From a virus, in the IMG/VR virus record IMGVR_UViG_3300045119_000180, positions 1 through 64,000 of that record: a stretch of 64,000 nucleotides of DNA; one strand, given 5' to 3'. A model generated the notes under the pieces. That model was given only the letters and a program-made list of their open reading frames with translations, made no database searches and was not told the origin of the DNA. This document shows positions 1-64,000 of this stretch, piece by piece (within the stretch, counting starts at the first letter, position 1; each line of letters begins with the position of its first letter). Both the position numbers and the translations under genes were made by a program.

Positions 1-3000
1 TTACTACAGGGCTGTTTGTGAATCCCGCTTCTGTAGCGAGAGCCTTGATTGTCGTATTGCTGGTTACAGTAACAGCTGCAATAGAGCTTTCTGGAACTTG
101 GTATTGTGTGAATCCAGACGTAGTAGGGTACGTTCCCGGCGCATAAGATGTAATGCTTGAATTAACCGTGCAAACTCCCGGCGATGATGTAGTCGGAGTG
201 GTTCCGTCTGTCGTCACACATAAAACTGCGAACGGCGTATTATCCATGATCGTTACAACTGGAACGGACCCTGTTGTCGCCCACGGAAAACTTGGTAATC
301 CGGAAGATTGGTTAGTACTGGAAGTAGGGGCATATCCACCAGGTATAGGAGTAAAAACTGGCGTAGCTACCGTTGCTGCTGTTACCGTAGTAAACGTCAA
401 GTCGCTTCCGAAACTCGTGCCGACAGAGTTCGTTGCAAACGCTCGATAATGATACAACGTACTCGGATTCAACCCAGAAATAGCGCTAGTAAACGGTGTA
501 GCTATGCCATCTGAAGTACACGGCGTAGTCGGATTCAATGTCGTTGCGTAACAAACACCTTCTGAAGTAATGGACGCCCCACCATTATTAGTTACTGTTC
601 CGCCCGACGATGCGCTTGTAGTTGTAATGCTCGTAGCAACGGTAGTTGTTACTGTAGGGAGCGACAACGTAGTAAAAGTTAAATCGCTTCCGAATCCTGT
701 ACCAGCGGAGTTAGTCGCGAACGCTCGATAATGATATAGCGTACCAGTAGTCAGGCCGGAAATAGCACTGGTAAAAGGAGTCGCTGTTCCGTTTGAAGTG
801 CAAGGACTAGTCGGATTTGCCGTCGTTGCATAGCAAACACCTTCTGATGTAACAGACGCCCCGCCATTCGACGTTACCGATCCACCGGATGACGCCGTTG
901 TAGTGGTAATGCTAGTCGCGGTTGTAGTCGTTACTGTAGGAGCGACCGGACCGCCGGCAGCAAACTCATATGCGCCCTGATCCCACGCTGCTCCACGAGC
1001 GACTACAGTTCTAGCTGGACAAGTAACCGCATGAGTGCTGGAACTATAAGTACAAGCATACCGTGTATCAGATAAACAAGCCGCAGCGGCATTGCTTAAT
1101 GTCGAATCAGAACCGGCTGCTGTAGATAAAGAGTTGCAAAAGGACTGCTCATTAGTTCCATTATTAACCGTTGACCCAGAACTGTTGGCGGGAGAAAATG
1201 CAAATGCTTCTGCGTTTGTATACCCTTGACCATTTGCCGTAGCATGTGATTGCAAAAGAGATGTTACTGTTGTTCTTCCAGTACAAGGAGATGAATACGG
1301 AGAAGCCGAATTTGTGATAAAATGATTGTTGGCATCTGTAAATAGGTGCGTAGCCGTAGCGTTACATTGGAAAATGAAGCCGTTATCAGTAGCCTCAAAA
1401 GTATTATTGAAAATAACCAACGGGCCTTGGGCACCACTATTTTGTCCGATATTAAAATAATTCCCGCTAAGATTGGCGTTGTAAATAAGATTTCCGAAGA
1501 AATAATCGGTCGTGGATGTCCCCGGCTGTGGCCAGATGCCGACAATTCCAAGCGGGCAAGAACCTGAATCAACGCATATATTACTAAAGACGTTGTTATA
1601 GTAAGCGTGGGTGGTACTACTAGAAGAAAAACTCTCTTCGTATAAATTACCGTGCGCCTGCCCGTCTCCCGGCTCATACCAATGATCAAAAAGAGTGTCC
1701 CGGAGAATATGCCCTTTAGTCGTGACAATTTGCGAAGTAAATCGGAATACGCACTGAGCTATATTGTATCCGCCTTGGAACATAACCCCAAGGCTTCCGG
1801 GGTTGGAATCTGAGCCGTCTACCACATCTTGAAAATGCAAATCGCCGGGGTCGCTGTTGGTGCCGAGAAATGCGAACATATTGAAACAATGCCCAGTTGA
1901 ACCTGAACACCCCGCAAATGAAAGTGCCGTCCAGCCGTGGATGTAAAGATTCTCGTAAGTATTGCTGGCACCACCTGTTTCATTGATATACAAATCGTTG
2001 GCGAACGGAGCGTTTGTTGAGTTCTGGCATAACCCAGTCATTTCAAAATTGTCTAAAATTACAAAACTGGCTCCGCTAAACCTTGTCAAGTTGTTACTAG
2101 CACCAATTTGGTGAGCGCAACTTGCAACTGGAGATGTGCTCGTAGGATTATCTCCGTTGAATATCGGCCTGACCCACGAAGCTCCTGAGAACCATGTTTG
2201 GTCAACCCCGATGTAGATAGGATTACTAGACGTGCCGCTCCAACCACCTGATCCCCAGTCCCATGTTCCACCGGTCGCTGGAACGGTAGCTGCGCCGAAA
2301 TGCCAAGTATCGCCACCACGAAATATAAATCCGTGGCCGGCAGTTGGTGTTATCGCGCAAGAGCTTACGCAGTTAGGCATACCGGGAACGTGTGCCCAAG
2401 GATGCGCTTCATCAGCCCCCGTATTCGTATCTAAACCACTCGCGGCGACATAATGACATATAGTGACTCCGCTTGGCACACTAGCAGGACAAGAATTAGC
2501 CCCTCCTGACGGAGTAAAAGAGGTAATTAATGACTCCCAAGCAGTCGAAGTATTAATGATTCCCCAATTAGTAGTTTGTGAAGAAGATGCCGCAGCAAGA
2601 GTATAAGCTTGTCCGTTTACCGTAGTGACGAATGTACAGGTCTGCGTCTCGCCCGAACCCGCATACACCGGGCAAGCCCACGGTGCAGTTGACGAAGGAT
2701 TGACATGCTGCGTAGTATAAACAAAATTTACTAGTAAATCGCCTTGAATGCCGCTAATCGTTGGCTGATTAGCTGTCGTTCCTCCGCCACTCGATGAGCC
2801 CAAAGCGGAGTCAATATGATGCGTAAAGGTGCATCCAGCGCTAGGCGTGAAATCCATATAAGCGATCTGCGTCTGCGTTGCGCCAGTCATGTTCCAGGTA
2901 ATTGTCTGATTGCCTGATTGTGTAGACGACTGGATATAATACAAGAACCCTTGACCGGTAAACAGAGAGCCGCCGTCTGAAGTATGATCTCCTGAAACAG

Positions 3001-3253
3001 TAGTACGGACGGCCGTTTGCGAACCCATCGTAAGCGTACCAGGTGTGCAAGTCTGATAGCACCACACTGAAAATACTATTAAATCGCCTACTGCATTGAT
3101 AGCCGAAGTGTGCCCGCTACCGGTAGTAAGCGTTATAGAATTCCCAGATCCCATTTCGCTATAGTCCGCATTTTGCTTAGTAGAAGTACACGCAGCAAAC
3201 AAAGAGGTTACGGGCGCCAGAAAAGAGATCAAAAATACAAGAAGTTTACGCAT
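1..3253 (-). CDS. Exported fibre / receptor-binding-like protein with beta-helix and FN3-like repeats (3' end outside window)
   Basis: Reading leftward from the ATG at 3253, the frame stays open to the window edge (about 1084 codons), so the C-terminus is missing. The N-terminus is a Sec signal peptide (MRKLLVFLISFLAPVTSLFA). Residues about 25-230 form a domain that closely matches the C-terminal half of the next gene upstream. Residues about 270-740 have the Asn/Gly-rich character of a right-handed beta-helix (pectate-lyase-like fold, inferred). Two near-identical FN3-like repeats of about 95 residues follow (about 760-955), each with TSEGVCYAT and LYHYRAFATNS. The visible end resembles a chitobiase/beta-hexosaminidase C-terminal domain (IKALATEAGFTNSP). 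The start codon overlaps the previous stop (TAATG), so translation is probably coupled. A role in host-surface binding is inferred from position and composition; an exported adhesin or glycan-binding protein is possible. Confidence 0.75.
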   Translation of the reverse strand, partial: MRKLLVFLISFLAPVTSLFAACTSTKQNADYSEMGSGNSITLTTGSGHTSAINAVGDLIVFSVWCYQTCTPGTLTMGSQTAVRTTVSGDHTSDGGSLFTGQGFLYYIQSSTQSGNQTITWNMTGATQTQIAYMDFTPSAGCTFTHHIDSALGSSSGGGTTANQPTISGIQGDLLVNFVYTTQHVNPSSTAPWACPVYAGSGETQTCTFVTTVNGQAYTLAAASSSQTTNWGIINTSTAWESLITSFTPSGGANSCPASVPSGVTICHYVAASGLDTNTGADEAHPWAHVPGMPNCVSSCAITPTAGHGFIFRGGDTWHFGAATVPATGGTWDWGSGGWSGTSSNPIYIGVDQTWFSGASWVRPIFNGDNPTSTSPVASCAHQIGASNNLTRFSGASFVILDNFEMTGLCQNSTNAPFANDLYINETGGASNTYENLYIHGWTALSFAGCSGSTGHCFNMFAFLGTNSDPGDLHFQDVVDGSDSNPGSLGVMFQGGYNIAQCVFRFTSQIVTTKGHILRDTLFDHWYEPGDGQAHGNLYEESFSSSSTTHAYYNNVFSNICVDSGSCPLGIVGIWPQPGTSTTDYFFGNLIYNANLSGNYFNIGQNSGAQGPLVIFNNTFEATDNGFIFQCNATATHLFTDANNHFITNSASPYSSPCTGRTTVTSLLQSHATANGQGYTNAEAFAFSPANSSGSTVNNGTNEQSFCNSLSTAAGSDSTLSNAAAACLSDTRYACTYSSSTHAVTCPARTVVARGAAWDQGAYEFAAGGPVAPTVTTTTATSITTTTASSGGSVTSNGGASVTSEGVCYATTANPTSPCTSNGTATPFTSAISGLTTGTLYHYRAFATNSAGTGFGSDLTFTTLSLPTVTTTVATSITTTSASSGGTVTNNGGASITSEGVCYATTLNPTTPCTSDGIATPFTSAISGLNPSTLYHYRAFATNSVGTSFGSDLTFTTVTAATVATPVFTPIPGGYAPTSSTNQSSGLPSFPWATTGSVPVVTIMDNTPFAVLCVTTDGTTPTTSSPGVCTVNSSITSYAPGTYPTTSGFTQYQVPESSIAAVTVTSNTTIKALATEAGFTNSPVV

Positions 3254-4593
3254 TAAAAGATTAAACCGTGCCCGTGGGCTATTCCCGCCGCTGCTGGACC
3301 GGAAAGCTTAAAGGAAGTTATAAGAGCTTCCCAAGGATTGCTATTAAGCTGCGTTTGATTATTAGAAGTGGATCCTGCAGAAGCACTTAAGACGTAAGAT
3401 TGAGAATTTATAGTAGTAATAAAAAATTGATTGTTTGTTTCACCGGCTAACCTATAATCGTTAGCTACCCAAGGGGTTCCAATAGCTGTTGTGTGAGTTG
3501 TAGCGGCGGTAAAATTGTACAGTATATCTCCCGTAGTAGGAGTGATTGAAGGAGTATTCATGGCTGTACCGGTGCCGGTACCTAAAGACGAATCAACGTC
3601 GTGGGAAAAAGTACACCCCGCGCTAGGTATAAACTCCTCATAAGCTAATTGATCATTTGTCCAAGATCCTGTAGGTGTCCAAGTGATTGTGACAGACCCG
3701 CTAGCAGAAGAGGCTAGATCATAAAATAGAAACGGCTGTCCACTATTTGCATTACTCGTACCGGATACGCTCGTTTGTACTGCCGTGTCACTACCTACAG
3801 TGATTGATCCGGCTCCACAGGTGGTTATGCACCATGCGGAAAGAGCAATAAGATCTCCTGTTTTAACAATATTTGCGGTAATTACAGGGTGTGTACCGGC
3901 AGATCCTTGAGCTGAATAATCAAAGAATCCTACGTCCGCTGTACAAGACAATGTTGCGCCAGATCCTTTTATTCCGATGATCATTCCGCCCGCGTTTCCA
4001 CAACCAGAATCCGGTGCTCCGGTGATAGTTCCCGCCGCGCTAGTTATTCCATCCGCGCCTGGCTCGCCGTTTGGGAAAGCCGATGTCCAAGTAACCCCAG
4101 TACCAGAAAAAGAACTAGCACTGGCGGAACAATTTCCTGCAAACAACACCGCTTCGGCAGAAAAACCAGGATTAAATGTCAATTTATTAGAAGGACTTAA
4201 ACAGACGTTACTGGCGGAAGTACACGGGGCCAAATGATCTAATGGCGTAGTTGTATCTGTACCGGATATCTCCCAACCATGAAAAGCATTAATTGTTCCG
4301 CATCCGGTACAACTAACCGACGTTTTACCCGATGTCGTACTATTAACAATCCAAGCACAGATAGACGATGAAGAGTTTGTAAGGCAGAAAAGTTTAGTAA
4401 AACTACCTCCTGCATTAAATGTACTTGACGTGCCTACCGTTGAACTATCCCAAACTACCACAAACGTATTCCCTGATCCTGTGCTAGTGATAGTTCCGGA
4501 GCCGGTCGTATTATAACGATGAACTATAGCCGGAGCAGCTTCAACCGATGAAACGATTGTTAAAAACAACAACACTGGTAATAAATATTTCAT
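3253..4593 (-). CDS. Exported virion-associated or adhesin-like protein, 446 aa
   Basis: A signal peptide (MKYLLPVLLFLTIVSSVEAA) is followed by two Ser/Thr/Gly-rich halves with scattered Cys pairs. The second half (about residues 225-435) shares a domain with the N-terminus of the downstream gene. Shared landmarks are a GDLIAxSxWC stretch, a PSAGCTFxHxxDS motif and a WEALITSF motif near the end. The gene overlaps both neighbours at stop/start junctions (ATGA upstream, TAATG downstream), so the three fibre genes form one translational unit. I recognise no named family. The beta-sandwich composition and location point to a secreted or tail-tip carbohydrate-binding protein. Confidence 0.7.
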   Translation of the reverse strand: MKYLLPVLLFLTIVSSVEAAPAIVHRYNTTGSGTITSTGSGNTFVVVWDSSTVGTSSTFNAGGSFTKLFCLTNSSSSICAWIVNSTTSGKTSVSCTGCGTINAFHGWEISGTDTTTPLDHLAPCTSASNVCLSPSNKLTFNPGFSAEAVLFAGNCSASASSFSGTGVTWTSAFPNGEPGADGITSAAGTITGAPDSGCGNAGGMIIGIKGSGATLSCTADVGFFDYSAQGSAGTHPVITANIVKTGDLIALSAWCITTCGAGSITVGSDTAVQTSVSGTSNANSGQPFLFYDLASSASGSVTITWTPTGSWTNDQLAYEEFIPSAGCTFSHDVDSSLGTGTGTAMNTPSITPTTGDILYNFTAATTHTTAIGTPWVANDYRLAGETNNQFFITTINSQSYVLSASAGSTSNNQTQLNSNPWEALITSFKLSGPAAAGIAHGHGLIF

Positions 4594-7500
4594 TGTTTAC
4601 AATCGATTTGGAACGTAATTTGTTTAGCAGTCGCGACAGCGGTAATGAAGAAGCCCAATGTGTCGTTAGCCGAAATTGCAGTAGAAGTAAAATCTGTTAC
4701 TGTAGTACTATCGATTTTTGTTCCGCTAGACAAAGACACGCCACTAGTAGAAATAGAATTAGATCCAACTGTAGGAAGCGCCGTGCCGCCATTTACACGA
4801 GCCGTCTTGATCGTTACAGTTCCGGCATCAGCCATGATGTGCCAGCCGGTAATTGTGCAAGCATAAGGAACTGTAATATACCCGACTTCACTCGTGGTTA
4901 ACGCGGACCCAGTTGCTACATCGCCATAGGACCAGCCAAGAGCACGAACTACTGTACGATCGACATAAGCCGTCGTAGCGATCTTAGTTGAGTTATCATC
5001 AGCAGATTGCGTCGTAGTCGTAGGAGAGCCCGCCAAAGCGACAGCAGAAGCAATCTGTGTTCCTGTAATCGTACCGCTAGTAATATCCGCAGCTACGATC
5101 AACGAAGACGTAACCGTTTGCGTCGACCCAGCAAAATGCGCAATACCAGCGCCGGGAGAAGACGCATTAACAACGTTAGCCGTCACTACGCCTGAATCGT
5201 GCAACAAACAAGTAGTCAAAGTAACCGTGCAATCGAGCAAACGACCTGTCGTCGGGACCGTAGCGAAGCCCTGAATAGTATTCGTTGTGGTAGCGCCGCT
5301 AGACAAAATCGTATGCGCTGCGGCCGAGCCATTAGCCAATGTCAATGTGCCAGCTACGCTATTGTCCGTACCCAAACTCGGTGTTGCTGTAAAAGCCCCG
5401 GTCGCGCCATTAGGAATCTGGCCAGAAGCACCTGAAAGGGAAATAACGCCGGTAGACGCAATCGCTACCGGAGCCGTACCACTCAATCCGGCGGATCCTA
5501 CTCTAGCAATCGCAATTTGCGTAGCGGTACTGATGCCGCCTTGTCCGGGCATCATCAAAACCTTCGGAGCTGTTTGTGTTCCTGTCGATCCAATATAAAC
5601 ACCGACGCTTAAGCCGTTGCCGCAAACTGTACTACTATCGACAACTTTATTTGCGCTAGTCGGGTCTTGGCATACAAAATCACCGTTTGTAAAGGTCGCT
5701 GAAGTAGCGTTAAAAGTATGCACGCCGCCAGCTGCCAAACTGCTTATAAAAGCGGTATTCGTCGTATTTGAATCAACAACACCGATAAAAGTTCCCGTCG
5801 TGGTACCGGAACAACTAGCGACAGTGTTGGTTGCCGTTACACAAGCCAAGTCATTATTGGCTATAGTTCCGGTAGTAAAATAAGGCTGATCAATTATTAC
5901 GGTACCGGGGCAAGAGGTTGCTGAAGCTACGCCGACACAATCACCAGCGGAAATAGATACATTGCCGCCTGTTGAAGAAGTTCCTGTACCAGCAGTGACA
6001 TTACCGCCTCTGATCGTAACATTGCCACCGAATAGAGTGTTGGCTGTAGAGCCAGACTCATCACCGCCACGAAGAAGAGTTACTCCACCTGCTGAAGAAG
6101 CTGTAGTGCTAGTGTTATCTCCGCCTCTGAAGGTTCCTTGGCCGCCGCCAGAACCGGCAGTAGCCGTATCTGCGCCACCTTGATATATCACGCTATTGGC
6201 AGCTGTGCCTTTATAACCAGTACCTGCATAAGGACCGGCAGCGATAACAGATCCACTTTGATTTACCGAGAATTCCGACGTAGTTCCAGACGCACCCGCT
6301 TGAAGATTAAGCAAAAGAGAGTTAGCTGCTGCAGCTGTCACTGTAGCACTAACTACTATGCCTTGTGCTGTCAATCCGGCGTTATTCCAAGTCGAAGCTA
6401 TTTGAAGGGCTGGAAACGCCACTGTACCAGTAATCGAACCTTGGCTGATGGACAACGGCGTAGCTGTTGATGCCGTAGCAGTAGATACAGCTACTTCACT
6501 TTGATTAGCCAATAAACCCGAAATAGTTCCGTTGGTTGCTGCTGAAGTTTCTCCGAACGTCATAGCTGCTTGCGTATTAGATGTCTGTGCCCAATTCCAA
6601 ATCTGTGGGTTATTACCGTTGGCAAGCGTATTACTAGCACCAGCCGCGCTCAAACCAGACAATAATGCGCCAGTACCGCTAGCCCAAATCATATTTCCAC
6701 TAGCATCTTCCGTAAGAAACTTAGTTCCGGAAGCGTTGCCGGCGAAAATAGACCATGTTGTTCCTGTGCCAGTAAGAATGTCTCCGTTAGCGGTTGACGT
6801 CAAAAACGATTGCGTCATAACGCTAGACGAATTGGTAAGAAGAGGGATACCCGTTGCTGCTGACGCTGGCAAAAGCCATTCATACGCCGTAACTGCGGCA
6901 GGCGATTCCAGCGTAGCAAAATTAGCTGTTCCATGACCATTCGCAGAACCTTGCTTCAGTGTCACGAAGCCGGCTGCTCCACCGCTACTACCAGAAAAAC
7001 CGGTGCCCGCAAAGCCGCCCGTATCCGAACTGGTTACAGTCGTACCATTGTCGGTTACACTTGAATTCGTAGGTGCCCCGCCTGCGCCACCACCCTTGAC
7101 AAGAATGTTAGTGTTAAGAATCCCGGACGAAGCCTGGACCGTAGTACTGCTGAAATATGGCACGCCTCCGGACGTTACACCGCTGACCGTAAGCGGATAT
7201 GCACCACCTGCGCTTGACGTCGTACCGCAAGAAAGAACACCCGTTGAAGCCGTGAAGTTTAAGTGGTTACCAGCGCTGTCAGTGCAATTCGGGAAAGCCG
7301 AATTTGTAGGCAGAACCGGCATTATAGTATTACTATTGTCGGTATAAGCTGTTCCAAACCACCCACCAGGAATTTTTTGCGTGGCATTACCGTTGACGGT
7401 GCCAGACGCAGGAATATAAGTAACCACACCGGTATTAATGTTAAATAGACTAAAAACAATATTGCTAGCCAATGCCGGACCGGTATAAGCCTGGGCTCCG

Positions 7501-10500
7501 GAGTTACTAGCTGTAATCAATGTTACGTTATCAGTTGTAGGAACTATATAGCTGGCACCAGTTTGAGCATCAATACTTATGCCTTGAAGAGCACACGTCG
7601 GATCCAAAGCAGCAGACCCAGTGACATTAAACATACAAACGTACTGGCCGTTTGTGCTTGGCGACGTAACCAAATTGAAGTTACTCGCGCCTTCGGTAAC
7701 CAAAAGACTGTGCGCAGTTGGACTTGACAACCCAGTGCCACCTTGTGGCGCCGTTACCGCCGCCGCATCAGTAAGAATGTTGGCGCTAGCATTTGGAAGA
7801 GTGAAGGTTTTAGTAGAACTGGCAGGGCCTGAGATTTGGAAGAAGCCGTTATTCGTACCGCCACGGGCTGCAGACAAAAGTCCCGTCCAACCAAGCGTCA
7901 ACGCTTGAGCCGAAATACTACCGGTAACGTTAGTGTCATTAACAACAGAATTGACCGTTGTAGTCGGAAGGTCGCCGGCTACTATGGTAGCAAAACCAGG
8001 GACTCCTGTTCCACCGGTGTTATTACCGAAATACGTATGCGCTGAAGCGTTAGACAGAGCAAACGACAACGCTGGCGTACTAGTCGGTGTAGTTACAGAC
8101 GTAGTAAAAAGAGGAGCTAGATTGCCTGAAGAGAAACTAGTAACAGAGCCGGTGCCAGATGTCGTTTGACAACTGCCGTCACCACGAAGGAATGTCGTGC
8201 TATTACACGTTCCAGTCCACAACGCAATAAGATCCGCTGATGTGGCCGCAGTAAACGCGCCAGTGCCATTACCTCTAATCGGACCTGTTATCGTACCAAC
8301 TCCAGTGCCGCCTTGAGCCGCAGTAACCAAATTAGCCGAAGTCAAAACCGTTGCATTGGCATCCGGAAAAGTGAATGTTCTAGCCACTGAAGGCCCAGTT
8401 ACTTGAAAGAAAGCACTAGCCGTTCCGCCACGGGCGGCGGAAAGAATACCAGTCCAGCCCAATGTCAAAATTTGGCTAGAAATACTACCTGTAACGTTAA
8501 CATCGTTCGTGATAGAGCTAGGTATAGTAGAAGGAAGGTCAGCCGCTACAATCGATGAATAAGCTGGCGCCGCAATAACACCCGTGTTGTTTCCGAGATA
8601 TGTATGCGCCGAAGCAGTAGAAAGATTAAACGTCAAAGCCGGAGTAGTTGTCGCTGTAGCTACTGAAGTCGTAAAAACAGGTGAGAGGTTTCCAGATGAA
8701 AACGACGTTACAGTTCCTGTTCCCGTTGTAGCCGAACAAGTACCGTCGCCGCGAAGGAAAGACGTATTATTACACGAACCTGACCACAAACCGATGATGT
8801 CCGCTGATACAGCCGCCGTAAACGGGTTTACGCCGTTTCCTTTAATCGGCCCCGTAACCGTACCGACGCCCGTACCGCCCTGAGCCACTGTAATCAACGC
8901 ATTATCAGTAAGTACGTTTGCATTAGCATTAGGAAAAGTAAACGTCTTTACCGAAGTAACCGGGCCACTTACTTGAAAGAAACCGTTGTTAGTTCCGCCG
9001 CGCAATCCGGAAAGCAAACCAGACCAGGCTAATGTCAATGTCTGTGTCGCGATGCTGCCGGTTATATTAGCGTCATTCGTGACCGAATTGACCGTCGTTG
9101 CAGGAAGATCCGCAGACACTATACCGACGTAAGCTGGTGAAGTTGAAACGCCAGTGTTGTTACCAAAATAAGTATGCGCCGCTGCGGCGGATATAGTATA
9201 AGAAATAGCGGGCGTCGTGCTCGATGTCGCCACAGCGGTAGTGAATAAAGGCGCAGCACTTCCAGAAGAAACGCTTGTTACCGTACCTGTACCAGCCGGC
9301 GCCGCGCAACTGCCGTCGCCACGAAGAAAGGTTGTGCTACTGCAAGTACCAGACCACAAACCATAAATATCTGCCGCAACTGCCGACGTAACTGCGCTGG
9401 TGCCATTTCCTTTGATAGGGCCTGTAATCGTGCCTACGCCAATACCGCCTCGCGAGACAGCCAACGTACCAGTCCAACCTAGCGTAGCTGCCTGAGCAGA
9501 GATACTCGCCGTAACGTTTGTATCGTTAACGAAACTCTGAACTACGTTGCTGTTCAACCGACCAGCTGCTAACACACCTGTCCAGCCTAACGTCAAAGCC
9601 CTAGCCGCAATACTACCTGTAACGTTCGTATCGTTAACGACTGAATTTACCGTAGTTGTAGGCAACTGACCCGCTACTAAACTACAAAAAGACGGCGCGG
9701 CCGTCGAACCGGTACAGTTACCGAAGACCGTATTAGCGGACGCCGTAGACAACGTAAAAGTCAAATTAGGCGTAGTGCTGGGATTTGTTACGCCGGTCGT
9801 AAACAAAGGCGTAAGATTACCAGCTGTGAAGTTAGTAACCGTGCCTAAACCACCGCTGCCGGCCGCTTGACAACTTCCATCGCCACGAAGGAACGTCGTA
9901 TTGTCACAAGTCGGTGTCCAAAGACTGATTACATCAGCCGCCGTCGCCGGAGTAAAAGGACTTACGCCATTACCCCTAATAAGACCGGATATGCTAACAA
10001 CACCTGTTCCGCCTTGACCAACTGTAACAGCGGCATTAGTAGTCAACACCGTAGCACTGGCATCCGGAAAAGTATAAGTACGAAGAGCCGTAGGACCCGC
10101 TACTTGAAAATTAGCTGACCCAGTACCGCCTCTAGCCGCCGCCAAAACGCTTGTCCAGCCTAACGTAAGAATCTGTCCGGCAATCGAGCCAGTAACATTG
10201 GTATCGTTCGTAACCGCGTTTACCGTAGTCGCTGGCAAGTCAGCGGCTACCAAACTAGAATAGCTAGGAGACGTCGTGGATCCGGTGTTGTTACCGAGAT
10301 AACTATGCGCCGCTGCCGTAGAAAGACTAAAAGACAAAGCAGGAGTGCTGGTTGCGGTCGCTACAGACGTCGTGAAGATCGGGCTAAGAGTTCCAGCCGA
10401 AAAGCTCGTGACAGTGCCCGCGCCCGAAGGAGTCTGACACTGACCGTCGCCGCGAAGAAACGTGCTGCTACTGCAAACACCTGTTGTCCACAATGCAATA

Positions 10501-11552
10501 ATGTCTGTCGACGTCGCGATAGTAAACGCACTAGTACCGTTACCTTTGATCGGACCGGTAAGAGTTGATGCGCCTGAGCCACCTTGCGCAACTGTAACCA
10601 ACGCGCTGTCAGTCAAAACCGTAGCGCTGGCATTAGGAAAGGTAAAGGTTCTAGCAACCGAAGCCGGGCCAGAAACCTGGAAGAAACCGTTATTTGTACC
10701 GCCGCGGCTAGCCGGAAGGAGGCCAAGCCAACCAAAAGTTAACGCCTGTCCGGAGATGCTGCCTGTAACATTACTGTCGTTTACAGTTGAAGCAACTACA
10801 GTAGACGGCAAATCGCCTAGTACAATCGTAGAGAAATTAGGCGTAGCAGTCACGCCGTTGTTATTACCAAAATAAGTGTGCGCAGGGGCCGTTGAAAGCG
10901 TGAAGGATTGAACTGGTGTAGTTGTTGGGGTTGCTACAGACGTAGTAAAAAGAGGAGAAAGGTTACCGCTAGCGAAGCTGCTAACCGAGCCTGTTCCAAT
11001 AGGAACCTGGCAAGTACCATCGCCGCGAAGAAAAGTAGTATTGCTGCAGCCAGTCCATAGACCATAAATATCAGCAGCAACAGCCGAACCGATCGCGCTG
11101 GTTCCATTGCCCTTTAGCGGACCGGAAAGAGTAATAGCGCCAGTACCACCGCCTCCAACACCAAGAGAGCCAGTAAAGCCGAGTTGAACACCGCCGCCAG
11201 CGACATACGTAAAAGTATTAGTAAGACCGTTGAAAGAAGAACTGTTAAGGAAATTGACTTGATTTTGGACAGCATTTAAAACACCGTTAACCGAAATAGC
11301 GGCTCCGCTACCGCCGCTTGCGCCAGTCCACGTACCGGAATTACAAACGTAAATGTTCTGGCCCGCGGGAACGTCCGTGATATAAGCCAGATTGCCAGTT
11401 GAACAACCAGCAGGCTTGCCGGCCGATACGCCTAGATAGACGAAATTGGCCGGCGGCTTGTTGGTAATCTGCGTATTGTAGTCAATCTTGGTCTGAGCGA
11501 GCAGCAAACCAGGAAATAAGATAGACAGCAATAAATACTTAATAGCTCGCAT
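4590..11552 (-). CDS. Giant repetitive tail-fibre protein, 2320 aa, with signal peptide
   Basis: The protein starts with a Sec-like signal (MRAIKYLLLSILFPGLLLAQ), which is unusual for a tail fibre. Most of its length is a tandem array of about 200-residue units. The landmark GPIKGNGTSA...ADI..LWT...TFLRGDGxC occurs six times, separated by SPLFTTSVATPT, TYFGNN, NDTNVTGSI and RGGTNNGFFQVSGP segments typical of phage tail-fibre shaft repeats. The last 1000 residues are less regular and contain the KIATTAYVD motif seen near the C-terminus of many tail fibres, then a compact C-terminal domain that ends in Cys-Lys-Gln. It overlaps the downstream gene by 4 nt. Function as a fibre that binds the host surface follows from repeat type and size. 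Chaperone or receptor specificity cannot be read. Confidence 0.85.
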   Translation of the reverse strand: MRAIKYLLLSILFPGLLLAQTKIDYNTQITNKPPANFVYLGVSAGKPAGCSTGNLAYITDVPAGQNIYVCNSGTWTGASGGSGAAISVNGVLNAVQNQVNFLNSSSFNGLTNTFTYVAGGGVQLGFTGSLGVGGGGTGAITLSGPLKGNGTSAIGSAVAADIYGLWTGCSNTTFLRGDGTCQVPIGTGSVSSFASGNLSPLFTTSVATPTTTPVQSFTLSTAPAHTYFGNNNGVTATPNFSTIVLGDLPSTVVASTVNDSNVTGSISGQALTFGWLGLLPASRGGTNNGFFQVSGPASVARTFTFPNASATVLTDSALVTVAQGGSGASTLTGPIKGNGTSAFTIATSTDIIALWTTGVCSSSTFLRGDGQCQTPSGAGTVTSFSAGTLSPIFTTSVATATSTPALSFSLSTAAAHSYLGNNTGSTTSPSYSSLVAADLPATTVNAVTNDTNVTGSIAGQILTLGWTSVLAAARGGTGSANFQVAGPTALRTYTFPDASATVLTTNAAVTVGQGGTGVVSISGLIRGNGVSPFTPATAADVISLWTPTCDNTTFLRGDGSCQAAGSGGLGTVTNFTAGNLTPLFTTGVTNPSTTPNLTFTLSTASANTVFGNCTGSTAAPSFCSLVAGQLPTTTVNSVVNDTNVTGSIAARALTLGWTGVLAAGRLNSNVVQSFVNDTNVTASISAQAATLGWTGTLAVSRGGIGVGTITGPIKGNGTSAVTSAVAADIYGLWSGTCSSTTFLRGDGSCAAPAGTGTVTSVSSGSAAPLFTTAVATSSTTPAISYTISAAAAHTYFGNNTGVSTSPAYVGIVSADLPATTVNSVTNDANITGSIATQTLTLAWSGLLSGLRGGTNNGFFQVSGPVTSVKTFTFPNANANVLTDNALITVAQGGTGVGTVTGPIKGNGVNPFTAAVSADIIGLWSGSCNNTSFLRGDGTCSATTGTGTVTSFSSGNLSPVFTTSVATATTTPALTFNLSTASAHTYLGNNTGVIAAPAYSSIVAADLPSTIPSSITNDVNVTGSISSQILTLGWTGILSAARGGTASAFFQVTGPSVARTFTFPDANATVLTSANLVTAAQGGTGVGTITGPIRGNGTGAFTAATSADLIALWTGTCNSTTFLRGDGSCQTTSGTGSVTSFSSGNLAPLFTTSVTTPTSTPALSFALSNASAHTYFGNNTGGTGVPGFATIVAGDLPTTTVNSVVNDTNVTGSISAQALTLGWTGLLSAARGGTNNGFFQISGPASSTKTFTLPNASANILTDAAAVTAPQGGTGLSSPTAHSLLVTEGASNFNLVTSPSTNGQYVCMFNVTGSAALDPTCALQGISIDAQTGASYIVPTTDNVTLITASNSGAQAYTGPALASNIVFSLFNINTGVVTYIPASGTVNGNATQKIPGGWFGTAYTDNSNTIMPVLPTNSAFPNCTDSAGNHLNFTASTGVLSCGTTSSAGGAYPLTVSGVTSGGVPYFSSTTVQASSGILNTNILVKGGGAGGAPTNSSVTDNGTTVTSSDTGGFAGTGFSGSSGGAAGFVTLKQGSANGHGTANFATLESPAAVTAYEWLLPASAATGIPLLTNSSSVMTQSFLTSTANGDILTGTGTTWSIFAGNASGTKFLTEDASGNMIWASGTGALLSGLSAAGASNTLANGNNPQIWNWAQTSNTQAAMTFGETSAATNGTISGLLANQSEVAVSTATASTATPLSISQGSITGTVAFPALQIASTWNNAGLTAQGIVVSATVTAAAANSLLLNLQAGASGTTSEFSVNQSGSVIAAGPYAGTGYKGTAANSVIYQGGADTATAGSGGGQGTFRGGDNTSTTASSAGGVTLLRGGDESGSTANTLFGGNVTIRGGNVTAGTGTSSTGGNVSISAGDCVGVASATSCPGTVIIDQPYFTTGTIANNDLACVTATNTVASCSGTTTGTFIGVVDSNTTNTAFISSLAAGGVHTFNATSATFTNGDFVCQDPTSANKVVDSSTVCGNGLSVGVYIGSTGTQTAPKVLMMPGQGGISTATQIAIARVGSAGLSGTAPVAIASTGVISLSGASGQIPNGATGAFTATPSLGTDNSVAGTLTLANGSAAAHTILSSGATTTNTIQGFATVPTTGRLLDCTVTLTTCLLHDSGVVTANVVNASSPGAGIAHFAGSTQTVTSSLIVAADITSGTITGTQIASAVALAGSPTTTTQSADDNSTKIATTAYVDRTVVRALGWSYGDVATGSALTTSEVGYITVPYACTITGWHIMADAGTVTIKTARVNGGTALPTVGSNSISTSGVSLSSGTKIDSTTVTDFTSTAISANDTLGFFITAVATAKQITFQIDCKQ

Positions 11553-11558
11553 TTTCCC

Positions 11559-12029
11559 TCAATCCGTTGGCAAAGCCACCGGCGATGCGTTCATCGGAAT
11601 TTCGGATGAACTGTTCTGATTGCTGGTTTGACCAAGCATTTCACACGCTTCGTCCCAGCCGATTTTTGTATGATTAGGAACTTTCTTACCAAAGCGGAAT
11701 AGGAACTCTTTCGTGTCCTTCATCTTCCACTTCATGCCACACATACAGCAAACAATAACGCGCTCGGCGTTAATGAACGTGTGCATATAAATGTTGTAGT
11801 CTTTCGCCTGCGTCCTAATACGGTTTTTGCCGCCTTTAAGATGCGTACACTTGGCTTGCTTGGCTTGGGCGTCTTCGTAGGCTGACTTGGCGTTAATATC
11901 ACGCTGCTTAGCCTTGGCGTCCAGTTGCTGTTGCTTTTGATCTTCTAATAGTGCTTCTCGAGCTTCACGCTTAAGAATCACTTCGAGAAGTTGCTGCATC
12001 GGATCTACTTTCTTAATTTCGTCAGGCAT
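11559..12029 (-). CDS. Hypothetical protein with Cys-His zinc-binding pattern, 156 aa
   Basis: The N-terminal half is a charged, Gln/Lys-rich coiled-coil stretch (about residues 15-60). The second half holds CTHLKGGKNR followed about 35 residues later by CCMCGMKWK, a likely zinc ribbon. The gene ends a few bases upstream of the giant fibre gene and follows the 214-aa protein, so it is in the virion gene run. No specific family is recognised. Confidence 0.65.
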   Translation of the reverse strand: MPDEIKKVDPMQQLLEVILKREAREALLEDQKQQQLDAKAKQRDINAKSAYEDAQAKQAKCTHLKGGKNRIRTQAKDYNIYMHTFINAERVIVCCMCGMKWKMKDTKEFLFRFGKKVPNHTKIGWDEACEMLGQTSNQNSSSEIPMNASPVALPTD

Positions 12030-12083
12030 AATTCTCCTAAAACGTGGCCGGGAATCCTTCCACGAGTAACTAGCGTTTTATTG

Positions 12084-12728
12084 TTATAGGGTCGCGATTA
12101 GAGGATCGGTCGCGTATTGACCTTTTTTGTTACGAAAATCGAATAGCGTTTGGCGGTATCTACGGCTGACCAATCCGTCAGTCGGACGGCCAAACACGTC
12201 ATGAGCCTTAGCTTCGGACATGACATTCTTAACGATTAGTTGAGCCAGAACCGTACGCCACCCTCGAAAATCTTCGCCGTTAGGCAAGCCGTGCCTGTCC
12301 AACCGAAGAACGCTATATTCGTACATAGCCGGAATCTGTAGATAGGCTACGTATACCATTTCGTCGGATTCTTTCGTGGCCGCCCACAACGCGACAGTTC
12401 CTGCCATACCATTATCAACAGTAAAGCAACGAACGCCGTTATCGCGAAGCTTCTTAATAAAGTCACGGGTGCCAATCGGATTAACTTTACGAGCGTCCGC
12501 GTTCGTAAGTTCTTCTTGGCCTTCCATTTTGTAGCGTTGGACTTGCTGGTCACTTGCTTCTTTTTCAGCCTTGAACGACTCCTGGACAAACGACTTGTAA
12601 TCGTTCGGAAAACGGTACCAATCCGGAGTGCCGTTGGCCAACATGCTCTTGATGCTTTCTCGGGTAGTGCGCAGGTCGTGGCGGGATTTTATTGGATCTT
12701 CAACTGTTACTTGCGGGGGAAGAGGCAT
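12084..12728 (-). CDS. Putative virion structural protein, 214 aa
   Basis: This soluble protein has no membrane segment and is rich in charged residues. It lies between the capsid gene with its endonuclease and the fibre genes, a position typical of connector or tail-completion proteins. Its start overlaps the end of the HNH gene by 29 nt. That fits a later insertion of the endonuclease between capsid and this gene. I do not recognise the family; the structural role is from position only. Confidence 0.6.
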   Translation of the reverse strand: MPLPPQVTVEDPIKSRHDLRTTRESIKSMLANGTPDWYRFPNDYKSFVQESFKAEKEASDQQVQRYKMEGQEELTNADARKVNPIGTRDFIKKLRDNGVRCFTVDNGMAGTVALWAATKESDEMVYVAYLQIPAMYEYSVLRLDRHGLPNGEDFRGWRTVLAQLIVKNVMSEAKAHDVFGRPTDGLVSRRYRQTLFDFRNKKGQYATDPLIATL

Positions 12729-13644
12729 CCTTTCCTTTACAGAGATTGCAATTCTGATTAACTAGATTTCTTTTTACGTGCCAACGTAGGTGTAAATGTT
12801 TTGCTTGATTTTCTTTCCTACTACTTAACAAACGAATTCTATCTAAATGCCCGCTATCAACCGCTTTTCTACCGCCGACTTTTCCAGCCGCGCTCTGATG
12901 CTCGGGCGTTCTTATTGACGCCAACTGGCCGCTTTCGACATTTTTTCTACCCTGTATAAGCCCTTGTTTACGCCCGCCCTTTGCTCGAGTTTCATATGTT
13001 GTAATAGAAGCTAACTGACCGCTCTCTACAGCTATACGCCCTTGAGTTCGACCGCCCCTAATAGAGGCCTCTAAGGTTCTAATAGAAGCTAACTGGCCGC
13101 TCTCTACGTTTCGACGACCACCTTTAGACTGATTTTCTTTAGTCCGAATAGAAGCTAAATGGCCATTTAATACGTTATTCGAACCGCTAGTCTTACCACC
13201 GCGAGATCTAGCCTCTGTGGTGAAAGCATCGCCGTGCTTTTTAAAACGGATTCTTCCGCCTTTCCCGACTCTCAACCGAAGATCTTCTATTTCCTCATCG
13301 CTGAGAATCTTTATAGTGCCAACCGTCTTATCTAAATTTTTATCGAACCACTCTTCTCTAGTGCGATCTTTTTTACTGTTGTTACAAAAAGAATGCGCGG
13401 CTCTAAGATTTTTAGGATCATTACAACTAGATACAGCCTCTTTCAAAGACAAACTAATATCTCTAGCAAACTGAATTAGAGGCACAGAATGATCTAGCGC
13501 GGCTAAAACCAAATCTTGAATAGGTTTGTTACACAAATCACAGATACGATTCTGAGACTCGTAACAGAACTCTAAAATATTAGGAACACTTCTACGAAGA
13601 TGTTTAGATCTATACCGGATTAACTTTTTATATTCCGAACTCAT
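12700..13644 (-). CDS. Free-standing HNH homing endonuclease with DNA-binding repeats
   Basis: The start is placed at MSSEYKKL, preceded by GGGG about 8 nt upstream; a longer ORF begins at 13704 but runs through a hairpin. Residues about 30-110 hold an HNH core: CDLCNKPI, LDHSVPL, then HSFCNNSKK. The C-terminal half is an array of about six copies of a GRKNVESGQLASIRT-like unit, similar to NUMOD-type DNA-recognition repeats in homing endonucleases. The gene sits directly after the capsid gene and overlaps the next structural gene, as expected for a mobile insertion. Confidence 0.8.
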   Translation of the reverse strand: MSSEYKKLIRYRSKHLRRSVPNILEFCYESQNRICDLCNKPIQDLVLAALDHSVPLIQFARDISLSLKEAVSSCNDPKNLRAAHSFCNNSKKDRTREEWFDKNLDKTVGTIKILSDEEIEDLRLRVGKGGRIRFKKHGDAFTTEARSRGGKTSGSNNVLNGHLASIRTKENQSKGGRRNVESGQLASIRTLEASIRGGRTQGRIAVESGQLASITTYETRAKGGRKQGLIQGRKNVESGQLASIRTPEHQSAAGKVGGRKAVDSGHLDRIRLLSSRKENQAKHLHLRWHVKRNLVNQNCNLCKGKDASSPASNS

Positions 13645-13650
13645 TATTTC

Positions 13651-13689
13651 CCCCGACAAGGAGCGAGTCGGGGCGGTGTCGGCCGCCCC
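13651..13689 (-). promoter_or_regulatory. Alternative hairpins upstream of the HNH gene
   Basis: Two inverted repeats share the central G run. One is 13670-13676 with 13683-13689 (7 bp). The other is 13651-13657 with 13667-13673 (7 bp). The second places the GGGG before the HNH start inside a stem, so it could hide the ribosome-binding site. The first could act as a terminator after the capsid gene. Neither is followed by a clear U run. Confidence 0.55.
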
Positions 13690-13709
13690 TTCTCTATACA
13701 ACATCTATC

Positions 13710-15994
13710 TTACTGAATTGCAGGCACGCTGTCAATGAAGCGAATACGTTGAGTATTAGCACCAGTGGCAGGTGGAAGCGTCCTCACTGTTACTCACGAT
13801 TTAATTCGTGGGGCCGGTCATTTCTGCCGGCCTCTCATAATTTCTTTTCTTATGAGAGCAGACTATCGCATCGCCCCGAAGGGCGTTCTCTCGCTTAGTC
13901 GTTCACGGTGCTTTTCAGCTTCCGCCTTGTTCCCATTTCAGGGTTCAAGTCAATCAGAGAGAATTATCTACTAACAGATTACGCTGCTAGGAGTCCGTGT
14001 TCTTGAACGGTTTGATGGAACTTGTAGCTCGACCCGAATTTGTTAATGTCCATCAACATGACTGATCATTTCTGTCAGTCTCATACAGTTTCTTTTCCTG
14101 TATGTCCAGACTATTGCATCGTCTTTCGACGTTCTTTCGTTTAGTCGTTCACGGTGTCTTTCGACTTCCGCCTCGTTGGCATTTCAGCGTTCGAGTCAAT
14201 TAGAAAGAATTTTAAGAGGACTAATCGTTATAAAAAAATCCTCCGATCGTGGCGGTAGGATCAAACGAAGAAGGCGGTGCGTCAGACACGACTTTGCAGT
14301 CGATCGTACGCCAGTCTCCCTCATCCAAATCCGTATCTCCAGGGACCTCCAACCAAACACCGATCAACGCATAGTTCCCGAAAATATAGGTCCTATACGC
14401 CGTCTTACCAGACGTTGAATAGCTCGCAGTCGTGGTAACAAACGGAGTCTGACGAAGAACGATATTGGTACCGGGAAGTTCGATTTCCATTGTCTGGTCA
14501 GAGCCAGCAATCTTGTCGAACTTTTCCATATTGGAATACTTCCAAAGATCCACAATCGAGTTGTTGACGGTCGTGGAATTGAAAATATCGCCGAGGACGT
14601 TAGGACTGATCGTCCCGCCGTATTTGCCCTTCTTGCAAGGCAGCACGTTCTTCGAAACAAGCTGTTGCTTGAGTTCGCGGATCGTTGCCAGGTCAAGAGT
14701 AAAAGGCGTTGTCAGAAGAGCCGACTGATTCACCTGGCTGTCAACGGTCGCGGCGGAATCCGCCACGGCGCTGTACAGTTCGGAAATCGATTGGCCAGCC
14801 TGATAGCCGAGTTCCACGGCCGAATTTCCCACTAGTTCATCAATCGCGGCTGCGATCGCGAACGAGGAGAAGTTCGTATAGTTATCTTATTTTTGTTTAG
14901 GTATCCTACGTCACCGTAGGAACGCGCTCAATGTCGCCAGTGAGAACAGACTCTATCTTCACGCCGGGAGGCGTGCTTGACGTATTAGTCGTTACGGATT
15001 CAGGTTTGTTAAGAGATTTCATTCTAATATGTAACTCCATCCGATCATCCGGTGCCGTTCTAGGCAGTCGAATATATTGAAGAGCTACTTTAGCTTGTTC
15101 TCTTTTAATTACTAAATAAGGCAGAATAGCAAGAATAAATTTCTCTTGATTCTCTCGTCTTTCCATACGCCACTGATAGCATACTTTCTTTGCAAAAGTA
15201 TTTGTGCGCTGGGACAACGGACGATACGATTGGCCAAATGTTGAAACCAACCACTTCATCAATTTCTCCGATGTATTGGAGACCCCTATTTGTAAATCGA
15301 AAGCCGGATAAGGATTTTTATTCCTATCCAATATCAGCGTCTTACTTATACAGAAGTAACCTTCTCCGTCAAGTAAAGCTGCTAGATATGCTAACTTCGA
15401 TTTATCTTTAGTAATCTTCAAACTTGTCTTTCCTCGGTACTGTCTGATATGTTTTATTATCATATCAGAGTTCCACCGATATAGTCAAGTGTTTATTTGC
15501 GAGAGGAATAAACGTTAATTCCTCCACTCGCCCACCTGGGCAGGTGCCGAAATTTGCCCAACGAACTCAGGAGCGCCGACGGTGCCGTCTGCGACCTGTG
15601 CGGTACTTCCAACCATCGTGTTGTACTGGAAGAAAGTCCGATTGATGCCCATATGAAGGGGCTGAACTCGACGCTCTGCCCATGCGACGAAACCATCGGT
15701 CTCGCCTTTGCTTTTTTGTTACCCTTTCGGGGATTAGTCATTTCTGCTAATCTCTAACAATTTTTATTCTTGTTAGAACGGACTATTGCATCGCCTTGCG
15801 GCGTCTTCTCGCTTAGTCTCTCAGGCTGCTTTCGCTTGCCCCTCGTTGCCGTTTCAGGGTTCGAGTCGATCAGAGAAGATTCTCACTCTTTCAAGTGACC
15901 CCTAATTGAGGTTCGGGATGAGTTCCTTGTCAAACAGTACTGCCTGTGCGGTCAGTACATTTCCTACATTAGCTGCTGAAGGGTTTGCACCCAT
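13710..15994 (-). CDS. Major capsid protein (N4-gp56 family type), interrupted by four group I introns
   Basis: Five exons can be read leftward: 15994-15909, 15710-15518, 14880-14238, 14034-14006 and 13778-13710. Joined, they give about 339 residues, MGANPSAANVGNVL to RIRFIDSVPAIQ. The product has the features of N4-gp56-type capsid proteins: ELIPNLK, GSTAQVADGTVG, GEWRNYTNFSSFA, ELGYQAGQSI, IGGWSSYKFHQTVLPP and a TQRIRFIDS end. The unspliced frames stop soon after each junction, for example after LIPNLN and GGFFYND. Junctions 1 and 3 also fit exon-guide pairing: GAGGAT at the exon 3 end pairs with GTCCTC at 14221-14216 with a final U:G. The exon 2/3 junction is the least certain. Scaffold and portal genes lie just upstream. 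Confidence 0.85.
13779..14005 (-). ncRNA. Group I intron 4 in the capsid gene (227 nt, no ORF)
   Basis: P3 is TTCTCTC with GAGAGAA, and P8 is CGCC(C)-TTCG-(G)GGCG. P7 is GACTA with TAGTC. P9 is CTCATAA/TTATGAG, with a GCCGG/CCGGC stem after it. A P2-like ATCT/AGAT hairpin precedes P3. The intron is placed between FHQTV and LPPATGANTQ by reading frame and a terminal G. The 5' guide pairing is weaker than for intron 3, so the 5' end may shift by a few bases. Confidence 0.8.
14035..14237 (-). ncRNA. Group I intron 3 in the capsid gene (203 nt, no ORF)
   Basis: P3 is TTCTTTC with GAAAGAA, P8 is CGTC-GAAA-GACG, and P7 is GACTA with TAGTC. P9 (CATACAG/CTGTATG), a GACTGA/TCAGTC stem and a short ATGT/ACAT stem follow. 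The 5' site GGAGGAT pairs over 6 bp with GTCCTC. Splicing to 14034 gives IGG-W-SSYKFHQTV, while the unspliced frame ends at FFYND. Confidence 0.85.
14881..15517 (-). ncRNA. Group I intron 2 in the capsid gene, carrying the LAGLIDADG gene
   Basis: The core is split around the endonuclease gene. P3 5' strand CTTGAC (15484-15489) pairs with GTCAAG at 14976-14981. P8 is the CACGCC/GGCGTG hairpin at 14960-14975. P7 is GACT in 14983-14995 with AGTC in 14949-14959. A stem-loop CTGATATG/CATATCAG near 15440-15470 resembles P5. P1 can form between GAGGAAT at the exon end and ATTCCTC. The exact 3' end is unsure: frame continuity favours resuming at 14880, but intron-terminal G residues are at 14886 or 14875. 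Confidence 0.75.
14906..15463 (-). CDS. Intron-encoded LAGLIDADG homing endonuclease, 185 aa
   Basis: One LAGLIDADG-type motif is visible at about residues 28-37 (LAALLDGEGY), with the usual alternation of hydrophobic and basic segments after it. The length fits a single-motif enzyme that acts as a homodimer. The gene lies wholly within intron 2. Its start lies in a predicted P5 stem-loop, and its last 35 codons overlap the P3, P7 and P8 strands of the ribozyme core, so the same bases are under both protein and RNA constraint. The expected role is cleavage of intronless capsid alleles. Confidence 0.85.
   Translation of the reverse strand: MIIKHIRQYRGKTSLKITKDKSKLAYLAALLDGEGYFCISKTLILDRNKNPYPAFDLQIGVSNTSEKLMKWLVSTFGQSYRPLSQRTNTFAKKVCYQWRMERRENQEKFILAILPYLVIKREQAKVALQYIRLPRTAPDDRMELHIRMKSLNKPESVTTNTSSTPPGVKIESVLTGDIERVPTVT
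15711..15908 (-). ncRNA. Group I intron 1 in the capsid gene (198 nt, no ORF)
   Basis: Reading leftward, P3 is TCTTCTC with GAGAAGA, P7 is GACTA with TAGTC, and P8 is CGCC-GCAA-GGCG, followed by P9 hairpins. The intron starts after a U in AACCT, pairs with a GGGT internal guide, and ends in G before CAAAGGCGAG. Removing it joins LIPNL to KGETDGF in frame. Introns 3 and 4 have the same architecture with compensatory changes in P3 and P8. Confidence 0.85.
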
Positions 15995-16014
15995 GTTGTT
16001 ACTCTCTACGTGAT

Positions 16015-17199
16015 TTACGCAGAGGTTCTCGAGGATAAGACTTTATCTATTTCTGCGCGGCGAAGAGGATTTCTCATCTCACGACGCATTTGTTCTCCTG
16101 TCCAAGATTTGATCTCTGCTTTGGTTAGCCCCGCGGGCTTTGCCATCGGGCGGTTGCCTGACAGTTGGCCCGGTTGAATGTCCGGGGCTCTCCGACTCGC
16201 TACCGGCGCGGGTGGATTTTCCACCTTCACTGGAGGAGCCGTCGCCACAACAACCGGCTCGGCGGCTGCAATGACAGTTGGTTGCACAGTTGGGGTATTG
16301 TCCACAACGGGTGCGGATGCTTGTTGAGGTAGAGGCTCTTTTTTAGGGACCTCTGCCATCTGGTCTTGCGACTCCGCGAAAGCCACTTCAAGATTGTTGG
16401 CTGTCCACTCTAGGTTATTGTCCAGAAGGTACTTGCCTAAAACCTCTGCATTGGCTTGACACGGATTAAAGTCTTGAACGTGCGCCTTCATGAACTTATA
16501 CGTTTCTCGTTCACGACGGGCTTCGTCTCTTGCTGCGGCTGCTTCTTGTCTTTCTTTCTCTATTTCATCGGCATTCGTAATTTTACGAACAGCCGCTAGC
16601 TTAACGGCCGGATCCTTGTCATCAAGGGCCTTAGCCGCTTCAATTTGCTCTTCTACGGAAAGAGTCTTCTTTGGCTCTTCCTTTTTATATGTCAACTGCT
16701 CTTTCTGCCGTTTCAAACGAGTCAAGGCACGTACGGCATTTTCGTACGACGTCTTAATCTTTTCGTTTAGTAGTTCTTGGCTCGGGGCTTCAAGATGCGT
16801 TGGCCGTCCAATTGGATTGCCATCTTCGTCTCTGGCCTGGAACTCAAAAACAAATTTCTTCGGCTTTGCTGCCTCTTCGGCTTCCTTTCTGGCTATTTCG
16901 GCCTTACGGGCTTCCTCGGCGGCTGCTTCGGCTTTGGCTTTTTCTTCAGCGGCAACTTGTGCGGCCTGCGCATCTGCTGCCTCTTTAGCCGCTTGCTCGT
17001 CCACGACTTCTACGGGTTCAACGGCTGGTTCCGGCTGGACCGCTTCTGGAAGGGATTCACCTAACACCCTTTCAATAGCTGTCCGCATCTCCGGATTCTT
17101 CATATGACGTCTGAGTTCTTCTGAACTCCACAGTCTTAAAACGGTTTCTCTCGTGATATTTTCAGGAGTTACTTCCGCAACTGTAATTGGGTCGGGCAT
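16015..17199 (-). CDS. Putative capsid scaffolding protein, 394 aa
   Basis: The gene lies between portal and major capsid protein, the usual scaffold position. A folded N-terminus is followed by a long Ala/Glu/Lys-rich coiled coil (about residues 65-115) and a second charged helical stretch (about 150-240). A Pro/Val/Ala-rich linker leads to a basic C-terminus. The segment LWSSEELRRHMKNPEMRTAIERVL near the N-terminus recurs as SWTGEQMRREMRNPLRRAEIDKVL at the C-terminus, an internal duplication of a short helical motif. Scaffold function is inferred from position and composition. Confidence 0.65.
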   Translation of the reverse strand: MPDPITVAEVTPENITRETVLRLWSSEELRRHMKNPEMRTAIERVLGESLPEAVQPEPAVEPVEVVDEQAAKEAADAQAAQVAAEEKAKAEAAAEEARKAEIARKEAEEAAKPKKFVFEFQARDEDGNPIGRPTHLEAPSQELLNEKIKTSYENAVRALTRLKRQKEQLTYKKEEPKKTLSVEEQIEAAKALDDKDPAVKLAAVRKITNADEIEKERQEAAAARDEARRERETYKFMKAHVQDFNPCQANAEVLGKYLLDNNLEWTANNLEVAFAESQDQMAEVPKKEPLPQQASAPVVDNTPTVQPTVIAAAEPVVVATAPPVKVENPPAPVASRRAPDIQPGQLSGNRPMAKPAGLTKAEIKSWTGEQMRREMRNPLRRAEIDKVLSSRTSA

Positions 17200-17235
17200 A
17201 CATTCTCCATTAACTGCCCCCGTTTGGGGATTAAA

Positions 17236-17523
17236 CTACTCTTCGTCTTGTTGCTGTTTAGCAAAAGACTCTCTTACATGCCAATCTACAGAGCCGAAAA
17301 AGCTAGAACAAAAACTATTAATAGCTCTTGCGGTATTCTGCAACGACGCCAGTTTAGTCGGATAATTATCCGACATTGGATCGAGAGAAATCACAGCTTC
17401 TGTGGCTTGCTTACAGGCATCTTCGCCTAATTTCAGGAGGACTTTAAACCCTTCATGACGGGATAAATTCCCTAAATAGGCTTTTTCAATATCATCCAAA
17501 TCATTTCCTAATCGTGTTGCCAT
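17236..17523 (-). CDS. Small virion-region protein, 95 aa
   Basis: This mostly helical, soluble protein lies between portal and scaffold. It has no recognisable motif. Its conserved position suggests a head-assembly or internal protein, but nothing in the sequence proves it. Confidence 0.6.
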   Translation of the reverse strand: MATRLGNDLDDIEKAYLGNLSRHEGFKVLLKLGEDACKQATEAVISLDPMSDNYPTKLASLQNTARAINSFCSSFFGSVDWHVRESFAKQQQDEE

Positions 17524-17547
17524 TGGTGATCCTTTTACTTCTATTGT

Positions 17548-19653
17548 TTATCCGACGGTAGTGCTGCCAAAGCCGGTATTGCCCGGTTGGCCTTCCACCT
17601 CTTCAGAAGTCAGTGCGTGCTCCGTTACTTGACGGAGAACTTCGGCGCCAGCCTTGCCTAGTTGTTTCTGGTCTTCCAGTTTCGCTTCCTGCTGGAACTT
17701 AGCTAACTGTTGCTGTTGTGCCGATTGAGCTTGTTGTTGTGCCAAAGCCGCAGGACTATTAGCTTGACGTCTAGCCATTTGTTCTGGCGTCATCTTGACC
17801 AAAAATGGCTGTGCATACTTCCAGCCGGCTAGATCACTAAGGTTCTTAAACAAAGCCGTAGCGTCCCAGTTGTATCCTGCCTCGTTGATGTTCTCGGTAA
17901 ATGTAGGATTGTTGATAAGCTGGATAGCCAAAGGAAGGAACTGCGTCATCTCTTTCTTTGGGCCGAGATGGGCACCAGCTAACACTTCATATTCGATCTT
18001 GGCGTTACGGAAATCGACGTGATCAACTTCAGCGATCTCGCCTAACTCTTCGCCAAGTGTGTTACGAAGAACTGACGTCGGAAGCATCTGGTTATTTAAT
18101 TCATCCATAATGTACAACCAAGGTTCAAAAATCTGGCGGATGAATCGACCGTCCGGACCGTCTAGACGGCTAGCATTAGCTTGGACTACAGCGGCTGCGC
18201 CTGTACCTGAACGCATACCAGTTGTACGTACACCAGGACTACCAGCGCCTTGAATTACTTGTTCGTTAGCGCCAGACGTTGCTGCAGCAGCTGATTGAGC
18301 CTGCTGGATAAACTGCCACGCCTCACCAGGGACTGGGGGCATAGTAAGAAACTTAAAAGCCTTGTCGACATCTTCGTCGACATCAATAATGCCGCCTTGC
18401 TTCCATCTGATCTGTTGCGTAGGCGCGTTAAAGCCCTTCTTACGAACTGCCGTGGGCTGAAGACCATAAGCCAGAAGGTCCAAAGCAAGGTTGGTAACAC
18501 CCTGCTCAACCATCTGCTCAGCGCCAATAAGGATGCCGAGGCCCTGGCCATAGAAACAGTCGGGGATATTACGCCAGTTAAAGGATAGGAAAGGAATCCT
18601 ACCGTACGGATTCTGCTCGTTACGGATAAGAATGTTATGCCCGTTGAAGTGCAGCATAACGATAACTCTGTCGCCGTCCCACCGTTCTAATAGCTCCAAC
18701 GGAGCCTTCATCGGGTCGGCGGTGTTCTTATAGCTCCGCGGGATAGCGTGCTGCAAATAACCGCGCATCCCTTCCGGGATGGTCAATGTAATATTGTCAA
18801 CGCCAGTCGTGGGCTTCGAAGCGAACAGAGCCTTCAGTACAGTCTCTTCTGGAATGTCATAGCCTTCGAAACCACGTAGCTTGTCCAGATCCGAATATGT
18901 CGCGAAGTCTCTATAAATAACCCAACTTGCTCGCCGAATATCGCCGTAGCGACAGCCCGGATCAACCAAGACAGTCCGCAAATCGCAGTATTTAATCCAC
19001 GGGCGACTAACCAACTTGTCTTTATAAATAATTTCAACAGCATCGGAGTCCGGCGTATCAATCTTGCTGGTTCCGACAGGAGTGTCCAACGACATCTTGC
19101 CGGCCTTGCGCTTATAAACCTTTTCCTTTTTAGTAAATTCGGTATAACCCCACTTCATAACGCCCGTACCGAGAAGGGCTCCCTGCTCAAGCGTTCGCTC
19201 AGATTCTTCTTCGAACTTCATGTCATAAAGCTGAGCGGCGAACAGAGCTGTCTTGGCGCGGGTTACATCTGTCGAGGTACCTGGCCGGGGGCGGAGAAGG
19301 AAAGGAGGGTCTTCATAAAAAATTCCCCCCATCAATTTTGGGACGATAGAACTGATGTGATTACTTACGAGGAACTTTGGTACGTTAGCCTGTGCTACGT
19401 TACCGCCATCAAATGCAGAGATGCCTGCGGGACTTTGGTAAAGCGTATCCGCGAGGGTCCACCCGGCCGACCACTGCGCCACGTTAATAAAATTGTCTGC
19501 TAATTGCGCATCATCAATAACTAACTTAACGGCAGCACGGTCATCAAATTCATAGATACCGGTCTCTGGGTCATCCGTTATATTATCTTCTGTAATCTCA
19601 TCCGCAGGAAGAATCTCTAATTCCGCTAACTTCTTTTCGTCTGATTCACTCAC
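17548..19653 (-). CDS. Portal protein, 701 aa
   Basis: A long, mixed alpha/beta protein directly downstream of TerL and the inserted GIY-YIG gene, upstream of the scaffold and capsid genes. It contains the features of podovirus-type portals: an N-terminal region with DDAQLADNFINVAQWSAGW, a central wing segment with LAYGLQPTAVRK and a MEQGVTNLALDLLAYG helix. A Gln/Ala-rich C-terminus (AALAQQQAQSAQQQQLAKFQ) could form the barrel or crown. The size fits the larger portals of short-tailed phages. It should form the dodecameric DNA gate at the capsid vertex. The start overlaps the GIY-YIG stop by 8 nt. Confidence 0.8.
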   Translation of the reverse strand: MSESDEKKLAELEILPADEITEDNITDDPETGIYEFDDRAAVKLVIDDAQLADNFINVAQWSAGWTLADTLYQSPAGISAFDGGNVAQANVPKFLVSNHISSIVPKLMGGIFYEDPPFLLRPRPGTSTDVTRAKTALFAAQLYDMKFEEESERTLEQGALLGTGVMKWGYTEFTKKEKVYKRKAGKMSLDTPVGTSKIDTPDSDAVEIIYKDKLVSRPWIKYCDLRTVLVDPGCRYGDIRRASWVIYRDFATYSDLDKLRGFEGYDIPEETVLKALFASKPTTGVDNITLTIPEGMRGYLQHAIPRSYKNTADPMKAPLELLERWDGDRVIVMLHFNGHNILIRNEQNPYGRIPFLSFNWRNIPDCFYGQGLGILIGAEQMVEQGVTNLALDLLAYGLQPTAVRKKGFNAPTQQIRWKQGGIIDVDEDVDKAFKFLTMPPVPGEAWQFIQQAQSAAAATSGANEQVIQGAGSPGVRTTGMRSGTGAAAVVQANASRLDGPDGRFIRQIFEPWLYIMDELNNQMLPTSVLRNTLGEELGEIAEVDHVDFRNAKIEYEVLAGAHLGPKKEMTQFLPLAIQLINNPTFTENINEAGYNWDATALFKNLSDLAGWKYAQPFLVKMTPEQMARRQANSPAALAQQQAQSAQQQQLAKFQQEAKLEDQKQLGKAGAEVLRQVTEHALTSEEVEGQPGNTGFGSTTVG

Positions 19654-20272
19654 CTAAACCTTCTTGACTGGCGGCTTTAATCTTACGAAGAACCCAAGAA
19701 TCCCTCATTCTCTGAAGAGACTCTTCGGTATGTTTTCTACCTAAATTACCTTTTCTTATTCTTTCTATGACGTCTTTAGGACGTGGACGACCAAGCAGTT
19801 TTTCAGATATCTTTCTTTTTGCTTCTTCTGATACCGGAATTCCTATATGACTCAAAGACAATTTCAACAGAGTCTCAGGAGAACAAACGTGCTTACCTTT
19901 ATTACCTTCAGAGAGCTTCTTTCTTTTCTCTTCTGAACAAGGTCGGCCTTTGTGGATCTCCGACATCCTCTTTAAAGTTTCTTCTGTGTGAGAAAAAACC
20001 AACCCACCAGTCGTTAAATTGTATCCGTTAGGAGTAAGCGTGCCGTACTCAACAATATATTTTTTCTCGAGTTCGTTTGCTTGATCTCGACTGTCCACTT
20101 CACAGATAGCTTCTATAGTAAAATTAAGATACCCATACTTATCTATGGCGTGCTTAAGAGCACGACAATTTGAATGGTATCTATGATTCTTCCACCGTCT
20201 CTTAAGTGAAAACTTCGTTTGACCAACATACCGCTTACCATTAATAGTATTCGTGATCAAATAAACAAACAT
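19646..20272 (-). CDS. Free-standing GIY-YIG homing endonuclease, 208 aa
   Basis: Residues 1-90 form a GIY-YIG nuclease domain: VYLITN, then KRYVGQTKFSLKRRWKNH, and the catalytic Glu in ANELEKKYIVEYG. The C-terminal half is a row of NUMOD3-like DNA-binding repeats (HTEETLKRMSE.HKGRP and similar, about five copies). It lies between TerL and portal, overlaps the portal start, and is preceded by a strong hairpin. Confidence 0.85.
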   Translation of the reverse strand: MFVYLITNTINGKRYVGQTKFSLKRRWKNHRYHSNCRALKHAIDKYGYLNFTIEAICEVDSRDQANELEKKYIVEYGTLTPNGYNLTTGGLVFSHTEETLKRMSEIHKGRPCSEEKRKKLSEGNKGKHVCSPETLLKLSLSHIGIPVSEEAKRKISEKLLGRPRPKDVIERIRKGNLGRKHTEESLQRMRDSWVLRKIKAASQEGLGE

Positions 20273-20294
20273 ATATCCTCTCTGCTAAGAGTCG

Positions 20295-20320
20295 CTCGGG
20301 GATGTAGCAGCACCCCCGAG
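20295..20320 (-). promoter_or_regulatory. Hairpin before the GIY-YIG gene
   Basis: CTCGGGG and CCCCGAG form a 7-bp stem with a 12-nt loop between the TerL stop and the GIY-YIG start. The flanking bases, including a CTATGTAGCTACAAA stretch, recur beside the hairpin before the HNH gene at 25.9 kb. It may end the TerL message or restrain endonuclease expression. Confidence 0.55.
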
Positions 20321-20341
20321 CTATGTAGCTACAAAATTTAA

Positions 20342-22342
20342 TTAGATGTGTAGGCCATTCCCGCCGAAAATTTTATTTCTCGGGTCCTGCGGTTTTATTT
20401 CTACTGTCGCTGGCTGTATAACCTGATCACCGCCGAAAATTCGTTCGTACTGTTGCTTCATTTCAGCATTCTTTTTAGCTTCGTGAAGCATCTTCTTTAC
20501 CGCTTCGGTCTCTCTGTCGTCTTCGTCTTTATGGCTAGTCGGCATAAATACAGCCGCAATAGACAAAGCATCAGGAATATCATCTTTACGACCACGGTTC
20601 TTCTTCTCGCCGGTATAGTTACAGAACTGCGCCATCAGCTGGTCAATCCATTCGCCAGCTACGAAATACAACTGGTCGTTATTAAGAAGCGTTTCCAGGC
20701 CTTTAATCCGGTTGCACTTGGCATCAGGGCTTGAAGGCGGACTCTTCCAGAAGGCATTAAATGACACACCTTGGATCAATGCCTGGCGCTGAACTTCACG
20801 CTGAAGCAATTCAAAGCCACTAAGCTTTTCAATAATTGTTGATTTAGGATTCCACTTTTTGTTTAGTGCCACTATTTGAAAAGCTAGTTCCGATTGTTTA
20901 AACCGGTCGCATTTAATCTCTAAGTTATAAAGACAGTATTTATCTTTAACTGGGTCGTGACAAATCTTAACGACAGCGCCGGCTGAATAGTCTGAATACC
21001 GGTTATCGGTAAGCGCCGTATCCCACGTAATAAAGATGTCACCGTCTTTCGGAACAGCTGGCATCTGCAACAGATGTGCCCGCAATTGGTCGTCACTAAA
21101 CGACACCAGCGGCCGGGTATCAATGTCGCCGACCGGCTCATTAAGCTGCTGGCAACGGAATTCAATTTCGTTCTTGATGAGCTTCTTACGTAATTCTTTA
21201 AATGTCTGCTCTGCTGTGCCTAGCTTCTCAGGGAAGAGAAGATCAACCATCTCGAGCGTCAGTCCTTTAAGCGGGACTTCTTTATATTGCGGCTTAACCG
21301 TCCAGCACGATCGCTGGAAGACGGCGCATTCAGCGCCTTCTGCAATAGCCCTAATACGAGTACCGTACCAATCATCGTCAGCATAACGAGTGCCAATATT
21401 GTCAGCGAATCCCCATTCGTCACGAAGATTGTCGACGTTATCATATTTCGTCTTTAGCTTGGCCCTGGCTTCCGGATGTGCCGAGTTCCTATCCGAAACA
21501 ACGTCGTCGCCCTTCAGAATGTCGCAGTGCAACGACGCTAGAGTAGACGTAACTGAATTGACCCACAACGTAGCAAACTTCTCGTTAGGGAACTTTCTAG
21601 CCGGACATTTAAGGTCCGACAAGCTAGTTCCGTCCTGACCAGTGACGATATACTCAGGGAACAAAAGCTGAAAATCGGTCAATTCTGCGTGCTCAGGCCG
21701 GTAAAAATAGCCTTTGATTTCCGTAAGAAATAGATCGGCGTTCGAATCTTTACCTGTAACGATAAAGATTCGGATGTCCGGCATATTAAGCATCCACTGA
21801 ACGCAATCAATGCCGTCAATCGTTGACTTATACGCGCCTCGAGGATCTAAGAGGATCCGCTCTTTCATCTCATCCTGGCGGTTAATGGCATCACGCATTT
21901 GCTTAAGCGTCGTATCTTTCGAATAGACGCCATCAAAGTTCTTATGAACAAAGAAGTCGCAAACAGGCTGATGCACCCGTGGGACCAAATCGCGGTGCAG
22001 GACCTCTTTACCTAGCCAGAACAAATCCTTTCTAGCGCGGTCGCGAAGGCCTATCCAGCTTTCTGGGTCCGCCTGACTATCATCTTCTGGCCAACCGAAT
22101 ACTCGAGGACGGCCGAGAACGTTGTGACGCTCAGACACCTCAAACCAAATCTTTAACTTGTCTTTGCTAAGTAGTTCGGACCCGTACCGCTTTCCTTCGT
22201 TGCTTGCTAACGCTATTCTTTTTCCGCGGTTCTTTTCGTTCTCTTGCTGTTGCTCTTCCCTCTTCTGCTCCTGCTCCTTTAACTTCCGGTCCGCATGGTA
22301 CTGCTTCATATACGCGGACTTCTCTGCGCCTTGAAGAGGCAT
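20342..22342 (-). CDS. terL: Terminase large subunit, 666 aa
   Basis: ATPase and nuclease for DNA packaging. A Walker A-like motif GAYKST is at about residues 169-174, with a hydrophobic strand and IFIVTGKDSNAD after it, and a Walker B-like ILKGDDVVSD near 275. The C-terminal RNase H-like nuclease shows FITWDTALTD and KDDIPDALSIAAVF, which supply the acidic residues. The first 50 residues are Lys/Gln/Glu-rich and overlap the protease gene by 176 nt. The ATG at 22342 is supported by GGAG 5 nt upstream. Portal follows after an inserted GIY-YIG gene. No small terminase is recognised in the window. Confidence 0.9.
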   Translation of the reverse strand: MPLQGAEKSAYMKQYHADRKLKEQEQKREEQQQENEKNRGKRIALASNEGKRYGSELLSKDKLKIWFEVSERHNVLGRPRVFGWPEDDSQADPESWIGLRDRARKDLFWLGKEVLHRDLVPRVHQPVCDFFVHKNFDGVYSKDTTLKQMRDAINRQDEMKERILLDPRGAYKSTIDGIDCVQWMLNMPDIRIFIVTGKDSNADLFLTEIKGYFYRPEHAELTDFQLLFPEYIVTGQDGTSLSDLKCPARKFPNEKFATLWVNSVTSTLASLHCDILKGDDVVSDRNSAHPEARAKLKTKYDNVDNLRDEWGFADNIGTRYADDDWYGTRIRAIAEGAECAVFQRSCWTVKPQYKEVPLKGLTLEMVDLLFPEKLGTAEQTFKELRKKLIKNEIEFRCQQLNEPVGDIDTRPLVSFSDDQLRAHLLQMPAVPKDGDIFITWDTALTDNRYSDYSAGAVVKICHDPVKDKYCLYNLEIKCDRFKQSELAFQIVALNKKWNPKSTIIEKLSGFELLQREVQRQALIQGVSFNAFWKSPPSSPDAKCNRIKGLETLLNNDQLYFVAGEWIDQLMAQFCNYTGEKKNRGRKDDIPDALSIAAVFMPTSHKDEDDRETEAVKKMLHEAKKNAEMKQQYERIFGGDQVIQPATVEIKPQDPRNKIFGGNGLHI

Positions 22343-23327
22343 AACGCTCCACTATTGTATTTTTTAACCCTTTCAGCCGGGATATAATTGAATGTCTCTT
22401 TCTAATAACGATGACAGCCGCGAGAAGAACTATAAGAACGACTAGAATTTTGTATAGTAGTTGTAAGAAAATGACAAAAATCTGCTTAGCTAGACTGGGC
22501 GTTTCTGGTAATACTGGTGTTGCCGGCTCGTGGGGTAATTTACTTTTATCTTCTGGCTCAGGCTTAATGCCGGCTGAATCGTCGTCCATAAATTCAGCTA
22601 GATTCTTACCGGTTGGGATAACGATCGTCGGCATTTGAGTGCTCGTAACGATCATTTCAGCCAGTCCCACAATACGATGACTTTCGCTATCGACAATAGC
22701 TGACCCGCTAGCACCAGGGCCGACACCAACAGAAACAAGGTAACGATTGCGCAAACCGTCGCCATAAAGCTTTTCACTGACGACTTTGCCATCAAGGTAT
22801 TCCTTGCCAAGCCCCTCGCTAAAGTTGACGTTAAGAACCGGCGTACCCAACGCAGGGATATCCTGGTCCGGCTTATTCAAATCGATATAAGGATATTCTT
22901 TAAGGCTTGAAAAACGAATAATCGCGTAATCGTACTTATCGCTATTGTCGGCTTTAACGATCTTGACATGCCGTAGTACCGGCGCGTCCTCGACGTTATC
23001 GGCTACGTAATAGTCGTTTTCGTACTTCCAGTCGATACAATGGCCTGCGGTTAGAGCGATATAATCGCCTTCTTGGCCATCTATAATCGTCGCTGTACAA
23101 ACGAACCGGTGCTTAAACTCGCATGTCCAGAAAAGCAAGTCTCCGAAAAAGGTTTCAGTTTTTTTGTAATCGCAGACTTGCTTACCTAGATAAAGAGCTT
23201 GTGTGGCTTTGCCTAACTTCTGTTGGAAGGATTCCTGCTGTACTTGCTCAACCTGAATAGGCCCTATATTGATTTCTTGACCGAATAGGGATGTAGCAAA
23301 CAATAAGAGCAAGGCTGGAAGACGCAT
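22167..23327 (-). CDS. Exported trypsin-like serine protease with C-terminal membrane anchor, 386 aa
   Basis: A signal peptide (MRLPALLLLFATSLFG) leads to a chymotrypsin-fold S1 domain with the full triad: His96 in LTAGHC, Asp133 in KYDYAII and Ser207 in GPGASGSA. A proline-rich linker (about 255-280) and a transmembrane helix (FVIFLQLLYKILVVLIVLLA, about 287-312) follow, then a very basic cytoplasmic tail. The topology places the protease domain in the periplasm. The tail is encoded in the 176 nt that also encode the TerL N-terminus in another frame. Possible roles are processing of exported phage proteins or attack on host envelope proteins. Confidence 0.85.
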   Translation of the reverse strand: MRLPALLLLFATSLFGQEINIGPIQVEQVQQESFQQKLGKATQALYLGKQVCDYKKTETFFGDLLFWTCEFKHRFVCTATIIDGQEGDYIALTAGHCIDWKYENDYYVADNVEDAPVLRHVKIVKADNSDKYDYAIIRFSSLKEYPYIDLNKPDQDIPALGTPVLNVNFSEGLGKEYLDGKVVSEKLYGDGLRNRYLVSVGVGPGASGSAIVDSESHRIVGLAEMIVTSTQMPTIVIPTGKNLAEFMDDDSAGIKPEPEDKSKLPHEPATPVLPETPSLAKQIFVIFLQLLYKILVVLIVLLAAVIVIRKRHSIISRLKGLKNTIVERYASSRRREVRVYEAVPCGPEVKGAGAEEGRATARERKEPRKKNSVSKQRRKAVRVRTT

Positions 23328-23343
23328 TCGTCCCTCCGGGAAT

Positions 23344-23934
23344 TTACTTAGCTGCGGGAGCCGGAGTGACCTTTGCCGGGTGTGACTGGTCGTACAGTGT
23401 GACTACCTCTTTTGTAATGTCAATGCTAGGGGACGCGAATAGCAATTGACTCGACTGCGAAGACGAATCTAGAATGGCGGTATAGCCATTCGATTTGGCA
23501 TAAGCATCGATGACTTCTACAAGCCCTTTGCCAATCTTGACTACAACGTCGGTCTGGGCAGCCTTGATCTCTTCCTCGACATGCTTGTTCTTGTTGTCGA
23601 GAGTTTCAGTAAGATGCTTAAGATCTGCGGTCAAACCAGCTTTTTCTTTATCGGTTGTTTTAGCATCCGCAATCTTTGTCTTAAGGTCATTAACCTTTTT
23701 GTTCAGATCTTGAAGCTCGGTAATGACAGCACTGAACTGAGCTTGTAGATCCTTGCTGGCTTGCTGGCCTTCAGCCGTAGATACGATCGCCTGACGGAGG
23801 TCAACAGTCGCTACTCGAAAGACTGGAACTGATGCCGATGACGTATCAGCCGGCACTTTACCGATGTTCTGAACGCCTTGGCCATAAACTGATACTGCTA
23901 GAAACGATGCTACGATTAGTACATATGCCTTCAT
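23344..23934 (-). CDS. OmpH/Skp-like periplasmic chaperone, 196 aa
   Basis: A signal peptide ends near VYGQ. The mature protein begins with the family's short beta strand (VATVDLRQAIVST), continues as a long coiled-coil hairpin (about residues 60-135) and returns with the C-terminal strand element (IDAYAKSNGYTAILDSS). Length and layout match OmpH/Skp trimeric holdases that carry unfolded outer-membrane proteins. It lies just upstream of the exported protease and in the same leftward run as the signal-peptide fibres, so exported phage proteins are plausible clients. A host-derived origin is likely. Confidence 0.8.
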   Translation of the reverse strand: MKAYVLIVASFLAVSVYGQGVQNIGKVPADTSSASVPVFRVATVDLRQAIVSTAEGQQASKDLQAQFSAVITELQDLNKKVNDLKTKIADAKTTDKEKAGLTADLKHLTETLDNKNKHVEEEIKAAQTDVVVKIGKGLVEVIDAYAKSNGYTAILDSSSQSSQLLFASPSIDITKEVVTLYDQSHPAKVTPAPAAK

Positions 23935-23974
23935 TGATTATCCTACCTTTTATTGGATTAAATACAGCTGGAAC

Positions 23975-24166
23975 TTAGTGACTAAAACCACCCATAGTGT
24001 GGGCGAAATTTGCCATGTGAGCGACGTGGCTGTTTGAAGAATGACGAGCCGCTTGCAGTTTAGCTTGCGGGATCGTCTCATTCTCCGGAACGCCTAGCGC
24101 CCTGTGCAATCCACCTTTACGAAGGTGGTGCATTGCGCGATAAAGACTGACGTTGTGAGCAGCCAT
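23975..24166 (-). CDS. Small His-rich hypothetical protein, 63 aa
   Basis: This His- and Ala-rich protein has no membrane segment. Its start overlaps the stop of the preceding HiPIP-like gene, so it is probably coupled to it. No family is recognised. Confidence 0.5.
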   Translation of the reverse strand: MAAHNVSLYRAMHHLRKGGLHRALGVPENETIPQAKLQAARHSSNSHVAHMANFAHTMGGFSH

Positions 24167-24651
24167 TACTGCCCCATCGGCAAGCCCGCCGGGGCTGCCA
24201 TTGGAGCCGGCACACCATGCTGGCCCATATCCGCGGCTGCTTCTCCGGGATTTGGTTGTCCCAGACTTTCCTGCAACTTGTCATGGACCCCGTCGAGGTC
24301 TCCGTGAGCAGACGACATAGTACCGCCGCCGTCCATATGATGCGTTACAGTGTGGCTACCATCGTGGTGGTGCTCAATGTGTGTATGCGAAATCTTGTGT
24401 TTCTTAGCCATAATCTCCTCAAACCTGTGGCACCATGCCGCGTCGGCTATGGGCATTCGAACACCTTCGCAACGGTTCGGAATTAAATCTGAACCTTTGA
24501 TGAAGTGTTCGCAATTTCTACACTGTTGACCGGGATGCGTACTGGGATTCTCATATCCAACGGTGTCGTGGTGATACTTTTCAGCTTCCGGCTTTTCTAG
24601 CTTTATGAACTGCTGCATAATCGTTATTACCGTTCGCTGCTCGCTTCTCAC
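24166..24651 (-). CDS. Cys/His-rich protein resembling high-potential iron-sulfur proteins
   Basis: Residues about 40-75 read QQCRNCEHF...NRCEGVRMPIADAAWCHRF. This four-Cys spacing resembles HiPIP-like small proteins found in phage virion regions. The second half is His-rich (HTHIEHHHDGSH) and Gly/Pro-rich. The first codon is GTG. An ATG 33 nt further in (MQQFIKL, 24618) is an alternative start and reduces overlap with the upstream gene. Whether it binds a cluster or zinc cannot be decided. Confidence 0.6.
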   Translation of the reverse strand: MRSEQRTVITIMQQFIKLEKPEAEKYHHDTVGYENPSTHPGQQCRNCEHFIKGSDLIPNRCEGVRMPIADAAWCHRFEEIMAKKHKISHTHIEHHHDGSHTVTHHMDGGGTMSSAHGDLDGVHDKLQESLGQPNPGEAAADMGQHGVPAPMAAPAGLPMGQ

Positions 24652-24760
24652 TTAACATGATCGCGATGGCCTGGGCTCTGCTATGAACCTTAGGGCCTTC
24701 TTTACTACCAGAGTGCAACTCGTGGTGCTTGAACTTATGAAGAACCTGATCGTACGGCAT
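24581..24760 (-). CDS. Small protein of the DUF6496-like type, 59 aa
   Basis: The frame MPYDQVLHKFKHHELHSGSK followed by QAIAIMLSEKRAA matches the short FKHxxLHSGS/AIAI.LSE pattern of the DUF6496-like family, common in phages. It overlaps the upstream stop as TAATG and runs 71 nt into the next gene. Function is unknown. Confidence 0.65.
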   Translation of the reverse strand: MPYDQVLHKFKHHELHSGSKEGPKVHSRAQAIAIMLSEKRAANGNNDYAAVHKARKAGS

Positions 24761-25053
24761 TACTCCACCTTGATAGATATCGTTTTTTCTTTCGTCGGCA
24801 TTTGCGACATCCGGTCAGACAATTTCACTATCTCACTTTCTAAATGCGGCAGGTGATTAGTCAGCAAAGTCGCCATGTTGGTTTCTGTAACCGACATATG
24901 CTGCCTGACTTGAGCCATGAAGACTTTAGCGTCAACGAAAAAGTCGATTGCCGGTTTGGCCCATAACCCAATTTTAAATATCCCGAACAACAGGGCAGCT
25001 ACAAAACAGATGTCCCGCGCAACACTTACCGCTTGTCCTATCGTTACTTCCAC
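24760..25053 (-). CDS. Small membrane protein with C-terminal helix, 97 aa (holin-like possible)
   Basis: One hydrophobic segment (about residues 13-33) precedes an amphipathic helical tail. A single-span protein in the late region could be a holin, a spanin-type component or a virion membrane protein. No family motif decides between them. Confidence 0.55.
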   Translation of the reverse strand: MEVTIGQAVSVARDICFVAALLFGIFKIGLWAKPAIDFFVDAKVFMAQVRQHMSVTETNMATLLTNHLPHLESEIVKLSDRMSQMPTKEKTISIKVE

Positions 25054-25217
25054 TGGGCCTCGTTAGTACGATAAATTGGGACATTCGGTATTCGCGATTC
25101 GCGAATAGCGAATATGAAAATTTGTATCGACTGTAACGATACTGTTTGGAATTTCACCGTTCTTAAACGGGGGCTGTAACTAGAGTGTACGAGCCGCCTA
25201 GCGTCTTAAGGTTAAAG

Positions 25218-25799
25218 TTAATTGCTCAACGTAAATTGATACAACGAAGCCGAGTTGGCTGCGCCGGTAACCGAGAAGGTCACGCGAACGGCCAAAGCAA
25301 ACGGCACATCCTGGGCAAAAGAAACGCCAGTCAGGTTGTTGGTCAGCACGGTCGGAGGAGTGTTCTTCAACGCGCCGTTCATAATCGCCGTATAGTTTCC
25401 AGACACAAGACCGGAAATGTTATCGCCGAAGATAGCAGCGCTAATTTTGAAAGAATCGCTCGCCACGCCGATACCGGACGAAGACACCGAACCAGTCGTA
25501 GCAATAATCGTATACGTCGGGGAAGCCGCCGTCGGGTTCTTCGTCGCCACTAGTTCGACCAGAACGGTCGGAGAAGAAGCATCTGTCGGATCCAAAGTAT
25601 AGCTGCCCACAACAGTAACTGTCAGAGCCTGACCGTTACAAGCGTTGTTTCCGGGGACCTTGACATAACCAACCGCTGTCGAGTTGACGCCGATAGACGC
25701 GCCGGGTACTGCAGGGAAGTATTTTGAAGTTGTGCCCGTGCCGCCTACAGTAACTGGGGAAGCACCATTAATAAGTAAATTGGCTATCGTTTCTGCCAT
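25218..25799 (-). CDS. Putative virion decoration or tail protein, 193 aa
   Basis: A Thr/Ser/Val/Ala-rich beta-sandwich-like protein without a signal peptide. It resembles small phage decoration and minor structural proteins in composition. It is flanked by an inserted HNH gene upstream and the membrane protein downstream. The virion role is inferred. Confidence 0.6.
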   Translation of the reverse strand: MAETIANLLINGASPVTVGGTGTTSKYFPAVPGASIGVNSTAVGYVKVPGNNACNGQALTVTVVGSYTLDPTDASSPTVLVELVATKNPTAASPTYTIIATTGSVSSSGIGVASDSFKISAAIFGDNISGLVSGNYTAIMNGALKNTPPTVLTNNLTGVSFAQDVPFALAVRVTFSVTGAANSASLYQFTLSN

Positions 25800-25890
25800 T
25801 TTGTTCCTTTTTTAGTGTACATGCACCGATTGACAAGTTCTCTGCCGGACGCATGCTTTTATGAAGGACACAGATTTATTCTGCGCCATT

Positions 25891-26487
25891 CTAACGAGTT
25901 TCGATTTTGATCGAGCTATCTCCCTCGTGCTTCTGCAAGTACCGAATGGCGCTTGCAAGAATCTCTTCTTTCTCCCGGGCATAACCCAAGAGAGAATTAC
26001 ATTTAACACACAACAAATCTCTATTCTTACCAGTCGTGTGATTATGATCTATATGCGGTCTTTCGCTTTTAAGAACAGCATCCCAAGATAAAAGCAACCC
26101 ACAAATAGTACAAAGACTATTCTGTGCTTCTAATTTGGCTTTAAGCTCTTCAGGAGATATCTTATACTTATAAGACTTAGTTCTAAATCTCCAAAGCTCC
26201 CCTGTTCTAGATTTTCGTTTTTTGTCTCTTTCTTCTCTAGGAGTAGCCTGGTATCTAGCTTTCTGATACTCCCTAGCATACTCTCTAGCTCTATCTATGT
26301 TCTTCTTTCTATACTCGCCTTGCTTCTTGTATATAGAGCTTTTATTTTCTTGATAATATTTAGAAAGTCTTTCTTTATTACAAGGTCTACAATATCCACA
26401 CTTACCGGACTTAACGACACTAATCGGACAATTCTCTTCCGTTAAAGTCGTCTTGCATATATGACACAAACCTAAACCAATACTCAT
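25891..26487 (-). CDS. HNH homing endonuclease (Endonuclease VII-like), 198 aa
   Basis: An N-terminal zinc module (CHICKTTL...CGYCRPCNKERLSKYY) and a basic linker with YREYAREYQKAR-like repeats are followed by a recombination Endonuclease VII-type core: CTICG, HIDHNHTTGKNRDLLCVKCN. The gene lies between two virion genes and has a hairpin in front of it, as do the other leftward free-standing endonucleases. Confidence 0.85.
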   Translation of the reverse strand: MSIGLGLCHICKTTLTEENCPISVVKSGKCGYCRPCNKERLSKYYQENKSSIYKKQGEYRKKNIDRAREYAREYQKARYQATPREERDKKRKSRTGELWRFRTKSYKYKISPEELKAKLEAQNSLCTICGLLLSWDAVLKSERPHIDHNHTTGKNRDLLCVKCNSLLGYAREKEEILASAIRYLQKHEGDSSIKIETR

Positions 26488-26512
26488 TTTATCTCTCCAC
26501 TATAGAGTCGAC

Positions 26513-26535
26513 CGGGGGTGATAGTGGCACCCCCG
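26513..26535 (-). promoter_or_regulatory. Hairpin before the HNH gene
   Basis: CGGGGGTG (26513-26520) and CACCCCCG (26528-26535) form an 8-bp perfect stem with a 7-nt loop. Its flanks resemble those of the hairpin at 20.3 kb, and the same stem sequence recurs at 30.7 kb. Confidence 0.6.
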
Positions 26536-26555
26536 ATCTATGTAGCTACAAACTT

Positions 26556-26732
26556 TTAAATTGCTTTGTCGTTATCGTCGCTGGAGTATTTCCGGACGTC
26601 TCTGGCGTTATCGCCGATCTGGGCTGCTTTGCATTTCTTAACGCAGCTAGTATCTTCCGTCGCCTGTCGAACTGATTCAGACTTTGGCAACGAACCTTTT
26701 CGAAGTGTTTCTGTTTCGCTGTTAGACTTCAC
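26556..26732 (-). CDS. Small hypothetical protein, 58 aa
   Basis: The GTG at 26732 is chosen because GGAG lies 5 nt upstream; the same frame also has an ATG at 26771. The product is polar and charged with two nearby Cys (SCVKKC). Function is unknown. Confidence 0.5.
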   Translation of the reverse strand: MKSNSETETLRKGSLPKSESVRQATEDTSCVKKCKAAQIGDNARDVRKYSSDDNDKAI

Positions 26733-26733
26733 A

Positions 26734-26835
26734 TTATCTCCATGTCCATCCGCAAGGACAGACCACAACATCCGTGGGATTCTTTTTCTCTAACGGATGC
26801 TTGCAGATGGCGCATAATCGGCGCCACGTATAAAT
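26734..26835 (-). CDS. Possible tiny zinc-ribbon protein, about 33 aa
   Basis: The frame contains RRLCAICKHPLEKKNP and VVVCPCGWTWR, a typical CxxC...CxC ribbon, and ends in TAATGTG, overlapping the next GTG start. There is no ordinary start codon in frame, so an ATT or other rare start would be needed. It may be a remnant. Confidence 0.35.
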   Translation of the reverse strand: MYTWRRLCAICKHPLEKKNPTDVVVCPCGWTWR

Positions 26836-26837
26836 CC

Positions 26838-27188
26838 TTAGTGATTCACGCCGAGGTAATCAAGGTAGTACACAACATTACCACCGATCGCCTTGACCTG
26901 AATAATATCGTTTTGTTCGAAGTTGGTAAAAGCTGACGCGAACATCTGAGCCGTGGTAGCAGAACTTGTAAGATTCGTTTCAAACTGGCCGATCCGAGTA
27001 TTTCCCGTAGTAGCCGCACTAGCTGGCCGGTGGACAACGCCAAGATAATCAACATTGAGAAGCACAGATCCGCTATTGACAATCTGGATCAAATCTAAGT
27101 TCTGGGCCGGACCGCCAACCTGGGGCCACGCAACCGCCAATGTACTGCCAAGGTTGATCGTGTACATCGCGTAAGTCGTCGCTGCCAT
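26838..27188 (-). CDS. Putative minor virion protein, 116 aa
   Basis: A beta-rich, Ala/Thr/Val-rich protein with an internal similarity: NVDYLGVVH in the middle and YYLDYLGVNH at the end, suggesting two related strands. It sits in the late region with no signal peptide. Function is inferred from context only. Confidence 0.6.
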   Translation of the reverse strand: MAATTYAMYTINLGSTLAVAWPQVGGPAQNLDLIQIVNSGSVLLNVDYLGVVHRPASAATTGNTRIGQFETNLTSSATTAQMFASAFTNFEQNDIIQVKAIGGNVVYYLDYLGVNH

Positions 27189-27285
27189 TCAATTCTCTCC
27201 TACAATCTTGTCGTATCGGCTCCTAGAAGGAGGCCAGAAGATAATTCTTAATATCGCGAAGAAACAACCAGGAACTAAAAGCAGT

Positions 27286-27504
27286 TTAGGACTTAGTGCT
27301 ACTAGTCGTAGTAGTTGTAACAACTTTATCCTCAAAAGCCTTAACTATGGGCTCGGCTAGAAGAGAATTAATGACTTTATAAAAATACTCGTAAGCATTA
27401 AATGGAACGCCCGGCTTGGGAAGCTGACGAGCCATTGTCAAAACGATGTATCCGCCAATAGTAAGAGCAAAATAGTGCGCCTGAACGAAAGCCGGCATAA
27501 TCAT
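27286..27504 (-). CDS. Small membrane protein, 72 aa
   Basis: A hydrophobic segment spans about residues 8-25, followed by a polar region and a Thr/Ser-rich tail. It follows another small membrane protein, forming a possible lysis or membrane pair. Confidence 0.5.
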   Translation of the reverse strand: MIMPAFVQAHYFALTIGGYIVLTMARQLPKPGVPFNAYEYFYKVINSLLAEPIVKAFEDKVVTTTTTSSTKS

Positions 27505-27509
27505 TAAAC

Positions 27510-27707
27510 CTACTTGCTATCCAACCATTTGATATATGTCGGATCGTTGTATCGGATAGCGAAATGAACAAATAGCCAACAAAGTACGGGAATTGTGATC
27601 CATGCTGGTATGTACTTAACAACCAACTGGGTCAACATCAATTTTCCCGTCAGCCAGCTATAAGCTTCGTAGCCTGTACAAACAAGAAAAATGATAAGCC
27701 AAGGCAT
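27510..27707 (-). CDS. Small membrane protein with two hydrophobic segments, 65 aa (holin-like)
   Basis: Hydrophobic stretches lie at about residues 2-20 and 33-50, with a charged C-terminus. The size and topology fit small phage holins. The adjacent cysteine protease and membrane proteins are consistent with a late membrane or lysis cluster, but no holin family motif is seen. Confidence 0.5.
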   Translation of the reverse strand: MPWLIIFLVCTGYEAYSWLTGKLMLTQLVVKYIPAWITIPVLCWLFVHFAIRYNDPTYIKWLDSK

Positions 27708-27714
27708 CTATCAC

Positions 27715-27894
27715 CTAGTGACAAACTTTACCGGCTTCACCTTTATGATTTGGTTGAATATGATCAACAAAGAAATTTGTAGTAGCGTAAAACGCTGTCG
27801 ACGTTACATGCGCAATACCGTGACCAACCGCCTTGACAGCATGACCGATCGGCGCGAACGGGTTACACAGTGCCAACAATAAGAGTAGTTTCAT
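27715..27894 (-). CDS. Small exported protein, 59 aa
   Basis: The frame MKLLLLLALCNPFAPIGHAV begins with a short hydrophobic signal-like segment and continues with an amphipathic, His-containing region. The start overlaps the stop of the upstream gene at 27894. Function is unknown. Confidence 0.55.
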   Translation of the reverse strand: MKLLLLLALCNPFAPIGHAVKAVGHGIAHVTSTAFYATTNFFVDHIQPNHKGEAGKVCH

Positions 27895-28211
27895 TAGAAT
27901 GTCGGCGTATTCGTGGCGTTTGCAGCCGTCGGTGCGAAATTGACGCCCGCGAAAGTGGTATTGCCGGTGACATCAGATGATTGAACCGAAACGCCATGAC
28001 CGGTATAGTATTTATACAACAGCGATGAAACCGTAACCTGCTGCGCTTGTAGAACGTAATTGCCGGCTACCAAACCAGCAAACGAATAGTTGCCACTGCT
28101 ATCTGACGTCGCGGTTGTTTGGACAGGACCATTGCTCGACTGGCCATATAAAGACACGATGACCCCAGAAAAAGAGGAGCCGCCTACGTTACCGCTAATA
28201 GTTGCTGCCAT
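27894..28211 (-). CDS. Carboxypeptidase-regulatory/CnaB-like beta-sandwich protein
   Basis: The frame has ISGNVGGSSFSGVIVSLYG, DSSGNYSFAGLVAGNYVLQA and a final GVNFAP, the classic pattern of a carboxypeptidase-regulatory-like (CnaB/prealbumin-like) domain. The start at MAATIS (28211) overlaps the protease stop as TAATG; an ATG 9 nt upstream is possible. Such single domains often decorate phage virions or bind surfaces. Confidence 0.7.
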   Translation of the reverse strand: MAATISGNVGGSSFSGVIVSLYGQSSNGPVQTTATSDSSGNYSFAGLVAGNYVLQAQQVTVSSLLYKYYTGHGVSVQSSDVTGNTTFAGVNFAPTAANATNTPTF

Positions 28212-29026
28212 TATGCCCACCGTCCAAGATGCTGAGTAAAGATGTCTGTTACAACCAAAGCATTAGCTGCGTCTTTATATCTCAGCCAGAAATTACCCTT
28301 ATCGCCCCAGCCGGCGCCCCAGCTATTGCGAACAAGAAAGCTTCCGCCATTGACCGAATCGTCGTAACCAATAGCTAGAACAGCGTGGCCGCCTAGAACC
28401 TGCTCGTTAGCCGGATCCGGGGACCAAATACCATCTCGCCCCATCTGTGGCGATTCGAAAGACTCGTAAACTTGAAAACCTAACTTAAGGTTGTATTCAG
28501 AAGCTATGACAGACTTCATGTCGTCGACGTTACCAACGGCATGATAACTGCCAGTGGGAAACTTCAAAGCGTCGGCAAGCTGAGTAGCTGTCGGCGCGGT
28601 AGAGTAATCCTGGTCGTTATACGGCATTTCGCTACGAAGACCGTTGCCGTACAGCTGACCAACCTTACACGACGTCCGGATCTGCGAACCACAATCGCCC
28701 TGATTAAGACTGCCGTCCATATACCGCTCTTGATAATACGTGAACGACGGGCTAAACATTCCGATGGCGGTAGGGGCGGGCTTATGACCGTGCTCGGCCA
28801 ATGCCTGCCAATGAAGGTATTCGCGATCGGCGCATTCTGAATGCGCGGTGCAGGATCCTTGCTGACCTTGATTTAAAACCGGACCCATAAACTTTAAGTT
28901 GTCGGTCTTGCTAGGAAGCGTCTGACCAAAGAGAAATGGAAATCTGCTAATTCCAAAATCTCGATGATCCCGAACTGACGGGAGCAGGCCATATCTACGA
29001 CCTGAATTAGACAGTGGAAGGCTCAA
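28211..29026 (-). CDS. Papain-like (C1A) cysteine protease, 271 aa
   Basis: The C1A active-site order is intact. The oxyanion Gln and nucleophile lie in NQGQQGSCTAHS (Cys59). The His is in GGHAVLAIGYDD (about 220) and the Asn in VRNSWGAGWGDKGNFWLRY (about 240). There is no long propeptide or signal peptide; the N-terminus has LLPSVRDHRDFGIS as in bacterial and phage C1A proteins. It could process virion proteins or be carried in the particle. Substrate is unknown. Confidence 0.85.
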   Translation of the reverse strand: MSLPLSNSGRRYGLLPSVRDHRDFGISRFPFLFGQTLPSKTDNLKFMGPVLNQGQQGSCTAHSECADREYLHWQALAEHGHKPAPTAIGMFSPSFTYYQERYMDGSLNQGDCGSQIRTSCKVGQLYGNGLRSEMPYNDQDYSTAPTATQLADALKFPTGSYHAVGNVDDMKSVIASEYNLKLGFQVYESFESPQMGRDGIWSPDPANEQVLGGHAVLAIGYDDSVNGGSFLVRNSWGAGWGDKGNFWLRYKDAANALVVTDIFTQHLGRWA

Positions 29027-29435
29027 TAAATCTCCTTATATAAACAGCCAATCTTTCTATCTTCTCTGGGTCTTCTTTTAAAACGCCTAATGCAAAATTG
29101 CAACTATGACAAAGAATAGCCCTAACTTTGTTAGTAGCGTGATTATGATCTACACACCAAATGTCACCGGTCTTTCCGGATTTGTCACAACCACAAGACG
29201 CACACTTAAAACCTTGATCGCTAAACATCCGATCTCTTTCTTCTATCGTAATCCCGTATTTTCTAATTAAATGCCAGTTATACGATTTTCTAATGTGGTC
29301 TGGTTTACTTGATCTACGTTTATAATTACAAGGCATACACTCGTAACCATAACCGCGTGTAAGACTTTTATCTCTTGCAAACTTAGCTTTAGACAGAAAT
29401 ACTTTACACGTACTACACCGTAATTTTCTAGACAT
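29007..29435 (-). CDS. HNH homing endonuclease (Endonuclease VII-like), 142 aa
   Basis: An N-terminal CSTCKVFLSKAKFARDKS...CMPCNYKRR zinc module precedes the Endonuclease VII core CASCGCDKSGKTGDIW, VDHNHATNKVRAILCHSCN. Its end overlaps the start of the protease gene by 20 nt, and a hairpin lies upstream. Confidence 0.85.
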   Translation of the reverse strand: MSRKLRCSTCKVFLSKAKFARDKSLTRGYGYECMPCNYKRRSSKPDHIRKSYNWHLIRKYGITIEERDRMFSDQGFKCASCGCDKSGKTGDIWCVDHNHATNKVRAILCHSCNFALGVLKEDPEKIERLAVYIRRFIEPSTV

Positions 29436-29454
29436 ACTCCTTCCTATAAAGGTA

Positions 29455-29480
29455 GGGAGAACCGTATAGGCGGCTCTCCC
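29455..29480 (-). promoter_or_regulatory. Hairpin before the Endonuclease VII-like gene
   Basis: GGGAGA with TCTCCC, extended inside by CCG with CGG, forms a 9-bp interrupted stem between the lipoprotein stop and the endonuclease start. Confidence 0.5.
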
Positions 29481-29527
29481 CGCAATCAGATAGCGAATCC
29501 GATTGTTCCTAGATCAAGTTAAATTAT

Positions 29528-30148
29528 TTACTTCTCTTTACCAAAAGACAAAATGCGGAACATCTTACTGTGAGCATGAATTTTGTGGCTCTTGGCATAC
29601 GAATCGACAGCCTGGTTCCCGGACGGCTGAACCAAAATTGCATTGTAGGTAGAAATCATTTTGTTAGCGTCAATAGCATCTACAGCCTTGGGGATACTGA
29701 GGCGAAGGGCTGCGGGGGTGGCGCACGATGGGATCAAAGCCGAAATAGCAATCACGAAGGCATTAGCACTGGCCAGAATCAAAGGCAGATTGCCAGCTTG
29801 AGGACCCAACGACTGTACGATACTAAGAACAACAGCCGAATCATCGGTAAGAACAGTCATGCCGGCTTTAAGTTCCTGGCAAGCGGTAGGAGCATTGGCT
29901 CCATTAGCCGCCTGGAAATCTGCGGCAAGGGTCTTTAGATTGGCTGCGTCTTGAGTAATCTTATCCTCGAGAGCTTGATTGACAGGCTTTCCGGATACGA
30001 GGCTAGCGATAGTCAAAACGTTATTGAGCGCTGGAGCGAGGGCCGAGACGAGCAAATCCAGTTTACCGACCCATGCGATGGAGCACCCCTGAAGAACTAG
30101 GGTGTAACAAAGCACAACTGCTAGCAAACCTTTAGAAATATATTTCAT
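29528..30148 (-). CDS. Predicted lipoprotein, 206 aa
   Basis: A lipoprotein signal with lipobox LVLQGC places the mature N-terminal Cys at about residue 22. The mature part is Ala/Leu-rich and helical, without transmembrane segments and without a family I can name. A phage-encoded lipoprotein could be a superinfection-exclusion factor or an outer spanin-like partner. It is longer than usual for a spanin. Confidence 0.65.
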   Translation of the reverse strand: MKYISKGLLAVVLCYTLVLQGCSIAWVGKLDLLVSALAPALNNVLTIASLVSGKPVNQALEDKITQDAANLKTLAADFQAANGANAPTACQELKAGMTVLTDDSAVVLSIVQSLGPQAGNLPLILASANAFVIAISALIPSCATPAALRLSIPKAVDAIDANKMISTYNAILVQPSGNQAVDSYAKSHKIHAHSKMFRILSFGKEK

Positions 30149-30678
30149 TCTTTCTCCTTAATTCTATGGCCGGAATGAGCGGCTACTCTACAGCAGCGCT
30201 CAATGAATTCTTTAGATGTATAATAATTTTTAGCTATGTTACAAAAGCGACAACATGACACACAATTTCCTTTAACGTACCCCTTATCATTCTCTATTCT
30301 ATCTACGCCATTAAATAAACGGACTTTATTTTCTTTTCGATGGGGTACTGAAGGAGGCTCACCACAGTAATAACAGTTCCCTGAAACTAAAGATTCGAAA
30401 CATTCAAAAGATAAATCCCATTCATAATTTCTATTTTTAGCATTACTTACGTAATAAGCGTGAACTCTATTAACGTAAGCCAAGCCGTTGGGTAAAGCCC
30501 TATGTTTTAGGCATCCGCAACTTCTTACCTTTTTTAGATCCGCGGTAGTAATTGCCTTTGTCTTACCACAATCACACAAACATAACCAACGGAGTTTCTG
30601 GCCCTTAGGATCAGCGGGGGCTCTTTCTATTACAGTTAATTCACCGATTCTTTGACCTGCATACTCCAAACGTTTCAT
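30145..30678 (-). CDS. HNH homing endonuclease with N-terminal DNA-binding module, 177 aa
   Basis: The first 65 residues (RIGELTVIERAP, WLCLCDCGKTKAITTADLKKVRSCGCLKH) form the AP2-like/zinc module common in phage HNH proteins. The HNH part has CYYCGEPPSVPH, VDRIENDKGYVKGNCVSCCRFCN. It overlaps the lipoprotein start by 4 nt. A hairpin lies upstream. Confidence 0.8.
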   Translation of the reverse strand: MKRLEYAGQRIGELTVIERAPADPKGQKLRWLCLCDCGKTKAITTADLKKVRSCGCLKHRALPNGLAYVNRVHAYYVSNAKNRNYEWDLSFECFESLVSGNCYYCGEPPSVPHRKENKVRLFNGVDRIENDKGYVKGNCVSCCRFCNIAKNYYTSKEFIERCCRVAAHSGHRIKEKE

Positions 30679-30698
30679 TTCTCCTCTCTAAAAGGAGC

Positions 30699-30721
30699 CG
30701 GGGGTGTTCAGAGCACCCCCG
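30699..30721 (-). promoter_or_regulatory. Hairpin before the HNH gene
   Basis: CGGGGGTG (30699-30706) pairs with CACCCCCG (30714-30721), the same 8-bp stem as at 26.5 kb with a different loop. A second GC-rich inverted repeat (GCGGCCGG/CCGGCC) lies just beyond it. Confidence 0.6.
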
Positions 30722-30750
30722 ACGCGGCCGGGTAATTAATCCGGCCGTTC

Positions 30751-30870
30751 CTAACTTTTGATTTTAAATTCTTGGTACTTCTGGACTGCTTTAATAATCG
30801 CCGGTGACGGCGTATAGCTGGACGCCTGCTGTAGCGCCTTCGTGAGCCGTTTTAGCTCACCTTTGGTCAT
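30751..30870 (-). CDS. Tiny basic protein, 39 aa
   Basis: MTKGELKRLTKALQQASSYTP is a basic helical peptide. Its ATG overlaps the stop of the YodC-like gene as ATGA, supporting coupled translation. Function unknown. Confidence 0.5.
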   Translation of the reverse strand: MTKGELKRLTKALQQASSYTPSPAIIKAVQKYQEFKIKS

Positions 30871-31079
30871 TTCATCAATTTCAAAATTTCACTAGGGAAT
30901 AGTTCTTCGTTAAGCTTCGTACCTTCAAACCACACGCAAAGAACCTTCTGATCGGTGCCATTAGCAAAGGCGTCTTTGACTAACATCAATGGGCTTCCCG
31001 AAGCCAGTTTGCACGTATCGCCCGTCTTGAAGACATGCGCCGGTGCTGTCGTGTTTAAAGGAGGACCAGTCTTTTTCAT
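30867..31079 (-). CDS. DUF2158/YodC-like small protein, 70 aa
   Basis: The frame has FKTGDTCKLASGSPLMLVKD followed by CVWFEGTKLNEELFPSEILKL, the pattern of YodC-family (DUF2158) SH3-like proteins. It lies in a chain of ATGA/TAATG-linked small genes. Role unknown. Confidence 0.75.
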   Translation of the reverse strand: MKKTGPPLNTTAPAHVFKTGDTCKLASGSPLMLVKDAFANGTDQKVLCVWFEGTKLNEELFPSEILKLMK

Positions 31080-31243
31080 AGATTTAAGTTCTTTATATAT
31101 TCGTCAGGCTTTAAAATCCAAGCGGCTAGAAACTTCGTATTAGAGAAATCCGGTATCTCACCATTAAAGAATATCTGCAATACTTCGCCGTCTGGTAGAA
31201 GGATCGATATAGACTTCATCTCGCCTATCAGTTCCGGATCCAT
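31076..31243 (-). CDS. Small hypothetical protein, 55 aa
   Basis: MDPELIGEMKSISILLPDGEVL continues to WILKPDEYIKNLNL. The start overlaps the upstream stop (TAATG) and the stop overlaps the downstream start (ATGA). No family recognised. Confidence 0.5.
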   Translation of the reverse strand: MDPELIGEMKSISILLPDGEVLQIFFNGEIPDFSNTKFLAAWILKPDEYIKNLNL

Positions 31244-31413
31244 TAAATGCCTACCGCCGGCTTAAGACACACAGCCGGAACCATTGCTGTTGAATAGCCA
31301 ACGTCGCCTGAAATTACCCACAATACCGTAATCGTCGTGCCGTCTGGGCTGACCGCTATGACGTTCATCGGCGGGCCGCCAGCTTTAAATCGGACTATAT
31401 CGCCAATTTTCAT
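31243..31413 (-). CDS. Second DUF2158-like small protein, 56 aa
   Basis: MKIGDIVRFKAGGPPMNVIAV and VLWVISGDVGYSTAMVPAVCLKP repeat the SH3-like layout of the YodC-like gene two positions downstream. The start is set at MKIGD (31413), which overlaps the upstream stop as ATGA; an upstream in-frame ATG at 31431 is less likely. Confidence 0.6.
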   Translation of the reverse strand: MKIGDIVRFKAGGPPMNVIAVSPDGTTITVLWVISGDVGYSTAMVPAVCLKPAVGI

Positions 31414-31586
31414 TGAGCTCTTTCCTTCCAATAATCCAACGATTCTTCTATTTCAACGGTAAAGCCGGAATTCATCTCGAGATAACAACCGTCGACTTTC
31501 TCAACACACCGCTCAACCAAATCGCTATTAATCAAATTCTTTTTCGAATTGCCGTTAAAGATACTCTGCGTTACTTCAATCCACAT
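31410..31586 (-). CDS. Small acidic protein, 58 aa
   Basis: MWIEVTQSIFNGNSKKNLIN and VEIEESLDYWKERAQ are visible. Its overlapped start and stop place it in the same coupled chain. Unknown function. Confidence 0.5.
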   Translation of the reverse strand: MWIEVTQSIFNGNSKKNLINSDLVERCVEKVDGCYLEMNSGFTVEIEESLDYWKERAQ

Positions 31587-31774
31587 TAGATTCCAATAGT
31601 AACCGGCATAATTTCAGTCGAACCAATAGGGATTAGTTCTAAAACTGGCTTTGGGCCAATAACCGATACCACCCTAAAAGCCCGGACATTTTTATAATTG
31701 CCAGTAGGATCAAAAGCCGACGTTTCGCTGGATGTCACGATTATTGTTTCGCCGTCTTTAAGTTCTATTTGCAT
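31586..31774 (-). CDS. Small hypothetical protein, 62 aa
   Basis: A beta-rich small protein (MQIELKDGETIIVTSSET). It may be a third small barrel-type protein in this chain, but no family pattern is clear. Confidence 0.5.
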   Translation of the reverse strand: MQIELKDGETIIVTSSETSAFDPTGNYKNVRAFRVVSVIGPKPVLELIPIGSTEIMPVTIGI

Positions 31775-31923
31775 TTTTGGTCATAAATATCTAATTTCAG
31801 TTCGTCAGCTTGTTGATGGATATAAGCATGAATACTTCCGATTACTTCAACGTCGATATAGCCTTGCTTTTCTATTTTGGCTAACACGTCTAAACGGAGA
31901 ATATCTTTTAAAGTTTTAAACAT
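31765..31923 (-). CDS. Small helical protein, 52 aa
   Basis: MFKTLKDILRLDVLAKIEKQ continues to a Lys/Asp-rich C-terminus. It overlaps the downstream gene by 10 nt. Unknown function. Confidence 0.45.
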   Translation of the reverse strand: MFKTLKDILRLDVLAKIEKQGYIDVEVIGSIHAYIHQQADELKLDIYDQKCK

Positions 31924-32077
31924 AATCACTGCATGACATAAAATAGCCGCAAATGCAAATCAAACGGCACTTCCGCCTCTCGAGGAGGCGGTCGCAAACG
32001 GGACAATAAAGGCTCGGGTCAGTTGGGCCTTTCGTTTGGCTTTTCGACGTGAACTTCAAATTCGATCTCTTTGCCAT
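31916..32077 (-). CDS. Small zinc-ribbon protein, 53 aa
   Basis: The frame contains SLYCPVCDRLLERRKCRLIC and CGYFMSC, a two-knuckle zinc pattern. It overlaps both neighbours, upstream by 59 nt, and the ATG has no well-spaced Shine-Dalgarno, so the start could be downstream. Confidence 0.45.
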   Translation of the reverse strand: MAKRSNLKFTSKSQTKGPTDPSLYCPVCDRLLERRKCRLICICGYFMSCSDYV

Positions 32078-32165
32078 CTCCGTCGACCAGAACGAACATT
32101 TCTTTAAAATGCTCTAACGTCCACTCGTTGATCAGCTCGGACGGGTTTAAATCTTTTTTAGCCAT
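32019..32165 (-). CDS. Small acidic protein, 48 aa
   Basis: MAKKDLNPSELINEWTLEHFK and FVLVDGDGKEIEFEVHVEKP look like a compact folded peptide. It sits in the overlapping chain. Unknown. Confidence 0.5.
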   Translation of the reverse strand: MAKKDLNPSELINEWTLEHFKEMFVLVDGDGKEIEFEVHVEKPNERPN

Positions 32166-32272
32166 AATTCAATGCTTTCAGCCAAAATGTCTTCAACGTT
32201 GGTAAGTTGAAACCACGGCTCGTCGTGACAGTCTTGATATACCCTGTCGACTATTATTGCTGTCCAGATCAT
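32147..32272 (-). CDS. Small hypothetical protein, 41 aa
   Basis: MIWTAIIVDRVYQDCHDEPW with an acidic helical tail; the end overlaps the next start by 19 nt. Unknown. Confidence 0.4.
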   Translation of the reverse strand: MIWTAIIVDRVYQDCHDEPWFQLTNVEDILAESIELWLKKI

Positions 32273-32302
32273 AACTCAGGTTAAACTGTTTCAAACCGTT
32301 TG

Positions 32303-32488
32303 TCAATCTTTCTTTTGGCCAAATGCCCATGCGGCGAATCCGCCGCTTAATGTCGTTATACAGCCTAAAATGATCTGAAGGCCATATGAGCTTTCTTCCA
32401 TTACCTTGCCTAGCGCGATTATGCCGGCTAGGCAGCCAATGACCAGCAGGAGGCTAAAACCAAATACTGCTTTCCATTTGTCGGTCAT
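32303..32488 (-). CDS. Small two-span membrane protein, 61 aa (holin-like)
   Basis: Two hydrophobic segments (about residues 8-27 and 36-55) are separated by a short acidic turn, with a basic tail GQKKD. Size and topology fit a class II holin, but other early membrane proteins look similar. The start overlaps the HNH stop by 4 nt. Confidence 0.5.
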   Translation of the reverse strand: MTDKWKAVFGFSLLLVIGCLAGIIALGKVMEESSYGLQIILGCITTLSGGFAAWAFGQKKD

Positions 32489-32895
32489 GTTCTACCACAA
32501 CGTAATCTTTGTTTAGTCAAAACGGGCTTAAGCTCTAAAAACTCTTCGTAACCCCACCAAGCGCCTTTTTTAGTATTGCAAGTAGTACAACACGGAACGA
32601 CGTTATTAGCGGTATGCTTTCCTCGGTTATCCTTTCTGTCCAAAGAATGACCATAAACAGGAAGTCGGCCGCCACAATAATGACACGGACTTCTTAGGAT
32701 CGCATGGTAGTAATATCTGATATTCCACAAAGGATCCGTCTTTTCGATTTTATCCGCTTTTAAAATTTTAAAAAGTGCTTTGAAGCGCCGGTGAAGCGGA
32801 CGACACTCAAGACAAAAAAGCGATCTGTGATTTCTAATAAAGCTAGTCGTACAAAGAGCACACACGCGCCACAACTTAAGATCAAACCAATTCAT
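32485..32895 (-). CDS. HNH homing endonuclease, 136 aa
   Basis: An N-terminal CALCTTSF...FCLECRPLH zinc module is followed by CHYCGGRLP, HSLDRKDNRGKHTANNVVPCC and CNTKKG, a complete HNH core. This is the first gene of the leftward run and has its own upstream hairpin. Confidence 0.8.
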   Translation of the reverse strand: MNWFDLKLWRVCALCTTSFIRNHRSLFCLECRPLHRRFKALFKILKADKIEKTDPLWNIRYYYHAILRSPCHYCGGRLPVYGHSLDRKDNRGKHTANNVVPCCTTCNTKKGAWWGYEEFLELKPVLTKQRLRCGRT

Positions 32896-32921
32896 TAGAC
32901 TCTCCGATTAAGAGTGGACCG

Positions 32922-32944
32922 CGGGACTGTAATCGGCAGTCCCG
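32922..32944 (-). promoter_or_regulatory. Hairpin before the first leftward HNH gene
   Basis: CGGGACTG (32922-32929) and CAGTCCCG (32937-32944) give an 8-bp perfect stem with a 7-nt loop, the same geometry as the hairpins before the other leftward endonuclease genes. Confidence 0.55.
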
Positions 32945-32990
32945 GATCCGGTGGGATGTAAAAACAGGGGCTACAGGCTGATTTGCCTTT

Positions 32991-33025
32991 TTTTAGCTCC
33001 TACTAGACGGCTAGACTACGGCACC
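32991..33025 (-). promoter_or_regulatory. Copy 1 of a GTGCC-GCCGTCTA leader motif
   Basis: On the minus strand this reads GGTGCCGTAGTCTAGCCGTC followed by TAGTAGGAGCTAAAA. Related copies precede rightward genes at 41834-41866 and 54315-54349. It lies upstream of the leftward gene run and may be a phage promoter or processed leader. Confidence 0.45.
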
Positions 33026-33673
33026 CAAACGAAATTTCATTTTTGTTTGTTTTCAATGAGTTACAAAGAAAAGTGCCTGTAAGTTATTGATAACCCTAAA
33101 ATTTTTCTTCAAAAAGAATTTTTAAACCTTTTGTTTTCTATCTACTATACTCGCGCTATATAGTGGAAAACGCACTGCGATATTCAAATGGTTTAGCCCG
33201 GACGGGGTGGCGACACCTACTCCGCCAGGGTGCCAGGGGTCCAAAATAAAAATAATGTAAGTTATTGATTCTAAAAGGGCAAAACTAGACCTTGTTGATA
33301 ATAAAGGACTTAACTATACCGGGTAGAAATTGCCAGTTGGAAAAAAATTTCGCGCGCGAAGGTCTCCGGTGGCTTGGCTACTCCTGCCAGTGCCGGCCAG
33401 CATGCTTTTCAAATTTCCTATAAGCACAGCAGAATCAACAACATAATTCTCTATCTGCAGGGAGAGAACGCGCATCCAGGCAAATCAGGTCTCAAGGCCG
33501 TTCGAGCTGTCATCTCGATCATTCATTTTATTGCGTTTCATTGCGTTGGGTTGCACGATTTGTTTGTTTTCATAGAGTTAGCGCGATATTCAACTAGTTA
33601 TTGAATACCACAAATTCGTGACATATGATAAATAATAGATAATATATGAAAAATAATATATTTATTTCTCATT

Positions 33674-33702
33674 TTGAGAATATTATTTGTCGTGGCTATA
33701 CT
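33674..33702 (+). promoter_or_regulatory. Sigma70-like promoter
   Basis: TTGAGA, a 17-nt spacer and TATACT lie at the right end of the AT-rich region, pointing toward the rightward early genes. Confidence 0.55.
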
Positions 33703-33767
33703 AAGCGCAACGACTGATAGCCAAAACTTCCACGACTTAAACTGTCTCAGCAAACTGCGCTCGAAAC

Positions 33768-33938
33768 TCATAGAACCTCATCGATCAGCTGCACAGCTCG
33801 CATCGCTTTGTTCGGAATAGGAACGCCGTCATCACCATCTATTGAGTCTACATAGCCTTCAAGCAAGTTTCGGACTAATTCAAGCGTAGCTTTTAGCTCA
33901 TCGATTTCATTTTGGTACTGGCGTTCTATGCTAATCAT
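33768..33938 (-). CDS. Small helical protein, 56 aa
   Basis: MISIERQYQNEIDELKATLE and a C-terminal NKAMRAVQLIDEVL look protein-like. The start is set at 33938 because GGAG lies 6 nt upstream. It is leftward, opposite to the next genes. Unknown function. Confidence 0.5.
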   Translation of the reverse strand: MISIERQYQNEIDELKATLELVRNLLEGYVDSIDGDDGVPIPNKAMRAVQLIDEVL

Positions 33939-33940
33939 AC

Positions 33941-34246
33941 TTGTCTCCACCGATACGCTGTATTAGCTTCCATCACTCGTGCGATCATAGCGCCGAGCAG
34001 CAGCGTAAAGCTTACATTAAAGAGCACCGTAGTTCAAATACTGTTTACACGTACACTACAGACGGAGCACAAGAGATCAAAGTAGAGTTTTACGTGTCTG
34101 ATGAAGAGGAGAAGAATGCTGTGCGATTCTTGGAGTCGCGCAATTGCAGTCGTGTGTATCGTGAATTACACCGTCTATTACAGCTGTTAGATGCTTGGAC
34201 ACTAGGAATGAAACTCGATGCGTGTACGGATATTGGACTAAATTAG
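33941..34246 (+). pseudogene. Truncated duplicate of the 81-aa early gene
   Basis: This frame shares a 114-nt exact copy (34032-34145) with the gene at 34603-34848, flanked by unrelated sequence on both sides. No well-spaced ribosome-binding site precedes it, and the conserved gene's own start and end are missing. It looks like a recombination remnant. Confidence 0.55.
34032..34145 (+). repeat. 114-bp direct repeat, copy 1
   Basis: Identical by eye to 34637-34750, starting GTTCAAATACTG and ending CGCGCAATT. Spacing between the copies is 605 nt. Confidence 0.9.
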
Positions 34247-34257
34247 AATAATTTTAG

Positions 34258-34286
34258 TTGACACCTATTTGAATATCATTTATTGT
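34258..34286 (+). promoter_or_regulatory. Sigma70-like early promoter
   Basis: TTGACA, 17 nt, TATTGT. The spacer contains TTTGAATATC, shared with the promoters at 34854 and 37018. The gene at 34306 follows. Confidence 0.75.
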
Positions 34287-34305
34287 GGTCGCATTGGAGG
34301 TCTCT

Positions 34306-34536
34306 ATGACCAAAGCAGAATCAATAGCGGTTGGAAAGGCCCGAAGAATCAAATATCAAATCGAGGGACGTCGCAATGCGCCGAATCCTCTAGGCATCGA
34401 TGGCAAAGTAGAGCAAATCCGTTGGATTACGTGCCAGCAAGCTCAAGTTGAGCCGAGCGGATGGCTGAGCTATACGTTAGCAGATGGCACAGTAGGTCTC
34501 AAACGGCCGAGAACGTGGCGCGTAAAACCTGAGTAG
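34306..34536 (+). CDS. Early hypothetical protein, 76 aa
   Basis: The ATG at 34306 is preceded by GGAGG, about 20 nt downstream of the predicted -10 box. The basic product (AVGKARRIKYQIEGRR) is a small SH3-like or nucleic-acid-binding candidate. A longer frame from 34285 would begin inside the promoter. Confidence 0.65.
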   Translation: MTKAESIAVGKARRIKYQIEGRRNAPNPLGIDGKVEQIRWITCQQAQVEPSGWLSYTLADGTVGLKRPRTWRVKPE

Positions 34537-34602
34537 TCCAATTGTCATTCTCAGGCCGTCTAATCAAACGTGGATGGCCTAGGAAGTACAAATGGAGGAA
34601 CA

Positions 34603-34848
34603 ATGCCTATCGATTACACAGCTAAACCTGATGACGGTTCAAATACTGTTTACACGTACACTACAGACGGAGCACAAGAGATCAAAGTAGAGTTTTACGT
34701 GTCTGATGAAGAGGAGAAGAATGCTGTGCGATTCTTGGAGTCGCGCAATTACAGGATATACAAACAGCATGGCGGACGAGCAGTAGTAAATGACGCCATA
34801 ACAACCAATAGCACGACCGTAACAGAGATTAGAAAAGCTTTAGAATAA
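34603..34848 (+). CDS. Early hypothetical protein, 81 aa
   Basis: The start MPIDYTAKPDDG is preceded by GGAGGAA. Internal TVYTYTTDGAQEIKVEFYVS is part of the 114-nt duplication. The last 19 nt, with the following promoter, have a second copy at 36991. Unknown function. Confidence 0.65.
   Translation: MPIDYTAKPDDGSNTVYTYTTDGAQEIKVEFYVSDEEEKNAVRFLESRNYRIYKQHGGRAVVNDAITTNSTTVTEIRKALE
34637..34750 (+). repeat. 114-bp direct repeat, copy 2
   Basis: Lies inside the intact 81-aa gene; copy 1 is in a truncated frame at 34032-34145. Confidence 0.9.
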
Positions 34849-34853
34849 AACTC

Positions 34854-34882
34854 TTGACATCTTTATTGAATATCGGCATACT
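34854..34882 (+). promoter_or_regulatory. Sigma70-like early promoter
   Basis: TTGACA, 17 nt, CATACT, with ATTGAATATC in the spacer. It starts 5 nt after the upstream stop codon. Confidence 0.7.
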
Positions 34883-34901
34883 TGCATCAAGGAGAAAAAC
34901 A

Positions 34902-35105
34902 ATGTCACACGATTTAATGATGCAACTAGGGATGATCAATCAATCAAACGACAAAGCCAGCCAGACCGACAATGAATCAACCGCAGACGATCTCGTTACA
35001 GCTTATGCCTTCGAAGACTTAGAGAATGATGCTGAATTGATGCAAACCGTTGAATATAAAGTATTAATGTGCGATATTCCCACGAATCCGCTGTTTATCA
35101 ATTAA
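34902..35105 (+). CDS. Early acidic protein, 67 aa
   Basis: MSHDLMMQLGMINQSNDKAS is preceded by AAGGAG. The remainder is acidic, with a hydrophobic C-terminal VLMCDIPTNPLF. Acidic small early proteins often bind host enzymes, but no target can be named. Confidence 0.6.
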   Translation: MSHDLMMQLGMINQSNDKASQTDNESTADDLVTAYAFEDLENDAELMQTVEYKVLMCDIPTNPLFIN

Positions 35106-35115
35106 GGAGAAGACA

Positions 35116-35358
35116 ATGAAAACGATGTCTATTCGACTGCAAGATGAAACAGGACAGATTTATAAATGGACAATTAAGCATATCCCGCGAGTAATCAATT
35201 GCACTATAGGTAGAAAAACCCGCGTGTTGACAGGCTGGGAATTCACGGATCACGACGGTTATGCGCGATTTGCTGAGGGTAATTGGCAAGATTTAGTTAG
35301 TATGTTCAAGAACACGGCCGAGAACTACGGTTTCAAGCTGATGTCGGAGCTATCTTAA
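35116..35358 (+). CDS. Early hypothetical protein, 80 aa
   Basis: Preceded by AAGGAG at good spacing. It has a mixed beta/alpha pattern (MSIRLQDETGQIYKWTIKHI). The stop overlaps the next ATG. Confidence 0.6.
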   Translation: MKTMSIRLQDETGQIYKWTIKHIPRVINCTIGRKTRVLTGWEFTDHDGYARFAEGNWQDLVSMFKNTAENYGFKLMSELS

Positions 35359-35597
35359 TGACACACCGCGCCCATACCGTATTGACTCTAGCGTTGCTGG
35401 TCCTGCTAGGAATGGCTGTTTATCGCATACAGCGGCTCCAGGACGAACGAAACGACCTAACAGCTGTACGCAACGCATTGATTGAGCTAAACCACGACAA
35501 ATCGGAGTATATTGATGCGGGATGCAATGGTGAATATCAGGGATCCGAAGAAACGACCGGACAGAACGATTTTGATGGGACGAAAGAATCGAGATAA
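35358..35597 (+). CDS. Small membrane-anchored protein, 79 aa
   Basis: An N-terminal hydrophobic segment (about residues 8-20) and a coiled-coil-like LQDERNDLTAVRNALIELN suggest an inner-membrane anchor with a polar tail, spanin-like in shape. A different frame over the tail (MVNIRDPKKRPDRTILMGRK) also looks protein-like, so the 3' part may be dual coding. Confidence 0.5.
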   Translation: MTHRAHTVLTLALLVLLGMAVYRIQRLQDERNDLTAVRNALIELNHDKSEYIDAGCNGEYQGSEETTGQNDFDGTKESR

Positions 35598-35607
35598 GGA
35601 GATTCAA

Positions 35608-35769
35608 ATGACGCTCCGAGAGAAAGCTATAGAATATCTCAAGAATCGGTACGAAGAAGAAGCTTTTAAATATCCGTTAATGCGCAAAGATGTGACACTA
35701 AATGGCTACGTCCAAGCGAATCTGAAGTATGCCATGCGCAACATTCGCAATAAGGAGCGCAATGCGTAA
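35608..35769 (+). CDS. Small basic protein, 53 aa
   Basis: The ATG at 35608 has AAGGAG 7 nt upstream. MTLREKAIEYLKNRYEEEAF is helical. The in-frame extension from 35512 overlaps the previous gene. Unknown function. Confidence 0.55.
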   Translation: MTLREKAIEYLKNRYEEEAFKYPLMRKDVTLNGYVQANLKYAMRNIRNKERNA

Positions 35770-35947
35770 CTCACCCTATCCCGTTAGTCTGGCCACTCTT
35801 CGTCGACTAGAGGCAATGCGGGCACACGCCGTACATTTGCCTCGTGCGATTGACCAAACGAAGGATGCGGAGTTTAGCTCTTTTATCGCCGTAGCTATTG
35901 CGGTGATTATGCTGGTCACAATGCTTTTTGCTTGTGCCAAATGGTGA
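35762..35947 (+). CDS. Small protein with C-terminal membrane helix, 61 aa
   Basis: The start MRNSPYPVSLATLRRLEAMR is preceded by AAGGAG. The last 20 residues are hydrophobic (IAVAIAVIMLVTMLFACAKW), so it is probably tail-anchored. Confidence 0.55.
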   Translation: MRNSPYPVSLATLRRLEAMRAHAVHLPRAIDQTKDAEFSSFIAVAIAVIMLVTMLFACAKW

Positions 35948-36272
35948 CACTATTTTCTAGGTCCCCAATGAAGTCACCAACGCGGGGACCGGTGACTTTC
36001 GACGTCTGGGAAAGACGAGGTCACAATAGGCCAAAATAACGAAAGTCCATTGGTACTCAAATTGGTCTCACATAGAGCAAATAGTAAAATGGTGACAGAA
36101 TTAAATCCTTTATAATGAGTATACAAGTGATATTCAATGGAAAATGCAAGTTACTTTTAAGAAGTATAGATTCTTGGTTTGATTATTTGATCCCATTCTA
36201 AAAACATGTGCTCTCAGTAGTGGGAAGTCCTCGGTCCATTTGCTGGTGACTTTGCTGGAGACCAAATAATGC
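35948..36272. other. Intergenic regulatory region with repeated GTGAC boxes
   Basis: No gene is seen. GGTGAC or its complement occurs at 35943, 35973, 35991, 36091 and 36245, with a related GGTCAC at 36019. That is far above the expectation for about 300 bp. The region ends at a strong promoter. Confidence 0.55.
35960..35998 (+). promoter_or_regulatory. Two mutually exclusive hairpins
   Basis: GGTCCCC (35960-35966) can pair with GGGGACC (35984-35990). AAGTCACC (35971-35978) can pair with GGTGACTT (35991-35998). The strands interleave, so only one stem can form at a time. A short CGTC/GACG hairpin follows. Confidence 0.55.
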
Positions 36273-36301
36273 TTGACAAAGTCTCACAAATATGCTACAA
36301 T
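36273..36301 (+). promoter_or_regulatory. Strong sigma70-like promoter
   Basis: A consensus TTGACA is followed by 17 nt and TACAAT. The gene at 36324 begins 23 nt later behind AGGAGG. Confidence 0.8.
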
Positions 36302-36323
36302 GGGACTAGGAGGCTAAAATTAA

Positions 36324-36755
36324 ATGAGCCTATATGATATTCGAGATGATATGAGAGTTATTAATCCACGCCCAGTTTGCAAAGCTAACAAACATTCGAT
36401 GTTAGACGCGACTAACGTTTGGGTTAAAAAGAGCACTGGTCAAAGGTATTGCAAGGCCTGCCGCAAGGATAAGCGCCAAAAGGACTATCAAGCGGAAAAA
36501 CAGGTCAACCAGGGCTTCTTTGCATTTGGTACGCTTTGGAACTTCGATCAAATTAGACTAGCTACGCTTCCCCAGATCCGTACGCAAAAGGAGACAATAG
36601 AGAAGAAAGTAGGCAAGCTGGCTGAGAGTCTATCAGAGCACCAAGAGCAGCTGAGACTAGTCACAGCCGCATGGCAAGCCCATATAGACAAGATATATGA
36701 TGATGTTAAGCCTATCCGTCCAATTACGGATGATGATGACGGAGGAAACCTATGA
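36324..36755 (+). CDS. Early protein with N-terminal Cys/His module, 143 aa
   Basis: The N-terminus has VCKANKHSML and RYCKACRKDKRQKDYQ, the plant-like CxxC/HNH-leader zinc module often seen at the start of phage endonucleases. Here it is fused to a coiled coil (about residues 85-125) and an acidic tail DDDDGGN, not to a nuclease core. It may be a reused homing-endonuclease DNA-binding module. Confidence 0.6.
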   Translation: MSLYDIRDDMRVINPRPVCKANKHSMLDATNVWVKKSTGQRYCKACRKDKRQKDYQAEKQVNQGFFAFGTLWNFDQIRLATLPQIRTQKETIEKKVGKLAESLSEHQEQLRLVTAAWQAHIDKIYDDVKPIRPITDDDDGGNL

Positions 36756-36991
36756 TAGACACGAAGCCTCTAAAAAAGATGCTATTGGCATCATTGAACG
36801 AACTAAAGGAATTGACAGATCCCGCTGGCAGTACGTTGGCCGAGCGGGAAGAAGATAGGCAAACTGTTATGGAGACCGGACAGTATTTGTACCTATCTGG
36901 CGCGAAGGAAGAAGAGATAACAACAGACAAGAATAGCTTGTTCCATGCTTGGCTAATGGAAGGATTCAGGCAACGAAAGCAAGCGAATTAG
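36752..36991 (+). CDS. Early hypothetical protein, 79 aa
   Basis: A helical, acidic protein whose ATG overlaps the previous stop (ATGA). No family recognised. Confidence 0.55.
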   Translation: MIDTKPLKKMLLASLNELKELTDPAGSTLAEREEDRQTVMETGQYLYLSGAKEEEITTDKNSLFHAWLMEGFRQRKQAN

Positions 36992-37009
36992 ATTAGAAAA
37001 GCTTTAGAA
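36991..37009 (+). repeat. Copy of the 3' end of the 81-aa gene
   Basis: GATTAGAAAAGCTTTAGAA is identical to 34827-34845. In both places a TTGACA promoter follows within about 10-12 nt, so gene tail and promoter were probably copied together. Confidence 0.7.
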
Positions 37010-37017
37010 AATAACAC

Positions 37018-37046
37018 TTGACAATCTATTTGAATATCGCTATCGT
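37018..37046 (+). promoter_or_regulatory. Sigma70-like early promoter
   Basis: TTGACA, 17 nt, TATCGT, with TTTGAATATC in the spacer. Confidence 0.7.
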
Positions 37047-37065
37047 AATACCAGAAAGAGAGTAG

Positions 37066-37088
37066 TTTGGGCTAAAATCATACTTCGC
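37066..37088 (+). repeat. GGGCTAAAATCATACTTCGC leader repeat, copy 1
   Basis: A 23-nt sequence just upstream of the AAGGAGG of the 127-aa gene. An exact copy is at 37485-37507 before the next gene, with looser copies at 38171 and 39765. Confidence 0.75.
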
Positions 37089-37100
37089 TAAGGAGGACGT

Positions 37101-37484
37101 ATGCACGCGATTAAAGAACTAGACGAATTTACCAAGCAATACCTCAATACGGCATTATGGTCAACGAACGACAATACAACGGAAAGCGGCGGCTATCCGT
37201 TAGACGATAACTATTCAATCGAGGACTGCGCACCCGAAACGATTGAACGCGCCATTGCGGATTGCACAGCCTTTCAAACCGCTAACGCCAAGCTGATAGC
37301 CCAGTCCGGCCGGAGTGATACAGACGTAGCACACGACTTTTGGCTAACGCGTAATCATCATGGCGCCGGCTTTTGGGATGGCGACTACCCTGCGCCTATT
37401 GGTAAGGCGCTAACGGCAGCTGCGCATATTTGGGGTGAGATTGATCTATACGTAAGTGACGACGGTAAACTGTATTTCTCGTAA
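37101..37484 (+). CDS. Conserved phage hypothetical protein, 127 aa
   Basis: The C-terminal HDFWLTRNHHGAGFWDGDYP and GEIDLYVSDDGKLYF match a small protein widespread in phages, to which I can assign no biochemical function. AAGGAGG precedes the start. It is the first gene after the promoter at 37018. Confidence 0.7.
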   Translation: MHAIKELDEFTKQYLNTALWSTNDNTTESGGYPLDDNYSIEDCAPETIERAIADCTAFQTANAKLIAQSGRSDTDVAHDFWLTRNHHGAGFWDGDYPAPIGKALTAAAHIWGEIDLYVSDDGKLYFS

Positions 37485-37507
37485 TTTGGGCTAAAATCAT
37501 ACTTCGC
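37485..37507 (+). repeat. GGGCTAAAATCATACTTCGC leader repeat, copy 2
   Basis: An exact 23-nt copy of 37066-37088, located between the 127-aa and 92-aa genes. Confidence 0.75.
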
Positions 37508-37524
37508 ATGAAAGGAAACGAAAA

Positions 37525-37803
37525 ATGGTAACTTTTACAAAAGCACCTTGGACACTTGAGGAACATGAAGACGAACCGTGTAAATTAATTGGCAACGGTA
37601 CTATTCACATTGCGGACATCTATGCAACGGACTTTCCAGCTGGCGCTGCGGATGCTCGATTAATCCAGGCCGCGCCTTTGATGTACGAAACGTTGCAGGC
37701 ACTTGCGCACCAATTGACGGTAGGAGAGGCTAGCCAAGGAAGTCTTAGAGACATTAACTGGTGCGCTAAACAAGCTCGCGCTGTTCTAGAAGTATTAAAA
37801 TGA
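37525..37803 (+). CDS. Conserved phage hypothetical protein, 92 aa
   Basis: The pattern TKAPWTLEEH...IADIYATDF...ADARLIQAAPLMYETLQAL is common among phage early proteins of unknown role (residues 1-65). It follows the second leader repeat. Confidence 0.7.
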   Translation: MVTFTKAPWTLEEHEDEPCKLIGNGTIHIADIYATDFPAGAADARLIQAAPLMYETLQALAHQLTVGEASQGSLRDINWCAKQARAVLEVLK

Positions 37804-37964
37804 ACACCATATCCAATCTAGTAGTCCTGCAATCCGAACTAAAGAATATCTGTATTGACAATTACGCCGACTGGACGCATTATAAACAAATCGAAGACGA
37901 AACGAAAATACAGGCTGATAAGGCTTTCGAACGAATATTGTATTACGCCAAAAGGGCTGTATGA
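37800..37964 (+). CDS. Small helical protein, 54 aa
   Basis: MNTISNLVVLQSELKNICID with the ATG overlapping the previous stop (ATGA) and its own stop overlapping the next start. Unknown. Confidence 0.5.
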   Translation: MNTISNLVVLQSELKNICIDNYADWTHYKQIEDETKIQADKAFERILYYAKRAV

Positions 37965-38077
37965 CAAAATACCTCTATTGCCGTTATTGCTCAAAAAATC
38001 GGCTTTTCGAATTGGTTGACGCAATTCGTAATAGGTGGCGTTGCGGTAAATGTGATAAAACAAGGAGGGCATTATGA
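37961..38077 (+). CDS. Small zinc-ribbon protein, 38 aa
   Basis: MTKYLYCRYCSKNRLFELVD then RWRCGKCDKTRRAL gives two CxxC knuckles. Coupled by ATGA at both ends. Confidence 0.55.
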   Translation: MTKYLYCRYCSKNRLFELVDAIRNRWRCGKCDKTRRAL

Positions 38078-38169
38078 TCGTATTATCTGTATTGATTGGT
38101 TGGGTTATTCTGTCCGTGCCGGCAGGTCTTATTGCGGGCCGGATATTACACTTCAATTTGGAGGAATAG
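38074..38169 (+). CDS. Single-span membrane peptide, 31 aa
   Basis: MIVLSVLIGWVILSVPAGLI is a membrane helix followed by a short polar tail. AAGGAGG lies 5 nt upstream, giving strong start support. Confidence 0.55.
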   Translation: MIVLSVLIGWVILSVPAGLIAGRILHFNLEE

Positions 38170-38212
38170 TCGGGCTAAATTCGTACTTCGCCTTCGGGCA
38201 GAAAGGTTTTTT

Positions 38213-38407
38213 ATGGCTTGGCAAATTGATAAATCTCATCCTGCTTACCTTAGAGAAGTGATTCAAGAATTGCAAAAAGCCGTTGGAAGTTTTATCTATA
38301 TAGGCAACAATCTTCATATGTCTCATACTGATTTCTTTAAGGATCTCTATAACGTTGCATTATTGGATGCAAAGGTGGCTTATGATAAAGCACAAGAGCT
38401 TCGTTAG
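38213..38407 (+). CDS. Small hypothetical protein, 64 aa
   Basis: MAWQIDKSHPAYLREVIQEL starts behind GAAAGG and a looser third copy of the leader repeat (38171-38191). Helical; unknown function. Confidence 0.55.
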   Translation: MAWQIDKSHPAYLREVIQELQKAVGSFIYIGNNLHMSHTDFFKDLYNVALLDAKVAYDKAQELR

Positions 38408-38489
38408 AGTGCCGGCATGGCTCGCCTTTCTAGGCGCATTAACGGCTGGAATGGCTGTTGTATGGACGATAGGAAAGGTAATAAAATGA
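38382..38489 (+). CDS. Single-span membrane peptide, 35 aa
   Basis: A basic N-terminus MIKHKSFVRVPAW leads to a hydrophobic helix (LAFLGALTAGMAVVWTIG). The stop overlaps the next ATG (ATGA). Confidence 0.5.
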   Translation: MIKHKSFVRVPAWLAFLGALTAGMAVVWTIGKVIK

Positions 38490-38869
38490 CAGACCTCGAT
38501 AGCGAGATTAAAAGACTTTTCGTTACAGAGGGTTTGATTGCAGCTATTAGACTTCATCGGTCTCAAACTGGCTTGTATCTTAAAGAGTCAAAGGCTTACG
38601 TTGAAAAGCTTTGCGTTGGTTTAAATATAGGTCATATTAGACGGCCGTGGGGTAAACAACCTGTAAATAGCAAAGAGTTGATTTTCGAGGCCTTTGATAT
38701 GGCCGAACGCATCCGTTTGCTTACAGAGCGAAACGAACGGCTTATAGGTGCAATCCAGGCGTTATTGGACGATTATCGTACAGAAGGTTGCGCCAATCCT
38801 AAATGCCGGCAGTGCCAACGCAGCAAGATAGCACTGGCTGTAGCTAAAGCCGTCCTCGAGGAGGTATAA
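38486..38869 (+). CDS. Protein with L7/L12 C-terminal-like domain, 127 aa
   Basis: Residues about 5-45 (EIKRLFVTEGLIAAIRLHRS, TGLYLKESKAYVEKL) resemble the ribosomal L7/L12 C-terminal fold that occurs in phage small proteins. A C-terminal CANPKCRQCQR suggests a metal site. The start at 38486 is supported by ATGA coupling; a longer frame from 38417 overlaps the membrane peptide. Confidence 0.6.
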   Translation: MTDLDSEIKRLFVTEGLIAAIRLHRSQTGLYLKESKAYVEKLCVGLNIGHIRRPWGKQPVNSKELIFEAFDMAERIRLLTERNERLIGAIQALLDDYRTEGCANPKCRQCQRSKIALAVAKAVLEEV

Positions 38870-38955
38870 TGGACGGCCTGTTCCTGTTCTTTTGTATCGT
38901 TTTGTTTGTTGCAATTGTTGTTGAGCCGCTGTTAAACTGGCTGGAGAAACTATAA
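38869..38955 (+). CDS. Membrane peptide, 28 aa
   Basis: MDGLFLFFCIVLFVAIVVEP is a single hydrophobic helix, preceded by GAGG and coupled as TAATG on both sides. Confidence 0.5.
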   Translation: MDGLFLFFCIVLFVAIVVEPLLNWLEKL

Positions 38956-39038
38956 TGCTAAAACTATCAGCTTGGCTTTACAGGATAGGCTGGCGAATTC
39001 TAACGTGGTCAATAAAACTCAAGGTGAAATATGAATAA
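38955..39038 (+). CDS. Basic amphipathic peptide, 27 aa
   Basis: MLKLSAWLYRIGWRILTWSI with Lys-rich tail; a Trp-rich amphipathic peptide likely at the membrane. Coupled to the previous gene by TAATG. Confidence 0.4.
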   Translation: MLKLSAWLYRIGWRILTWSIKLKVKYE

Positions 39039-39162
39039 CGAAGACACGGTACGTGCAATCAATCAAGAAATTACTATCGACCTGCTAGAAGATCAAAAAC
39101 TGCTCAATGAGTTGATTAACGAACTACAGGCCGTTCTGGCCGGAAAGCTAGGCAAGAAATGA
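39031..39162 (+). CDS. Small helical protein, 43 aa
   Basis: MNNEDTVRAINQEITIDLLE, an acidic helix; AGGTG precedes the start. Coupled to the next gene by ATGA. Confidence 0.45.
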   Translation: MNNEDTVRAINQEITIDLLEDQKLLNELINELQAVLAGKLGKK

Positions 39163-39323
39163 GAGCGCTACCTTGGATAGTTTTTGGTCTGGCGATTCTT
39201 CATGTGTTTCACAGAGCAAAAATTGATAGATTTAATAGGTGCGACCATTGTGACGGTTGTGGTTGCGCTGGCTGCGGTCCTGACGGCCGGTGTAGCCTTT
39301 GTAATTCGAGAGGTAAGAAATGA
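39159..39323 (+). CDS. Membrane-anchored Cys-rich peptide, 54 aa
   Basis: A hydrophobic N-terminus is followed by CDHCDGCGCAGC and CSLC, eight Cys in 22 residues, suggesting a metal-binding knuckle. ATGA coupling on both ends supports this frame over an overlapping one that starts at 39202. Confidence 0.5.
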   Translation: MRALPWIVFGLAILHVFHRAKIDRFNRCDHCDGCGCAGCGPDGRCSLCNSRGKK

Positions 39324-39466
39324 ACTTCTACGCTTACGTTGCATATTTTATAGTGCTTTTTGGTTTTTGTGCTTTGTTAGGTATAGAACGGCAGTTAGGT
39401 TCCATAGCTAAAAGCTTGCGTGAAATTGCACGAAACAACTGGCGCGACGAAAAAGGCGGAAAATGA
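39320..39466 (+). CDS. Small membrane protein, 48 aa
   Basis: MNFYAYVAYFIVLFGFCALL is a membrane helix with a basic amphipathic tail (SIAKSLREIARNNWR). Coupled by ATGA at both ends. Confidence 0.55.
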   Translation: MNFYAYVAYFIVLFGFCALLGIERQLGSIAKSLREIARNNWRDEKGGK

Positions 39467-39669
39467 GATTCAAATCTTTATCTTATGAAAACAAGCGGCC
39501 TGTTATTACTGTAGAATATAGATCTTGGTTCTGGTGGAAAGAACGCCAATATATGGCTGTTTCTAATATCGTTGGCAGGTATTATAGGTGGGTAGAGTGG
39601 CCGTCGGGTCTTCATACTCCTGATGCTGTGTCTTTTCAATTGGACACTTGGCTAGAGATGAATAAATGA
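39463..39669 (+). CDS. Hypothetical protein, 68 aa
   Basis: A Trp/Tyr-rich small beta protein (VEYRSWFWWKERQYMAVSNI). ATGA-coupled to both neighbours. Unknown function. Confidence 0.55.
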   Translation: MRFKSLSYENKRPVITVEYRSWFWWKERQYMAVSNIVGRYYRWVEWPSGLHTPDAVSFQLDTWLEMNK

Positions 39670-39881
39670 AATTCTCAGAGATACAACGCCGATTGACAAC
39701 AAAGGAGTTTCAAAAAGGCATGTTATGTCCGGTCTGTTTTAAACCGTTCAGCCGCCGTGAAATTATTGGGCGAAAACTATACTTCGCCGCGTTAGTATTA
39801 ATATCAATTATGTTGACATTATTCGCCGGCAGCTGTTATTATCATTGGGTGCTATCAGGAACAATTAATCCAAAACGATGA
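39666..39881 (+). CDS. Zinc-knuckle membrane protein, 71 aa
   Basis: CPVCFKPFSRREI precedes a membrane helix (LYFAALVLISIMLTLFAGS). The coding sequence contains a loose copy of the leader repeat at 39765-39787. Confidence 0.55.
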   Translation: MKFSEIQRRLTTKEFQKGMLCPVCFKPFSRREIIGRKLYFAALVLISIMLTLFAGSCYYHWVLSGTINPKR

Positions 39882-40078
39882 AACGCTCTTTAAAGACAAC
39901 ATCGCGGTTAGATCAACTCGACCGTGAGATCCTAGACCTGACGACAAAGCAGCTTGGTTGCCCGTTTAAAGACTTCGAACCGCTTCATTTAGAGATTATG
40001 GCTAAACAGCTAGAAAGGCGAAATCTTGCTAAAACTGATCGAACGGCTGTTCCCGCCGAAGATCCAGCAATTGCATAA
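39878..40078 (+). CDS. Small basic protein, 66 aa
   Basis: A helical basic protein (RLDQLDREILDLTTKQLGCP). ATGA-coupled to the previous gene. Unknown function. Confidence 0.55.
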   Translation: MKRSLKTTSRLDQLDREILDLTTKQLGCPFKDFEPLHLEIMAKQLERRNLAKTDRTAVPAEDPAIA

Positions 40079-40172
40079 AGACGATATTAAAATGGTTATA
40101 GACTATCATGAACGAAAAGAACGGTTGACAAAAATGCCAGACTGGATTTATAGTAAGGCGAGATTAACATGA
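40026..40172 (+). CDS. Small basic protein, 48 aa, TTG start
   Basis: The frame (M)LKLIERLFPPKIQQLHKDD then YHERKERLTKMPDWIYSK is protein-like. AAAGG lies 7 nt before the TTG, and the stop overlaps the next ATG. It overlaps the previous gene by 53 nt. Confidence 0.45.
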   Translation: MLKLIERLFPPKIQQLHKDDIKMVIDYHERKERLTKMPDWIYSKARLT

Positions 40173-40744
40173 AATGTCCACGGTGCGGCATTGGAATCGA
40201 CGATGACAACGACGGTAATTGTGGTGTGTGCGCAAAGTGGAATGACGCCAAGTTACGCGAGATGACCGGACGCCCGACTCCAGCAGACAAACTAGCAGCG
40301 GTGGTCAATAAGTGGCGCAGGAGTGCTCGCAAGGCGGTGAATATAGGCACTGCGGGTGCATACATGGAATGCTTTGAAGATGTTGAACCCATCCTGGCTG
40401 AACTCCAGCGAGCGCAGGGGCGAGAATTGCTATACATGGCTGAGTCTGTTAGTCGATTGATTCACGCATGGGATTTGTTTCACTCACATCTACCCGATGG
40501 CGAATACAAAGGGCTAGGAGAAATGCGCATGGCGATTACCTACGCCAAGAAGCACCTGCTCTCCGCGCCCACGCCAGCCGAGCAACAGGAAATAGTCAAT
40601 GTAGGCGACAGGAAGTTTACGCGCACCCCTAATATCGTGGGAGATTTACAAGAAATTGTTTCAGATGGTTCCACGCCAGCCGTGCCATTACAAGTTAATT
40701 CTGCTGTGCCATTGCAAGTGAATTATGCTAAGGAGAAAGAATAG
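40169..40744 (+). CDS. Zinc-ribbon hypothetical protein, 191 aa
   Basis: The N-terminus MKCPRCGIGIDDDNDGNCGV holds two zinc knuckles. The middle is helical (about residues 40-135). The C-terminus has a recent 24-nt tandem duplication that gives VPLQVNSA and VPLQVNYA. Base use is slightly more GC-rich than its neighbours. Function unknown. Confidence 0.6.
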   Translation: MKCPRCGIGIDDDNDGNCGVCAKWNDAKLREMTGRPTPADKLAAVVNKWRRSARKAVNIGTAGAYMECFEDVEPILAELQRAQGRELLYMAESVSRLIHAWDLFHSHLPDGEYKGLGEMRMAITYAKKHLLSAPTPAEQQEIVNVGDRKFTRTPNIVGDLQEIVSDGSTPAVPLQVNSAVPLQVNYAKEKE

Positions 40745-40998
40745 TGGAAGACGTTAAAGAATTATATCAAGAACGAATTGGAAAGATGACGAAGCGACAG
40801 TTCGCAGCCGAATTAAAACGTACAATTAAATCCGGCCAGCCGAATATAATGAATGGCGGCATCCGTGCGATTATCGGAAACATTCTTTTAAACGGCAATA
40901 CAAACGGCAACGATCCTTATTTCAATAATACCGGCAAGCGTCGTGGAGCCGGCAAGGGTACAGGTGGATTGGTCCTTGGTGGTGGAGGGCGCGGTTGA
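40744..40998 (+). CDS. Small protein with Gly-rich tail, 84 aa, GTG start
   Basis: A helical N-terminal half is followed by GKRRGAGKGTGG and a GGGGRG end, an RGG-like tail that may bind nucleic acid. AAGGAG lies upstream of the GTG. Confidence 0.55.
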   Translation: MEDVKELYQERIGKMTKRQFAAELKRTIKSGQPNIMNGGIRAIIGNILLNGNTNGNDPYFNNTGKRRGAGKGTGGLVLGGGGRG

Positions 40999-41366
40999 AA
41001 CTTCTGTTAGTGTTCTTTCTTTTGCCAACGGTCATATACGGACAGTCAAAGAAAGAATTACTAAAGGTGTATTCTGAGGCTAATAAAGATTACTTTGAAA
41101 ATAAGTTGCCTCCGATCAGTATAGTATTTATAAAACATTTACAACAAAATGGTGATAGTCTTATGGCAACGACATTCTGTAATGATGCCGGTTGCACAAT
41201 TGATATAGACCCGGATAAAAACCCTAACACCCGGGTAGCGGTTATGACGCTTTATCATGAAACGTGTCACGTTTATCTGTGGGATAAGCAAGCAGGTCAC
41301 GGAGAAAAGTTCGAAAATTGTATGGTAAGATTGGCTGAATTGGGTGCTTTTGAGGGTTATTGGTGA
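40995..41366 (+). CDS. Exported SprT-like zinc metallopeptidase, 123 aa
   Basis: A signal peptide (MKLLLVFFLLPTVIYG) precedes a small SprT-like domain with HETCH (88-92) and a downstream GHGEKF His (102), matching HExxH...H. Cys pairs at 62/67 could form a disulfide in the periplasm. SprT-type enzymes are normally cytoplasmic DNA-protein crosslink proteases, so export is unusual. Coupled by ATGA to the previous gene. Confidence 0.7.
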   Translation: MKLLLVFFLLPTVIYGQSKKELLKVYSEANKDYFENKLPPISIVFIKHLQQNGDSLMATTFCNDAGCTIDIDPDKNPNTRVAVMTLYHETCHVYLWDKQAGHGEKFENCMVRLAELGAFEGYW

Positions 41367-41728
41367 TAGATAAGGTTCGGGCAAGAAGATTAAAAAATTT
41401 CTTTAATTTAACTGAAGAAGAGTGGGAACGAATTAGCCGCTATCAAAACGGCGTCTGCGCTATTTCTGGCAAGAAGCAGAAGAGTGGCAAGAGACTGGCT
41501 ACAGATCACGATCATAAGAGCGGCATGATCCGCGGGTTGCTGACAGCAGAATCTAACAGACTACTCGGCAAAGTAGAGCGGCTGTGGACCGTCGATCAAA
41601 TCAAATTGGTAATTGAATATCTTCTTCATCCGCCGGCCGTCCGCGCTCTAGGAAAGGAAGTATTTACATTTCCAGGCAGGCTTGGAACGAAAAGGCATAG
41701 AAAATGGCTATTAAAAAACAAAAAATAA
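41360..41728 (+). CDS. Endonuclease VII-like homing endonuclease, 122 aa
   Basis: GVCAISGKKQKSGKRLATDH, DHKSGMIRGLLTAESNRLLG and a helical end match the recombination Endonuclease VII core, with the first CxxC pair reduced to CAIS. That may weaken zinc binding. The start is TTG or the adjacent GTG. The gene is inserted between early genes with short overlaps. Confidence 0.7.
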   Translation: MVIDKVRARRLKNFFNLTEEEWERISRYQNGVCAISGKKQKSGKRLATDHDHKSGMIRGLLTAESNRLLGKVERLWTVDQIKLVIEYLLHPPAVRALGKEVFTFPGRLGTKRHRKWLLKNKK

Positions 41729-41826
41729 ACTTAAATAAACATCCGTTCAGTAAATCGTTAATCAAGTGGGATAAAGATTGGCGTGCTTTTTTGGCTAACA
41801 AAACCGAATTGAAGAAATCTAACTGA
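41704..41826 (+). CDS. Small basic protein, 40 aa
   Basis: MAIKKQKINLNKHPFSKSLI is Lys-rich and may bind nucleic acid. It overlaps the endonuclease end by 25 nt. Weak Shine-Dalgarno (GAAAAGG). Confidence 0.4.
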   Translation: MAIKKQKINLNKHPFSKSLIKWDKDWRAFLANKTELKKSN

Positions 41827-41833
41827 TGAAAAC

Positions 41834-41866
41834 TAGTGCCTGTATCTAGCCGTCTAATAGAGGCCA
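41834..41866 (+). promoter_or_regulatory. Copy 2 of the GTGCC-GCCGTCTA leader motif
   Basis: TAGTGCCTGTATCTAGCCG then TCTAATAGAGGCCAAA ends directly at the start codon of the exonuclease gene. It is nearly identical to 54315-54349. GCCT and AGGC can pair to close a loop. Confidence 0.55.
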
Positions 41867-41867
41867 A

Positions 41868-42593
41868 ATGTCAAAGATCCTACTCATAGATATTGAAACA
41901 TCGCCCTCGTTAGGCTGGGTCTGGTCAAAATGGGAGACTAACGTAATTGATTTCGAGCAAGATTGGTACATTTTGTCATTTGGTTATAAATGGCTAGGCG
42001 AAAAGAAAGTAACGGTTTTCGGGTTGGATGACTTTAACGGCTATAAAAAAGATCCAGAAAACGACAAAAATCTTATAAATATGCTGTGGACGCTTTTGGA
42101 CGAGGCGGATGTCATAATTGCTCATAACGGCGACCGATTTGATATTCCAAAAATCAACACTCGCTTCTTGACGCATAAACTGAATCCGCCTAGTCCATAC
42201 AAGACTATTGATACGCTGAAGATTGCCAGGTCAGTCTTTAAGTTCGATAGCAACAAGCTGGACGACCTAGGCAGGTATCTAAGTATCGGCCGTAAGCTTC
42301 CACATACTGGCTTTCATCTTTGGAAGGGCTGTATGTCCGGCGATAAAGCATCGTGGAAATTGATGAAGAAATATAATAGTAATGATGTTGAATTACTCGA
42401 AAAAGTGTATTATATTATGCGAAGTTGGGCAAAGAATCATCCAGCTATTAATCAAGGTCTGTCGGAATGCTGTCCGAAGTGTCAGAGTCAAAAGGTTCAA
42501 CGCCGCGGTTTTGATTACACACTTCAGCGTAAGAAGCAGCGGTACGTATGCACGGATTGTCATGGTTGGTTTCAAGGGCCGGCAACGAAATGA
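41868..42593 (+). CDS. DEDD-family 3'-5' exonuclease with zinc ribbon, 241 aa
   Basis: An RNase H-like exonuclease of the YprB/RNase_H_2 type. Motifs are LLIDIETSPSLGW (Exo I), IIAHNGDRFDIP (Exo II) and YNSNDVELLEKVY (Exo III). The C-terminus adds CPKCQSQKVQRRG and YVCTDCHGWF, a zinc ribbon. It begins the replication and nucleotide cluster. Confidence 0.8.
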   Translation: MSKILLIDIETSPSLGWVWSKWETNVIDFEQDWYILSFGYKWLGEKKVTVFGLDDFNGYKKDPENDKNLINMLWTLLDEADVIIAHNGDRFDIPKINTRFLTHKLNPPSPYKTIDTLKIARSVFKFDSNKLDDLGRYLSIGRKLPHTGFHLWKGCMSGDKASWKLMKKYNSNDVELLEKVYYIMRSWAKNHPAINQGLSECCPKCQSQKVQRRGFDYTLQRKKQRYVCTDCHGWFQGPATK

Positions 42594-42817
42594 AAAAGTG
42601 GACTCGAATCAAAGATAAAAAGGAAAACAAATATTTAAAGGTGTATGAATCTGATCAAGGCGACTATAAAATTATTTATCCGAAAGCACCGAAGTGGGCA
42701 CAGAAAGTCGCATACGAGATTTGGAAAGACGCCAACAACGGCGTTCCGTATAAAAAAGGCGTCAAGACTATAGTTAAGGGGTTGTGGGCGAAAATGATTG
42801 CAGAGGCGGCAAAGTAA
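42590..42817 (+). CDS. Hypothetical protein, 75 aa
   Basis: MKKWTRIKDKKENKYLKVYE is basic and mixed alpha/beta. The start overlaps the exonuclease stop (ATGA). Confidence 0.6.
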   Translation: MKKWTRIKDKKENKYLKVYESDQGDYKIIYPKAPKWAQKVAYEIWKDANNGVPYKKGVKTIVKGLWAKMIAEAAK

Positions 42818-43242
42818 TGGCTTCATTTGATACAGGCGCAACGAGAAACGACGACATCGAGAAGTACGATTACGCGGGCTTTCTGTCCTCGTTGGTAATT
42901 GAGAGATACGCAAAGTATATGCACCTGCATCGCCGTCAGCACGATGGCACATTGAGAGCGTCAGACAACTGGAAACTAGGAATCCCGATGTCCCGGTATA
43001 TGCAAAGCCTTTGGAGGCATTTTTTCGACGTTTATAAGATCTATGAAGGCGGTACGGCGATCGATCCTGATAGCGGCGAGAAGGTAGATCTCGAGACGGC
43101 GTTGTGCGGTGTCCTATTCAATACTAACGGCCTTTTGCACGAGGCTATAAAGGGGCGTAAAACAACCGCTGCTATAGATGAACTGTATGTGTCTGAGTTG
43201 AAGGCTAATATTGCTAAACAGCAAGGGCACTGCTCAAAGTGA
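42817..43242 (+). CDS. MazZ-like dATP/dGTP diphosphohydrolase-domain protein, 141 aa
   Basis: FDTGATRNDDIEKYDYAGFL, YAKYMHLHRRQHDG, NWKLGIPMSRYMQSLWRHFF and a C-terminal HEAIK stretch follow the dATP/dGTP diphosphohydrolase N-terminal (DUF5664/MazZ-like) layout. The acidic ED/HxxxN signature of active enzymes is altered here (VDLETALCGVLFNTNGLLHE), so activity is uncertain. Neighbouring nucleotidase and polymerase genes fit nucleotide-pool control. Confidence 0.6.
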   Translation: MASFDTGATRNDDIEKYDYAGFLSSLVIERYAKYMHLHRRQHDGTLRASDNWKLGIPMSRYMQSLWRHFFDVYKIYEGGTAIDPDSGEKVDLETALCGVLFNTNGLLHEAIKGRKTTAAIDELYVSELKANIAKQQGHCSK

Positions 43243-43853
43243 AAACGACGATTTCATTCGACATCGACGGCGTATTGGCAAGGTTTGACAAAGCCTTCGT
43301 CGCTGTCATTAACGACCTTTTCGATAAGAACCTTCCGGCAGATTACTCGCCGAATTCATGGGAATATTCGGAGGTGCTAACGCTTGATGAAATGGATCAG
43401 GCATTCAAGAAAATTAAAACAATACGGAATTTCTGGCACAAATTAGAACATTACGACAAAAATATAGATTCGCTACAACGTTTCCTTCACGACGAATGTC
43501 ATCATTACGATGTGTATTACATTACGTCGCGGATGGATACCGAAGGCGAATCAGCGCTTGGTCAGACCGCCGAGTGGCTTATAGATCGTGATCTATTGCT
43601 TTACAATACGTCGCTGTTGGTGGTTAGGGATCCTAAAGAAAAGAATCACATTCTTCGAGGGTTGAACGTCAAATTCAGTATTGATGACTACCTTCCTACA
43701 GTGATTCAATCCGCGGCTATCCCTAATCACCAGGCGTATTTGCTAAATCGAAGTTGGAATAGAACCGGTCGACCGGATGATGTCCCAGTTGTAAATACGG
43801 TAAGAGAGTATCTCGAGGAGATTCGAGCTTCTAAGGGGGTTTTATCCCAGTAA
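43239..43853 (+). CDS. HAD-superfamily 5'(3')-deoxyribonucleotidase-like phosphatase, 204 aa
   Basis: The HAD motifs are in order: FDIDGVLARFD (nucleophile and acid), YYITSR (motif II), a conserved Lys in RDPKEKNHI and FSIDDYL (motif IV). The helical cap between motif I and II fits the NT5C type. Expected to dephosphorylate (deoxy)nucleoside monophosphates in the cytoplasm. Confidence 0.8.
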   Translation: MKTTISFDIDGVLARFDKAFVAVINDLFDKNLPADYSPNSWEYSEVLTLDEMDQAFKKIKTIRNFWHKLEHYDKNIDSLQRFLHDECHHYDVYYITSRMDTEGESALGQTAEWLIDRDLLLYNTSLLVVRDPKEKNHILRGLNVKFSIDDYLPTVIQSAAIPNHQAYLLNRSWNRTGRPDDVPVVNTVREYLEEIRASKGVLSQ

Positions 43854-43855
43854 TT

Positions 43856-44563
43856 TTGAGTTTCGACACGGAGACGACCGGCTTGGATTCTGAAAAGGAT
43901 CATATTGTAGAGGTGGGCGCGATTTTGTACAGTACGGGCATGAAGCGCCAGCTTGAGGCCGCCAGCTGGCTTGTGAAGACTCCTAACACGATTACAGAAG
44001 AGATTACGGGCATTACTGGTTTAACAAACGCCGCCGTTGCTAAGTTTGGCTACGCAAGCGAGGATGCTTTAGATTCGCTGTTGTGGATGGCTGAACGCGC
44101 GGATTATTGGATTGGCCAGAATGTCATCAGGTTTGACAAAAGGTTTCTAGAAGCGTGGTGCAAGCGGCACGGTAAAGAATTGAAAGAGAAGCTGTGGATT
44201 GATACGCGAACGGATCTGCCGAACACTGAAAGCAAGCATCTTGGTTATATGGCCGCGGATAAAGGGTTCCTGAACCTCTTCCCGCACTCGGCATTGGCTG
44301 ACTGCCAGACGGTATTGAAGCTGACTGAATTTTATAACTTCGATGAAATTCTAGAACGTGCTAAACAGCAAAGCGTAGTAGTTAGAAGCCATCAGAAGTT
44401 CGAAGACAACGAACTGGCAAAGAAGCTAAAGTTTCGTTGGGTTAGTACATTAAAGGTTTGGGCTAAGGACTGCAAAGAAGGCGATATTACCGATTTGCAA
44501 GCCGTAGCACCATTTAAAGTAACAATCGAAAAAGATATACCATTAGAAGCAATTTGGTATTAA
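43856..44563 (+). CDS. DnaQ-like 3'-5' exonuclease, 235 aa, TTG start
   Basis: DEDDh motifs: SFDTETTGLDSEKDHIVEVG, GQNVIRFDKRFL and HSALADCQTVLKL. A C-terminal region (about residues 165-235) is basic and unique. It could proofread for the phage polymerase or degrade DNA. The TTG start directly abuts motif I, so the N-terminus is minimal. Confidence 0.8.
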   Translation: MSFDTETTGLDSEKDHIVEVGAILYSTGMKRQLEAASWLVKTPNTITEEITGITGLTNAAVAKFGYASEDALDSLLWMAERADYWIGQNVIRFDKRFLEAWCKRHGKELKEKLWIDTRTDLPNTESKHLGYMAADKGFLNLFPHSALADCQTVLKLTEFYNFDEILERAKQQSVVVRSHQKFEDNELAKKLKFRWVSTLKVWAKDCKEGDITDLQAVAPFKVTIEKDIPLEAIWY

Positions 44564-44574
44564 AAAAGGATAAA

Positions 44575-44772
44575 ATGACAAAAAAAGTAGATAATTTGCC
44601 GAAGACGATTCACGTTGTTATAAGTCAAAAAGGGACTAAAGATGAGTGTTTTTTGGCAGACACGAATCTTCAGTCTTTGGTTTCCTCTGCGGATGAAAGT
44701 CCGGCTGTTGTAGGGACATATCAACTGGTAAATCAAACAAAGTGGGAAGAATCCGTGCAGGAGGTACGATAG
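44575..44772 (+). CDS. Small hypothetical protein, 65 aa
   Basis: MTKKVDNLPKTIHVVISQKG starts behind AAGGA at good spacing. Mixed beta/alpha. Unknown. Confidence 0.55.
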   Translation: MTKKVDNLPKTIHVVISQKGTKDECFLADTNLQSLVSSADESPAVVGTYQLVNQTKWEESVQEVR

Positions 44773-45297
44773 ATGACGACATATAATACAAACACAGGTA
44801 AGGACTTTGAAGTTCCTAATACTGGCAACTTTCAAGGTGTAATCGTAGACGTATTTAAACGCGAGAAGGTTCAGACAGAATATGGCGTTCAGGATAGAGT
44901 TACAATTGTTTGGTTTCTAAACGCCGTAGATTCAGACGGCCGGCCTTTCCGAGCGATTAGCGACGTTAACGCCAAGATTTCTGCTATCCCCGGCCGTAAG
45001 AAGTCGGGTTTTTATGAATTGCTTGAACAGATCTTCGGCGTGCCGCCAGGCGCTACTTTCGAGGACGAAACACTTATAGGGATTAGCCGCAACCTTTTCA
45101 TTATGAAGGAAAAGGGCCGGAAGGATCCTACAAAGTGGTTCGGAAATATCAAGGGTATTACTCCTCTGACTCCTGACCAGACACCTATGACCGTTCCTGC
45201 CGGCTTTGTCCGCGCAAAGGATAAGCAACAGCCTGGACGATCGGTTTCGCCGGCTGTCATTCCACAAGCCGTAGCAGTGGGCGACGAACAGTTTTAG
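44773..45297 (+). CDS. Putative single-stranded DNA-binding protein, 174 aa
   Basis: The N-terminal 110 residues are beta-rich with spaced aromatic and basic residues (FQGVIVDVFKREKVQTEYGV, VTIVWFLNAVDSDGRPFRAI), like OB-fold proteins. A Pro/Gln-rich tail ends in GDEQF, an acidic/aromatic tip like SSB tails. It sits between exonuclease and primase genes. The call rests on layout, not on a named family match. Confidence 0.5.
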   Translation: MTTYNTNTGKDFEVPNTGNFQGVIVDVFKREKVQTEYGVQDRVTIVWFLNAVDSDGRPFRAISDVNAKISAIPGRKKSGFYELLEQIFGVPPGATFEDETLIGISRNLFIMKEKGRKDPTKWFGNIKGITPLTPDQTPMTVPAGFVRAKDKQQPGRSVSPAVIPQAVAVGDEQF

Positions 45298-45392
45298 AGA
45301 TTCCGAGTTCGAATCTCGGGCGTAGACGGCCTACGTAGTTCCAGGGAGCACTGGAACAGAGAGTTTGAATCTCTCAGCCGTTTTATCACTTC
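45298..45392 (+). other. Array of four hairpins, two resembling tRNA T-arms
   Basis: Stems are 45303-45307/45315-45319 (loop TTCGAAT), 45321-45325/45331-45335, 45338-45344/45351-45357 and 45359-45363/45371-45375 (loop TTTGAAT). The first and last look like tRNA T-arms. The AGACGGC at 45324-45330 can pair with GCCGTTT at 45377-45383. No complete cloverleaf with an anticodon arm can be built. It precedes an HNH gene and may be tRNA debris or a leader. Confidence 0.45.
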
Positions 45393-45424
45393 CCAAGGAG
45401 TTCTTTTTTAACTGACTAAATTAA

Positions 45425-46039
45425 ATGGCTATTATAGGGTGTCATCTTCCTTTATCTGTCCGTATAAAACTACGGGCAATAAGAAAGGAAAGAGGTGAGT
45501 GTACTTGGTGCGGTGCTGAAGTAGAAGGAGATTTGAGAAATAGAGTAACCGGAAAGTTGAGAACGATGTGCCGTAAGTGTCTTCGTGATAATGCGGACAA
45601 GTTAGCTCGATATAGGCAAATTCGTCACTCTAAAGGTTTATGTGAAAGATGCGGTAAGAATCCTCCTAAGCCAAGCCTTAAAAACTGTATAGAGTGTACG
45701 GAAAAAGTGCGCTTCTATTCTAAAAAGCACCAAGACGCAACATTTTTTGAGAAACGAGCTAGAGTCGGCGGGATGCAGTATTCGGTAGCCAGCGCAAAAA
45801 TGTTGTGGTCTCTTTGGAAAGAGCAAAGAGGCCGCTGCGCTTTAACGGGCGAAAGATTGACAAGAACGAATAGTCAATTAGACCATATATTTCCAGTATC
45901 TAAAGGCGGTTCAAACGAGCGTTCAAATTTACGTTGGCTTTTAGCAGAAGTAAATCAGGCTAAAAGAGCTTTAACAGACGATGAGTTCTTATTGTTGTGC
46001 AAACGCGTAGTCGATTGGGCGGAAAGAAATCGGAGTTAA
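45425..46039 (+). CDS. HNH homing endonuclease, 204 aa
   Basis: Three zinc modules (CTWCGAEVEG...CRKC; CERCGKNPPK...CIEC; CALTGERL) lead to the HNH core QLDHIFPVSKGGSNERSNLR. It lies between the SSB-like and primase genes. Confidence 0.8.
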   Translation: MAIIGCHLPLSVRIKLRAIRKERGECTWCGAEVEGDLRNRVTGKLRTMCRKCLRDNADKLARYRQIRHSKGLCERCGKNPPKPSLKNCIECTEKVRFYSKKHQDATFFEKRARVGGMQYSVASAKMLWSLWKEQRGRCALTGERLTRTNSQLDHIFPVSKGGSNERSNLRWLLAEVNQAKRALTDDEFLLLCKRVVDWAERNRS

Positions 46040-46040
46040 C

Positions 46041-48074
46041 TTGACCTTTCTCGAGATAGCCAAACCTTTAACAGCCCGCGGGATTCCAGTTATACCGCTA
46101 CGACCAAGAACCAAAATCGCGTTACTAGACGATTGGCAAAACCGAGCGACTACCGACGAATCTCAAATTCAGTTGTGGCACGAAGAGTACCCGGAGGCTA
46201 ATGGTGCGGTGGTAGCTATCGCTGTTAGTACCGGATTCTGGTTTTTGGAGGTGGATAGCCATGAAGTCGTCCCGCGTATTGAAAAAGAAACAGGCCAGAA
46301 GTTCCCGGAAACCTTTGCGGTCAGATCGTCACCGGGAAAAAGCCATTTCTACTTCAGACAGTCAACAGCTAGTATGCGAATGGGCAACATTGCTCAGACT
46401 AAAGAGAGCGGTTGGTCCGCAAGGGTGGACAGATCTTATTGCGTTAGCCCGGGAAGCGTCCACCCGATTACAGGACTTTGCTACGAAGTTAAAAACTCAG
46501 CAGAAATCGTCGAAGCGCCAGAATGGCTAATCGAGTGGCTTAAAAACCAACGCATCGAAAAGAAATCCGTTCAGCCAGACGAAGATCAGCATTTTTATTC
46601 CGGTAGCCGTAACGTCCATCTAGCCAGCCGCGCTGGTAAGATGCGCAACGCAGGCATGAGCCAAACGGAGATTGAGAATACGCTGTTGCGTATGAACCAG
46701 GATCTTTGTCATCCGCCGCTAGATGAAAACGAAGTTCGCGTAATTGCTGGAAGTATCTCGAGATACGACATTCCACGTGAAACGGTCCTGTTACATGGCG
46801 GCGTTCCGGTCAACGGTAATGGAGGCGTGGCCGTACAGACGGCGGTAGAGGCGCCGCAGCATCAAAGTGCCATTATTCCTTATCCGGTCTTCCCGGATTG
46901 GGTTATGTCCGGAACGTCGCTTTACGAAGGTTTTATCAAACCTATTTGCGATATTAATAGCCGGTATCCCAGCTTTATGTTCATGCCGGCTGTCGCGCTG
47001 ATGCTGAACTACCTTGGTACACGCATTACGATTGAGTACAAGCCAAATAAGCCTAATATCTTTCTCGTTCTGATCGGCAGGCGTGGCAGAACAATGAAGT
47101 CGGCCAGCGTAGAAGACGCTTTGCATTACTTCGAACAAGCCGGATTGCTAGCGCATGGCGGTCCTGGAATAGCCAATGCAGGCGGCAAAATGCTCGTCTG
47201 GACGCCCGGTTCACCTGAAGGCTTTGGTTTAGAGATGGCCAGGACGAACTGTAAGAACGGTGTTATCTATTACGATGAATTGTCAACGTTGACCAGCAAG
47301 GCCGGTATTGAGAATAGCGGACTAGCTAGCCGACTATTACAGCTTTACGAATCCGCAAAGTTCCAGAACGTCGTTAAGTCAAAGAAGGAAACGTTTGGTT
47401 TAGAGCCTAAGACGTATTGCGCGTGTCTTCTAGCCTGTTCAACGGATAAGAACTTTCAAAAGGATTGGGCGAAGATGTCCGCGGGCAGTTCCGGACTGGA
47501 CGATCGAATGTTCTTTCTTCTGCAGCCTGAAACGCTCAAGGAACTCACTCCGTACAAGGCTGTTTGTGTTCAGGAAGGCGCCCTCGAGACTCGAAGGTTG
47601 ATTGACAAGGCTATTGACCAACAGCACTTTAAATTCTCAGATGAGATGGTTCTGCAGGCGGCTAGTAAGCGGCTAGGCAACCGAGCCTTTATCCGTGTAG
47701 AGAAGCTGGCTATTTACTTCGCTGTCGATCTAGGTCGAGATGAACTAGATTCAGATTGTTGCGAACGCGCACTTGCGGTTTGCGAGTACGAACAGTCTGT
47801 CAAGAAATATCTAAAAACGTTTGAAGGCGTTACGAAAGAGAGTTTGCTACAACAAGAAATTATGTTTAGGGTGAGGCAAAGCCCAGAAGGATTAACTGTT
47901 AGAGATATTAATAGGGTTCTACATCCCAAACGCTACGGCACCAGCCTATGGAAGACAGCTTATTATGGCCTTCTTAACATGGGCTGGTTGGCCGAGATCG
48001 GAGATGGAACTAAATCGTCGCCACGCAGACTGATATCTTTATTGGCCGCCGAAGACGATGAGGATGAAGATTAA
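46041..48074 (+). CDS. Prim-pol primase fused to a helicase-like domain, 677 aa
   Basis: Residues 1-175 follow the bifunctional primase/polymerase N-terminal (prim-pol) domain: GIPVIPLRPRTKIALLDDW, a WFLEVDS acidic motif and GKSHFYF. Residues about 185-250 are a primase C-terminal-type helical module (NVHLASRAGKMRNAGMSQTE). The rest is a DUF3987-type ATPase region in which the P-loop is degenerate (LIGRRGRTMKSAS) and IYYDELSTL resembles Walker B. Expected to prime and possibly unwind DNA. TTG start with CGGAG 5 nt upstream. Confidence 0.75.
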   Translation: MTFLEIAKPLTARGIPVIPLRPRTKIALLDDWQNRATTDESQIQLWHEEYPEANGAVVAIAVSTGFWFLEVDSHEVVPRIEKETGQKFPETFAVRSSPGKSHFYFRQSTASMRMGNIAQTKESGWSARVDRSYCVSPGSVHPITGLCYEVKNSAEIVEAPEWLIEWLKNQRIEKKSVQPDEDQHFYSGSRNVHLASRAGKMRNAGMSQTEIENTLLRMNQDLCHPPLDENEVRVIAGSISRYDIPRETVLLHGGVPVNGNGGVAVQTAVEAPQHQSAIIPYPVFPDWVMSGTSLYEGFIKPICDINSRYPSFMFMPAVALMLNYLGTRITIEYKPNKPNIFLVLIGRRGRTMKSASVEDALHYFEQAGLLAHGGPGIANAGGKMLVWTPGSPEGFGLEMARTNCKNGVIYYDELSTLTSKAGIENSGLASRLLQLYESAKFQNVVKSKKETFGLEPKTYCACLLACSTDKNFQKDWAKMSAGSSGLDDRMFFLLQPETLKELTPYKAVCVQEGALETRRLIDKAIDQQHFKFSDEMVLQAASKRLGNRAFIRVEKLAIYFAVDLGRDELDSDCCERALAVCEYEQSVKKYLKTFEGVTKESLLQQEIMFRVRQSPEGLTVRDINRVLHPKRYGTSLWKTAYYGLLNMGWLAEIGDGTKSSPRRLISLLAAEDDEDED

Positions 48075-48584
48075 TTGAAGCCGGAGATTAAGAGAAATAA
48101 ATGGGGTGTTCGTATTTGTGAGCACAACAGATTACAATATCGATGCAAAGAATGTGACGGAAGTCTAATTTGTGAGCATAATAGACGACGAAATGATTGC
48201 ATAGAATGCGGCGGTGCTTCAATCTGTGAGCACAAAAGACATCGAAATCGTTGTAAAGAGTGTCGCCCTTTAGGTTGGGCTAAAGTTAAATTGAAACAGA
48301 TGCGTCAACGTTCTCGAAAAGGTGGATACAAAATCCCTGATATAACACCAGAGAGAATTTTGTTGCTTAGCACAAAAAAGAACTGCCTTATGTGTCATTT
48401 GCCTTTTACGTTAAACAACAACCCGTCTTGTCTTCATCATAATCACGAGACCGGTGAAGTTTACGGGTTCGCTCATAGGGATTGTAATCGAATGGAGGGT
48501 TTTTTCGGTAAATTGACTACGGCTCAGCAGGTTCGTTTTTTACAGACTCAATTCCCGGATGTCGTCAAGGCACTTAGAAAATGA
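48075..48584 (+). CDS. Endonuclease VII-like homing endonuclease with CEH zinc repeats, 169 aa
   Basis: Three tandem zinc units (ICEHNRLQYRCKEC, ICEHNRRRNDCIEC, ICEHKRHRNRCKEC) occupy residues about 10-70. The Endonuclease VII core is CLMCHLPF, LHHNHETGEVYGFAHRDCN. It abuts the primase stop and overlaps the polymerase start by 4 nt, so it is inserted exactly between two replication genes. Confidence 0.8.
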   Translation: MKPEIKRNKWGVRICEHNRLQYRCKECDGSLICEHNRRRNDCIECGGASICEHKRHRNRCKECRPLGWAKVKLKQMRQRSRKGGYKIPDITPERILLLSTKKNCLMCHLPFTLNNNPSCLHHNHETGEVYGFAHRDCNRMEGFFGKLTTAQQVRFLQTQFPDVVKALRK

Positions 48585-49771
48585 AAAGATTGGTCTTCGT
48601 CGATTTTGAAACCCGATCGTTACGGGAATTGCGCGGTCAAACCAGCGTAGGTCTTTCAAACTACACGATGGATGCCTCAACGGAGGCTATAATTTTAGCG
48701 TGGGCACTTGATAACGAAGAGCCAAACGTATATTTTCCGCTGTGGCAAGTTATGCCGGAGGAGCTTAAAAAGGCTTTGGAAGATTCGTCTGTAGACATCG
48801 TAGCTTATAATAGCGCCTTTGAAAGAAATGTATTCCTTTATGTATTGGGAATTGATCTGCCAGTAAGTCGCTTTCAAGATCCCCAACCATCTGCTAGATA
48901 TCTTAGTCTTCCTGGAAGCTTGGAAGATGTAGGGGGCATTTTAAAGCTACCCGATGAACTTAAAAAGGACAAAGAAGGTAAACGTCTTTTAGACGTGTTC
49001 ACAAAACCGACGAAAAAGAAAGGTAAAGAGAGTTATTTCCGCGATTGGGATTCGGATCCCGAAGATTGGCAACGTTTTGTTGAATACGCAAAGCAGGATA
49101 TCAGAGCGGAAAGAGAGATCTTGAAGCGCTTGGAAGCCCTCGGCACTTATCCATTACTGCCTAGGGAAAGAGACATCTGGGAGCTTGACCAGAAGATCAA
49201 TGGCCGTGGTATTCCCGTCGATCGGCCGTTTGTTACGAGTATGTTCAATCTTGGTGAGCGGGCCAAGAAGGACGCTATTGGCGAACTGAAGCGACTTACT
49301 GGTTTGGAGAACGCTAATTCGAATAGCCAGATGCTTCAATGGGCGAAGAAGGAAGGATATAGCAAACAGAGTCTTCGTAAAGAGACGGTCCTGGCCGAAT
49401 TGAAGTTCAATACTGAATTGACGCCTCTGTGCCGACAGGTATTAGAGTTACGGAAAGCTGCGTCTTCTACTTCATACAAGAAAATGGCAGCTCTTCTCCG
49501 CTTGTCCAGTTCGGACCAGCGGTTGCGCAATCAATTCCTTTATCTAGGCAGTCCGCGGTGTGGCCGGTGGAGTGGCAACGGCTTTCAGTTTCATAATATG
49601 GCCCGACCGACACAGGATTTTGAGGACCTTGAAACGGTAGATGAAGCCCGAAGATTGGTTAGTGCCGAAGACTATCAAGGTGTCATTGCGAAGTTCGGAA
49701 AGCACCCGAAGGACTACGGCGCTGTATTAGGGGTCGTTAAGAGCTGTATAAGGACTGCATTTTGTTCATAG
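48581..49771 (+). CDS. DNA polymerase family A, N-terminal part (3'-5' exonuclease and thumb), 396 aa
   Basis: Exonuclease motifs FVDFETRSL, VAYNSAFERNVF and YAKQDIRAEREI are intact. The thumb follows (ERDIWELDQKINGRGIPVD). The region GSPRCGRWSGNGFQFHNMAR is the conserved pre-palm segment with the RFSS-like turn. The frame ends at CIRTAFCS, just before palm motif A, which is in the next overlapping frame. It may be a separate subunit or a frameshifted half of one enzyme. Confidence 0.8.
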   Translation: MKRLVFVDFETRSLRELRGQTSVGLSNYTMDASTEAIILAWALDNEEPNVYFPLWQVMPEELKKALEDSSVDIVAYNSAFERNVFLYVLGIDLPVSRFQDPQPSARYLSLPGSLEDVGGILKLPDELKKDKEGKRLLDVFTKPTKKKGKESYFRDWDSDPEDWQRFVEYAKQDIRAEREILKRLEALGTYPLLPRERDIWELDQKINGRGIPVDRPFVTSMFNLGERAKKDAIGELKRLTGLENANSNSQMLQWAKKEGYSKQSLRKETVLAELKFNTELTPLCRQVLELRKAASSTSYKKMAALLRLSSSDQRLRNQFLYLGSPRCGRWSGNGFQFHNMARPTQDFEDLETVDEARRLVSAEDYQGVIAKFGKHPKDYGAVLGVVKSCIRTAFCS

Positions 49772-50703
49772 CCGCAGACTTGAACGCCATAGAGACTCGG
49801 GTAGCTGCTTGGTTGAGCGGCTGTCAGTCGCTATTACAAGTGTTTTACGATAATCAAGACCCGTATATATCGTTTGCAAATCGTATGACGGGTATTATGT
49901 ACGACAAGTTGGCCAAAGATCTTAAAAGCGACAATCCGGCCGTAAAAGCCGCGGCTAAAGGTCATCGCCAAGTCGCTAAACCAGGCGTTTTAGGCTGCGT
50001 TTACCGTCTAGGTCCGGGCCAGATAAGCACCAATAAGCACGGCGATCAGGTCAAAACAGGCTTGTGGGGCTATTCAGAGGCTATGGGCGTTTCAATGACG
50101 CAGGATAAGGCCCAGGAGGTAGTTCAGGTCTTCCGCCAGTCATATCCGGAGATTTGCGAGATGTGGTATAGCCTTGAGGAAGCCGTTTCAGACGTTCTGA
50201 AGGGCCAACGGACAAAACGCGAATTAGGGCCTGATGGCTGCATCAAGATCGATAAGATACCGAATGGTGATACCGAGATCCTACGTATCCAGTTGCCCAG
50301 TGGGCGCCGATTGCACTATCTAGAGGCTCAGATCAAGCCTACCAAGATGCCTTGGACCAAACTGAACGACCAGGGCGAAGAGGAAGAAGTTTATAAGCCT
50401 ACGTTGAATTACGCCTCAGTTGACCAGGAAACGAAGCAATGGGGTTATACTACCAGTCATGGTGGTAAGATATTTGAGAACATTGTTCAAGGTACGGCTC
50501 GAGACGTCCTGGCAGAGCAAATGCTAAGATTCGAAGAGTGGCATTTGAATATCGTTGCTCACGTTCATGACGAAATCATCGTAGAGTGCGATACGGACGA
50601 ACTGAAGTTGGCTGAAGAGATAATGTCACGGAGTATTGATTGGGCTCCTGGTTTGCCGTTGGCCGCTGAAGGATGGCGAGGAAATTACTACAGAAAGGGT
50701 TGA
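49762..50703 (+). CDS. DNA polymerase family A, C-terminal catalytic part, 313 aa
   Basis: Motif A is FIAADLNAIETRVAAWLSG, motif B is RQVAKPGVLGCVYRLG and motif C is VAHVHDEIIVE, so all three catalytic motifs are present. It starts with TTG at 49762, overlapping the upstream stop by 10 nt in the -1 frame. There is no obvious Shine-Dalgarno, which argues for reinitiation, frameshift or a sequence error. The loop before motif A is a few residues shorter than in most relatives. Confidence 0.8.
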   Translation: MFIAADLNAIETRVAAWLSGCQSLLQVFYDNQDPYISFANRMTGIMYDKLAKDLKSDNPAVKAAAKGHRQVAKPGVLGCVYRLGPGQISTNKHGDQVKTGLWGYSEAMGVSMTQDKAQEVVQVFRQSYPEICEMWYSLEEAVSDVLKGQRTKRELGPDGCIKIDKIPNGDTEILRIQLPSGRRLHYLEAQIKPTKMPWTKLNDQGEEEEVYKPTLNYASVDQETKQWGYTTSHGGKIFENIVQGTARDVLAEQMLRFEEWHLNIVAHVHDEIIVECDTDELKLAEEIMSRSIDWAPGLPLAAEGWRGNYYRKG

Positions 50704-50734
50704 CAATTAGTTTACTTTAAGGTAGGCTTTTAAA

Positions 50735-50917
50735 ATGAAGAAGAAATTCGCTAAATATCTTATTCCAAAGCGCGCTAAAATACTATTAAGCGCCAATCGG
50801 CTAATTGATTCGTTTAATGAAAAAGAGCAAACATGGGAGACAGACGATACAGACGGTCATCCGCACGAGTTTACGGCTATTTATAAACTCGTTCGTGTCA
50901 AGAAGGTCAAAAAGTGA
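50735..50917 (+). CDS. Small basic protein, 60 aa
   Basis: MKKKFAKYLIPKRAKILLSA with a Lys-rich end, coupled by ATGA overlap to the annealing-protein gene. Unknown function. Confidence 0.55.
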   Translation: MKKKFAKYLIPKRAKILLSANRLIDSFNEKEQTWETDDTDGHPHEFTAIYKLVRVKKVKK

Positions 50918-51978
50918 AAGCAAAATTCATACCATTAGGCGATTTAAGCAATCTTTCAGAAGAGCAGAAGCTTGACTATTATAATAACGTCTGTGAACAC
51001 TTTGAAGTGCCGGCAGAACTGAATTTATTGTATTTCGATTGGTTCGATTCGGGCGACGGAGCCAGAAAGTACATCCTTTACGCCGCGAAGGGCTTTTCGG
51101 ACTTTATGCGCGGCAAACTGGGCATTGAAACGGACAGTTTGGAAGAGTCGGTTTCAGATGGCGTAGTACGGTATAAGTGTAAGGGCCACGATAAAGATGG
51201 CCGTCACGAAATTGCTATCGGCGCAAGTACGATCGCAGGACTTACAGGTAAGAAGCTCGAGGATTCTTTCGCGAAAGCACAGACGAAAGCAACCAGGCGT
51301 ATGACGCTGCAATTTGTAGGCGCCGGCATTCTAGACGAATCTGAAAAGTCAGTTACAAGCCTTTCTGTTGACATTTCTTCCGCAGGTCTTCCTCTGGCCC
51401 AACTGCCCACAGTAGAGATCAACGCTGCTAAGGGTAAGTTGGTTGAGATGGCTAATGAGGCTACTAATCGGGCGGTTGATATGCTTCATGATCAGCATCC
51501 TCTGGCTTTTGAAGCCGTAAAGGTTTCTGGCGAACTGGTTGCTGCGGTTAACGGTTTGGAAACGGAGCTGCGTCGACGTCCAGGACCAAAGCAGTCTGAC
51601 AATTTGGTAGTTGACACCAATTTGGGTACAGTTGACACCAATTTGGGTACAGTTGACACCAATTTGGGTACACCTGCCGAATTGACTTTTAAGCAATGGC
51701 TAAGTCGCCTTACGAATGAAATCCTGCCACCTCCTCCAAGCGGCCAATCCGGGACGTTTACGACTTATGGCGGTATGAAGCCGTCGTTAGGCGTTGGCGG
51801 CGTATCAATGAAAGTCGTTTCGTACGCCAGGAAGGTCTTTCCGGGCAAGGAAATAAAAGAGTTTACTCTAGACGATCAAAACGCGTTCAAAAAAGGCTTC
51901 GATAATGTATTAAAAGAGCAAGGTGCGGTCGGTTTGGTTAAACATATAAACGATTCGTTAGGTGTAAAGGAGGGCTGA
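50914..51978 (+). CDS. Putative phage recombination / ssDNA-annealing protein, 354 aa
   Basis: The N-terminal half shows KYILYAAKGFSDFMRGKLGI, GRHEIAIGASTIAGLTG and KAQTKATRRMTLQFVGAGIL-DESE, the pattern of a phage family often placed near RecT/Erf-like recombination genes. A low-complexity linker carries three exact VDTNLGT repeats. The C-terminus (about residues 240-354) is a separate basic domain. The partner PD-(D/E)XK nuclease lies two genes downstream, a classic annealing protein/exonuclease pairing. Confidence 0.55.
   Translation: MKAKFIPLGDLSNLSEEQKLDYYNNVCEHFEVPAELNLLYFDWFDSGDGARKYILYAAKGFSDFMRGKLGIETDSLEESVSDGVVRYKCKGHDKDGRHEIAIGASTIAGLTGKKLEDSFAKAQTKATRRMTLQFVGAGILDESEKSVTSLSVDISSAGLPLAQLPTVEINAAKGKLVEMANEATNRAVDMLHDQHPLAFEAVKVSGELVAAVNGLETELRRRPGPKQSDNLVVDTNLGTVDTNLGTVDTNLGTPAELTFKQWLSRLTNEILPPPPSGQSGTFTTYGGMKPSLGVGGVSMKVVSYARKVFPGKEIKEFTLDDQNAFKKGFDNVLKEQGAVGLVKHINDSLGVKEG
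51610..51672 (+). repeat. Triple 21-bp in-frame tandem repeat
   Basis: Three exact 21-nt units encode VDTNLGT three times in the linker of the annealing-like protein. Perfect identity implies recent expansion by slippage. Confidence 0.9.
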
Positions 51979-52160
51979 TGGATAGCGGCTTGATTCGTTG
52001 TAGTAATTGCGAAGAAGATCTTCCAGAAAGCGATTTTAGCGACTTTCAGCTAGGAAAGGCGGATAGCATTTGTGACGTCTGCCTAGACGAAATGGACGAA
52101 ATAGACGAAGATCTAGAAGATGAAGCTGCGGAGGAATCGGAAGACGATTTTACCGACTGA
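51978..52160 (+). CDS. Acidic zinc-ribbon protein, 60 aa
   Basis: RCSNCEEDLPESDF and SICDVCLDEMDE provide CxxC...CxxC; the tail is almost entirely Asp/Glu. Could be a nucleic-acid mimic or a zinc adaptor. TGATG and TGATG-type junctions couple it to both neighbours. Confidence 0.6.
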   Translation: MDSGLIRCSNCEEDLPESDFSDFQLGKADSICDVCLDEMDEIDEDLEDEAAEESEDDFTD

Positions 52161-53356
52161 TGCCGCCCCTTTATGTCAGGCCAGACGGAACTGGCTGCTA
52201 CGAACATTCTTACAGTGCGGGTATCGACTATGACAAGTCACCTTTAGGATACTACAAGCGCCGTATTGAAGGCTGGCGTGAAGCCGATAACCGTGCGGCA
52301 TTTCGATTTGGCCGCGCTATCGAAGATTCTATTGAGTTCTACCACAACAACGGCCGCGATCTTGTCAGTCACTTCGTAGCCATTTGGAACCTTCATAAAG
52401 ACATCGAATTGAAATATACGAAGCTTGAGAAGGATTGGGCTAACCTATTGCGTTGCGGCGTTGAAATGCTGCAACTTTACATCATTAGGCAGCCGAGCTT
52501 GCCTATTCCTATGGGTGCCAAGTCTGCTTTCCAGCGGAAGTACGAAATTGAGATGTATCCGAATGACCCCTGGTACGGAGAGATTCTTCACGTTGGAAAG
52601 GTCGATGTTGTGGCCTATACGGAGCCAGATCACCCGCTTCTGCCGGCTATCGATTGGACAGGAAAAGGTAATATCAGGGAATCGATCGGCGACATCAAAA
52701 CGACTGCATCAGTCTGGGCAGGCAACGGGTTAGTGCGGTTTCACCCGCAAATGCGTAATTACGCCTTTCTAACGAAGATTTATACCGTTTGGATGTTGTG
52801 GTTCGTCAAGAAATGTCATAAAGTCGGAAAAGGTAATATTGTTACATTATTGGCTAATCACGGAAATGTACCAGCTGGTGAAGAATTAATCGTAGCGAGT
52901 TTAATTAAAGATTCGGAAGAAGTTTATTTAGTGCCAGACAAAAGTTGGATTGAAACAATGGAAAAGGAACAGGGCCGTAAGGAAGACGGTTCATTAGATA
53001 CTAAAAAAGAAGCAAATGAACGAAAAGAACAATGGTTGGTAAAATACGCTATAAAAGTACCTTTATCGGCGGTGACCAAGCAGCGTTTAATCTTCGATTC
53101 AGGCATTATAACGCCAGAATCTGCGATGGAAGCCGGCGAAATTGCTGGCCGACAGATTCAGCAAATTGTCAATAGCTGGAAGACAAATAAATGGCCTTCA
53201 ACCTACCAGGTCAGTTATCCCCGCGATGACTCGAAGGATCCGTATTTCCGAGCGTTCATTCTTAATGACACCGAATTCAGAGACGCAAATTTTACACGAA
53301 CATTCGAAGAAGCTTTCGATGATCTAGAGCCGGAGCCGGAAGGAGTTGAAGACTAA
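52160..53356 (+). CDS. PD-(D/E)XK nuclease, RecB/Cas4-like, 398 aa
   Basis: Motifs in order: an N-terminal SPLGYYKRRIEGW and RFGRAIEDSIEF, then GKVDVVAYTE, IGDIKTTASVW (D...ExK-type core) and RFHPQMRNYAFL (QxxxY). Two Cys near the start are insufficient for a Cas4-like cluster. The length fits phage exonucleases that make 3' tails for recombination. Neighbouring annealing protein supports that. Confidence 0.7.
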   Translation: MPPLYVRPDGTGCYEHSYSAGIDYDKSPLGYYKRRIEGWREADNRAAFRFGRAIEDSIEFYHNNGRDLVSHFVAIWNLHKDIELKYTKLEKDWANLLRCGVEMLQLYIIRQPSLPIPMGAKSAFQRKYEIEMYPNDPWYGEILHVGKVDVVAYTEPDHPLLPAIDWTGKGNIRESIGDIKTTASVWAGNGLVRFHPQMRNYAFLTKIYTVWMLWFVKKCHKVGKGNIVTLLANHGNVPAGEELIVASLIKDSEEVYLVPDKSWIETMEKEQGRKEDGSLDTKKEANERKEQWLVKYAIKVPLSAVTKQRLIFDSGIITPESAMEAGEIAGRQIQQIVNSWKTNKWPSTYQVSYPRDDSKDPYFRAFILNDTEFRDANFTRTFEEAFDDLEPEPEGVED

Positions 53357-53487
53357 TGGATCAACAAGAATATCTTTTATACCAACGTTTCAAGGAAATA
53401 GACGACCGTTTAGACAAAATTGAAGAGGCTCTAAGTAAATTGCTTTTTGGGCGCGGAATAGAATCCGAAGAAGAAAGAGATGATTAA
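53356..53487 (+). CDS. Small coiled-coil protein, 43 aa
   Basis: MDQQEYLLYQRFKEIDDRLD with an acidic end. TAATG overlap with the nuclease and an 8-nt overlap with the next gene support translation. Confidence 0.5.
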   Translation: MDQQEYLLYQRFKEIDDRLDKIEEALSKLLFGRGIESEEERDD

Positions 53488-53686
53488 ATGTCAAGTCAAG
53501 GATTGCCAAAGCGAAATTAATCCTGCAGAGCCACTATCAGTTGGGTGTCGATATATTTGTAGTAAGCATACAAGATCGGAGCAGTGGAAGGCGTTAGACA
53601 GGACAGCAAACGATAGAAAAGACGCAGAAGACTCAGACGTTCATTTCCAAGATTGCCAATTCGACAAAGACCTTAAACGTGGTTGA
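53480..53686 (+). CDS. Small zinc-finger protein, 68 aa
   Basis: MIKCQVKDCQSEINPAEPLS then RYICSKH gives a C-x4-C...C-x2-H pattern. Acidic second half. Unknown partner. Confidence 0.55.
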   Translation: MIKCQVKDCQSEINPAEPLSVGCRYICSKHTRSEQWKALDRTANDRKDAEDSDVHFQDCQFDKDLKRG

Positions 53687-53692
53687 CGGCCA

Positions 53693-53788
53693 GTGGATAC
53701 AGATCATATCCAACGCCAAGGCAGCGAAATCGACGATCAGCAGGAGAAGATTGACCTGAATGAGGAGCATCTGGAGGGTATAAATTGA
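53693..53788 (+). CDS. Tiny acidic coiled-coil peptide, 31 aa (GTG start)
   Basis: The frame reads (M)DTDHIQRQGSEIDDQQEKI. No clear Shine-Dalgarno; the stop overlaps the next TTG start. Confidence 0.3.
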   Translation: MDTDHIQRQGSEIDDQQEKIDLNEEHLEGIN

Positions 53789-53922
53789 AGTACAAAAGAC
53801 CTCAAAGCACAAGAGAAGAGTTGCTTCGTACGATCCGTAAGCTATTTGATGAAAATATGCGCCTTAGAAAGAAAGTGAAGGTAACAGAAGAGTTTTTGCA
53901 CGCTTATTTAGGTGAGAAGTGA
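53785..53922 (+). CDS. Small basic helical protein, 45 aa (TTG start)
   Basis: (M)KYKRPQSTREELLRTIRKL with a coiled-coil tail; GGAGGG lies 7 nt before the TTG. The stop overlaps the next GTG. Confidence 0.5.
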   Translation: MKYKRPQSTREELLRTIRKLFDENMRLRKKVKVTEEFLHAYLGEK

Positions 53923-54317
53923 AGAATTGCCGCAGCCGTGATACCCAAGGCGAACTCCGTAACAGCTTTGACAGCAATTCGCCGTTTATGACCGGCCATT
54001 CGATTATGGTCGTGCGACGACATAAGCGCCGTATTCCAGAATGGGCTAAAGACGACAAACAACTACGACAATTAATTTCGAGATCTTTTCCTTACCGTAA
54101 AAGTAATCCGGACCAAAATCTCAGAGCTGGCCGTTGGGCTCGATTCATTTATCTTTATTTCAGGATGACTAAAACTAGAAGCGAGATAGTAGGCGAAATG
54201 TCATTGACGTACCACGCTGTTGATAGTCTTTGCCGGGCGATCTACCGTGCGGCCGCCGGGCTTAAGGCTAACGGCAATGGTAAGGCTGGCGGACGCCCAG
54301 GACGCCCTAAGAAATAG
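53919..54317 (+). CDS. Putative helix-turn-helix DNA-binding protein, 132 aa
   Basis: Residues about 65-115 (ARFIYLYFRMTKTRSEIVGE then SLTYHAVDSLCRAIYRAAAG) look like a sigma-region-4-type HTH in which recognition follows a MSLTYHAV helix. The end KAGGRPGRPKK is an AT-hook-like basic tail. It may regulate late transcription. The start is GTG, coupled by overlap. Confidence 0.55.
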   Translation: MKNCRSRDTQGELRNSFDSNSPFMTGHSIMVVRRHKRRIPEWAKDDKQLRQLISRSFPYRKSNPDQNLRAGRWARFIYLYFRMTKTRSEIVGEMSLTYHAVDSLCRAIYRAAAGLKANGNGKAGGRPGRPKK

Positions 54318-54349
54318 TGCCTGCATCCAGCCGTCTAATAGAGGCTAAA
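54315..54349 (+). promoter_or_regulatory. Copy 3 of the GTGCC-GCCGTCTA leader motif
   Basis: TAGTGCCTGCATCCAGCCG then TCTAATAGAGGCTAAA matches 41834-41866 with three or four changes. It begins in the stop codon of the HTH gene and precedes the 166-aa gene. Confidence 0.55.
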
Positions 54350-54389
54350 TCATGGCCATGTTAATTATCATGGCCTTGTTAAAGGAAAG

Positions 54390-54890
54390 ATGAAGACGCT
54401 CGTTTTTTCGGTATTGATTCATAGTTGTCAATTAGATTTTTCAGAAAGGCTGAGACAGTATCTTATTCCTGGCGAGCGGTATATCTTCGTAGGCAACGGA
54501 TACCGTATTCTGCCGAAGCGGTGTCGGTGCAAGAAGCAGGTTACCAAAGCGAAGGCAGAGCAGATGGTGGCCGACGGCATCGCGGAGCCGGTCTGGAAGA
54601 CCCGCTGTAGAAGGGTGCAGATTGACTTTACCAGAATTTGGATGGCTCAGCAGGTGCAGGTACCGCGGGTAGACTTAATTAGTCAGGCCGATATTGAGAG
54701 ATTTGTTGAAGGCAACGAAACATCGATCGCTTATGTCGAGGCAGTGCACGAATTATATTTAGAAAATAGACAGAAGCTAATTCGATATGTTAAAGCTGAA
54801 GAATATGATAGACAAGAAAAGCTTGACTATGGTGTGCCAGTAGTCTACAGTTACGGAGACGGTCGGACCCCTGGTGGAATTAGTAAATAA
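54390..54890 (+). CDS. Hypothetical protein, 166 aa
   Basis: A mixed alpha/beta protein with CRCKKQVTKAKAEQMVADGI near the middle, suggesting a single zinc or disulfide site and a helical base. It is followed directly by tRNA-Asn. No family recognised. Confidence 0.6.
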   Translation: MKTLVFSVLIHSCQLDFSERLRQYLIPGERYIFVGNGYRILPKRCRCKKQVTKAKAEQMVADGIAEPVWKTRCRRVQIDFTRIWMAQQVQVPRVDLISQADIERFVEGNETSIAYVEAVHELYLENRQKLIRYVKAEEYDRQEKLDYGVPVVYSYGDGRTPGGISK

Positions 54891-54899
54891 CTATTCTGC

Positions 54900-54973
54900 T
54901 GGCCTCTAGCATAACCGGTAATTGCGTCGTCCTGTTAAGACGAAGGATCTCTGTTCGAATCAGAGGGGGCCAG
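54900..54973 (+). tRNA. tRNA-Asn (GTT)
   Basis: A full cloverleaf can be drawn. The acceptor stem TGGCCTC pairs with GGGGCCA (one T:G). The D-arm has GCA/TGC with GG in the loop. The anticodon stem TCGTC/GACGA has loop CTGTTAA (anticodon GTT). The T-arm CTCTG/CAGAG has loop TTCGAAT. The discriminator base is G; CCA is not encoded. Confidence 0.92.
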
Positions 54974-54983
54974 CTGAGGAGTT

Positions 54984-55238
54984 ATGAAAATAGGCGGTTA
55001 TTTCGAATATGTTTCGTTGACTGAATTAGGTCATCAAGCCGCTATTGATGCTTCTGTTGCACCAAGAATTAAAAAGTCTTGGGTACCTAATTGGTTGTAT
55101 AAACAAAGATTTCGTTCTGATTGGTTGTACGATCTATTGACTGAGCCGGATCCTTTCTACATTTCCGCTGCGCAGTTAAAAGTCGCCGGCGATAAGTTCT
55201 ATAGTGATTTAAGGAAGATTATTGAGGAGGATAAGTGA
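54984..55238 (+). CDS. Hypothetical protein, 84 aa
   Basis: MKIGGYFEYVSLTELGHQAA with a basic Trp-rich middle. GAGGAG precedes the start; the stop overlaps the next gene by 4 nt. Unknown. Confidence 0.6.
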   Translation: MKIGGYFEYVSLTELGHQAAIDASVAPRIKKSWVPNWLYKQRFRSDWLYDLLTEPDPFYISAAQLKVAGDKFYSDLRKIIEEDK

Positions 55239-55567
55239 AGTACTTAATTATCGCAATGCTGTTTTTGGCGCCGTTGGCTAAAGCTCAAGACGCCAAAGTA
55301 ATCGTAGTCGATCCGCAAGATGCTAAAAAGGCTGCCAGTATTTATGCCGAAAAACTAGCTGCGGATAAAGAGTGGAACGACTTTTTGTATCGAATGAATA
55401 TCAAATATATCAAGGATAGCCACGATTGGTCTTACGGCATTCTCTTTAGCTCGGATTTCAAGGCTATCATTCCTGCAGACTACAAGCCAGATCCTTGTAG
55501 CAAATTTAAATATCCTTTTGGCGGGAGTCTCACCTTGACTGGTGTAACAAATGCCAACGCCAACTAA
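55235..55567 (+). CDS. Small exported protein, 110 aa
   Basis: A signal peptide (MKYLIIAMLFLAPLAKAQ) precedes a helical, Asp/Lys-rich mature part with one C-terminal Cys. No family seen. Another member of the phage's exported set. Confidence 0.65.
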   Translation: MKYLIIAMLFLAPLAKAQDAKVIVVDPQDAKKAASIYAEKLAADKEWNDFLYRMNIKYIKDSHDWSYGILFSSDFKAIIPADYKPDPCSKFKYPFGGSLTLTGVTNANAN

Positions 55568-55715
55568 ACCGATGATCGGTGATTACGCAGAATTAGTATT
55601 AAAAGGCGATTTCAAACTTGACGAAATACAGATCCTTAAATACTTAATTGAAAAAGAGGTAAAAAATGACAGAAAAAAGCAACAAAGCATTCGGCGTAAA
55701 CGAATTAAAGCCTAA
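55551..55715 (+). CDS. Small basic-tailed protein, 54 aa
   Basis: MPTPTKPMIGDYAELVLKGD is followed by a very basic end (DRKKQQSIRRKRIKA). It overlaps both neighbours, the downstream one by 50 nt, and has no strong Shine-Dalgarno; the real stop region may be dual coding. Confidence 0.4.
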   Translation: MPTPTKPMIGDYAELVLKGDFKLDEIQILKYLIEKEVKNDRKKQQSIRRKRIKA

Positions 55716-56040
55716 CACGAGCCATTTGATCCCGGGCAAGACCGGCGACGGTAGTAACGCCGACCCGCTTACGACTGGCAAGTATTCACGGCAGGAAGTT
55801 GATGAATTGATTCAATTGGGTAAGGAGGCGAGAGGCGAATTAAAGCCGATGGTTCTTCCTGAAGAGTTTAAAAATTGGGGTGAAGGAGACGTCAGTTCGA
55901 CTCCTGTAGAAGACGATTATAAGTTCATAGATACAACTCCGTATGGCGTACAAGAGCGATTGACCAGTCTTGAGAATAAATTCGAAGAGCTTCAAAGCCG
56001 TTTGGTCAAGGCGTTTAAACACGCAGGATTTAACTTTTAA
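55666..56040 (+). CDS. Hypothetical protein with C-terminal coiled coil, 124 aa
   Basis: The N-terminus is polar and flexible. Residues about 95-120 (VQERLTSLENKFEELQSRLV) are a coiled coil, suggesting oligomerisation. GAGG precedes the start. It leads into the glycan cassette. Confidence 0.55.
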   Translation: MTEKSNKAFGVNELKPNTSHLIPGKTGDGSNADPLTTGKYSRQEVDELIQLGKEARGELKPMVLPEEFKNWGEGDVSSTPVEDDYKFIDTTPYGVQERLTSLENKFEELQSRLVKAFKHAGFNF

Positions 56041-56825
56041 TGGATTTAAGCAAAGTCAGCATCGGGATTCGTACTTTTTTACGCGATGAGTGCTTAAAAA
56101 ATTCTATCGCAGCGATTCGCCGTACGATGCCTGACGCTAAAATGATAATTGCAGACTGCGGAGAGCATACGCAGGAAAAGTATGATCTTTATTCAGAGCT
56201 TAGCCGGGAAGGGCATTTGTGCTTTACGCTTCCATGGGATTCCGGATTTGGCTGTATGAGCAATTGTATTGCGAGCGCAGCAACTCGGCCCTATCTTTTG
56301 ATTGGCAGTGATGATTTCGACTTTAATCCTCCGGAAGTAAGAAAAGGGATTGAGTCTTTCGTGGAGTGTTTGGATAACTGGCCGACTTTAAGCGTTGTTA
56401 GCGGACGGGTCAATAATAAATTTTATGAGTATTACTTAGAAGACAAAGGCGACGAAATTAAAGAGTCGCCAGCTCTGTGGGGTATTTATGCCGCGGCAAA
56501 TCAAATTATTCCCTGGCTCTATCCAATTGATCTGACGGTTAATTACTGTTTAGTTCGAAAAGAAGTATTTCAGAAAGTCCAATGGGATCCAGAGGCTAAG
56601 ATAGGGCAAGGTGAACACGGTTCGTGGTTCGTGGATATCAAGCGAGCAGGTCTTAAAGTAGGTTGGATACCCGGAGTTAGCATTAGCGAACAGCCGAATC
56701 AGAACAGTGATCGATATCGTGAATTCCGTAATAGAGCTAGGAGCCCCGAAAGAAGTTGTTTTAAGAAACGCGGCATTAAGAAGTATGTTTTAGGTTGCGG
56801 AACAGTCGACTATGAAGAGACGTAA
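56040..56825 (+). CDS. Family 2-like glycosyltransferase, 261 aa
   Basis: A GT-A fold is indicated by VSIGIRTFLRDECLKNSIAA, a SGFGCMSNCI segment and the DxD-like LLIGSDDFDFNPPE. The C-terminal GSWFVDIKRAGLKVGWIPG is the acceptor-side motif of GT2 enzymes. Likely transfers a sugar in the cytoplasm to a phage or host glycan. Confidence 0.75.
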   Translation: MDLSKVSIGIRTFLRDECLKNSIAAIRRTMPDAKMIIADCGEHTQEKYDLYSELSREGHLCFTLPWDSGFGCMSNCIASAATRPYLLIGSDDFDFNPPEVRKGIESFVECLDNWPTLSVVSGRVNNKFYEYYLEDKGDEIKESPALWGIYAAANQIIPWLYPIDLTVNYCLVRKEVFQKVQWDPEAKIGQGEHGSWFVDIKRAGLKVGWIPGVSISEQPNQNSDRYREFRNRARSPERSCFKKRGIKKYVLGCGTVDYEET

Positions 56826-57306
56826 GAAGTGTACTAAATGCGGAGAAATAAAGCACTTTTCTTGTTTTTCGCCGGACAAAAGGGATGAAAAAGGCCGTCT
56901 GCGTTGGCGAATGGGCGTTTGTACTGCTTGTAGGTCCGAAGGTTTTAAAAAGAAGTACTGGAACGACCCTGTGGCAGCAAGGAGAAATGCCAGGAAAAAT
57001 AGGACCTCAAAAAAGATGAGGGACTGGAATTTAAGATTTGCTTATGGAATAACTCTATTGGAGTGGGAGGATATTTTTACAAAGCAGGGCCGACAGTGTG
57101 CTATTTGTAAAAGAAAGAAACCAATTGGTCTAGGTTGGGCGACAGATCATAAAGGTTGGCATTGCAGAAGAGGTAAATTACGTAAAAGAATAAGAGCAAT
57201 TTTATGTCAACATTGTAATACTCTTTTAGGCCAGGCAAGAGAGTCGGTAGATATTTTAAAAGCGGTAATTGCGTACATAAGAAACAATAAATGGGCAAAT
57301 TATTAA
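56812..57306 (+). CDS. Endonuclease VII-like homing endonuclease, 164 aa
   Basis: An N-terminal CTKCGEIKHFSCFSPDKRDE...CTACRSEGFKKKYW module and a core CAICKRKKPIGLGWATDH, ILCQHCNTLLGQARE match the Endonuclease VII layout. It is inserted between two glycosyltransferase genes and overlaps both. Confidence 0.82.
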   Translation: MKRRKKCTKCGEIKHFSCFSPDKRDEKGRLRWRMGVCTACRSEGFKKKYWNDPVAARRNARKNRTSKKMRDWNLRFAYGITLLEWEDIFTKQGRQCAICKRKKPIGLGWATDHKGWHCRRGKLRKRIRAILCQHCNTLLGQARESVDILKAVIAYIRNNKWANY

Positions 57307-57983
57307 TATCTATAAAATCATGCCGTCGCGACTGGATGCGCGGCGATCATGACGTCATTCGCTCGACGTGGGGCAAGGATGTTCCCGAAGGCGTTGATTT
57401 ACGGTTCTTTATGGGCACGGAAAGTTATAGGCTATGTACCGACGGCGATGAAGAATGGTTGGATGTTAAAGACGATTACGATTCACTCCCTCAAAAGGTT
57501 AAGGCTATTTTTAAATGGGCTTTAGAAAAACAATATGACTACATTTTCCTTGCGGACACGGATACGTTCGTTATACCAAAACGCCTTATTGCGCTTCCTT
57601 TTCAAGACTATGACTTATCTGGTCGGTTCGGGAAAATTAAGCCTATTGGCGAGACCTTTAGATATATTGACGGACGAGATATTGTTTACGACCCCTGTTG
57701 GCCCTGGCCAAGCGGAGGGTGCGGTTATTTTGTATCGGCTAAAGGTGCCGATTATATTTTACGTACAGGATTTACAGGCTGGGCCGAAGACATTCAGTCA
57801 GGCCAAGCACTCGGACCGCTGGAAAAACTAGGCTTGGTAAAGATAGGCGATCTAGAAGATCTCGAGTGTAAGGCATCGTGGCATTTTCCGCGGTGGAAGT
57901 ACAATCAGGAAGTTTACCATCCCCGATATGGTTGGCAAGAGAAGATGTATAAAGAGCATAATGAAAATAGCGATAGTCATTAA
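57291..57983 (+). CDS. Galactosyltransferase-like (GT31-type) protein, 230 aa
   Basis: The order ISIKSCRRDWMRGDHDVIRS, FFMGTES, DDYDSLPQKVKAIFKWALEK, FLADTDTFVIP and GGCGYFVSAKGA follows the beta-1,3-galactosyltransferase-like layout with DxD in ADTDTF. A paralogue follows directly downstream. Probable role is surface or DNA-independent glycan assembly. Confidence 0.7.
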   Translation: MGKLLISIKSCRRDWMRGDHDVIRSTWGKDVPEGVDLRFFMGTESYRLCTDGDEEWLDVKDDYDSLPQKVKAIFKWALEKQYDYIFLADTDTFVIPKRLIALPFQDYDLSGRFGKIKPIGETFRYIDGRDIVYDPCWPWPSGGCGYFVSAKGADYILRTGFTGWAEDIQSGQALGPLEKLGLVKIGDLEDLECKASWHFPRWKYNQEVYHPRYGWQEKMYKEHNENSDSH

Positions 57984-58668
57984 ATCATGCCAGCGCGATA
58001 AATACGCCGGCTGCCATTGGGCAATTAGAGAGACGTATGCCAACACTCTGCCAGCTGGCGTAGATCTTTATTTTGTTATGGGCGGCCCTAGGATAGAACT
58101 GCCGTCAGAAATCTTAAAAGACGAATTATGGTTCGACGTAGACGACGGCTATTGGGAGCTACAGCCTAAAGTCAAATTGGCTTGTAAATATATAGTTGAC
58201 AATAACTACGATTTTTGTTATTTTGCAGACACTGACAGTTATTTAATCGTGCAAGAATTGCTCAAATCCGGGTTCGAAAAGTACGACTTTTCAGGCGGCC
58301 ATTTGTGCGGCCGTAATCACGGAGAGAATCAATTTGGCGTTAAATATCCGGCTTATAAAGACAGCCACGGAGCGACATTGCCGCACCTTTATGTCTATCT
58401 GTCCGGAGGCGTAGGCTTTTTCGTGTCAAACAAGGCGGCTAAAGCATTGGCCGAGACGGATATGTACTTTCATTCAGAGGATGTCTGGGCCGGCCAAGTC
58501 ATCGGCCCGTTTATAGAGCGTGGCGAGATGACAGCTAGTCTGCTGCCGTTCGTAGAGCATCATTCGGCCTGGCATCTTAATTGTGGCTATTACGGCGGCG
58601 GACATACGGAACGGCTTAATGCCGGTGATGCAGTAAGGCGTAAGCATAAGGACCTTGGGTATATATAA
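57961..58668 (+). CDS. Second galactosyltransferase-like paralogue, 235 aa
   Basis: MKIAIVIKSCQRDKYAGCHW, YFVMGG, YWELQPKVKLACKYIVDNNY, YFADTDSYLIV and YLSGGVGFFVSNKAAK align in order with the upstream gene, so the pair arose by tandem duplication. The start is set at 57961; it overlaps the upstream gene by 23 nt. Divergence suggests different acceptors. Confidence 0.7.
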   Translation: MKIAIVIKSCQRDKYAGCHWAIRETYANTLPAGVDLYFVMGGPRIELPSEILKDELWFDVDDGYWELQPKVKLACKYIVDNNYDFCYFADTDSYLIVQELLKSGFEKYDFSGGHLCGRNHGENQFGVKYPAYKDSHGATLPHLYVYLSGGVGFFVSNKAAKALAETDMYFHSEDVWAGQVIGPFIERGEMTASLLPFVEHHSAWHLNCGYYGGGHTERLNAGDAVRRKHKDLGYI

Positions 58669-58889
58669 TGAGTGAATTCATCGATGATGAAATCGAGCGG
58701 GCGGGATTGAGTATCAGTGCCCAAGCAGGGCAGTGGGTACGCGACAAGCTAGCCGAGGCGGGTATCAGCCAGGAAGAGATTGACCACATCATGCATGAAG
58801 CGGTTAAGGACGTGATTGTGTCGGCTGTATGTCCGTATTGTCAAGGATATAAGTTAACCCGCAAACCGTGTCCGTGTTGCGAAAGATAA
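58668..58889 (+). CDS. Small zinc-ribbon protein, 73 aa
   Basis: A helical N-terminus (GQWVRDKLAEAGISQEEIDH) is followed by VCPYCQGYKLTRKPCPCCER. TAATG coupling to the glycosyltransferase. Unknown role. Confidence 0.6.
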   Translation: MSEFIDDEIERAGLSISAQAGQWVRDKLAEAGISQEEIDHIMHEAVKDVIVSAVCPYCQGYKLTRKPCPCCER

Positions 58890-58897
58890 AGGAGATT

Positions 58898-59698
58898 ATG
58901 CGCATCTTAGTTACAGGAAGTTCCAGCTACATTGCTTCAGGCGTTTTACCGCGGCTTTATAGGGCTTTTCCGACGGCGCTGATCTCTTTATGCGATCTTA
59001 AGAACGGCCAGGATTTCGGCGAATTTAAAGGTCATCACTTCAACGTCGTACTACATATCGGCGCATTAAGTACGATTGTCGACTCCGGTAGCAAGGCTGA
59101 TTATATGCTGGACGTCAACGCTTTCCGAATCTTGAAGTTTCTACGTAATAACACGGTTGATAAAATCTTATTCCCGTCAACTGGAGGAGCTATTTATGGC
59201 AATAGGACGACGCCAGCTAAAGAGTCAGATGCTACTTGGAGCGGGTGTGTTAATCCTTACAGCCAGTCTAAGTATATCGCTGAAAGGATTATTCGGGAAT
59301 TATGCCACAATCATACGATTCTTAGGCTTGGTAACGTCTTTGGTGGTGATATGGATAGCCGGACAGAGGCGTTGGTTTTGACGCATTTTGCGCATGACAA
59401 TCCAATTATTGTTTACGGTGGTGATCAGACCAGGGATTTCGTCCATCTAGACGTCGTTAGCGAAGCGTTCATTAAAGCTATCCAACTAGATGTCACCGGG
59501 ACTTTTAATATCGCTAATGGCGAGTCTATCCGATTGATGGACCTAGCGGAGAAATTTTCGGCTTATCGTCAGGTGCCAATTGAAATGCGTCCGCACAGGC
59601 CTGAAGAGATGATTGATGTGGCGTTGGATGTCACGGCAGCCAAAAAGGCCGGATTGATTCCGAAGAAACAGAAGAACGATTATCTAGGGGTTCTTTAA
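58898..59698 (+). CDS. NAD-dependent epimerase/dehydratase, 266 aa
   Basis: An extended SDR with a glycine-rich NAD motif (MRILVTGSSSYIASG), catalytic YSQSK near residue 130, and sugar-nucleotide region GDQTRDFVHLDVV. The start is set at MRILVTG behind AAGGAG; upstream in-frame Met is inside the previous gene. Likely acts on a nucleotide-sugar, perhaps a heptose or hexose. Confidence 0.85.
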   Translation: MRILVTGSSSYIASGVLPRLYRAFPTALISLCDLKNGQDFGEFKGHHFNVVLHIGALSTIVDSGSKADYMLDVNAFRILKFLRNNTVDKILFPSTGGAIYGNRTTPAKESDATWSGCVNPYSQSKYIAERIIRELCHNHTILRLGNVFGGDMDSRTEALVLTHFAHDNPIIVYGGDQTRDFVHLDVVSEAFIKAIQLDVTGTFNIANGESIRLMDLAEKFSAYRQVPIEMRPHRPEEMIDVALDVTAAKKAGLIPKKQKNDYLGVL

Positions 59699-60312
59699 TG
59701 CCACAAACTTGGCCGCCTCAAACGGAATTGTGCGAATTAGCTACGAAATACGGTACAGATAAATACAATTGGCATTCCTACACTCCACACTATCACCGCC
59801 TGCTTAACGACCGCCGCAACGAAGTCCGTAAAGTTCTGGAGATCGGTATTGGCGACCCGTCTAGTATGTCAGATCCGACTGGCAAGCCTTACGTCCCCGG
59901 TGCCAGTTTGCGTATGTGGGCCGAATATTTCCCGAACGCCGAAATTTATTCTTTGGATAGTCAGGCTAATCTTCTGATCAACGAAGGCCGGATCCGTTCT
60001 TTCCAGTGCGACCAAGGCGACCGGCATAGTTTAGAAATGGCTATGCCAAAGCTAGGCGCGGGCTTTGATCTTATCGTCGACGATGGCAGCCATGTTCCAG
60101 AGCATCAAGCGTTGACGGCTACAATGTACGTGCCGCTATTGGCGCCGAACGGCGTTTATATCATTGAGGACGTCTGGCTGTATCCCAGTCAGGTCGGTTG
60201 GTCCAAGGAGCCGTTCGGATTGAAACTGGAAGATATCCCGTATAAAACGGAAGTACTTTACGGCGAAGGCAATAATGACGACAGATTGATTTTAATAAAG
60301 GCTGGCAGATGA
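59698..60312 (+). CDS. SAM-dependent methyltransferase (macrocin/CmcI-like sugar O-methyltransferase), 204 aa
   Basis: GTDKYNWHSYTPHYHRLL, VLEIGIGDPSSM (SAM motif I), SLRMWAEYFPNAEIYSLD, FDLIVDDGSHVPEHQ and IIEDVWLYP match the class of small methyltransferases that act on sugar hydroxyls (TylF/CmcI-like). Metal-binding Asp residues in DDGSH and IIED are present. Likely caps a phage-made sugar. Confidence 0.8.
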   Translation: MPQTWPPQTELCELATKYGTDKYNWHSYTPHYHRLLNDRRNEVRKVLEIGIGDPSSMSDPTGKPYVPGASLRMWAEYFPNAEIYSLDSQANLLINEGRIRSFQCDQGDRHSLEMAMPKLGAGFDLIVDDGSHVPEHQALTATMYVPLLAPNGVYIIEDVWLYPSQVGWSKEPFGLKLEDIPYKTEVLYGEGNNDDRLILIKAGR

Positions 60313-60488
60313 ATTGGCGTCTTAATGTAGCTAGTTTACTAGCGATTGTGTTAACACTTATTTATGGCTCAGGATTGTGTTTTGCTGTAGCTCATAAAGA
60401 TAAATTAGGAATTATGGTGTTCGGTGTTGCGGTCCTTATTTGTGGTTTTATGTCTTGGGCATCGGGTTTTGCAAGGCCAAAACCATGA
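60309..60488 (+). CDS. Small two-span membrane protein, 59 aa
   Basis: Hydrophobic segments at about residues 7-27 and 36-54 (MVFGVAVLICGFMSWASG) with ATGA overlaps at both ends. Could anchor a glycan enzyme or be unrelated. Confidence 0.55.
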   Translation: MNWRLNVASLLAIVLTLIYGSGLCFAVAHKDKLGIMVFGVAVLICGFMSWASGFARPKP

Positions 60489-61363
60489 AAATCATCCAGT
60501 GCAACGACTGCAATCCGGAATTGATTCAACCTCAATATGCATCGTTTAAAAAGCATCTTCAAGACGACTTTCAAATGGTTATCTGTAACAGTCTAGAGAT
60601 GGCTAGAGACCCGCGAAAGTGCCAAGAAGTATTAGACGTATGTCATTTGTTAGGTATAGAAACTGTCCAGGCGAAACGCGACAAATCAATTGAACTGTAT
60701 CGCAATACCAACTTTACTTACGGTAGCCCAGAGCCGTTCTTTTCTCCGGAAGGCCGCTTCTGGACGCCCGGCAATGCCGGCAATTATCTTATGCAATGGT
60801 CATGGGAAAAGATCGTCTGCAAACTTAATGGTCCTATTTGCTATACGCATAGCGATGTCTTTCTAATCGAGCCTATTAGATTTACAGACTATCTAAAAGA
60901 CTATCAAATATGTTCAATTCTGCCGAATAAGCCAGCCCAAAAAGGTCATGGCTTTATGCAATATCTTTGGGAGCCGCTATTGTTGGTCGATATGGATAGG
61001 CTGCCCAGCCCGGAAACAATGATTTGGTGGCCTAGCGAAGTTGAAAACGAATGGACGGATACCGGAGGCAGGACGTATTACTATCTACGTGACCATCCGG
61101 AATTAAAGGTTCTAGAATTAGGCCAGTCGAGCAGTATAATAGGCGATGCGCCTAATGACGACGATTTTAAGGATCCGACAGTAGACTTTCATCCAACAAG
61201 ATATCGCTTCATTCATTTCCCAGATAAACGGGCGTTTCATTATATGTCAGGGACCAGGTGGTGTACAGATTCGGAGCACGGGTGGAATTGGCCAAAAGAA
61301 AAGGCTGATGAATACCACCGACGAAAGATGGCTTGGACTCGTAAACTAGCAGGTATTGAATGA
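60485..61363 (+). CDS. Glycosyltransferase-like protein, 292 aa
   Basis: A GT-A-like layout with LNGPICYTHSDVFLIEPI (DxD-like HSDVF), WEPLLLVDMDRLPSP and a C-terminal FHYMSGTRWCTDSE. No firm family can be given, but it sits within a continuous sugar-modification operon with 4-nt overlaps on both sides. Confidence 0.5.
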   Translation: MKIIQCNDCNPELIQPQYASFKKHLQDDFQMVICNSLEMARDPRKCQEVLDVCHLLGIETVQAKRDKSIELYRNTNFTYGSPEPFFSPEGRFWTPGNAGNYLMQWSWEKIVCKLNGPICYTHSDVFLIEPIRFTDYLKDYQICSILPNKPAQKGHGFMQYLWEPLLLVDMDRLPSPETMIWWPSEVENEWTDTGGRTYYYLRDHPELKVLELGQSSSIIGDAPNDDDFKDPTVDFHPTRYRFIHFPDKRAFHYMSGTRWCTDSEHGWNWPKEKADEYHRRKMAWTRKLAGIE

Positions 61364-62319
61364 ATGTAGCTCTTATTGGCGCGGGTAAAATTGGTAGAAT
61401 CCGGGCGGAAGTTATTCGTCAGTCTGAATCACGATTGGTGGCTGTTCATGATGCCAACGATATTGCTGCAGCTAAATTAGGTCTTCCGGTTTCTTTGGAC
61501 TTTATTATGACGGCTAAAGACATTAATGCAGTCGTAATTTGTACGCCTACTAAATACCACATGCCTATCGCGGTATCGGCGTTACACGCCGGTAAGCACG
61601 TTCTTTGTGAAAAGCCGCTAGGGCGGACATTACAAGAAGCTAAACTGGTAGTTCAAAATGTTTTGCCAGGGCAGATTCTGCATTCCGGATTTAATTACCG
61701 CCATTTAAGCCATGTAAAACGAGCGAAGAAGATTATCGAAAGCGGCGTTCTCGGTGATTTGATGTTCTTTCGTTCCCGTTTTGGGAACGGCGGCCGACCG
61801 GGGTATGGAAAAGAATGGTGTACGCAGAAGGATCTTGGTGGTGGCGGCGTAACGATCGAGCAGGCAATTCATGTCTTTGATCTTATTTCGTTTCTTTTCG
61901 GAGACCCTGAGCGAATTGTAGCAAATATGGATCTTTGCTATCACGGTTTTCCCGATACTGAAGATAATGTCTTTTGTATGATTAAAACGTCTGGCGGTAC
62001 AGCCACCGTGCATGTTAGCTGGACGCAATGGACGAATCTCTTTGAAGTAGAGATATTCGGCACAGAAGGTTATCTAAGGCTGGAAGGTCGTGACGGCTCT
62101 TATGGCCCGCCAAGGCTGTATCACGGCATCAGGAACGATGACCATACGCGGCCTTTCGAGCATGAAATTGACCTGCCGGATGAAAGTAGTTGGGCTTTAG
62201 ACTGGGCTGAATTCGAACAAGAAGTAGAATCCGGAATTAATGGTGCGTATGGATTAATGGCGCAGCGAATGGTTGAAGCTGCTTATAAAAGTGTAGATAA
62301 AGGCTGGGTTAATATATGA
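61360..62319 (+). CDS. Gfo/Idh/MocA-family NAD(P)-dependent oxidoreductase, 319 aa
   Basis: A Rossmann start MNVALIGAGKIGRIRAEVIR and the hallmark GKHVLCEKPLGRTLQEAK (catalytic Lys) are present, with GGGVTIEQAIHVFDL in the C-terminal domain. The family oxidises or reduces sugars. With the SDRs and GHMP kinase nearby it probably tailors an activated sugar. Confidence 0.85.
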   Translation: MNVALIGAGKIGRIRAEVIRQSESRLVAVHDANDIAAAKLGLPVSLDFIMTAKDINAVVICTPTKYHMPIAVSALHAGKHVLCEKPLGRTLQEAKLVVQNVLPGQILHSGFNYRHLSHVKRAKKIIESGVLGDLMFFRSRFGNGGRPGYGKEWCTQKDLGGGGVTIEQAIHVFDLISFLFGDPERIVANMDLCYHGFPDTEDNVFCMIKTSGGTATVHVSWTQWTNLFEVEIFGTEGYLRLEGRDGSYGPPRLYHGIRNDDHTRPFEHEIDLPDESSWALDWAEFEQEVESGINGAYGLMAQRMVEAAYKSVDKGWVNI

Positions 62320-62951
62320 AAGCCTGGATAGTCGGAGCATCCGGAACAATCGGCGGTGCTATTGCGGATAGGTTTCATAACGAAGGCGTTGAGGTCTTTA
62401 GGAAAAAGGTGGAAATAACGGATTATTATGCCATATCATCAACGGCTAATGCCGTCCGACCCGACATTGTAGTTAACTGCGCAGGCGTTTATATTTACGG
62501 AGCTTTTGGCGGTTCTATATTAGATTGGACGAGTGTTATAGATGTAAATCTTACAGGTAGTTTTCATCTTACTAGGGCTGTTCTGCCTAACATGCTTGCT
62601 AAAGGTGGTGGAAAGATTATTCACCTATCAGGCGGGGGTGCTGCTTATGGTCGGCGGCTTTATTCTGCCTATGCGGCCTCAAAAGCTGGCTTGGTAAGGT
62701 TCGTGGAGTGCGTAGCCGAAGAAGTTGAACAATTTAACGTCCAGATCAATTGTATCGCGCCAGGCTCTGTTAAGAGCAAGATGAATCCTAAAGGCACTGA
62801 AACGCCTCAAAAAGCTGTCGAGCTGGCAATGTATCTAGCCTCGCCTGAATCGAGTCACGTAACCGGCCGGTTAATACACGTCAACGAAGACTATAGAAAT
62901 AAGACTGTTTGGGGCGACGAAGACGGCAAGCTTCGAAGGATGCCTTTATGA
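62316..62951 (+). CDS. Short-chain dehydrogenase/reductase, 211 aa
   Basis: A classical SDR: AWIVGASGTIGGAIADRF (NAD(P) motif), VVNCAGVYIYG, catalytic Ser/Tyr/Lys in IIHLSGGGAAYGRRLYSAYA-ASKAG, and CIAPGSVKS. The Ser-Tyr spacing is normal. Overlaps the previous stop (ATGA). Confidence 0.82.
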   Translation: MKAWIVGASGTIGGAIADRFHNEGVEVFRKKVEITDYYAISSTANAVRPDIVVNCAGVYIYGAFGGSILDWTSVIDVNLTGSFHLTRAVLPNMLAKGGGKIIHLSGGGAAYGRRLYSAYAASKAGLVRFVECVAEEVEQFNVQINCIAPGSVKSKMNPKGTETPQKAVELAMYLASPESSHVTGRLIHVNEDYRNKTVWGDEDGKLRRMPL

Positions 62952-63241
62952 AAGAATGTAATAGCCAGCCTGTACTCAAAAGCTGCCCTGAGTGCCAGAG
63001 TAAGAAATTGACGTACGGTGGGTATGGGAATACCTTGCTCGGATGTTATAGTCCACCGGGACACGACCACGACAATAATTGTAAAATACATTATTGGAAG
63101 TGCGAAAATGGGCATGATATCAGGGAAAGACAGATTAATGTTTGCCCGGCTGAAGGGTGCAATTGGACATCTGGACAAGATTGTTTTTGCTCCCCTTTAG
63201 GCGCGTGGATAGCTAAAATGGGTCCAGGGATGTATCAATGA
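62948..63241 (+). CDS. Multi-zinc-ribbon small protein, 97 aa
   Basis: CPECQSKKL, CKIHYWKCENGHD and CPAEGCNWTSGQDCFC give up to three metal knuckles. The start is set at MKECNSQ by ATGA overlap. Unknown partner; it lies between SDR and kinase. Confidence 0.6.
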   Translation: MKECNSQPVLKSCPECQSKKLTYGGYGNTLLGCYSPPGHDHDNNCKIHYWKCENGHDIRERQINVCPAEGCNWTSGQDCFCSPLGAWIAKMGPGMYQ

Positions 63242-64000
63242 TAATTGTCAAAAGTCCGATGCGGATTACACTTGGTGGAGGCGGTACGGATCTGCCGTCG
63301 TATGCTGACAAATACGGAAGTTCAGTCCTTTCTGCAGCTATAAATAAATACGTTTATGTCACGGTTAACGAATCGTTCCGTAATCGAATTACGCTGAAGT
63401 ATTCAAAGATTGAAGACGTTCAAACACCGGACGAAATCGAGCATCCGGTTATTAAAGCAGCTTTGAAGTTTTTAAAAATTGATGGCTCAGTCGACATTGA
63501 CAGCATTTCAGATATTCCCGCAGGAACGGGGCTCGGTTCGTCCGGTAGTTTCACGACTGCACTTTTACAGGCTCTTCATTTGTTTAAGCGGGAAACAATA
63601 ACCAAATGCCAATTGGCGGAGCAAGCCTTTCATATCGAACATGACATTCTTAATCAGCATTGCGGTCGACAAGACCAATATATTGCCGCTGTCGGGGGTT
63701 TGACCATCCTCCGTTTCGGCTTAGATGATATTGGTTATAGGCCCTTGGACATAAGCCGAGAAACTTTAGCTAATCTAGAAGAAGGGCTGATGCTTTTCTT
63801 TACTGGTTACTCCAGATTGGCCACTGGTATTCTTAGTGAGCAGGACATTAGATTACAGCAGGACGACGCCAGAATAACCGAAAATTTGCATCAGATAAAG
63901 GATCTAGGAAGGGCTACTCAGATAGCATTAACGCACGGAGATCTCAACGAATTTTCCAATTTAATGCTTCATCATTGGGATCTTAAACGGGTTCGTTCTA
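63238..64000 (+). CDS. hddA: GHMP kinase, D-glycero-D-manno-heptose 7-phosphate kinase-like (3' end outside window)
   Basis: MIIVKSPMRITLGGGGTDLP starts the GHMP fold. The ATP motif is DIPAGTGLGSSGSFTTA, followed by the helix GRQDQYIAAVGGL that HddA-type heptose kinases share. The frame is open to the window edge (about 254 codons). The gene would supply GDP-heptose precursors. The start overlaps the preceding stop (ATGA). Confidence 0.8.
   Translation, partial: MIIVKSPMRITLGGGGTDLPSYADKYGSSVLSAAINKYVYVTVNESFRNRITLKYSKIEDVQTPDEIEHPVIKAALKFLKIDGSVDIDSISDIPAGTGLGSSGSFTTALLQALHLFKRETITKCQLAEQAFHIEHDILNQHCGRQDQYIAAVGGLTILRFGLDDIGYRPLDISRETLANLEEGLMLFFTGYSRLATGILSEQDIRLQQDDARITENLHQIKDLGRATQIALTHGDLNEFSNLMLHHWDLKRVRS

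Follow-up and report, generated by a model that had tools for sequence, protein, structure and literature searches.

Results

Anatomy of the polymerase locus

The window, by which we mean the whole stretch of 64,000 nucleotides analysed here (positions 1 to 64,000 of IMG/VR record IMGVR_UViG_3300045119_000180), carries at 48581-50703 one family A DNA polymerase gene spread over two ORFs that overlap by 10 nt, ORF2 being in the -1 frame relative to ORF1 (Table 1). The first-pass annotation had described a polymerase split before palm motif A, with an exonuclease and thumb ORF ending at 49771 and the catalytic motifs in a -1-frame, TTG-initiated ORF starting 10 nt earlier. The sequence and the ORF coordinates bear this out, as do the profile matches: ORF2 is recognised as DNA_pol_A (PF00476, E 4.5e-15), and a single PHROG polymerase profile, phrog_17, covers the two halves in succession (ORF1 669-1001, E 2e-48; ORF2 1008-1231). 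ORF1 contains the exonuclease motifs and motif 1 and aligns end to end with the N-half of unsplit relatives, giving the exonuclease and thumb N-terminal to the palm; its identity to this half of relatives is 42-57%. The family A motifs A, B and C are all kept in ORF2, their key residues falling in invariant columns.

Table 1. Features of the polymerase locus and other genes of the window mentioned in the text.
Feature	Position	Strand	Remarks
Primase-polymerase (PrimPol) gene	46041..48074	+	PF09250, E 3.5e-23
Endonuclease VII-type homing-endonuclease-like gene	48075..48584	+	PF02945, E 6.8e-6; overlaps polA-N start by ATGA
polA-N (ORF1)	48581..49771	+	ATG start, TAG stop, 396 aa; 3'-5' exonuclease, thumb, motif 1
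Shine-Dalgarno-like TAAGGA	49749..49754	+	within polA-N codons for I-R-T; TTG of polA-C 7 nt on
polA-N/polA-C overlap, site of lost six-residue loop	49762..49771	+	10 nt; net -19 nt relative to unsplit relatives
polA-C (ORF2)	49762..50703	+	TTG start, 313 aa; palm and fingers, motifs A, B and C
Motif A, DLNAIETR	49777..49800	+	catalytic Asp 6 and Glu 11 of polA-C; invariant columns
Motif B	49966..50004	+	R69, K73 and Y81 of polA-C; invariant columns
Motif C, H-D-E	50566..50574	+	H269, D270 and E271 of polA-C; invariant columns
ORF downstream of polA	50914-51978		three VDTNLGT repeats
Further homing-endonuclease-like genes	19649-20272, 25894-26487, 29010-29435, 41360-41725, 45425-46036, 56812-57303	-, -, -, +, +, +	
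LAGLIDADG-like ORF	14909-15463	-	by eye
HNH ORF	32488-32895	-	sub-threshold

The C-terminal end of ORF1 reads ...VVKSCIRTAFCS, and ORF2 begins (L)FIAADLNAIETRV. In a family profile alignment the counterpart of the break region in Taq polymerase is RIRRAFIAEEGWLLVALDYSQIE, which indicates that the break has removed the loop joining the RTAF segment to the motif A strand. When polA-C was modelled alone with AlphaFold2, the prediction was confident (pLDDT 93.8, pTM 0.90) and its first strand comprised residues 2-7; in a Foldseek comparison of this model with the PDB, all the matches listed were family A polymerases. The predicted structure of an unsplit relative, G001, likewise matches family A polymerases in the PDB and places the motif A strand (residues 412-419) directly after the loop.

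The TTG codon of polA-C is preceded by TAAGGA, a sequence that 0.9% of random positions in the stretch equal in score. No canonical slippery heptamer (X XXY YYZ) is present in the overlap, as the first-pass annotation had noted; the TAAGGA and the missing six-residue loop go beyond that annotation, as does the occurrence of the same split in nine other contigs. In the 104-kb record, which is possibly incomplete, this was the only family A polymerase recognised, and none of family B or C was. The ORF downstream of polA is conserved at that place in most relatives and has no match in Pfam, PHROGs or NCBIfam.

Split and unsplit relatives

A search of relatives for the same split, as the first-pass annotation had proposed, found it in the same loop in nine other distinct IMG/VR contigs of 57-112 kb (G008, G012, G013, G014, G016, G017, G021, G024 and G026). 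With the window included, polA is present as two ORFs in 10 records and is continuous in 19 unsplit relatives, namely sixteen from the original set and the later-found G028-G030. In all 19 unsplit relatives read, six residues make up the loop that separates the RTxF segment from the motif A strand. One of the split contigs, L003 (G026), is identical to L004 (G027) across the 10,969 bases compared, though the two come from separate metagenomes.

The junctions differ from one another. Those of the window, G013, G026 and G017 have no insert and their halves overlap, the net length relative to the unsplit loop being about -19, -8, +2 and -4 nt, respectively. The frame relation across the junction is +1 in G013 and -1 in G026 and G017; in other relatives the halves lie hundreds of nucleotides apart, with other genes between them. 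Stop/start overlaps of the form ATGA or GTGA occur in many split genomes. The quality of the Shine-Dalgarno sequence for the C-half ranges from good to poor among the other split genomes; almost no such sequence is present in G017, whose halves overlap by ATGA.

The rows nearest to the window are all unsplit (52-59% identical), and the window has no close split relative. In the split pairs G021/G026, G012/G024 and G008/G012, NG86 Ka/Ks was about 0.07-0.12 for both halves, with Ks above 1 throughout, so that the ratios are rough. The N-half value for G017-G008 was left unused as an apparent artefact, probably due to a stop codon in the extrapolated start that shifted the codon alignment. As far as codon comparison can tell, both halves are thus under purifying selection in these split relatives.

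No relative turned up when bacterial and archaeal genomes were scanned with an alignment of the C-half. This split was seen in none of 60 isolate phages in a spread sample of those with relatives of this PolA, and the DNA pattern of the window's own junction had a sole match, in the unrelated contig L036.

Other irregularities of polA were encountered elsewhere in the family. In the distant relative G010 (L179, G010:C1:38000-51000), a 387-aa DNA-methyltransferase-like ORF, overlapping each half of polA, breaks the gene elsewhere, at a point between the exonuclease and the thumb. The PolA reading frame changes some 30 codons before motif A in L088 and L101. In L008 a stop codon interrupts the frame about 120 nt ahead of motif A, a stretch that is open in L005-L007, its close relatives. 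L073, L074, L079 and L096 have long insertions, in frame and probably inteins, in the neighbourhood of motif B or C.

Origins of the split

A maximum-likelihood tree was calculated from both halves joined, with the junction columns left out. The window sits among unsplit genomes (support 95/91 in the larger tree), while the remaining split genomes form a second group, G013, G021 and G026 (99/98), and a third, G014, G016, G017, G008, G012 and G024 (100/99). The joined-half tree calls for a minimum of three changes between split and unsplit states, and forcing all split rows into one clade was rejected (AU p 3e-4 and 1.7e-7). When the halves were analysed separately the window stayed with unsplit rows, the number of changes being four for the N-half and three for the C-half. 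By these trees, fission at the loop before motif A arose independently at least three times, the window included. One ancestral split followed by re-fusions was considered and rejected; by hand count it takes about five changes as against three, and each re-fusion would have to restore the six-residue loop.

Nuclease genes in and beside the break

In the window an Endonuclease VII-type gene stands between the PrimPol gene and polA-N; in G001, which is unsplit and belongs to the same sub-clade as the window, the PrimPol and polA genes are direct neighbours and no nuclease gene separates them. Several of the split relatives have ORFs within the break itself. Those of G008 (140 aa) and G014 (189 aa) are both of Endonuclease VII type (PF02945), and that of G016 (209 aa) has the same CxH..CxxC repeats as Endonuclease VII-type proteins and no Pfam match. 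The breaks of G012 and G024 hold small ORFs that resemble each other, and that of G021 holds an ORF of 93 aa.

The window's nuclease is related to the proteins found inside the split, with 40% identity to that of G014 and 35% to that of G008. These two are its best matches in 25 records (E 1e-36 and 1e-29), the next having an E of 1.7e-16. The endonuclease lies within the split in G008 and G014, with a relative in G016; the window's family member lies upstream of polA-N. No close member of this family was found beside an unsplit polA, the only candidate being a weak match (23-31%) 2 kb upstream in G011, and the window's protein had no match in the phage collection. The first-pass annotation had suggested past intron or endonuclease activity at this locus. 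The endonuclease part of that suggestion is strengthened by the nuclease, or its relative, within the split of three relatives and by the family relationship between the neighbouring gene and those nucleases; as to an intron, none was detected.

The window contains at least six further homing-endonuclease-like genes (GIY-YIG, Endonuclease VII type and HNH), and one LAGLIDADG-like and one sub-threshold HNH ORF were also noted (Table 1).

Alternative explanations of the split

The frame break at 49.76 kb could be an artefact of sequencing or assembly, polA being continuous in the genome. The window is a single metagenome contig, small errors typically give a -1 frame change and unsplit relatives do exist. 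However, measured against each of the unsplit relatives, the junction shows a net change of 19 nt, amounting to the entire loop, and so a single-base error does not explain it. In addition, polA-C has a good Shine-Dalgarno sequence and a start codon, and the same break was found in the nine other contigs, one of them with identical DNA from two metagenomes, and in two deposited phage genomes; we consider an artefact very unlikely. Least likely of all, in our estimate, is a programmed -1 ribosomal frameshift, by which one mRNA would give a truncated PolA-N and a full-length polymerase. The -1 frame of ORF2 and its 10-nt overlap with ORF1 would suit such a mechanism, but the overlap contains no slippery heptamer, the shift in relatives is +1 or -1 or the halves are far apart, and the shifted product would lack the six-residue loop that every unsplit relative has. 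A group I or II intron was rejected, as the ORFs overlap and neither the window nor L170-L175 gave an Rfam match, and so was a split intein, the end of ORF1 and the start of ORF2 being polymerase residues with no intein-sized extension. Since no frame, intron or intein is common to the junctions, frameshifting and splicing are both unlikely. The first-pass annotation had offered a two-subunit polymerase, a frameshift and an assembly error side by side; recurrence of the split in nine more contigs, and in at least three lineages counting the window, favours the first, and the differing junction frames and spacings together with the net 19-nt change speak against the other two.

The gene might also have been inactivated recently, with replication carried out by another polymerase of the host or one that is unrecorded. 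The nearest relatives are unsplit, selection after the break cannot be read from any close split relative, and the record may be a fragment. Against this, apart from the break the two ORFs are undamaged and keep all their motifs, a 6-nt Shine-Dalgarno sequence stands at ideal spacing, the 104-kb record yielded no other replicative polymerase, and split forms persist in other lineages under what appears to be purifying selection. We therefore regard inactivation as improbable. A further alternative, compatible with a two-subunit enzyme, concerns only how the window's split came about: a plain out-of-frame deletion of the loop in which a nuclease had no part, the neighbouring gene being a coincidence in a nuclease-rich genome. 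The window's junction is indeed a small net deletion with no insert, other nuclease-like genes are present elsewhere in the window, and HNH-like genes also adjoin unsplit polA (e.g., in G009 and G022, by eye). On the other hand, the neighbour's two best relatives in the 25 genomes are the in-break nucleases of G014 and G008, and no close family member lies beside an unsplit polA. We give plain deletion slightly less than an even chance. A role for a homing endonuclease is supported by the anatomy of the G014/G008 lineage; for the window's own split, the odds between such a role and plain deletion are about even.

Discussion

We conclude that the division of the window's family A polymerase into two ORFs is real and that the product is most likely an enzyme of two subunits, a reading to which we assign a probability of about 0.84. 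On our best reading it is the product of recurrent gene fission associated with homing endonucleases. PolA-N and PolA-C would be translated from the overlapping genes as separate polypeptides, initiation of polA-C occurring at TTG 49762 from its own Shine-Dalgarno sequence and probably being coupled to termination of polA-N. The two proteins would then assemble non-covalently into one active polymerase whose palm would be made up of parts of both subunits. On this view the split arose when the gene was divided at the loop immediately preceding motif A, as happened on at least two further occasions in related phages. The Endonuclease VII-type gene in the break of one lineage suggests that the likeliest general route is insertion of a nuclease followed by loss or replacement of the insert. 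In the window the visible scar is the out-of-frame net loss of 19 nt, of which a nuclease may have been the cause.

Family A polymerases encoded by two ORFs have been recorded in other phages. In the OM43 phage MEP401 two ORFs, separated by a small third one, are reported to encode the polymerase, and an intron was considered and left open; the report gives no position of the break relative to motif A (PMC10580990). Our reading of the proteins gp13 and gp15 of MEP401 shows them to be divided at the loop that precedes motif A, as in the window. MEP401 and its companion MEP402 (Zobellviridae; PMC10580990; OP830906) resemble the window in this respect, but their polymerase and genome are far diverged and their break holds a small ORF, whereas the window's break holds none and has a nuclease gene next door. 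In Alcaligenes phage vB_Af_QDWS535 (OK172329), for which a literature search found no paper, two adjacent genes both carry a family A polymerase annotation; they overlap at stop and start, and the break between them falls in this loop as well. This polymerase is MEP401-like and falls outside the window's clade. L199 (MW202796) has a polymerase gene of the MEP401-type C-half, with no N-half recognised directly upstream.

Homing endonucleases are known to have cut genes in two in a handful of T4-like cases. Nuclease insertions split nrdA in phage Aeh1 (mobE) and gene 60 in T4 (mobA), and a seg-like insertion is associated with the split gene 43 (PolB) of Aeromonas phage 25 (PMC2988022). Function has been shown for split nrdA and for gp43A/gp43B, whose separate polypeptides reassemble, and both halves of the phage 25 PolB co-purify with activity (PMC2988022), so that the two-part principle has been demonstrated in another polymerase family. 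In these cases, as in the window's clade, the cut falls in a critical region of a conserved phage gene and is associated with a free-standing homing endonuclease. The proteins concerned are different, one being a reductase, another a topoisomerase and the third a polymerase of family B, whereas in the clade studied here a family A polymerase was severed at one loop on at least three occasions and several genomes have insert-free forms. Recurrent fission of a family A polymerase at the loop before motif A is not described in the open-licence literature searched.

In one phage clade the core catalytic domain of a presumed replicative family A polymerase has been severed at a single loop on at least three separate occasions, and distant phages show the same cut. 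For the engineering of two-part polymerases, this loop offers a natural place to divide the protein. More tentatively, at somewhat less than even odds, the loop before motif A may be a privileged fission point of family A polymerases. Homing endonucleases would target the conserved DNA that encodes it in this clade of phages of about 100 kb, and repeated cutting would lead to nuclease-resistant two-subunit polymerases in which the insert has been lost or swapped, as obligate heterodimers with the palm and the catalytic strand on different chains. Because the nuclease gene is still present in the break of some genomes and has been lost from others, the path from an insertion to a stable two-subunit enzyme is directly testable in these phages.
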